Shown: positions 1 through 26,415 of the stretch, piece by piece
Numbering within the stretch: position 1 is the stretch's first letter
Layout of the letters: every line of letters starts with the position of its first letter
Virus record (IMG/VR): IMGVR_UViG_3300010150_000132
Location: 1 to 26,415 of that record
Direction: 5' to 3' (one strand)
DNA: 26,415 nucleotides
Origin: a virus
Position numbers and translations under genes: made by a program
The notes under the pieces: model-generated
What the model was told of the DNA's origin: nothing
The model's database searches: none
Seen by the model: the letters and a program-made list of their open reading frames with translations, nothing else

Positions 1-789
1 ACGCTTGTCCTCGGTGAAATATGCTAGTACACCACCTTCTTTTTCTGGGAAGGGGCGTGCGGAGTGGCAATAGATAGATGTCTCAGTGACAGTTTCCTCG
101 GGTCTGTCCCATGTAGTATCTGGATGAACGTCTGCTAACATTTCTTCGTCTAGATCTGGGATACCCCAATCATTGGACGACTCAAATACAATGTCCTCAT
201 GGATTACCAGTTCAGCCATGGGAGTAGCAGTTACCTCAGTTTCCTCGAGGATGCGGTCCTCTTCCGACCTAGCTCTTTGTCGTGGAAGGAAGGTACTTCG
301 ATCATCCCCAACAGATACATTAAAAGCGTAGGCATCTAGATCATCAGTTACATTGTCTAGAATCTCCCTATCCTTTTCTTCAAGCTGGGACAGGGACTCT
401 TGATCCTCCTTTAACATGTCAGTTAGGTTCGATAATGCTCCCGCATCTGTCTCAGCCATGGCTCCAAGGGGGTCAAGAGTGGCTAAAAGATGCACTTCTT
501 GCTCTGGAGTCCACCATCCCATGAGCACTGGGACTGACTCGAGCCCCTCGTTTATGGCAACTTCCCGTCGAGCATGACCATCGATGAGTCGTCCAGTGTT
601 CTCATTGAAAAGCAATGTGTCAGCCCAACCATTAGCTTGGATGGATGCTCCGATTGCATCTGTTTGACGCTTCGGATGCTTCCTCCAATTGAGAGGATTC
701 TCATCTAATGATTGCGGATCAACCCATACTAGTTCCCTTATTCCGTTCTGGGGGGGTGCAGGGGGGGCGTTTTTCTTGCTTTTGGGCAT
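1..789 (-). CDS. ParB/Srx-like domain protein, probably fused to a DUF4417-like domain (C-terminus off window)
   Basis: Partial gene; 263 codons are visible and it stays open at the window edge. The ATG is at 789 with an AGGAG site 7 bp upstream. Residues ~14-115 read as a ParB/sulfiredoxin-type N-terminal domain: an ENPLNWRKHP segment, then the box LIDGHARREVA corresponding to the ParB GxxR motif, then LLATLDPLGAMAE, which is common in phage ParB-like proteins. A charged, probably coiled segment follows (residues ~125-185). The last ~60 visible residues (from NDWGIPDL through WDRPEE to AYFTEDKR) resemble the start of DUF4417, which I recall fused to ParB domains in other phages. Phage ParB-like proteins may act as nucleases, CTP-binding proteins or methyltransferase partners; the activity here is unknown. 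A good minus-strand promoter lies just upstream. The ParB call is fairly firm and the DUF4417 call is from memory. Confidence 0.75.
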   Translation of the reverse strand, partial: MPKSKKNAPPAPPQNGIRELVWVDPQSLDENPLNWRKHPKRQTDAIGASIQANGWADTLLFNENTGRLIDGHARREVAINEGLESVPVLMGWWTPEQEVHLLATLDPLGAMAETDAGALSNLTDMLKEDQESLSQLEEKDREILDNVTDDLDAYAFNVSVGDDRSTFLPRQRARSEEDRILEETEVTATPMAELVIHEDIVFESSNDWGIPDLDEEMLADVHPDTTWDRPEETVTETSIYCHSARPFPEKEGGVLAYFTEDKR

Positions 790-814
790 GCTACTCTCCT
801 AAATCTACGTTTAT

Positions 815-844
815 AGTATAAAAATTACACACTATAGGTATCAA
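815..844 (-). promoter_or_regulatory. Sigma-70-like promoter for the ParB-like gene
   Basis: On the minus strand TTGATA (839-844) is followed by an 18-bp spacer and TATACT (815-820), each one mismatch from consensus. The predicted transcript would start near 808 and give a ~20-nt leader before the ATG at 789. It lies in the only non-coding gap in the first 5.3 kb, so an independent transcript for the ParB-like gene is plausible. Confidence 0.6.
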
Positions 845-854
845 TTTCGTGAAT

Positions 855-1229
855 TTAATTCACTTCGCTATCAGTACTAAGGGTAAAGGTAAGTTCTTTC
901 GATCCATCATCGTAAGTTCTCATGAATGCCTTGGTCACATACTTACCCGCCCTCACAAGCTCACTCATGTGATGGATTTGATCAGCACTGACTTCCTCCT
1001 GCTTGATGTCCTCCATGTTTGCTGTCTCCTCGCTCAACACCATGTATGACCTGTTGAAGAGTTCGTCAGCTACCATGTGGAAGCGAGCCTTAGCCACCTC
1101 GTTGGTGTCTGGGTTTCGAATGGCTTCTGGAGATACTTGGTAACCTCCGACTCCAAGGAAGCCCTTGGGGACCTCGTCACCATCAGCTATAGCCACTAAT
1201 CTCATTTCAATTTGGAATCCACTACTCAT
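855..1229 (-). CDS. Hypothetical phage protein, 124 aa
   Basis: Not recognised. An acidic, soluble protein with no membrane segment or obvious metal motif. Three consecutive ATGs are possible; the third (1227-1229) is chosen because GAGG sits 7 nt ahead of it and it gives an 8-bp overlap with the upstream stop, a spacing repeated at other junctions here. The longer form from 1247 has no Shine-Dalgarno sequence. The stop lies in a 15-bp interrupted palindrome (849-863). It is last in the run headed by the primase-helicase, so a replication accessory role is possible but unsupported. Confidence 0.65.
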   Translation of the reverse strand: MSSGFQIEMRLVAIADGDEVPKGFLGVGGYQVSPEAIRNPDTNEVAKARFHMVADELFNRSYMVLSEETANMEDIKQEEVSADQIHHMSELVRAGKYVTKAFMRTYDDGSKELTFTLSTDSEVN

Positions 1230-1452
1230 CATCATCCTCACTTTCATTATCGGATAGTTTATCTCGTAAGTTTATTAATGCTAGATTCAACTCTAGTGAT
1301 CCACGACACACTGTCATGACCCCAAGAAGCTCCTCCATTGTGAGTGCTTCCTGCTGACCTACGTGACGAATATACTCGAAAATATTGTGCACAGCACGTT
1401 GATATCTTTCGTCATCGTCGCCTCGAGAGAATCGACTATTTTGGTGAATCAT
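1222..1452 (-). CDS. Hypothetical acidic protein, 76 aa
   Basis: Not recognised. A short, largely helical protein with a predicted amphipathic middle (LTMEELLGVMTV, then LELNLALINLRDKL) and a very acidic tail (NESEDDDE). Its ATG overlaps the primase-helicase stop by 4 bp (ATGA), which indicates translational coupling. Acidic tails of this sort occur on small phage replication accessory proteins, but no function can be assigned. Confidence 0.65.
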   Translation of the reverse strand: MIHQNSRFSRGDDDERYQRAVHNIFEYIRHVGQQEALTMEELLGVMTVCRGSLELNLALINLRDKLSDNESEDDDE

Positions 1453-3485
1453 TTTGTAACTCTGCTAATGGTGACCTCCGCTTTTTCCCAGTGCCCACGC
1501 ATCGAGTCGGTGACTTTCCACACGTTAGTGGGTCGTCCTCGACGTTTATCTTTGCGTTTTACTGCTACCACTATTTTAAGCTCTTGCAGGTCATCTAATC
1601 TACGGTGAACTGTCGAAGTTGTTAATTGTAGGTTAGCACAGAGTTCTTCAATTGTTAATCCTTTCGGGTAATGTATCAGTTCACGCACAATGTCACTCTG
1701 ATAGCCATGAGCGGTCGAGAATGCGACTTTCTGCATGATCTGGTATATTTCCTCATCAATAGCTTCCTTGCCTGCAACGAGCGCACAGGAGCGTCCCAGC
1801 TTAAGTATCTGATTCGCCAATCGAGTACCAATTTCTGGTCGAGGGCGATAGGACACATCGTCACTGCGTTCTCGGAGTACGGAAGCTCGAAGACTACCAA
1901 TGATCTGACACAGTGAGACTATCCTGTTGATGACCCAGTCAGGTACATCTGGAAGTTTATCGAGATCAAATTCAGTATTAAGATGGTAGATGAAAGCTTC
2001 AATGCTGTCCTTCAATCCATCCTCCGCACGAATGTTGGCGATCATGTTCCCAAGCGATGCTCGAATCTGAGCTTCCTGATCATACTCTTTGTCCGAGGGG
2101 ATGATCTCTACCTTGAGGAATCGCTCACCCAATGCAGCACGGTTGTCACCATGAACCACATCGGTAATGCCAGCCACGATGCTGAAGTGAACCTTGGGGT
2201 AGTTCCTCTTAACCCCATTACCGTACTCTACAAGCACATTACCATCGTAAGCATCCCGCAAGATACCGTACAGGTTCTCCTGTACCACCAAAGGCATGGA
2301 CTTGACTGCGGTGAAGTCTTTGATCAATAGCGTGCACTCATCTAGCTGGGCTAGCAGTGAGGGGTCTGAGCCATCGTCCTGACGCATGCCAGATACTAAC
2401 GAGGTTGCGGTTAGCTTGGATCGGAACATGCAGTTCTGAGCATGCTGAAAGCTTTGGAGCATCATGGACTTTCCACAGCCGGGAGGTCCTACGATGTAAA
2501 TCCATAGTGGATCTCCGGGAATCCTATTGCTAATCACTGTTGCTAGTGTCACCAATAGTGACTGCTCCATATCTTTGTTGAAATGCAAGCGTTCCTTGAA
2601 GTCCTTGAGCACACTCTTGAAAGACGTTCGTTGGATCTTAGGTTTGCTTGGACGACCTGAATCATCTTGTAGCATTTCCTGAAGACGCTTCCACGTACTT
2701 TTCTTGATGCCATGCTCATAGATCAAGTCCCTGATGTCATACTTGTCTGGGACGGAGGTAGCCCACACAAGGCTACGGATGGACTTAGCTGTATCCGTTA
2801 AGGTTTCGATAACTTTGATCTTACCGTCCTGCCCAGAAGCGTCATTATCGTAGAGTAGAATGACATCTCTTTTGTTGAACAAGTGGACCCATTCTTTTTT
2901 GAATGTCTCAGCCCCCGGAACCGCTACCACAGACGCAGTGGTAATCCCCACTTTATCCATCAGGCTTTCCAATGCTAACGCATCCCACTCACCTTCGCAG
3001 ATGTAAATAGGACCTGTCTCCGCAATCTTATTGGCTAAGTACAGGTGTCGTGCACAGGTTGGGGTACTTCGAGTCTTACCTTTCTGGAGGGACTCATCGT
3101 AAGTCATCAGGTTGACTAGATTCCCTTCAGGATTAAGGATGGGTAATAACCATCTCTGAGTTGCTCCGTCGAAGGCTAACCCATTACGTTTGAGAACATT
3201 GGCACTTAGCCCACGTTCTTTGGCGAAATCCGTGTAGGTCTTTTCGGAGGTTTGATCTTTGCAGAGTTTCGCCATCTCTGAAAGGAAGGTGTATGAGTTT
3301 CCAGTCTCCCCGCACTTCTTGCAATTGTATTGCCCCCTAACCTTGGACACATAGAATTTACCTTCCTTTTCGCAGAAAGGACAATCTCCCACAGCCTGCC
3401 CACTCGAATTCTCGACTAGTGCAAGTCCGTGATACGTGAATACTTTTAGTTTACTTTTTTCGCTGCTCTTTAGTTTAGCTGCCAT
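1449..3485 (-). CDS. Phage DNA primase-helicase (zinc finger, Toprim, AAA-type helicase, winged helix)
   Basis: A 678-aa bifunctional replication protein likely to prime and unwind at the fork. Domains in order: a CHC2/gp4-type zinc ribbon at ~35-58 (GDCPFC and CKKCG); a Toprim domain at ~158-225 with the acidic residues of ICEGEWDA and the DND triad in LLYDNDASGQ; a P-loop ATPase with Walker A GPPGCGKS at ~333-340 and a Walker B-like LLIKDFTAV followed by LRDAYDG; and a C-terminal winged helix (~590-660, LTIEELCANLQLTTSTVHRRL). The ATPase belongs with phage helicases carrying a 'KDFT...LRDAYDG' signature rather than with DnaB. The start at 3485 is chosen over 3548 because GGAGAG precedes it and it leaves only an 11-bp overlap with the upstream gene. 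Confidence 0.88.
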   Translation of the reverse strand: MAAKLKSSEKSKLKVFTYHGLALVENSSGQAVGDCPFCEKEGKFYVSKVRGQYNCKKCGETGNSYTFLSEMAKLCKDQTSEKTYTDFAKERGLSANVLKRNGLAFDGATQRWLLPILNPEGNLVNLMTYDESLQKGKTRSTPTCARHLYLANKIAETGPIYICEGEWDALALESLMDKVGITTASVVAVPGAETFKKEWVHLFNKRDVILLYDNDASGQDGKIKVIETLTDTAKSIRSLVWATSVPDKYDIRDLIYEHGIKKSTWKRLQEMLQDDSGRPSKPKIQRTSFKSVLKDFKERLHFNKDMEQSLLVTLATVISNRIPGDPLWIYIVGPPGCGKSMMLQSFQHAQNCMFRSKLTATSLVSGMRQDDGSDPSLLAQLDECTLLIKDFTAVKSMPLVVQENLYGILRDAYDGNVLVEYGNGVKRNYPKVHFSIVAGITDVVHGDNRAALGERFLKVEIIPSDKEYDQEAQIRASLGNMIANIRAEDGLKDSIEAFIYHLNTEFDLDKLPDVPDWVINRIVSLCQIIGSLRASVLRERSDDVSYRPRPEIGTRLANQILKLGRSCALVAGKEAIDEEIYQIMQKVAFSTAHGYQSDIVRELIHYPKGLTIEELCANLQLTTSTVHRRLDDLQELKIVVAVKRKDKRRGRPTNVWKVTDSMRGHWEKAEVTISRVTK

Positions 3486-3909
3486 CTTGACTCTCCGTGG
3501 TTGGTTGGTTGATTTGAAATCCAAGTACTTTAGTTTGTTCTTCATCACACAGCAGCAGTACTAAGGCTGCAGTATGAACAGGTTCGTGCGTTCCTTTGAT
3601 CACAAAGTTAGTGTGCCTGTACGGGTCGTAGGTAATCTCAGTGGCTAGTTCGTAACTGGTGTCCCAGCCCCAGACATTATTTTGTACTAATCCTACAATC
3701 CCAGCATGCACGTTTTTACGTTTGTCCCGTAGCACCCGCTGTCTCCCTTTCTCAGAGACGTGAAAAGTGCAAGTAGATAAAAGTAAGGTTTCGGTGTGCC
3801 CAAGAACCAGTCGCTTTTCACCAGCTTGGTGATTTCGCACACTCCATTTGTCCTTGTGCAAATTTTTGTAAACATACACTTTGTGATCATGGGGAAATGC
3901 ATTACTCAT
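3475..3909 (-). CDS. Conserved phage hypothetical protein, 144 aa
   Basis: Resembles a small protein family widespread in phages, known to me only by sequence: KVYVYKNLHKDKWSVRN near the N-terminus, an H-containing strand, then GRQRVLRDKRKNVHAGIVG, which I recognise as its conserved core. The second half ends in a hydrophobic strand (TAALVLLLCD). The ATG at 3909 is used because it overlaps the upstream stop by 8 bp and follows a GGGGGGAC stretch; the longer form from 3936 would run deep into the neighbour. It sits directly before the primase-helicase, so co-expression is likely. The biochemical role is unknown. Confidence 0.7.
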   Translation of the reverse strand: MSNAFPHDHKVYVYKNLHKDKWSVRNHQAGEKRLVLGHTETLLLSTCTFHVSEKGRQRVLRDKRKNVHAGIVGLVQNNVWGWDTSYELATEITYDPYRHTNFVIKGTHEPVHTAALVLLLCDEEQTKVLGFQINQPTTESQDGS

Positions 3910-4288
3910 CGTCCCCCCACAATTCTTTGAGAACAATTTGTTCTTCAGATAGTTTTTCAGTAATATCTTCCAGAATTGCTGCAGTCATTGTAGGTGACAG
4001 TGAAGAGGTAACTCCCATGTCGATCCCTGCTCCATTATCATACCCGCCACCATCAATGGATATCTCTGCAATTTCATATTCCTCATATGCTGGGGTTATT
4101 CGATCTCCAGCACAAAAGTGTAATCGAATTAATCCAGATACATCGACTCGATAGCCTTTGATATCTGGGTGTCCATCGAATTCATCATTTTCGTGAGTCG
4201 TTTGAAAGGTCTTTAACTCTACCATTTTAAGTGCCCCTTTTCCAGTGTCGCCTTTATTAATAGTCATACCGATATACTTGTTTCTCAT
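3902..4288 (-). CDS. Hypothetical protein, 128 aa
   Basis: Not recognised. A soluble, acidic protein. The first two thirds look beta-rich (a DIKGYRVDVSGLIRLHF segment) and a Gly/Asp-rich loop (DGGGYDNGAGIDMG) precedes a C-terminal helix. The start at 4288 has AAGGAA 8 nt upstream. It ends in the start of the next gene with an 8-bp overlap (ATGAGTAA), so it is co-translated with the unit leading into the primase-helicase. Confidence 0.65.
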   Translation of the reverse strand: MRNKYIGMTINKGDTGKGALKMVELKTFQTTHENDEFDGHPDIKGYRVDVSGLIRLHFCAGDRITPAYEEYEIAEISIDGGGYDNGAGIDMGVTSSLSPTMTAAILEDITEKLSEEQIVLKELWGDDE

Positions 4289-4305
4289 GGTTCAGTTCCT
4301 TGTGA

Positions 4306-4437
4306 TTAAAAATGGTCCCAATTGTCTTGTAAGAATGTTAGTATTTCCAGTGTCCACCATAGCGTTGCAAAGCCTATTAAAACGCTGACAACCATACTGG
4401 TGAAATATCCAAATTCATTTATTAAATCTTTAAGCAT
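4306..4437 (-). CDS. Small single-pass membrane protein, 43 aa
   Basis: A short reading frame filling what would otherwise be a 159-bp gap. It starts at ATG 4437 with AAGGA 8 nt upstream and stops with TAA at 4306-4308. The protein has a charged N-terminus (MLKDLINEFG), one hydrophobic stretch of about 20 residues (TSMVVSVLIGFATLWWTL) and an acidic, aromatic end (QDNWDHF). This is the profile of a small inner-membrane phage protein, possibly holin-like or a superinfection or host-takeover factor. No function is claimed. Its fit between neighbours with its own ribosome binding site supports it as real. Confidence 0.6.
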   Translation of the reverse strand: MLKDLINEFGYFTSMVVSVLIGFATLWWTLEILTFLQDNWDHF

Positions 4438-4447
4438 TTGATTTTCC

Positions 4448-4636
4448 TTATTTAATGACTGTGGAGAGCAAGTCTCCGGTCCCCATCACTCGACCTCTCG
4501 CATCTCGAGTGATGTTGGTTTTGGTGTCGTAGGTCGCACGATGCTTCCCACTAGAATCTCGTAGGCTCCGGTTGTCTCGGGAATCTGTGACGATCCCCAA
4601 GACCCTGCCTTTTGAATCTCTGAGGTACTTATGCAT
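4448..4636 (-). CDS. Small repeat protein with RDxxGR motifs, 62 aa
   Basis: A very basic, polar protein made mostly of short degenerate repeats: LRDSKGRVLGI, LRDSSGKHRAT and TRDARGRVMGTGD, separated by similar spacers. Such beta-hairpin-like repeats occur in small phage proteins of unknown role. The start at 4636 is favoured over upstream ATGs because a strong GGGAGGT precedes it and it overlaps the upstream stop by 8 bp. The basic character could suit nucleic-acid binding, which is inference only. Confidence 0.65.
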   Translation of the reverse strand: MHKYLRDSKGRVLGIVTDSRDNRSLRDSSGKHRATYDTKTNITRDARGRVMGTGDLLSTVIK

Positions 4637-5324
4637 CTTGCACCTCCCAAAATTGTATATCCATAAGTCTTTGCCATTTCTTCGACAGGGCTTTCTCGCT
4701 GACAGCTTTGTAGTAGCCCGAAGGTGCACGCTGATATTTAATTGGCTTGGCTACTAACTGCCCTCTCCAGTCTTTGATGTAGTGAAAACCTTCTTCGTAG
4801 GAATCCTGTTCACCTATCCAAGAAATCACATTCATGTAGACTGCGCCCTTTGGCATGAAGTATTTGATTAGTGCTTCTCGGGTATCGAAGTTGACAGCGA
4901 GAACTCGCCCAGTCCGTCGACCTTGGTTCCGAAAGACGTTGACAAAGTTTCCAGCATCTTTAACCATCTCTTCAAAGAACCAGATGAGCCAATGTCCGTG
5001 ACCATGATCCAAAAGACCTTCTTCATCGCAGGCTGTGTGCCAACCGTACCCACCTTGTTCATCTCGAGTGTAGATAGTTGAGAAGGCTGGGAAGGTGTGG
5101 CTTGTGCCATCGTCTCGCTTGATAGTCCGTTCCGCTTGCTCAATTGCTTGGAGATAAAGAAGCTTACCATTTTCTCGTTTGAAATAATGGATCTTTGAGT
5201 CGTTGTACTGGTCTTGAACTCTAACGGGTTCAAAGTCATTCATTAGAAATTCTTGTGCCTGTGGGCTAAGAGCTTCAAAGCGTTCTTGGTCATTATCATA
5301 ACTGCTTTTTACTGCAAAATTCAT
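4629..5324 (-). CDS. Hypothetical protein, 231 aa
   Basis: Not recognised. A soluble protein rich in aromatic and charged residues. Notable stretches are a His/Gly-rich loop (EGLLDHGHGHWLIWFFEEM), a strand-rich core (GRVLAVNFDTREALIKYF) and a C-terminal helix ending in DIQFWEVQDA. The start has AAGGAA upstream. It is the first gene after a promoter-like element at 5379-5405 and so heads the transcription unit that runs to the primase-helicase. Confidence 0.7.
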   Translation of the reverse strand: MNFAVKSSYDNDQERFEALSPQAQEFLMNDFEPVRVQDQYNDSKIHYFKRENGKLLYLQAIEQAERTIKRDDGTSHTFPAFSTIYTRDEQGGYGWHTACDEEGLLDHGHGHWLIWFFEEMVKDAGNFVNVFRNQGRRTGRVLAVNFDTREALIKYFMPKGAVYMNVISWIGEQDSYEEGFHYIKDWRGQLVAKPIKYQRAPSGYYKAVSEKALSKKWQRLMDIQFWEVQDA

Positions 5325-5378
5325 AATTCGTTTCCTTAGTTAAGATTTAATTAAATTCACAAATTCATTACCTGTAAG

Positions 5379-5405
5379 CTTATACCAATCTATTCGACGT
5401 GTCAA
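5379..5405 (-). promoter_or_regulatory. Promoter with TTGACA-N15-TATAAGCTT
   Basis: On the minus strand TTGACA (5400-5405) is followed by 15 bp and TATAAG (5379-5384), extending to TATAAGCTT. It lies in the 111-bp gap upstream of the 231-aa gene, leaving a leader of roughly 45 nt. The spacer is short for sigma-70, but the promoter upstream of 13295 has the same spacing and the same nine bases, so the two probably belong to one class. Apart from this element I see nothing in 5325-5435. Confidence 0.65.
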
Positions 5406-5435
5406 ACCCCAATCCTGACTATTTCTAATTATTTT

Positions 5436-5546
5436 TTAAATATTACACCCTGAAATAATAGTACTAAACCACACTCCCCCTAATAAAGTCGCAATAAACC
5501 ACGTAATTGCTTTGGCAACAAACTTTGCATTTAATTCTTGTTTCAT
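5436..5546 (-). CDS. Small single-pass membrane peptide, 36 aa
   Basis: ATG at 5546 follows AAGGAA by 8 nt and lies 4 bp after the upstream stop. The peptide has a short basic N-terminus (MKQELNAKFVAK) and one hydrophobic segment (AITWFIATLLGGVWFSTIISG) ending in CNI. This suggests an inner-membrane peptide with the N-terminus in the cytoplasm. A longer in-frame form from 5627 would overlap the upstream gene and has no ribosome binding site there. Function unknown. Confidence 0.55.
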   Translation of the reverse strand: MKQELNAKFVAKAITWFIATLLGGVWFSTIISGCNI

Positions 5547-5550
5547 AATT

Positions 5551-5790
5551 TTATTCCTTTGGATGTCTGTAGTTCCACGCTGACTTTGCTTCACTGACGG
5601 TAGCTCGAACTGGACCATCAGCTTCACAGTTAATGCATGAGATCCATGCAGTAGTATCTGACTCTAATAGTTGGGGGACAGGATGACCGCAAAAAGGACA
5701 AGGTTTATCACCCCTCTTCTTCCCTCGGAGTATCCTCCTATCTTCCTCTGACAGGTATCTCCTCCAGTCGTTTGGATTTACGTGCATCAT
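5551..5790 (-). CDS. Lar-like zinc protein, 79 aa (second of a tandem pair)
   Basis: Contains the Lar/restriction-alleviation-type signature: CPFCGHPVP, then SCINCEADGP about 20 residues later, then an A-SAWNYR end corresponding to the family's A..WN.R motif. The four cysteines probably bind zinc. Family members include Rac prophage Lar, which modulates type I restriction, but most phage copies are untested. The ATG at 5790 overlaps the upstream stop by 4 bp (ATGA) and has GGAG upstream. A basic N-terminal segment (RRYLSEEDRRILRGKKRG) precedes the zinc module and is not in the neighbouring copy. Confidence 0.7.
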   Translation of the reverse strand: MMHVNPNDWRRYLSEEDRRILRGKKRGDKPCPFCGHPVPQLLESDTTAWISCINCEADGPVRATVSEAKSAWNYRHPKE

Positions 5791-6032
5791 GATTCTCCCT
5801 CCATGGCTTTTTGTAATCCCAAGTCGTACATTGTCCTTGAGATTGTAGAAGTCGTTGATCTTTGATTCCATGCTGACACCGTATCTTTAGTGACATCGCA
5901 TCCTTCGCATCTGACCCCCTTCAGAGATCTCTCCGTTCTGTGCTGCTTTGCTGATCCTCCGCAGAAGGGACAAGGCATTAGAAATGGTTCAGGCACTGGT
6001 CGGGACTGCGTCCTATTTCTTTTCCGTCTCAT
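5787..6032 (-). CDS. Lar-like zinc protein, 81 aa (first of a tandem pair)
   Basis: Carries CPFCGGSAK, then VRCEGCDV about 18 residues later, then VSAWNQR. This is the same CPFCG / CxxC / WN.R layout as the next gene and the Lar family. The N-terminus is strongly basic (MRRKRNRTQSR). The start overlaps the polymerase stop by 4 bp and AAAGGA lies 7-8 nt upstream. After the zinc module a helix (ISRTMYDLGLQKAMEGES) extends past the usual family end. The pair probably arose by duplication, though identity outside the motif is low. A role in counteracting host restriction is possible but inferred. Confidence 0.7.
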   Translation of the reverse strand: MRRKRNRTQSRPVPEPFLMPCPFCGGSAKQHRTERSLKGVRCEGCDVTKDTVSAWNQRSTTSTISRTMYDLGLQKAMEGES

Positions 6033-7987
6033 AGTTCAATTCCTTTCTTTTTACTCCATCGAGTATCTATTCTATCCACCTCTACTGGTGTGGTGACTTC
6101 AAAGAAATCTCCAGCAGATTCCATTAATGACTTTATTGCATCAGCCACACTTGTGTACTTGGAAGCAGTTTTCTTTTTACGATCCTGTCTTCTCGAGTAG
6201 CATGACCACTTATCAAAATCAAATACCAATTCATCATGAATACACATGATTAGCTTGCCATGATTATTCTGGGGGAAGTCGTCATCGGGTTGTAGCCATT
6301 TGTCGATGCTAATCATGGCTTGGTTCAAGATGTCTCCAGCAGACCCTTGGATCTTATAGTTCGTTCCAATGTACGACCTGTCATTTGGGACATGTAATTT
6401 GTACCCACCAATAGTACGTACGAATCCATTCTTTCGGACTTCTTTAATTGTGTTGTCCATGAAGTCTCCGATGCCGGGATAAGCTTCCTTGAAGATCTTG
6501 TCGAAATTCTTTTTACCGGTCATCGCTTCCAGCTTTGCTCTACCTGCTCCGTAGATCAATCCGAAGTTAACACCCTTGGCTGCTTTTCGACTGATGTCAC
6601 ATAGGTCAGCGGTGAGAGCATGAATATCTGCACCATCTTCAAATGCCTGTAGTAGTTTTTCTTCCTTGGCGAGAACCGAAAGTATTCGTAGCTCCAGTTG
6701 GGAGTAGTCTGCTGCGAACCATACATGACCTTTCGCAGGTCCAAATACATCTCGCAGGCAGAAGTCATCAACCTCGTTACCAAAGGCATCCTTTCCTCCA
6801 GCACCAATATTCTGCCCATTAGGATTTGAGGATGACCATCGAGTCGTCTTCGTACCTGTCTGATTGAACGAAGGGTGCAAGACGGTCTTCTTACCCTCCC
6901 TCAGAGATAGATCTTTATAGCTCTGGAGGTACTGCGAGCAAGTTTTATTCTTTCGATAAGCCATGATGTTCCGAATGAACCTGCTGGCTTTAGACTTCTT
7001 AGAAACGTGATTCTCGTATAAGTCCAAAAGAGTACTGGCTGCAGTGCTAGCTCCAGTCTTTGTCGTCTGGATAACTGGGCACTTCAATCCTTTCTGGCGA
7101 GCGGAGGTTTCCCCATCTGGATCTCCATATAAGACCTTCGATATTTGAATACTTGATCGGATGTTGAATTCATCATCTAGAAAATCCTCTGCAATCTCTA
7201 TACAGGTTTGCTCGCATCCATCAGCAGCTTCTAAATATCGTTTAATTTCTGAAGACAAGATGCGAGGCTTGATCGTTACCCCCTCCTGCTCCATTCGATA
7301 AGTGATAGGTACGAGTTGTTTTCGAACTTCATAATGTTCACGTAAGCCTTCATCATCTAAAGCTGCTCGATCATACATCATCCAGAGCAGCATAGTTCGA
7401 ACAACGTCTTGCACAGCGTACTTTTCTAGTACGGAGGATTCTGGGTCCACTGCTTTAGGCAGCCAGTAGTCACAACGAACATTGCTTGTGTTGCTCAGGG
7501 TTGTTCCCAAAGTCCATCCTCGAGCCTTAGCAGCCCTTCTCGAAGCCCTCACCGACTCTAAAAGGTCATCTTCATCATCAGCCATAATGTCCAAATAATT
7601 CTCTGCCAGAGGTTTTAGCCCATGGGACTCCTCACTATTGCATACGTGCGAAGCTAGCAGCGTGTCCTCGAATCCTGCAAGTGTAGCTTCGAACGAATGG
7701 TTGTCGAAAGGAAGCGAAGCCCAATCTGGGAAGGCAAGTCGAATCCCTAAATTGTGCAAAGCTTTCACGTCAAATTTTATATTGTGAAAGACTAATGTCT
7801 CACCATCGATGTAATCTACGAGTTCTTGGATTTCCTCTTCAGAAGCCATGACTTGTCGAGTGTGTGGATCGACTGCCCACTCCCACAGCTTCGTAAGTCC
7901 GTTCTCGTCACAGGTAGATACTGCGAAAGGCATATCGCCATGGAACATATCTACTCCAGTGGTTTCCGTGTCTATTGCAATTAGCAT
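6029..7987 (-). CDS. polA-like: DNA polymerase I-type (family A) with 3'-5' exonuclease
   Basis: A 652-aa phage replicative polymerase. The N-terminal third is a DnaQ-like proofreading exonuclease: exo I IDTETTG (D6, E8), exo II FHNIKFD, and the exo III aspartate in the YAVQDVV segment. The polymerase domain shows motif A (ADYSQLELRIL), motif B (RKAAKGVNFGLIYGAG) and motif C (CIHDELVFD), with YKIQGSAGDI between B and C. No 5'-3' exonuclease domain is present, as usual for phage enzymes. The residue corresponding to E. coli Pol I F762 is phenylalanine. The ATG overlaps the glycosyltransferase stop by 7 bp, so the two are co-translated. The catalytic set is complete. Confidence 0.95.
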   Translation of the reverse strand: MLIAIDTETTGVDMFHGDMPFAVSTCDENGLTKLWEWAVDPHTRQVMASEEEIQELVDYIDGETLVFHNIKFDVKALHNLGIRLAFPDWASLPFDNHSFEATLAGFEDTLLASHVCNSEESHGLKPLAENYLDIMADDEDDLLESVRASRRAAKARGWTLGTTLSNTSNVRCDYWLPKAVDPESSVLEKYAVQDVVRTMLLWMMYDRAALDDEGLREHYEVRKQLVPITYRMEQEGVTIKPRILSSEIKRYLEAADGCEQTCIEIAEDFLDDEFNIRSSIQISKVLYGDPDGETSARQKGLKCPVIQTTKTGASTAASTLLDLYENHVSKKSKASRFIRNIMAYRKNKTCSQYLQSYKDLSLREGKKTVLHPSFNQTGTKTTRWSSSNPNGQNIGAGGKDAFGNEVDDFCLRDVFGPAKGHVWFAADYSQLELRILSVLAKEEKLLQAFEDGADIHALTADLCDISRKAAKGVNFGLIYGAGRAKLEAMTGKKNFDKIFKEAYPGIGDFMDNTIKEVRKNGFVRTIGGYKLHVPNDRSYIGTNYKIQGSAGDILNQAMISIDKWLQPDDDFPQNNHGKLIMCIHDELVFDFDKWSCYSRRQDRKKKTASKYTSVADAIKSLMESAGDFFEVTTPVEVDRIDTRWSKKKGIEL

Positions 7988-9192
7988 TTTGATTTCCCAA
8001 TGTACAACCCATAGTCATTGTTGGTTGCAGCTATTTGGACTCCCCTCTTTCGTTCTAAATAGTTGAATTTAAATGGTCGGTAGTCTACGTGGTGATGCCA
8101 GCGGTTGAATTTCCAGACAACTTTTGTAACGTCTGGATGCTGCTCCACCAAAGATTCCGCAAACTTTCTTCTTTGATCTTGGTCGGTATAAACGTGATCA
8201 GTGTTTCCCCCCTTCATTCGCATAGTGGTTACTTTGTCTGCAAGAAATGTATTGAATAAAATCGTGCATTGACCTGATTTTAAAATCCGCAATGAAAGAT
8301 CAGTGTCTTCGTTGTATCGCCCCCGCCACCTGAAGTCCAAATCGTTTCGCAAAAGGATGCATGAGTAGATCCTAGTGTTCAACGTGTATGGAGGTACTTT
8401 GTCAGTGACTTTGCAGAAGCTATGGTAATTGAATCCTGCCTGCCCAATATTTTTGTAGCGAAGTACGAAATCTTCTGCTGCTTTAAAGATCGCAGAAGTC
8501 TTTACTTTGATCTTCGTGTTGCGGACGAGTCGGTCGAAATCCTGAATGTTATCATCCAGTATCCAGTGCCACTTTTCTCCTCTTCGAGTTGAGTAGTCCC
8601 ATACCCAGTTACGTGCAGGGATGGAGCCTTGATCAAGATCACTGAAGGGAAGCGTTAACAGGTTTGCCTCCCCCATTGCTGCTGCGTAATCATCGTAGTC
8701 AACAGGCTCTATGACAACCTTGTGAGGTATTCCCATTCGGGATAAAGCTCTGCTTGTGATACAGCTAGTTGCTCGAGACTTGGAGATGACATAGAAAGGG
8801 AATTGTGGTGGATGACTTTCCTTGCTGAACCACGCTCGCCCCCTGCAATGCTTTCCCCTATCCAGTTTGGGATACCATATGCTTTTCGTCTTATTGGTAA
8901 TCTTTTGCTGAGTCACTCGAGCGAAGCTACTCCTGATCTCTTCACTATCCTGTAGGTGCACCGTCAATAATTTGTAAGGCTCTTTTTTATTTTGCACAAA
9001 GTCTGGCATCCCCACCCAATGTTCCTCCCAGTCCTGTACACAGGGTGGAGCAGATCTTTTGATCTTCCTCTTTGTGGTTGTTTCTTGGGATGGAAGTAGG
9101 AGTTCGTCGCAATCAGAAATATCGAGTCGGAGTCTATCTGAGAATTCCTTTACGAAATCTTCTGATGCAAACCTCACGTAGATCTTTTGCAT
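7981..9192 (-). CDS. TAGT-type (TET/JBP-associated) glycosyltransferase with an extra N-terminal domain
   Basis: 403 aa. The C-terminal ~280 residues match what I know of the TAGT/GREB1-related glycosyltransferase family: FYVISKSRA at ~134, VVIEPVDYDDY, LPFSD, PARNWVWD at ~192, HWILDDNIQDFDRL at ~209 (DD of a DxD-like metal/nucleotide-sugar site), EDFVLRYKNIGQAGFNY, and NEDTDLSLR at ~294. The family is predicted to put sugars on hydroxylated bases in phage DNA. The first ~110 residues form another module (DWEEHWVGMPDF, then KSIWYPKL) also seen in phage relatives. The ATG at 9192 follows AAGGA, whereas 9249 would overlap the upstream gene. No base hydroxylase or hydroxymethylase is in this window, so the substrate base is unknown. 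Confidence 0.75.
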   Translation of the reverse strand: MQKIYVRFASEDFVKEFSDRLRLDISDCDELLLPSQETTTKRKIKRSAPPCVQDWEEHWVGMPDFVQNKKEPYKLLTVHLQDSEEIRSSFARVTQQKITNKTKSIWYPKLDRGKHCRGRAWFSKESHPPQFPFYVISKSRATSCITSRALSRMGIPHKVVIEPVDYDDYAAAMGEANLLTLPFSDLDQGSIPARNWVWDYSTRRGEKWHWILDDNIQDFDRLVRNTKIKVKTSAIFKAAEDFVLRYKNIGQAGFNYHSFCKVTDKVPPYTLNTRIYSCILLRNDLDFRWRGRYNEDTDLSLRILKSGQCTILFNTFLADKVTTMRMKGGNTDHVYTDQDQRRKFAESLVEQHPDVTKVVWKFNRWHHHVDYRPFKFNYLERKRGVQIAATNNDYGLYIGKSKC

Positions 9193-9193
9193 A

Positions 9194-9325
9194 TCAAGAA
9201 TCCTTCTCGACTCGATACCCACATTGGACTTCAGTACAGACTTGTTCACCGTCTTCAGAGATCTGCATTAATCCACCGCACGCTGGGCAAACAACATCAC
9301 TTGTTATAGGTCTAGCTTTACTCAT
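9194..9325 (-). CDS. Small zinc-ribbon protein, 43 aa
   Basis: Two cysteine pairs define a zinc ribbon: VCPACGG and a second pair with spacing CTEVQCGY, joined by a short beta-hairpin (LMQISEDGEQ). Rubredoxin-like ribbons of this size are common in phages and usually of unknown role. The ATG at 9325 has GGAAAG upstream; longer ATGs run into the neighbour. It lies between a terminator (9338-9375) and the glycosyltransferase, with only 1 bp to that gene's start, so the two are probably translated together. Confidence 0.65.
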   Translation of the reverse strand: MSKARPITSDVVCPACGGLMQISEDGEQVCTEVQCGYRVEKDS

Positions 9326-9337
9326 GGTTGGTTCTTT

Positions 9338-9375
9338 CCAAAAAGAAAGGGAGGGCATGCGAACACACCCTCCCT
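9338..9375 (-). terminator. Rho-independent terminator downstream of the SSB-like gene
   Basis: On the minus strand AGGGAGGG-type arms (9348-9355 and 9368-9375) form an 8-bp G+C-rich stem with a 12-nt loop, followed by TTTCTTTTT. It lies 18 bp after the SSB-like stop and before the zinc-ribbon gene. No clear promoter follows it, so it probably works as a partial terminator lowering expression of the zinc ribbon, glycosyltransferase and polymerase relative to the SSB-like gene. Confidence 0.75.
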
Positions 9376-9392
9376 CGCTCGGGCTTACTGAC

Positions 9393-10097
9393 TTAGAAGG
9401 GGATATCGCCAAGATAATCACCCAGTGAATCCCACGAAACACCTTCGAAGGTTTTATCATCCGAAGTGACAAGATCCACAGTTTCATCATCTGTGTCTAC
9501 CTCCGTCACTTCAACATGAACCGCCTTCTTTCTTTTAGGTGGCGTATAATCGTAGTAGTCACCTACTTCTGGATCGTCAGAAGCTTCTTCTTCCCCAATT
9601 TCAGGAGCAGTAGAATCATCCAATCGTTTATTAACATAAACATTGATGTAGTTATTCCCATTGAATTCGGAGTTTCGAATCCCGATCTGGACAACAGGTT
9701 TTTCTTCAACCAAGTCTGTTACAAGTGGATCAACATCATCAATCTCCAAACTGTCCACATCGACATCTGCTGCGAGGCGACCTAAGTCCGTCAGCAAACT
9801 ACCTAAAGCTTGCTCAAGCGTTCGTTGACCCTTCTCTGCAATAGAATGGAACTTGGAGACACGGACTCCTTGAAACTCTCCACGCTGCACTTCAAAGTCG
9901 AAGGCTGCATAGGCATTCCCATTCTTGTCCGTACCTGTACGACCAGATTGGACGGTGGCAACATAGGTCCCATCATCAATGGGTTGTTGCTCGTACGAGC
10001 CAGTCGATTTTACATTCTTCTTACCCCCTTCCCAAGCATCTCCTCCGACTTTTTTGATTGCTGCTGCGAAACCTTGGGTTTGTTTTTCCCGTACCAT
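9393..10097 (-). CDS. DUF669-like single-stranded DNA-binding protein
   Basis: 234 aa. The N-terminal half has the DUF669 pattern: DDGTYVATVQ, AYAAFDFEVQRGEFQGVRVSKFHSI, a helical part (TLEQALGSLLTDLGRLA) and KPVVQIGIRNSEFNGNNYINVYV. After residue ~155 comes an acidic linker, and the protein ends in YLGDIPF, which looks like the DIPF tip that bacterial SSBs use to recruit partners. Together with the neighbouring Sak4-like ATPase and nuclease this supports an ssDNA-binding role in replication and recombination. DUF669 proteins are often found beside Sak4 and family A polymerases. A terminator follows closely. Confidence 0.75.
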   Translation of the reverse strand: MVREKQTQGFAAAIKKVGGDAWEGGKKNVKSTGSYEQQPIDDGTYVATVQSGRTGTDKNGNAYAAFDFEVQRGEFQGVRVSKFHSIAEKGQRTLEQALGSLLTDLGRLAADVDVDSLEIDDVDPLVTDLVEEKPVVQIGIRNSEFNGNNYINVYVNKRLDDSTAPEIGEEEASDDPEVGDYYDYTPPKRKKAVHVEVTEVDTDDETVDLVTSDDKTFEGVSWDSLGDYLGDIPF

Positions 10098-10119
10098 AAT
10101 AATCCTAACCTTTCTTTAA

Positions 10120-10959
10120 TTAGGAGGTGACAGATGCAATTAGACTTTCGTCCAGTTGGTTATTAAATGCATCCGTTAAAATTGAATACGTTTCCTCATG
10201 GGTTTCCCCTGAAAAGAACGTCTGAAGTGGTGCACCATCGCTGGTGCGAAATTGATCTGTCGGTCCGCAAGAACTCCAGATCTTTCCCGAATTACGAACA
10301 GTCAACGCACGTTGGCTATCTGTAAATCCGAAATGAATTGCTAAGTCGCAAACAGCCTTTAGGTACTTCCATGCAGCAGGTGCACAAGTAGGAACCCATT
10401 GGTTATCACCTTCGTGAGATTCAACTTCACGTAGATGAGCATGACTGATAAATATCAATCCCTTGTTCGCATATAATAACTTGTTCATCGTTTGCTCGAA
10501 GTCATCTTTAATGACTCGCCAAGTTCTTCCATGGTCATTAACCTCGGATGGATCTTTGACACCTTTCTGATAGCAATGATGATTGATGCAGGCTTCCCAT
10601 GCACGATCTACAGTATCGATACCCACCGTACTGACAGAATCATCTTCAAGGATCGCTTGGACATAAGCTTGAATGCTCATCCACGTTGTCATCTTTGGGT
10701 TATCGAGCTCCATGTCTTTAATACTCATCGGGTCAATGTTGACCTGACGAATTTTCAAGTTGCGTCTCTTGGGCTCCAGCATGAGGATAAGTGATCCTTC
10801 AAACTGAGCAGCAAGTGATGTCTTGCCAACGCCCTTCTCCCCAAATAAACAAATGCAATAATCTAATAGATTTGTAGATGGTTCATTTAAATCGTCTGGA
10901 CTGGGAATTTTAATCTTAGAACTGGCGACTTTTTTCTTGACCTTCTTGACTCTGGACAT
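10120..10959 (-). CDS. Sak4-like RecA-fold ATPase (single-strand annealing/recombinase type)
   Basis: 279 aa. Walker A GEKGVGKTS at ~40-48 follows a short basic Lys-rich N-terminus; LEPKRRNLKI follows the P-loop helix; the Walker B-like strand is VSTVGIDTVDRAWE at ~110-120; a sensor-type strand GLIFISHAHLREVE comes later. This layout fits phage Sak4/AAA_24 proteins, RecA-like core ATPases that promote annealing together with SSB. The neighbours, a DUF669 SSB-like protein and a PD-(D/E)XK nuclease, are the usual Sak4 partners. The start is certain: GGAGG lies 8 nt upstream, inside the last codons of the nuclease gene. The alternative is a generic phage NTP-binding protein of the same fold. Confidence 0.82.
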   Translation of the reverse strand: MSRVKKVKKKVASSKIKIPSPDDLNEPSTNLLDYCICLFGEKGVGKTSLAAQFEGSLILMLEPKRRNLKIRQVNIDPMSIKDMELDNPKMTTWMSIQAYVQAILEDDSVSTVGIDTVDRAWEACINHHCYQKGVKDPSEVNDHGRTWRVIKDDFEQTMNKLLYANKGLIFISHAHLREVESHEGDNQWVPTCAPAAWKYLKAVCDLAIHFGFTDSQRALTVRNSGKIWSSCGPTDQFRTSDGAPLQTFFSGETHEETYSILTDAFNNQLDESLIASVTS

Positions 10960-10960
10960 A

Positions 10961-11929
10961 TTAATTTCCTCCGTTGGTTCGTTTGTAAAGCCCTTCAGTA
11001 CTACCTCTGGTTAGGAGATTAAAGTACCTTGATTTTCCATACTTCGTGAACAGGGCTGACGGGTTCTGGAAGTGTTGTGGTGATCCCCATGGATCAAATG
11101 GATCGTCTTTGATGCCCTGCCACCATAGGGCTACTTGATTCAAGATTGGGTTCAGGGTTCGGTTTACCCAATTCGTAATGTCTTCCTGCAGGAGTTCGAC
11201 TTTCCATCGCATGAAGTAGTAACTAGGTCGGGTCAATATATCATCTTGGACCCTCGTTGTAAACTCCATTACTGTTTCCGATTTTTTCTGGCGAAGAAGT
11301 GGTCTACGAATCACGTTGTAAAGAACTCCTGCTACCTCACGACCAGTGTGCTTCTGTAAGGCATGCACATAAAGCATCGTTTGCAAGTCTTGAGGCAACG
11401 CAGTCATAATCCCTTCTTCGTCGATCTGACCCTTTGTCTTGTTTTCCATCAGCCACAATTTGTTCTGACTGTCGATATAGGCTGCATCCCATCTGCCTCG
11501 CAATGGTATGGCGTAGCCTGCATCTGTCATATGATTTACTTGGAACGATTTTTCATGGAAAAGGTAACTGAATTCCCTATCGTGACTTTCCCAGTGTTTT
11601 GCGTATTCTTTGAAAACGATTTCCACTGTGCTGAGAATTATAGCCAATTTTTCTTTTTCCAATTTGTCCATCTTTACGGATCGTTTTTCATAAAATGGAT
11701 TAAGTATTTTCCAGCGTATAGTTTTTGGACTGCGACCCTTAGCCAACCACTCGAGACAGTCGTGGAAGACAATTCCGAATGTCAATGCTGTGGAGAAATT
11801 GGAGGAAGCCCAGCCTTCAACATAGCTCAGGCGAGCCTGTTCTTTACATAGCAACCACTCGTCCAGAAAAGAGTAAGTGATTCCATCTTTTTCGATATCC
11901 CTAAACGGTATCTGTTTCTTCTGGTCCAT
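10961..11929 (-). CDS. PD-(D/E)XK nuclease of the Cas4/RecB type
   Basis: 322 aa. Motifs follow the Cas4/RecB/PDDEXK_1 order: a helix with H56 (FGIVFHDCLEWL), the active-site core LRGRWDAAYI (D148) then LWLMENKTKGQ (E162, K164), and DLQTMLYVHAL (Q183, Y187). Phage relatives usually carry one cysteine near the N-terminus and three near the C-terminus for an Fe-S cluster. Here C28 is present but the C-terminal region (SPQHFQNPSALFTKYGKSRY and beyond) has no cysteine, so the cluster is probably absent. It likely processes DNA ends for the Sak4/SSB system. AAGGAG lies 9 nt before the ATG. It overlaps the upstream 61-aa gene by 29 bp. Confidence 0.82.
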   Translation of the reverse strand: MDQKKQIPFRDIEKDGITYSFLDEWLLCKEQARLSYVEGWASSNFSTALTFGIVFHDCLEWLAKGRSPKTIRWKILNPFYEKRSVKMDKLEKEKLAIILSTVEIVFKEYAKHWESHDREFSYLFHEKSFQVNHMTDAGYAIPLRGRWDAAYIDSQNKLWLMENKTKGQIDEEGIMTALPQDLQTMLYVHALQKHTGREVAGVLYNVIRRPLLRQKKSETVMEFTTRVQDDILTRPSYYFMRWKVELLQEDITNWVNRTLNPILNQVALWWQGIKDDPFDPWGSPQHFQNPSALFTKYGKSRYFNLLTRGSTEGLYKRTNGGN

Positions 11930-12086
11930 CTGTTACTACTCCTTTTAATACTTGTTCAACAAATTCGACTGCCTGTTTATGACTGACGAAACGGGCTACG
12001 GTAACTCCAAGTGGGCTGGCTACTTCATAGAAGCAATCATCTTCTTTGTACAAAACTTGGAATGGTGATTTTCTTCGACTCCACAT
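11901..12086 (-). CDS. Hypothetical protein, 61 aa
   Basis: Not recognised. A compact alpha/beta-looking peptide: FQVLYKEDDCFYEVASPLG, then VTVARFVSHKQAVEFVEQVL, which reads as a strand pair followed by a helix, and an acidic tail. It may be a small DUF-type fold. The ribosome binding site is weak (AGGT 5-6 nt upstream). Its 3' end overlaps the nuclease gene by 29 bp. The 46 bp before it show no recognisable signal. Confidence 0.55.
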   Translation of the reverse strand: MWSRRKSPFQVLYKEDDCFYEVASPLGVTVARFVSHKQAVEFVEQVLKGVVTDGPEETDTV

Positions 12087-12132
12087 TTATATACCTGTCA
12101 TCTTTCTAATGCAATAGGTGGTCAGGAATTAA

Positions 12133-12582
12133 TTACAAAAAATCTTCTGAGGTTCGGATCTGCCTGCAGTACTCTGCGATTAAAAGAGCATCCGCAATGG
12201 CGTGAGTGATTTTGAGTTTGGGGAACAGTTGCTGCGCCTTTCTCTTTGTCACATTCTTATCGCCCCCCGTCAGGCATGATAAATGTTTCATCCATCTCTG
12301 GGGACGAACCTCATCAAACTTGATCTCTGAGGCGATTAGCATCCCCCGAAGGAATCCGTAGCTTTGCCCAAAGCTGAACGCACTACGGACTCCCATCTGC
12401 GGGGAGCTATGAACCTTCTCGATTATTCCGAACTGAACGTCATCTTTATATTCTGAAACAATGTCCCAGAAGTCTCGCTCAGATTCTGTGATCTTGTGAG
12501 CCCAAGCTTCCGTACCACATCCACTGACGAATGCGATGCCTCCGCTCTTGCCCGGATCAATCCCGAGATAATATTCAGCCAC
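12133..12582 (-). CDS. RuvC-like Holliday junction resolvase, GTG start
   Basis: 149 aa, RNase H-fold resolvase of the phage RuvC type. Acidic catalytic positions are visible: LGIDPGKSGGIAF near the N-terminus (D), FGIIEKVHSS in the middle (E), and HAIADALLIAEYC near the C-terminus (the DA.L.A motif). FSFGQSYGFLRGM matches the conserved substrate-side helix. It probably cuts branched replication or recombination intermediates before packaging. The start is taken as GTG at 12582 because AAAGGA lies 6-7 nt upstream and the junction has the 8-bp overlap seen elsewhere. The ATG at 12666 would bury 84 bp in the upstream gene and add an unconserved leader. Confidence 0.85.
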   Translation of the reverse strand: MAEYYLGIDPGKSGGIAFVSGCGTEAWAHKITESERDFWDIVSEYKDDVQFGIIEKVHSSPQMGVRSAFSFGQSYGFLRGMLIASEIKFDEVRPQRWMKHLSCLTGGDKNVTKRKAQQLFPKLKITHAIADALLIAEYCRQIRTSEDFL

Positions 12583-13066
12583 GATATTTCCTTTCCAACA
12601 TTTCAATATCTGCTTCCGACAATCTATGATTGCCAGATCGAGTATCGACTCGATACCCTTGATCACAATATCGGAATGACAGAATTTCTGGAGCAGTACC
12701 CTTGGGTCGATTCATGCGACCTTTGTTGTACAGGTGTCGATAATAATTTACCGACTGGCGACCAGAGTCGAGATTATCTAAGAGGACTTGCTCATGTGGA
12801 AATTCTAATCGAACCTGTCGATCAATTTCCGCATTGGTCATCTTCTTTATTCTCGGGAGCAATTCATTACCCTCGAACAGCGTTGCCCAGAATGACATGA
12901 TCCCTAACCCAGTTTTCTTTCCGTGGGTTCGATGCCATGTCTTACGTGGAGCATCGGGAGTATTTTTAATATTTAAAAGTTTGTCCAGTTGGGACGTGTT
13001 AACTTTTTCAGACTTCTTCTTAGCTGCGAGTTTAGTTTTTGCTCGAGCCTTATTTAAGCTTGGCAT
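12575..13066 (-). CDS. Hypothetical basic protein, 163 aa
   Basis: Not recognised. Strongly basic N-terminus (KARAKTKLAAKKKSEK), a central FWATLFEGNELLPRIKK segment, then an alternating charged region with TNAEIDRQVRLEFP. That last part reads like a helix-turn-helix or DNA-binding segment of the sort in phage regulatory or junction-binding proteins, but this is only a resemblance. AAAGGAGAG lies upstream of the ATG. It is the second gene of the unit starting at the 13330-13356 promoter and overlaps the resolvase start by 8 bp, so a role with the resolvase is possible. Confidence 0.65.
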   Translation of the reverse strand: MPSLNKARAKTKLAAKKKSEKVNTSQLDKLLNIKNTPDAPRKTWHRTHGKKTGLGIMSFWATLFEGNELLPRIKKMTNAEIDRQVRLEFPHEQVLLDNLDSGRQSVNYYRHLYNKGRMNRPKGTAPEILSFRYCDQGYRVDTRSGNHRLSEADIEMLERKYRG

Positions 13067-13295
13067 CTTGCTCTCCTTTCAAAGTAGCAATGGTGAACTC
13101 TAATGAATAAACCCCTCGTTCAAACTTCCTCACGATAGGAATGTTACTCTGGATTAATTCGTCAGATATCCCAGCGTTCTTTAATTCTTCTGCAGATGAA
13201 ATTGCAGTAGCTTTCTTTGGGGCTGGGGTTTTAGTTTTTGGTAATGGAGAATCCACTACCACAGTCTTAGGTTTTTTCTCAGGCTTTTTAGCCAT
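13050..13295 (-). CDS. Hypothetical protein with a Lys/Pro-rich N-terminus, 81 aa
   Basis: First gene of the leftward DNA metabolism unit. Residues 1-36 are Lys/Pro/Ala-rich and probably disordered (MAKKPEKKPKTVVVD, then TKTPAPKK). The rest is a small fold with SSAEELKNAGISDELIQ and FERGVYSLEFTIATLKG. The start at 13295 is chosen because AAAGGAG lies 8-9 nt upstream; the ATG at 13322 has no ribosome binding site and lies against the promoter. An early, possibly DNA-binding accessory protein is plausible but unproven. Confidence 0.65.
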   Translation of the reverse strand: MAKKPEKKPKTVVVDSPLPKTKTPAPKKATAISSAEELKNAGISDELIQSNIPIVRKFERGVYSLEFTIATLKGEQDAKLK

Positions 13296-13329
13296 TTTCG
13301 TACTCCTTTCATAAAGTAACAATTACAAG

Positions 13330-13356
13330 CTTATACCCAACACCCAGATCTGGCAA
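13330..13356 (-). promoter_or_regulatory. Leftward promoter with TTGCCA-N15-TATAAGCTT
   Basis: Minus strand TTGCCA (13351-13356), 15-bp spacer, TATAAG (13330-13335) running on into CTT. It lies 34 bp before the ATG at 13295 and would drive the 13.3-to-5.4 kb leftward unit. Spacing and the nine bases TATAAGCTT are identical to the element at 5379-5405. Confidence 0.65.
13344..13353. promoter_or_regulatory. 10-bp palindrome at the leftward promoter, possible operator
   Basis: CCAGATCTGG is a perfect palindrome overlapping the -35 box of the leftward promoter. Its position would suit an operator for a dimeric regulator, but it could be chance: it is short and no second copy was noticed nearby. 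Confidence 0.3.
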
Positions 13357-13404
13357 CCCTAAAAAAGAATTAATAAAAAACTGACCAAAATACGGATTAC
13401 TCTA

Positions 13405-13433
13405 TTGACTGCACCCCTAATGGACGATATTCT
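13405..13433 (+). promoter_or_regulatory. Rightward promoter for the helicase gene
   Basis: TTGACT (13405-13410), 17-bp spacer, TATTCT (13428-13433). The transcript would begin near 13440 with a ~50-nt AU-rich leader before the ATG at 13492. The -10 box is a moderate match. Together with the leftward promoter this makes 13296-13491 a divergent control region. Confidence 0.45.
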
Positions 13434-13491
13434 TTAGTACATGAGTTGACGAGTAAGTATTTAAATTCAAATTTTTATAAGGTATAGAGAC

Positions 13492-15036
13492 ATGACAATG
13501 AAAAAAGCATCTAGGATCATCGGATCACCAGAACAAAAAAACTTTTGGTATGAACTCGTAAATGGTGACAAGCACATTATGCTCGAAGCTCGAGCAGGCA
13601 CAGGGAAAACCTTTAGCTGTATAGAAGGTTGTCGCCAATACTTGGTGGAGAACTCTCGAGCAAAGATTGCTATGGTGGCTTACAATAAAAGTATTGCTAC
13701 AGAACTTGAAGCTCAAGTACCTGAAGAGGTAACTGCATGTACGATGCACAGCTTAGGTTACAAAGCTATTCGAAATCATGTTGGTGGCAAGGTCAAAGTC
13801 AACAACTGGAAGACTGTCAATATTCTGGAAGAACTTCTGGGAAAAGAAGAACTTAAGAAGTTGGGCAGTGGCTTTCAATATTCTATGAAGAAAGTTGCAT
13901 CGCTTGCCAAGAATGTTTTGGTGAGTCGAGACAACTTTGATAAAGATTTTGACTCTATGATCTCACACTACAATATACAGCTTAACGGTGACGAAGCTAT
14001 GATTAAAAAACTACTCCCCAGAGTTCTCTCAAGATCACTGGAGATTCTCGATGAGATTGACTTCGACGATATGATTTGGTTGCCAGTAGTTATTGGTATG
14101 GAGCTTGAAAAATTCGATATACTTTTTGTGGACGAAGCTCAGGATCTGAACCGACCTCGTCAGCAGCTTGCAATTGGATCTTTGGCTGACGAGGGTCGCC
14201 TAATTGCTGTAGGTGACCCCAAGCAAGCCATCTACGGATTCGCTGGGGCAGATGTTTACTCGATGCGTAATCTTGCATACGAGCTAGGTCATGATGATTC
14301 ACGCTCAGTGCTAGATGTCATACACTTCCCTTTGACTGTCTCTCGTCGTTGCCCTAAAAAGCATATCGAGCTTGCTCAGAAAATTGTAAATGACATCAAG
14401 CCAATGGAAGATGCTATCGAAGGGACTGTGAAACACATCTCACATGATCTTGCAATTAAAGAGATGAAGGGTGGGGACTTAGTTCTCTGCAGAATGAATG
14501 CACCACTAATGAAGATAGCGTATTCGCTAATCAAGGAAGACATTCCGGTCACGATCCAAGGTAGGGATATCGGTACATCACTTGCTGCTCTTTGTAAGAA
14601 GTTAGTCAAAGGTAATCTATCTACAGATATCTTAGCTTTCACTACTAAGCTCCATGAGTATCACGTAAAAGAGATGGCTCGGTTGGACAAGAAAGCATTG
14701 AACGCTCGAGTTAGTGAATCTCAGTACGAAATGATTATCGATAGAACTTTATGCATACAGGCTATCTCAGAAGGATTGTCAACAGTTCAAGATGTCGTTA
14801 ATCGTATCGAAAATCTATTTTCTGATAACGCAAAGGGTGGACCTAAGTCCAAGGTGCTTCTATCGAGCGTACATCGTGCCAAGGGACTGGAAGCAGAGAC
14901 TGTGTATATTTCTAACCCAGAAAAGATGCCCCACCCCATGGCGAAACTCGAATGGGAAATTAGTCAAGAATTTAATATCAAATATGTTGCGATGACACGC
15001 AGCATGAATACCTTAGTATTTATGGAGGGAGAGTAA
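13492..15036 (+). CDS. UvrD/Rep-like superfamily 1A DNA helicase
   Basis: 514 aa with a complete SF1A motif set: Q-motif GSPEQKNFW, motif I ARAGTGKT (33-40), Ia AMVAYNKSIA, Ib TMHSLGYKA, motif II LFVDEAQD (214-217), motif III GDPKQAIYGFAGAD (from 241), motif IV VSRRCPKKH, motif V SSVHRAKGLEAETVYI, and motif VI YVAMTRSMNTLVF near the end. It is shorter than host UvrD (~700 aa) and close to phage Dda/UvrD-like helicases. It likely removes DNA-bound proteins or restarts forks. It starts a plus-strand block opposite to the other replication genes, with its own promoter and a likely terminator after it. An in-frame ATG at 13498 is equally possible; the site upstream is weak (AAGG at 13479-13482). 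Confidence 0.92.
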   Translation: MTMKKASRIIGSPEQKNFWYELVNGDKHIMLEARAGTGKTFSCIEGCRQYLVENSRAKIAMVAYNKSIATELEAQVPEEVTACTMHSLGYKAIRNHVGGKVKVNNWKTVNILEELLGKEELKKLGSGFQYSMKKVASLAKNVLVSRDNFDKDFDSMISHYNIQLNGDEAMIKKLLPRVLSRSLEILDEIDFDDMIWLPVVIGMELEKFDILFVDEAQDLNRPRQQLAIGSLADEGRLIAVGDPKQAIYGFAGADVYSMRNLAYELGHDDSRSVLDVIHFPLTVSRRCPKKHIELAQKIVNDIKPMEDAIEGTVKHISHDLAIKEMKGGDLVLCRMNAPLMKIAYSLIKEDIPVTIQGRDIGTSLAALCKKLVKGNLSTDILAFTTKLHEYHVKEMARLDKKALNARVSESQYEMIIDRTLCIQAISEGLSTVQDVVNRIENLFSDNAKGGPKSKVLLSSVHRAKGLEAETVYISNPEKMPHPMAKLEWEISQEFNIKYVAMTRSMNTLVFMEGE

Positions 15037-15041
15037 TGGAC

Positions 15042-15068
15042 ACTCCTTGCCTATAGTGGGAGTTTTTT
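15042..15068 (+). terminator. Probable terminator after the helicase
   Basis: ACTCC (15042-15046) pairs with GGAGT (15059-15063) and the second arm runs into six Ts (15063-15068). The stem is only 5 bp with a 12-nt loop, so it is weak, but it begins 6 bp after the helicase stop codon. Confidence 0.4.
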
Positions 15069-15097
15069 CATGATTGTCACGCCCACAAGGAGAGCCT

Positions 15098-15203
15098 AGC
15101 AGTGAGTGGCTTTGTAACCCCTGTTACCTTATATGAGGAACCTCCTTAGTTCGTTTATACTCATGTAAGGTCCTCACCCTGAGTACGGTGATTAAACACT
15201 GCT
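15098..15203 (+). ncRNA. Candidate structured RNA or leader region
   Basis: This stretch of the 205-bp intergenic region can close on itself. An outer helix joins AGCAGTG (15098-15104) and CACTGCT (15197-15203). Inside are a hairpin GTAAC-CCCT-GTTAC (15114-15127) and a helix TGAGGA-A-CCT (15134-15143, A15140 bulged) with AGGTCCTCA (15168-15176). No reading frame above 11 codons with a usable start is present. ACCTCCTTA at 15140-15148 matches the conserved 3' end of bacterial 16S rRNA. It could be a small RNA or the leader of the gene at 15242. No clear promoter was found, and the fold is hand-drawn without covariation. Confidence 0.35.
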
Positions 15204-15241
15204 CACTTTTACTACGTAACTTTTTTAAAGGAACCTAAACT

Positions 15242-15592
15242 ATGCAAGATAAATTAAGTGCAATCTTCGACCTCATGGATGAGATATGTGTAGAGTTTGA
15301 ATTACGTTCTGCCAATATTGATGTCATGGAAGATATATCTGAAGAAGATGTTCGGGAGTATTGGAGTACGTACAATCTAGAAAAGAGATTGATACGAGCG
15401 TTAATGCAAACAAATAGACGTATAGCGGAATTCTGTGATCCTGAGGTGTTTAAGAGACAGCAGGAAAAACAGCGAGCTCTTATGTCTAATCTAGAAAATA
15501 AACCTAATGGCAAACAATGCTTGAAGTGTGGAGTATTGTTAGCTGCAGGAGAACTTCAACTTTGTGGAGGCTGTGAGAAAACCTATGAATAA
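15242..15592 (+). CDS. Hypothetical zinc-ribbon protein, 116 aa
   Basis: Residues 1-85 are acidic and helical (KLSAIFDLMDEICVEFELRSA; ISEEDVREYWSTYNLEKRLIRALM; EVFKRQQEKQRALM), probably a helical bundle or coiled coil. The last 30 residues hold a zinc ribbon, QCLKCGVLL and LCGGCEK. No known family is recognised. AAAGGA lies 9-10 nt before the ATG. It is preceded by the structured region at 15098-15203. A small regulator that contacts host RNA polymerase or nucleic acid would suit this architecture, but that is speculation. Confidence 0.75.
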   Translation: MQDKLSAIFDLMDEICVEFELRSANIDVMEDISEEDVREYWSTYNLEKRLIRALMQTNRRIAEFCDPEVFKRQQEKQRALMSNLENKPNGKQCLKCGVLLAAGELQLCGGCEKTYE

Positions 15593-15668
15593 AAAAGAAC
15601 AAATTAAAGGAGCTTTGCTATGTACTCTAGCGTTAATAATAGGGTATTTGATTGAAAGAGCCATTTGA
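15585..15668 (+). CDS. Possible 27-aa membrane peptide
   Basis: A short frame overlapping the previous stop by 8 bp (ATGAATAA), the same junction type as at several other genes here. The peptide is a charged start (MNKKEQIKG) followed by a hydrophobic helix (ALLCTLALIIGYLI) and ERAI. The nearest GGAGG is 14 nt upstream, so initiation would rely on coupling. A better-placed AAAGGAG precedes an internal ATG at 15619 in another frame that gives only 10 codons. Plausible but uncertain. Confidence 0.4.
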   Translation: MNKKEQIKGALLCTLALIIGYLIERAI

Positions 15669-15692
15669 CAAGTTAGACTGAATAGTCATAAT
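15665..15692 (+). promoter_or_regulatory. Near-consensus promoter just before a terminator
   Basis: TTGACA (15665-15670), a perfect -35, with a 16-bp spacer and CATAAT (15687-15692), one mismatch from TATAAT. No coding frame lies between it and the terminator ending near 15758, so a transcript from ~15699 would be about 60 nt. The -35 box overlaps the stop of the 27-aa frame. Confidence 0.5.
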
Positions 15693-15698
15693 ACAGGT

Positions 15699-15758
15699 GG
15701 TTCGGTTCGTATTAGACCTCCGAGGATTCTCTTGACTCCTCCTCGGGGGTCTTTTTTT
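15699..15758 (+). ncRNA. Candidate ~60-nt small RNA
   Basis: Defined by the promoter at 15665-15692 and the strong terminator at 15714-15758. The 5' part would be a short single-stranded tail with a tandem GGTTC repeat, followed by the terminator stem itself. No tRNA fold or start codon is present. It could equally be an unused promoter in front of a shared terminator. Confidence 0.35.
15714..15758 (+). terminator. Strong rho-independent terminator at a convergent gene junction
   Basis: AGACCTCCGAGGA (15714-15726) pairs with TCCTCGGGGGTCT (15740-15752): 13 bp with one U-G wobble and a 13-nt loop, followed by seven Ts (15752-15758). It ends the plus-strand block and stops 6 bp before the end of the convergent minus-strand structural gene. 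On the minus strand the hairpin is followed by TAATACG rather than a T run, so it acts mainly on the plus strand. Confidence 0.9.
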
Positions 15759-15763
15759 GTCCC

Positions 15764-18037
15764 CTAGTAGTTGTCTTTAAATCTTATGTACGAACCACCA
15801 ATTGTTCTGAAGTATAAGGTCTTTGTTGAGTGCCCACCACTACCTCCATCAGAACCTAAATAGCTATAACCTATATGCTCCGAACCATCACCAACCACTG
15901 TCTTAATACCAAATATCTCGCCAACCGAAGTAATCGCCTCTGTGCTCACACCAGTCGATTCGTACTCATTATCATCATTGACATATTGTATCATACCGCC
16001 AATTGCAAGAATGGTTGGGGGATAGTAATAGCACTGCCACTCTTCTTGGTAACGATTCCAGAATATTTCTACTTCCGTTCCCCAAAGAGATTCACCAGCT
16101 AATGTACAGGATATTAAGGGAATTTTTGATTTATTCTTCACCTTTACTGTCCCTATCACGTCTTCTCCGGGTGATGAGGCTACTGGTGGGACCCCACCAG
16201 TCATACCGCTTCGATACGTCTGAAGGTCTGCAAAAAACGTCTCGTCCTCTTTACAAATGCCTGAACCCGTGACATAAGGATAAACCATCTGTCTGAGATC
16301 ATCGTGAAAATGCGATGGGGGGAATTCATTAATATGCACATGTTCGACTTTGGGCGGTGCGGGAAAATTTGGTGGTGAAGAACTGCGTGAGTCCCTATCC
16401 TCTGCGAAAGGTCGATTTATAATTCGGGTTGAGGCTCCATCTCCTAAATCGCTCCATATGATTGCAGACAGATCCTTAGTGGCAGAGAACTTTAGAAATC
16501 CAATATAGGTTTCATCAATGATCATTTTACCTTTACTTTCGAAATGATCTTGTTTAGCCCGAAGAACTGCTAGTTCTTTTGCGTGATCTAGGATTTCTTG
16601 ATGGTTTGTTGATCCCCCATAACCTTCAGTAAACGACCCCCATACACTCGCAGTACTAGAGTGAGCTTGACCACCACTCATTAATTCCTTAGAAGTTTCA
16701 CCTTTCTTATTTCGAACAAAAAGTCTCCCCTTAATTGCATTGCCCCTGTTACCATAGTGGGGGGTATTATATCCGTATGGAATCGATTCGGCTCCATACA
16801 AAACTGCCATGTCGTAGTCTTCAGCTGAGTATCCAGATCCAGCATTCGTGGTAAAACCGTACATTCCTGTGTCAGTGGATTGACCGACGGTTACGACGTC
16901 TACCTTAAAATAAGTAGGGCGATGCCCAGTCAAACTATTTTCAGTTGCCTTTAGGGGGTAGCCATGGTTTCCCGATTCTAAAGGAAAGAGGATTGAATAG
17001 GATACGTTCCCTCGTTTAGGTCGGACATCATTTGAGATCTCTGTTAGTAGATTTAAATTCTTATAGGTATTTCTCTCCAATAATGTGTTGGCATCGTTCG
17101 ACCCTTTAGGAACAACACTGATGTCATTGCCATAAGCGGAACTTTGATCAATCAGATCAAAAATTATAGTATGGCTTATCTCATCTAAGAGTTCCCACAA
17201 ACATCGATACGGGTCTAATCCTACTAACGAGATGTTCCTACACAGGGTTGGATAGTCAGCACCTGTCTGGTCTATGCTCTCATCGTAAGTCAAATCCAAC
17301 TCGCTCAGTAGCGATTTAAATAAAGATGCATAACCATACGGTTCTTCCACGTCGACGGGAGCGGTTAGGTTTGTACCATAGTTGATCTCATCCGCAGCCT
17401 CAAAACTTTCATCTTCATAAAGAAAACGTCTAGGTAAATAATGCTGAAGCATGGTGCATTCATTCTTCTTAGAACCACTACCGTGCTCGCCCACGTTATA
17501 CCATCTCTTATCTACTAAATGTACCACACATAATTGCATGTCCCACGCATTAGTACTGGCATTCATCTGCTCTGAGAATTTGTCTCTCTCATAGCCATAG
17601 CTGGGGTAAGTATACGCATCTGGTTTAGGAACACCCGTAATGCAGTACGCACTTTCAACTATTACTGAAATGTCTATGTCAGTCTGTGCTGCAGGATCTA
17701 CTGCGCCAAAGGATGTGGGATCATTTTTAATATGAAGAGTTCCGACGCTTCCTTCATTCCAAGTGTATGATTTATATGAGTCTTCCTGAGATTCGCTCAG
17801 GAAGCCTTCTCCGAGCATTGAAGGAAAAGCCCTATCTAAGTCATGTCTGTTGACTAAGAGCCATCCCTCGGAGCTCTGGGGTCCTCTGGGGCGATATATG
17901 AAGCTATTAGCGATTCCCTCGAACTCGTGAGGGGACAGTCCAGCCTCACGCATAGATTTTGCAGCACTTCCAGCATCTATAGTATCCATCGCCGCAAGTT
18001 TAAACGAAGCTTTTCCTGTGCCTGTAGGGATAGTCAT
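15764..18037 (-). CDS. Large virion-type structural protein, 757 aa
   Basis: Not assignable to a named family. Last gene of the structural unit. The sequence is rich in aromatic residues, Gly, Ser and Asp, with no membrane segment and few long helices, as in baseplate, tail-fibre or capsid-decoration proteins. Visible parts are a N-terminal segment with IYRPRGPQSSEGWLLVNR, a middle with many Tyr/Gly loops (YGYASLFKSLLSELDL and others), a His/Pro-rich stretch (HVHINEFPPSHFHDD), and a C-terminal beta-like part with EIFWNRYQEEWQCYYYPP and a Gly/Ser-rich end. AGGT precedes the ATG by 7 nt. It follows the portal gene by 30 bp, so it is probably made late. Confidence 0.7.
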   Translation of the reverse strand: MTIPTGTGKASFKLAAMDTIDAGSAAKSMREAGLSPHEFEGIANSFIYRPRGPQSSEGWLLVNRHDLDRAFPSMLGEGFLSESQEDSYKSYTWNEGSVGTLHIKNDPTSFGAVDPAAQTDIDISVIVESAYCITGVPKPDAYTYPSYGYERDKFSEQMNASTNAWDMQLCVVHLVDKRWYNVGEHGSGSKKNECTMLQHYLPRRFLYEDESFEAADEINYGTNLTAPVDVEEPYGYASLFKSLLSELDLTYDESIDQTGADYPTLCRNISLVGLDPYRCLWELLDEISHTIIFDLIDQSSAYGNDISVVPKGSNDANTLLERNTYKNLNLLTEISNDVRPKRGNVSYSILFPLESGNHGYPLKATENSLTGHRPTYFKVDVVTVGQSTDTGMYGFTTNAGSGYSAEDYDMAVLYGAESIPYGYNTPHYGNRGNAIKGRLFVRNKKGETSKELMSGGQAHSSTASVWGSFTEGYGGSTNHQEILDHAKELAVLRAKQDHFESKGKMIIDETYIGFLKFSATKDLSAIIWSDLGDGASTRIINRPFAEDRDSRSSSPPNFPAPPKVEHVHINEFPPSHFHDDLRQMVYPYVTGSGICKEDETFFADLQTYRSGMTGGVPPVASSPGEDVIGTVKVKNKSKIPLISCTLAGESLWGTEVEIFWNRYQEEWQCYYYPPTILAIGGMIQYVNDDNEYESTGVSTEAITSVGEIFGIKTVVGDGSEHIGYSYLGSDGGSGGHSTKTLYFRTIGGSYIRFKDNY

Positions 18038-18067
18038 ACAGCATACCTATTAATATTCTGAATTTAA

Positions 18068-19297
18068 TTATTCGGGAACTTGTTGTGGGGGAGCCTGTGG
18101 TCCAGAACCAAAAGCTTGTGCTGCTTCAGTAGCTCTGTTGTCTTCTCTAATTTGAGCTTCCCTCTCTTCAGCTTTCCCAGTAAGTCCAAATGGAATTATT
18201 TCGTACGGGACCTCACCGAAGTTGATCCTCACTAAGTGACGGAAGATCTGGTTATCTGCGTCAGAAATTAACCATTGAACCATCTCCTGCAGAATAGAAA
18301 AGAATGCTTCTTCAGGAATCTGTCTTCCTGATGCAGCACCAAATCCGCTGGTGGCATTCTGGAATACCTCGGGGGGAATCCCCATTCCTTCGAAGAGCTC
18401 TTCTTTAAGGCTTTGTCCGTACTCCATCAGCCCCGCAGGGATTTGATTTGACGTAGGAGGATGATACTCCCAACTCTTCACATTGTCTGCGCCCATGGTA
18501 TTTGGAAGCGTCAGTGTACCGCCTGTACGCTTCTTTTCGATCATTTCTCTGGCAAGGTCTTTGTTCGAGATAACCAACCCATCCTTCGTTCTTGTGATCC
18601 CCGGAGGATGGTACATCGTACCGCCCTCGAATGCATTCTTGTGGAACCACAACCGACGAACATCTCGATAACCACCATCGGACCACATCTCCCACCACGG
18701 GATATGGGCTCCGTACAATCTACTCAACCCATACCATGGGTGATGAGTTCTCCAGTGTATATGCCAGAATCCCTTGGGTATGCCTAAGAAGATCTTGTGG
18801 CGACCTTGCTTAGTATACGGGTCTGGTACATTGCGTACTGTAAAACCCACCAGTTGACCATCATGCGTAACAGCCATGCAATCTTGAGAATGCAAGTCCT
18901 TCATGATGTCAAATTGAATCTTTCCCTCATCTACTCGATACATAACTTCGCTGGCTGAGTATCCCCACTCAATTGCCTTTAAGGCTCGAGCAGCAGAGTT
19001 CTTCCAGAAACGAGTCACATTTTTGATTAGAAAATCTTTTACGTCATCGTTTTCACATTCAACATAAAATCTAGAGTTTGCCAGAATGGGTCCTTTGAGA
19101 AGCCAAAGACCAAATATAACTCGAGGATCTGCTAGCATTTCCTGAATCACTGTGAGACTGAAAGGGGGTCTATTTCTGGCGAAGAGAAATATGCCTGCAT
19201 ATCCGCTAGGCATGTAGTCAGCAGTTAACGGAGATCCTAATAGCTCATCAGGATTTACCTCTTTAGCGGATGATTTTACTGAATTATATGTAGCCAT
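18068..19297 (-). CDS. Portal protein, DUF935/Mu gp29-like
   Basis: 409 aa, slightly short for a portal (often 420-520). It would form the dodecameric ring at the capsid vertex through which DNA passes. Supporting features: ADPRVIFGLWLLKGPILANS near the start, the helix AARALKAIEWGYSASEVMY typical of DUF935 and Mu gp29 portals, a clip-like central region rich in Trp/His (FWHIHWRTHHPWYGLSRLYG), a DLAREMIEKKRTGGTLTLP segment, EELFEGMGIPPEVFQ, and a C-terminal helix with a Pro/Gln-rich tail. AGAG lies upstream of the ATG. The gene follows the frameshift pair by 2 bp. Finding the portal after tail genes, and not next to a terminase, is unusual. Confidence 0.75.
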   Translation of the reverse strand: MATYNSVKSSAKEVNPDELLGSPLTADYMPSGYAGIFLFARNRPPFSLTVIQEMLADPRVIFGLWLLKGPILANSRFYVECENDDVKDFLIKNVTRFWKNSAARALKAIEWGYSASEVMYRVDEGKIQFDIMKDLHSQDCMAVTHDGQLVGFTVRNVPDPYTKQGRHKIFLGIPKGFWHIHWRTHHPWYGLSRLYGAHIPWWEMWSDGGYRDVRRLWFHKNAFEGGTMYHPPGITRTKDGLVISNKDLAREMIEKKRTGGTLTLPNTMGADNVKSWEYHPPTSNQIPAGLMEYGQSLKEELFEGMGIPPEVFQNATSGFGAASGRQIPEEAFFSILQEMVQWLISDADNQIFRHLVRINFGEVPYEIIPFGLTGKAEEREAQIREDNRATEAAQAFGSGPQAPPQQVPE

Positions 19298-19299
19298 AT

Positions 19300-19551
19300 T
19301 TATTTACTCTTTTTTGCTTTGTTGATTACGAATGATGCAACAGCTTTACTCGCCTTATCTTCATCTTCGTATATATCATATATTAATCGATATAAACGAT
19401 CTTCATCCATAGAAGCTCTGCTGTTCCTTTCAAGCATTTCTCGCTTTGCTAAAACTCTTGGAATACCCATCTGAAGTAATCTGAGCTCACTTGATGTTAA
19501 ATCAAATGGGTTGATTCCATAAACTGAAGCTACGTCGATATGGCTTCGTAT
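19300..19551 (-). CDS. -1 frame extension of the frameshift gene (fusion product 19300-19835)
   Basis: An open frame of 83 codons with no usable start near its beginning. It lies exactly in the -1 frame relative to the 101-aa gene and stays open back through the A9 run at 19551-19559. After a -1 slip the ribosome would read IRSHIDVASVYGINPFDLTS and on to INKAKKSK, giving a fusion of about 178 aa. The extension is helical and charged (LYRLIYDIYEDEDK). This matches lambda G/GT-type tail assembly chaperones, where a minor frameshifted product carries a C-terminal domain. An internal ATG at 19470 has no ribosome binding site. A homopolymer sequencing error would instead make this one gene. Confidence 0.65.
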   Translation of the reverse strand: MRSHIDVASVYGINPFDLTSSELRLLQMGIPRVLAKREMLERNSRASMDEDRLYRLIYDIYEDEDKASKAVASFVINKAKKSK

Positions 19552-19560
19552 TTTTTTTTA
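19526..19560 (-). promoter_or_regulatory. -1 programmed frameshift site (A9 slippery run and short hairpin)
   Basis: Minus strand CTT AAA AAA AAA TAC: nine As at 19551-19559, in register for A_AAA_AAA slippage. Three nucleotides later GAAGC (19543-19547) can pair with GCTTC (19526-19530), a 5-bp hairpin with a 12-nt loop that is a weak candidate stimulator. The zero-frame stop TAG is at 19530-19532. Confidence 0.6.
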
Positions 19561-19835
19561 AGGTCCCACATTAATTTTACACATTCTTTGGCTATAAAAA
19601 ATGCATCTGTGTCAGAAATAGTAACATCGAATGTTTCACAAACTAAGGAGGAAAATTTAGGTAACCATCCTATAACTGCGTTGTCTTCCGATATATCTAT
19701 ATCTTTTTGGGCTTGAGCCAATAGATGATCGAGATAGAGTGCCTCTGCCTCAAAGATCGTATTATCTTCCGTATCTGCTAATCTGATTTTATAGTCCAGA
19801 TTGGGTGAGACTATTTTTACAATTTCACTACTCAT
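19530..19835 (-). CDS. Tail assembly chaperone-like protein, 101 aa (G analogue)
   Basis: The ATG at 19835 has AAAGGA 8 nt upstream. An acidic alpha/beta protein: IVSPNLDYKIRLADTED, a helical part (FEAEALYLDHLLAQAQKDI), then WLPKFSSLVCETFDVTISD and a last helix (AFFIAKECVKLMWDLKKK). It ends six codons after a CTT AAA AAA AAA TAC run, whose A_AAA_AAA heptamer is a classical -1 slippery site. Chaperones of this type coat the tape measure protein during tail assembly and are known for such frameshifts. The assignment rests on the frameshift and the structural-module context, since I do not recognise the sequence family. Unlike the usual order, the tape-measure candidate lies upstream rather than downstream. 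Confidence 0.6.
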   Translation of the reverse strand: MSSEIVKIVSPNLDYKIRLADTEDNTIFEAEALYLDHLLAQAQKDIDISEDNAVIGWLPKFSSLVCETFDVTISDTDAFFIAKECVKLMWDLKKKYEAIST

Positions 19836-19845
19836 ATTAAATCCT

Positions 19846-22131
19846 TTATTGTAAATTTCCTGATGCAGGGCTTCCGGTTCCTTGTGATAAATACTCAGCG
19901 GGATTGCCTCTGAGTATTGTTGCACTATCTGCGCTGGGAGAACCAACACAGGTATAGTGTATATCCCACATCGTTCTATAAATTCTAGTATTACCTCGAT
20001 CAACGATTAGCTCAATATTATACCTTGATTTCCCCTTTACTAGTATTGCTTTTCCATATTTATGTTGGCGTGGGACAGGTAGGGGTTTATTCGCTGAGGT
20101 AGCTACTCCAAACATCCTGACTCCGAAGAATTGAGCACCATTGTTAACTTGTATTTGCAATGCATGTTGGTCATCATCAGGATCAATAAGATTTTCGCAT
20201 GGGTTAAACCCAAACTTTTTGTCTGGGCTTCCAGCAGAAGTCCATTTTGCTTCAGTTGTACCAATTATATTTTGTGTAGCACTATTAGCATTCGCATATC
20301 CGTCTACGTCATTCCCAATCATTGAAGAAAGGCTACGAGATCCGTAATTTGTTTTTTGCCAAGTATGGCTACCCGGTGACTCATAAATCTCATATTGATT
20401 GGAGTAGCTCAACGTACGTTGATCATTCTCTACCTGACCGGTGAATAGGTCGGAATCAGTAGGTCCTCCTGAGGCAGACGCTCCTTGAGGAATTCTGGTG
20501 TACCAAAAATCAGCATTATTCAGACAAGGTTCCTGCCTCGCATCACCCTCAAACCACATACCCCTAAATCCTCTATTCGACATGGGAGCCCCACGTTGGA
20601 GTTGGGTTCCCGCACCCCACCGCCCTAAGACTGGCAGCGTCTGTGTATAATCTTTCCATATGGTATTTCCGTCAGCATCTACACCCTGTACTTGACTAGT
20701 ATGTAAAGTCAAGGTTATGGGAGAAGGTAGGAAGTCCCCATTGGTAGAATCATTACCCGTCCCGTAAACCGAGTGTAGCCATAGATCCCAATCCCAAGTA
20801 GCTCCAGCATCCCGTAACTGCCCAGCGTGATGGGTGGTTTGATTGGTACTCACTTCAGCATATTGATTAGGTGGAGCTCCGAAAGCAAGTTGGTAAGCTG
20901 CTTCATCTGGAGGGACGATTTTCATAAAGGTAAAACTGAAGTTAAAATTTCTGCCAAAAATCTCTTCTCCCATACTAAAGTCTAACGGGATAGCAAATGC
21001 AGGCTTATCAGAAGTTGCATCTTTATTGAAATCAGCAGGAAAGCTTGTTCTCATAGATCCGCTCGAAGATGCAGCGGATGCAGTTGCAGTTTGGTGGAAT
21101 CTACTACGTATCAACAATAGGATTAGATAGTATGGGTAGATCCTTCTCCAGAAAGGGTGAAAACCCTTCGCCAAAGTAAAGGTTCCACCAATGGTAGCAT
21201 CCCATATATTAAATCCTTGTTTGCCTCCGAAGGGTGTAGCTCCCAGAAGGCTGGATGAAATATCATAGCTTACCTGTATGTCTATGACGCCGGGAGGAAG
21301 GGGGAAGTCAGATTCATATTCAACATCTGTAATAGATATTTCAAGGCGAGTTTTCTTTTCGTCTAACTTATAACTTCTCGTCCGTCTAAACCCAGCCTGT
21401 AGGGCAGGCTCAAAGAAAACCCTGTAGTGGTCTGCAGAATCTAAAACCTTTCTAACATCCGTTGGATTTATTTGACCTCGAGTTTCCACGACTGCATCGT
21501 AAGTTTTAGTTGTTGCTCCCGTTTCACTGATGTCCCATGACTGGTTGTAATAAACCTGCAAGATGTTCCATGGGATCGCCCCATTGGGAAGAGGACGTTT
21601 ATGTGGGATTAACGCATCTGGAATACGTCTTTCTTTGTTATTAGCACTGGGATTCTCACACTCAACCAATCCTACTTCACACTCCCAAGTAACTGTGGCT
21701 GCACGATTCATCCCCAAAGGTTTCCAGCTAATCATTCTGGGCTTTGGACCCCATGTCACATCCCACACATAGTTTACAGCAGGATCATTAATACGTAGGT
21801 CGGGACCTAAGCCTATCTTTGCAACATGAAATGTTCTGCCGGGCTGACATAGTTTTCTGCGAAGATGAGCCATTTGATTGTCAATAGACCCTTTACTCGC
21901 TCCCGTATTCCACGCAGATGTTTCTGTTCCAGTTTCACCTAGCTTTCCAACAAGATCCAAGTCAATGATGAACTCAATACGAATTCGGTACATCATGTAC
22001 ATTATGCTGCGATCCGTATCATCGTATACAGGAGTACATTGCACAGAAGTGTTTAATGCGGGGGGAAATAAGAAACCATTGTAGGTAACTTGCCCTAAAT
22101 CAAATTGGTCGTAATGTTCAAGTCCTGACAT
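19846..22131 (-). CDS. Large virion structural protein, 761 aa
   Basis: Family not named. The N-terminus (DQFDLGQVTYNGFLFPPALN, then YDDTDRSIMYMMYRIRIEFI) and the segment AATVTWECEVGLVECE resemble a long protein I associate with planctomycete-type prophages and uncultured aquatic phages. It is beta-rich: IDIQVSYDISSSLLGATPFGG, FTLAKGFHPFWRRIYPYYLILLLIRS, FNFSFTFMKIVPP, then Asn/Gly/Ser-rich loops, and a C-terminal KYGKAILVKGKSRYNIELI. This fits a tail or baseplate surface protein. The ATG at 22131 follows AAGG by 11 nt and is preferred over 22206, which lies inside the upstream gene. The neighbours are a tape-measure-like gene and the frameshift pair. Confidence 0.7.
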   Translation of the reverse strand: MSGLEHYDQFDLGQVTYNGFLFPPALNTSVQCTPVYDDTDRSIMYMMYRIRIEFIIDLDLVGKLGETGTETSAWNTGASKGSIDNQMAHLRRKLCQPGRTFHVAKIGLGPDLRINDPAVNYVWDVTWGPKPRMISWKPLGMNRAATVTWECEVGLVECENPSANNKERRIPDALIPHKRPLPNGAIPWNILQVYYNQSWDISETGATTKTYDAVVETRGQINPTDVRKVLDSADHYRVFFEPALQAGFRRTRSYKLDEKKTRLEISITDVEYESDFPLPPGVIDIQVSYDISSSLLGATPFGGKQGFNIWDATIGGTFTLAKGFHPFWRRIYPYYLILLLIRSRFHQTATASAASSSGSMRTSFPADFNKDATSDKPAFAIPLDFSMGEEIFGRNFNFSFTFMKIVPPDEAAYQLAFGAPPNQYAEVSTNQTTHHAGQLRDAGATWDWDLWLHSVYGTGNDSTNGDFLPSPITLTLHTSQVQGVDADGNTIWKDYTQTLPVLGRWGAGTQLQRGAPMSNRGFRGMWFEGDARQEPCLNNADFWYTRIPQGASASGGPTDSDLFTGQVENDQRTLSYSNQYEIYESPGSHTWQKTNYGSRSLSSMIGNDVDGYANANSATQNIIGTTEAKWTSAGSPDKKFGFNPCENLIDPDDDQHALQIQVNNGAQFFGVRMFGVATSANKPLPVPRQHKYGKAILVKGKSRYNIELIVDRGNTRIYRTMWDIHYTCVGSPSADSATILRGNPAEYLSQGTGSPASGNLQ

Positions 22132-22144
22132 TTTACATCTTACC

Positions 22145-23755
22145 TTATGGGTTAAGTCCGAAAGGAATACGAGGATGGTTAACGCCGGGGACTTGCATTG
22201 CGTCAACAGTTCCTCCCATCAACCAATTACCAAATGCTAGATCCGCTGGAGTAGCAGGACCTCGTAATAGAGCCAGAGCATCCGCAGCGTCCTGAGCCAT
22301 GCCTTGAATGCCTAGTGCGATATTAGTCAGAGCACCGCTAACAGTAGCTCCTATGCCCGGAATTCCAGCAGCAATAGTTGCTAAAGCTTCTACCCCTGAT
22401 GCTAATGCATTCAGTAGATGAGGAATGTTTTCCAAGAATCGTTCTAACAGTTCCGTTACCATTTTCAAGATCTGAGTTACTAGAGGTCCTAAGATTTTGA
22501 TGAGGATAGTTTTAATGTCCTCCATTACAGATACGAAATCTCCCCTTTGTTCTTCCCAATCTGCTAATTCATCCCCTACAATTTGAGCTCGTTGGATTTG
22601 CTTATGAAGGACTTCGATCTCGGTCCCAATACGCTCCATAAGAATGTCAGGGTTGAAACCCATGACTTCTTCAGAAGCATTGTCCATAGCAGCCATAAAC
22701 CCTTTAAAGGTATTTATCACCCCACCAACTACGCCATCTAGACCTTCCATGACCCCGCCAAGACCGGGGATTACGCTAGTCAATTCTGCTGCAGCACCAG
22801 AAACAGATTGAAGGGCTCCACCCACAGCATCTGCTTGTTCTTGAACATTGCTAGATCCAATTGCAGTTACTGCTGCCTCTGCTCCACCAGTACCAAGATG
22901 TGTTGCTGCATTGAGCCCTGACCCAGCAAGTCCTCCCACTGCTTTAAGGGAGCCCATCCCAACTTTTGCAGCACCAGATCCAATCTTATCCCAACCCGTA
23001 GCCCCCATTGTTGCAATTGCTTGAGCTGTCCCTGCAGCTGCTTCAGCAGCACCACCTGAGGCATCTGCAACTCCTTGTTCAAAGGTGGACAGACCACCAC
23101 CGCCATCTCCACCACCACCCCCACCGCCTTGACTCTGATCATCTTGAACATTGACAGCCTCCATTGCAGCTTCACGATCATCATGCTCGTCGGAAGAAAT
23201 GTCCTCGTTCCTTTGGTATTGGTCTGGATTTTTAATTTTATGTTTAGCAGACCTCCAGTCGGAGTAAAACCCATCATCACTGACATCCCCCCTGCCAAAG
23301 TGACCTTGAGAGGAATCTCGTTTCTTATCGAGAATATGAGCCTCTTCTTCCGATATCCCCATAGGACGATTAGGGTCATTCGCCCCATTCCTCCATCGAT
23401 CCAATATTTCCCATGGATTTTTAGACGGTTCACCGTAGAAGGGTTCACCCCTACCCCCACCGCCTTCAACAGGCTGCAATGCATAACCTGCTGTTGGTCC
23501 ACGACCAGTTTGCCCAGCCCAAACATCAGGTCTTCCAGCATTCCTAGCAGCTGCGGTAGAGTTCAAATCTTGATGGAACTGTCTTTGCGCATCCCTGTAG
23601 GTGGCATTTGGATTAGATTTTTGCATCTCCTTTAGGAGATTGCGTATTTCCTCCGCTAACAATTTACTTGATTCAGAAAAAGTACTAGGCTCATTCGATC
23701 CTCGAATAGGGGAACCTAGTCCTTCGCTCTGAATTGTAATTGTATGATCAGCCAT
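22145..23755 (-). CDS. Tape-measure-like or other tail protein, 536 aa
   Basis: Three zones are visible. Residues 1-205 are hydrophilic and probably disordered (Gln/Asn/Asp-rich). Residues 210-221 are a Gly run with one Asp. Residues 222-340 are Ala/Gly-rich with repeated GA.A/GG.A patterns; a helical segment follows (MERIGTEIEVLHKQIQRAQI, then VMEDIKTILIKIL), and residues ~420-500 are hydrophobic helices (LVTQILKMVTELLERFL; ALATIAAGIPGIGATVSGAL). Hydrophobic helices with Ala/Gly-rich stretches suit a short tape measure, and its place after the tail-tube-like gene is the expected one. At 536 aa it would specify a short tail. It starts inside the previous gene with an 8-bp overlap (ATGGCTGA). 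Confidence 0.5.
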   Translation of the reverse strand: MADHTITIQSEGLGSPIRGSNEPSTFSESSKLLAEEIRNLLKEMQKSNPNATYRDAQRQFHQDLNSTAAARNAGRPDVWAGQTGRGPTAGYALQPVEGGGGRGEPFYGEPSKNPWEILDRWRNGANDPNRPMGISEEEAHILDKKRDSSQGHFGRGDVSDDGFYSDWRSAKHKIKNPDQYQRNEDISSDEHDDREAAMEAVNVQDDQSQGGGGGGGDGGGGLSTFEQGVADASGGAAEAAAGTAQAIATMGATGWDKIGSGAAKVGMGSLKAVGGLAGSGLNAATHLGTGGAEAAVTAIGSSNVQEQADAVGGALQSVSGAAAELTSVIPGLGGVMEGLDGVVGGVINTFKGFMAAMDNASEEVMGFNPDILMERIGTEIEVLHKQIQRAQIVGDELADWEEQRGDFVSVMEDIKTILIKILGPLVTQILKMVTELLERFLENIPHLLNALASGVEALATIAAGIPGIGATVSGALTNIALGIQGMAQDAADALALLRGPATPADLAFGNWLMGGTVDAMQVPGVNHPRIPFGLNP

Positions 23756-23975
23756 CGTGCTCTACCGCAGAAAGATTATTCAAATCAACTTCAACTATGG
23801 GCACTTCTGCACGTTGTCGTATAGGACTACCTGCTTTACTTGCCCGTAGTTCCCTCTCTTCATCTGTCCAAGCATCTCGAATCTGCTTGGAGGCTTCCTT
23901 GATGTGGGCATCAAGAATAGCCTCTTCCGCATTATTGCGAGGTCCTTTTGAGAATAGATCGGAAATTAAACACAT
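23748..23975 (-). CDS. Hypothetical protein, 75 aa
   Basis: Not recognised. A charged, mostly helical protein (AEEAILDAHIKEASKQIRDAWTDEERELRASK) with an acidic end. It starts 4 bp after the tail-tube-like stop; no clear Shine-Dalgarno sequence is seen, so it probably depends on translational coupling. Its position between tube and tape-measure candidates is where tail assembly chaperones normally sit, but it has no slippery sequence. Confidence 0.55.
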   Translation of the reverse strand: MCLISDLFSKGPRNNAEEAILDAHIKEASKQIRDAWTDEERELRASKAGSPIRQRAEVPIVEVDLNNLSAVEHDG

Positions 23976-23979
23976 TTAA

Positions 23980-24510
23980 TTAAGTAGTCGTGTACCACTT
24001 AATAGCTTCGTTATAACTCGCAGCTTGGGAAGATCCAGATCCATCAGGATATGAAATCAAACGCAATGGTAATCGACGAAGTCGACTAGCATAGATAACC
24101 CGTACTGGGAAGTTTCTAGCGAGGATTGATTTTGTGAAAGTGATCGAAGCTGGACTAGCAGCAGCAGGAGTATTACCTAATGCAGTTAGCACCAAAGCAG
24201 CAGAAGCATCAGAGATTACATCACCGATCACACCAGCAACACCTTCAGCCGCTTGAGTCCAATCGATTTTGGAACTTCCCGCACCTGCAGCAGCAGCCCG
24301 ACCTTTGTTGTATTCTATGAGTGTGAAGTTCACATAAACATCGCACCCTCGATGGATCTCGTCTTGGATCGAATCACCAAGATTGTCACCTCGTACAGCT
24401 TCGCTATACAGGGTATGTTCAATTTCAAATCCATCTTCAGTAGCACCGATGTACGTTCCGTTGTAGGAACCGTAGTACGGTCCAGATATAGCACTAGCAG
24501 TTACAGCCAT
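23980..24510 (-). CDS. Tail tube-like (major tail) protein, 176 aa
   Basis: The pattern resembles tail tube proteins of siphovirus-type planctomycete and cyanobacterial prophages as I recall them: ISGPYYGSYNGTYIGATEDGFEIEHTLYSEAVRGDNLGDS, then IHRGCDVYVNFTLIEYN, an Ala/Gly-rich helix (AEGVAGVIGDVISDASAALVLTALG), then ITFTKSILARNFPVRVIYASRLRRLPLRLISYP. The early beta strands followed by a helix suit the tube fold. The ATG at 24510 has AAAGGAATAG upstream; 24567 has no ribosome binding site and overlaps the previous gene. It is preceded by tail-completion-like genes and followed by a tape-measure-like gene, the standard tail order. Confidence 0.55.
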   Translation of the reverse strand: MAVTASAISGPYYGSYNGTYIGATEDGFEIEHTLYSEAVRGDNLGDSIQDEIHRGCDVYVNFTLIEYNKGRAAAAGAGSSKIDWTQAAEGVAGVIGDVISDASAALVLTALGNTPAAASPASITFTKSILARNFPVRVIYASRLRRLPLRLISYPDGSGSSQAASYNEAIKWYTTT

Positions 24511-24514
24511 TACT

Positions 24515-24976
24515 CTATTCCTTTGTCTTAAAATAAGCCATGCGTTTATCCATCTCTTCACCTTCAAGATCGGTTAAACGCTCTAAACATTCATAACAGG
24601 TTGTTGCAGTCGGAACTACGGTCATGGATCGAGGGTAGTCTAGATCTTCTTCTGAAGAAGAGTTGTAGGCTTCCATTGATCTTTCACATGCGAATTCCCA
24701 TCGCTTGATTGGATGCTCGGTAAAGCTTCCGGGGCTTGTTTCTAATGATCCGTGAACTGATCCATTCTCATTGGGTATGAGAAGATGGACCAAGTCCAAT
24801 GTTCTTAAAAATTCACCACACTTTTCGCATTTGTCAGATGCGATACGTTCTCGTTTCCAGCCACCTGCTGTGTCTTTAAATGGGAGAAACTTGAGAGAAT
24901 TTCTCTCAGAGCACCCACCATTTCTGCAGAGGACTGGGAACAGTCTAACTTCGGGCTTGTGTATCTTAAATGTCAT
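24515..24976 (-). CDS. Cysteine-rich hypothetical protein, 153 aa
   Basis: Not recognised by family. Six of its seven cysteines fall into three groups: VLCRNGGCSE near residue 17, KCEKCGE near 50, and TTCYECLERL near 127. The first two could form a four-cysteine zinc site. The start overlaps the previous stop by 4 bp (ATGA), with GGGAG about 10 nt before. Located between tail-terminator-like and tail-tube-like genes, it may be a virion or assembly protein. Confidence 0.6.
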   Translation of the reverse strand: MTFKIHKPEVRLFPVLCRNGGCSERNSLKFLPFKDTAGGWKRERIASDKCEKCGEFLRTLDLVHLLIPNENGSVHGSLETSPGSFTEHPIKRWEFACERSMEAYNSSSEEDLDYPRSMTVVPTATTCYECLERLTDLEGEEMDKRMAYFKTKE

Positions 24977-25548
24977 GCAAAATTAACTCCCTCATTTCCA
25001 TCTCCAAAAGAACTGAATCGGGTTGCGTTTGTAAATCTAACCTCCATTACAAGTCCTGACGCTGATGATTCTTCCGTTCCAAACCAAGCCCCATCTACTG
25101 GTCTTGGATTTGCATCACAATATGTCCATCTTAAATATTCTACCATTTTATGCGGAGATGGAACATTCGAACCAAAATCCTCATCGATCAATGAATCCGT
25201 GCTTTCAAGAATGTCAGTACTTAGGTGCACTGCCTTCATTATACTCCTGCAGTAATCTTCCATCCCAATAAGTCGATTTATATATAATCCCTCTCCCAGT
25301 CGATCAAAAGGGACATAGTTGCTGCGAAAAGTGACTGCACATACGATTCCGTAGGATTCTACTACACCTAAATCTGCGAATGTGCTTCCCCCTTCTGCAG
25401 CCCAATTAGCCCCATATACCGAGATAAACTTCTGTCCACAGGAGGCGGGAGGCTCGCCACTGGGCATGACCTCGCACTCCCCCTCACTTAGATCTAATTC
25501 TGTACGAAGTTTGTCTCGTACGCTAAGTAAAAGTCTACCTAAACTCAT
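24973..25548 (-). CDS. Tail terminator-like protein, 191 aa
   Basis: Starts with a helix (LGRLLLSVRDKLRTELDL), then VMPSGEPPASCGQKFISVYG, a pattern I associate with tail-terminator or head-tail joining proteins in related prophages, then a beta section (YGIVCAVTFRSNYVPFDRLG), a helix (YCRSIMKAVHLSTDIL) and a last strand (LVMEVRFTNATRF). Helix-strand-helix-strand layout and position, after the gpG-like gene and before the tube-like gene, fit a tail terminator (lambda gpU type). Sequence evidence alone is limited. Confidence 0.5.
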   Translation of the reverse strand: MSLGRLLLSVRDKLRTELDLSEGECEVMPSGEPPASCGQKFISVYGANWAAEGGSTFADLGVVESYGIVCAVTFRSNYVPFDRLGEGLYINRLIGMEDYCRSIMKAVHLSTDILESTDSLIDEDFGSNVPSPHKMVEYLRWTYCDANPRPVDGAWFGTEESSASGLVMEVRFTNATRFSSFGDGNEGVNFA

Positions 25549-25572
25549 TAATTAAATTCCTGAAATTAGTAC

Positions 25573-26253
25573 CTATAGTCGTTTCATCTCTTTACCGAGT
25601 GCTTTTATGCCTTCTCCCATTGCTTCTTTAATGATAGCATCTTCATTTCCGAAAACAGATCTAGCATCATTGACCTCTCCTGCATAAGGAACTGAGGTCC
25701 CTATTTTAATTTTTCCCTTCCTAAATTCATAAATCTGATCTGGACCAGATGGTGTGTATTCTCTACCGTCAAATCTGCCGGGCTTAAGGCTGTCTCGTAA
25801 TCGACCAGTACGGATCATTATCAAAGCATCCTTAGACCCGTATACATCTATCTTTGTCTTCGCTCCTTGCTTCTTAAGTACTGCCCACGCAATTTTAGCT
25901 GCTTCTGCTTTCGCCCGAGATTCAGCCATTGTAGCACTAAATTTCTTAAAGTATCTGACAAAAATCCGCTTCCATTCTGAATCCTGTGCCTTGGTCAATA
26001 GACCTCGACCTTTATTATTAGTCCTCCGAGGGCGGTATGCCTTAGTAGATGCCTTGATAGGTTTCCAAGTTAGCTGGTGGGAATCTGAGCCCCCCTTAGA
26101 CCTCATCTTAAAATCTTTATGCACTTGCTTAAAAAATGAGTGTGTAAAAGCCCCCCAGAAGACTTCTCTGAGTTTCATGAGCTCAGGAGTGACTTGCTTG
26201 TCAGTTAAGATTTTGGGGAGATCTTGTACAAGACCAGATAATTCTATAGCCAT
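25573..26253 (-). CDS. Tail completion/neck protein, Mu gpG or HK97 gp10-like
   Basis: 226 aa. The fold signature is in the last third: ALIMIRTGRLRDSLKPG, then KIKIGTSVPYAGEVNDA, corresponding to the 'tG.L..Sl ... v.iGt...YA..h' pattern of phage virion morphogenesis and HK97 gp10 proteins, which complete the head-tail joint or tail end. Before it is a basic helical segment (SAWTWKPI-type core: LTWKPIKASTKAYRPRR) containing the family's 'W.pl...T.k.k' element. It overlaps the upstream gene's stop by 10 bp. Confidence 0.6.
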   Translation of the reverse strand: MAIELSGLVQDLPKILTDKQVTPELMKLREVFWGAFTHSFFKQVHKDFKMRSKGGSDSHQLTWKPIKASTKAYRPRRTNNKGRGLLTKAQDSEWKRIFVRYFKKFSATMAESRAKAEAAKIAWAVLKKQGAKTKIDVYGSKDALIMIRTGRLRDSLKPGRFDGREYTPSGPDQIYEFRKGKIKIGTSVPYAGEVNDARSVFGNEDAIIKEAMGEGIKALGKEMKRL

Positions 26254-26415
26254 TCAAATGGGAACCTTGGACTGAGATCCTGTTTACCATAAGTACCACC
26301 AGTCGAAATCGTTGGGTGTACACGTAACTTGTGAGTTCGGAATCTATCATCCACATGCAAGTTGGACATTGCAGGAGTGAGATCTTCTCTCGTAGGTAGG
26401 CGAGGAATGATTCTA
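26244..26415 (-). CDS. 3' end of a virion-module gene (start off window)
   Basis: An open frame of 56 codons entering from the window edge and ending with TAG at 26244-26246. Its end (PRLPTREDLTPAMSNLHVDD, then HPTISTGGTYGKQDLSP and FPFEWL) is not recognised. It overlaps the start of the gpG-like gene by 10 bp, the tight junction usual here, which supports it as coding. Its position suggests a head-tail connector or capsid-related gene. Confidence 0.55.
   Translation of the reverse strand, partial: RIIPRLPTREDLTPAMSNLHVDDRFRTHKLRVHPTISTGGTYGKQDLSPRFPFEWL

Follow-up and report, generated by a model that had tools for sequence, protein, structure and literature searches.

The −1 frameshift of tail assembly chaperones is among the best-kept features of long-tailed phages, and the chaperone gene is usually recognised by its place between the tail-tube and tape-measure genes, a common though not universal location. 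In phages lambda (gpG/gpGT) and HK97 (gp13/14) a short gene receives an additional C-terminal domain through a −1 shift near its 3′ end, and a −1 frameshift likewise gives rise to the E and E+E′ products of phage P2 (PF06528, Phage_P2_GpE). The locus described here resembles lambda and HK97 in that architecture, in its canonical heptamer and in its location within the structural module, and lies in a 26.4-kb stretch of viral DNA (the window) that corresponds to IMG/VR virus record IMGVR_UViG_3300010150_000132 and in which the structural genes occupy the minus strand. We refer to its two frames as G and T and to both together as the cassette.

The G gene (19530-19835, minus strand) starts with an ATG at 19835, encodes 101 amino acids and stops at 19530-19532. 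Close to its end the minus strand reads GAC CTT AAA AAA AAA TAC GAA GCC ATA TCG ACG TAG, with a run of nine adenines (A9) at 19551-19559 that contains the in-register heptamer A AAA AAA (19551-19557) and precedes the zero-frame stop by six codons. The −1 frame opens as ATA CGA AGC and constitutes the T extension (19300-19551, minus strand), made of 83 codons from 19551 to 19303 and a TAA at 19302-19300 that leaves 2 bp to the ATG of the portal gene at 19297. These positions, from the CTT AAA AAA AAA TAC context of the 101-aa gene to the 83-codon frame ending just ahead of the portal gene, agree on checking with the preliminary description of the locus. The T frame begins at the slippery run and lacks a conserved start separate from that of G. 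Since another TAA, immediately 5′ of the A run, closes the −1 frame, the shift must fall within the 31-nt overlap at 19530-19560 (minus strand), where an in-register heptamer would occur by chance with a probability of about 4%. A single A9 in the window is unremarkable, 0.8 being expected, so that the weight of the run rests on its conservation. The count of nine, for which confirmation had been sought, is the same in three assemblies of this phage, the window and two other IMG/VR records that are 99.87% and 99.97% identical to it (14 and 3 mismatches over more than 10 kb) and align without gaps.

Relatives were collected through matches to the portal protein and then with a portal profile. 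All nine portal relatives at 72-100% identity have exactly nine adenines followed by the extension, and the profile added 18 viral loci (43-58% portal identity) and one locus from a gammaproteobacterial MAG (36%). After removal of near-copies, the cassette is found upstream of the portal gene in 22 distinct loci, namely the window and 21 further relatives. In each of them (22/22) a canonical XXXYYYZ heptamer in register joins a long G to a long T by a −1 shift, and the T frame reaches the portal start or stops close by; the conserved slippery run, frame and extension that had been looked for in homologous phages are thus maintained. The naive combined chance of the in-register heptamers is about 1e-21, a figure to be read with the non-independence of the loci in mind. 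The heptamers themselves are A AAA AAA, A AAA AAC, A AAA AAT, GGGAAAC (L039 and L041, where the zero-frame stop TGA comes at once after it), AAATTTT (L045) and TTTTTTC (L044), and their class, with the fused state counted, must have changed four times or more on the portal tree. In the pairs close enough for measurement (L006/L007 and L009/L010) the extension gave dN/dS values of 0.05-0.06 in the −1 frame and of about 0.9-1.2 in a zero-frame reading. Judged by these ratios, selection on T acts at the protein level in the −1 frame; purifying selection on the extension is strong there and confined to that frame. The finding of 8 or 10 adenines in relatives had been named as evidence against the frameshift; such counts are absent from the nine close relatives, and ten adenines do occur in the most distant one, the MAG locus (L057:7466-8014), in which G and T form one continuous frame. 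That A10 could reflect either a genuine fusion or an error in the homopolymer of the MAG sequence.

Heptamer turnover, purifying selection on the −1 frame and retention of the site in 22 distinct loci make the programmed −1 frameshift joining G and T, as first proposed, close to certain at the level of sequence. By the same comparisons the two frames behave as a single conserved gene, and the shift is −1 and placed at the slippery heptamer. Its agent could in principle be the RNA polymerase, which would generate the fusion by adding one A to the A9 run: nine adenines are sufficient for polymerase slippage, and the A10 of L057, with both parts in one frame, is the expected outcome of one extra A. 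Yet the same −1 join occurs at the same place in the relatives with GGGAAAC, AAATTTT and TTTTTTC, where the long homopolymer is missing and polymerase slippage is not expected, and every A-run site retains a canonical heptamer in register. The variation in heptamer type, and in particular the use of non-homopolymer heptamers by relatives, points to ribosomal frameshifting as the mechanism of the family rather than to polymerase slippage or pseudogenes; we therefore consider polymerase slippage as the source of the fusion very improbable, although on the A9 run it could act in addition to the ribosomal shift. A single reading frame split by a sequencing or assembly error, or by gene decay, has the proneness of homopolymers to error and, again, the continuous frame of L057 on its side. 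It is refuted in substance by the agreement of three assemblies of the window phage with zero indels, by the recurrence of the −1 arrangement in 21 further loci, some of them with non-homopolymer sites, and by purifying selection on both parts, so that its probability is negligible.

Under ribosomal −1 frameshifting, ribosomes would make the 101-aa G protein, and some of them would slip back one base at A AAA AAA, with tandem slippage of tRNA-Lys, and go on for another 83 residues, so that a fusion of G and T about 178 aa long would result. We infer both products and the ratio between them. Folding of the downstream RNA against shuffles at 20 loci revealed no shared stem-loop. The RNA was clearly better than shuffles only in L050 (z −4.4), L054 (z −2.8) and L041 (z −2.3), with z −1.9 in the window, and an Rfam search gave no match. 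Slippery sites made of A runs can function without a stem-loop.

The position of the cassette is unusual throughout the clade, as had been suspected, although it was described as following a tape-measure-like gene and preceding the portal gene, which is right in order but not in adjacency. In the window a tape-measure-like gene (22145-23755, minus strand; 536 aa; phrog_4197, E 4e-4) is separated from the cassette by a large structural gene (19846-22206, minus strand; at most 786 aa) of a family characterized by the pattern ..YNGF.FPP.., which had no family match when the proteins of the window were scanned against Pfam and PHROG and whose product is probably a tail tip or hub protein. Directly downstream of the cassette lies the portal gene (18068-19297, minus strand; 409 aa; Portal_Mu PF06074, phrog_113). 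Genes of the clade run in the order tail terminator-like, tail tube-like, tape-measure-like (variable in size, 282-658 aa), a gene of 570-790 aa, G/GT and portal, which puts the cassette two genes downstream of the canonical slot. In 15 relatives only 3-77 bp separate the tail-tube and tape-measure genes, so that the usual slot holds no chaperone there. The window and its close relatives carry in that slot a gene of 75-82 aa with no frameshift seen (75 aa in the window, at 23748-23975, minus strand), which is restricted to them. The tail-tube and tape-measure names used in the clade are putative and come from position and weak matches; the window tail-tube gene (23980-24567, minus strand; 195 aa) was assigned by position and a weak pattern (phrog_2175, E 0.0095), and the gene in the tape-measure place of L015 matches phrog_167 at 2e-6.

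Other features of these genomes deserve mention. In the near-complete relatives G004 and G005 the entire tail module precedes the portal gene (18068-19297 in the window; L011-L016), which lies a long way from the terminase, protease and capsid genes, an unusual order for head genes. The portal ORF is about twice the 409 aa of the window in L068:9235-11769 (844 aa) and L057:7995-11018 (1007 aa), which suggests that a head gene downstream of it has been fused to the ORF. Between the terminase and capsid genes at L012:11103-13414 (minus strand) two genes, of 305 and 461 aa, are inverted, and the inverted pair is also present in G005 (L016:536-2806). A tblastn comparison of the major capsid protein and a 780-aa protein with named phages gave no match. 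Among the replication genes of the window, 7981-9249 (minus strand) encodes a predicted glycosyltransferase (phrog_842, HMC glucosyltransferase-like, E 1.5e-40), with DNA base modification as a possible function.

AlphaFold predicts G as a β-hairpin with three helices (pLDDT 89) and T as four helices (pLDDT 90). The impression that the sequence belongs to no recognised family was borne out: neither the window G and T nor any member of their alignments matched Pfam or PHROG, a tblastn search of 50,697 phage records with G and T returned nothing meaningful, and Foldseek found no match for G in PDB or BFVD or for T in PDB. The Pfam and PHROG tail-chaperone families, including those of lambda G and HK97 gp13, likewise gave no match to the cassette in sequence or fold. 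The comparison of both parts with tail chaperones that had been suggested showed no homology at the profile level, hhalign of the cassette to the lambda, HK97, Mu, P2 and Andromeda chaperones singling out only P2 E′, and that not significantly.

Since the named chaperone families tested do not accommodate it, the cassette is described as working like G/GT and is not assigned to a catalogued family. It shares with the G/GT class two overlapping frames, the first of which carries the canonical heptamer for the −1 shift close to its end, as well as a conserved frameshift and selection on the extension, and by this analogy it is probably a G/GT-type tail assembly chaperone made with a frameshift. 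Following lambda, whose G/GT roles have been reviewed (PMC5009743), the tape-measure protein would be coated by G, the abundant product, and GT, the scarce one, would bring in tail-tube subunits through the helical T domain, whereupon tail polymerisation would begin. The cassette always adjoins the portal and the 570-790 aa gene and never the tape measure, and it shows no homology to known tail chaperones, as would suit a head-side or connector factor such as a portal or tip assembly chaperone. A two-product −1 frameshift of such architecture is nevertheless the hallmark of tail chaperones, and the canonical slot of 15 relatives holds no other candidate, which makes the head-side role unlikely. 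It is also conceivable, if doubtful, that a separate lineage of frameshift-made assembly chaperones, unrelated to the lambda and P2 kinds, arose beside the portal gene or moved there in this group of uncultured phages, and that it links the initiation of tails to the products of the portal or tip genes. We retain the inferred tail-chaperone role, drawn from analogy, as the preferred reading.

A G/GT-like frameshift is a kind of system already known. What is new here is an unrecognised protein family, for which G and T provide annotation tools with a new entry, and its clade-wide displacement to the side of a portal gene which in turn lies well away from the terminase and capsid genes. Recoding was kept through replacement of the slippery heptamer while the gene moved past two others, so that the clade offers a test of what conservation truly acts on, namely recoding and stoichiometry and not the position or sequence of the gene.

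Among described systems P2 E′ comes nearest in sequence, T sharing a similar opening motif with it (ADVA..[FY]..NP in T, ADVA..F..P in outline), but the resemblance is only suggestive. One T member reached E 0.043 against PF06528, the best score of 13.8 bits lying below the family cut-off of 23, and T ranked about second of 101 against a shuffled null with a 13-sequence P2 E′ profile, which is not significant; a PF06528 search of 143 genomes for more E′ sequences gave 2 matches. T is also longer (80-100 aa and four predicted helices, against about 50 aa for E′) and differs in gene position. The nearest named portal relatives are those of Andromedavirus (Bacillus phage Andromeda), at about 26% identity, where the tape measure is followed by an 832-aa structural gene in an order resembling that of the clade; in contrast, gp24, annotated as the Andromeda chaperone, has the usual place ahead of the tape measure, and the portal gene of that phage adjoins the terminase. 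With lambda and HK97 a relation in sequence or fold was not detected by Foldseek or hhalign; the GGGAAAC of L039 and L041 stands beside GGGAAAG, the slippery heptamer of lambda. Whereas the lambda and HK97 genes lie between the tail tube and the tape measure, the cassette follows the tape measure and the next gene and directly precedes the portal.
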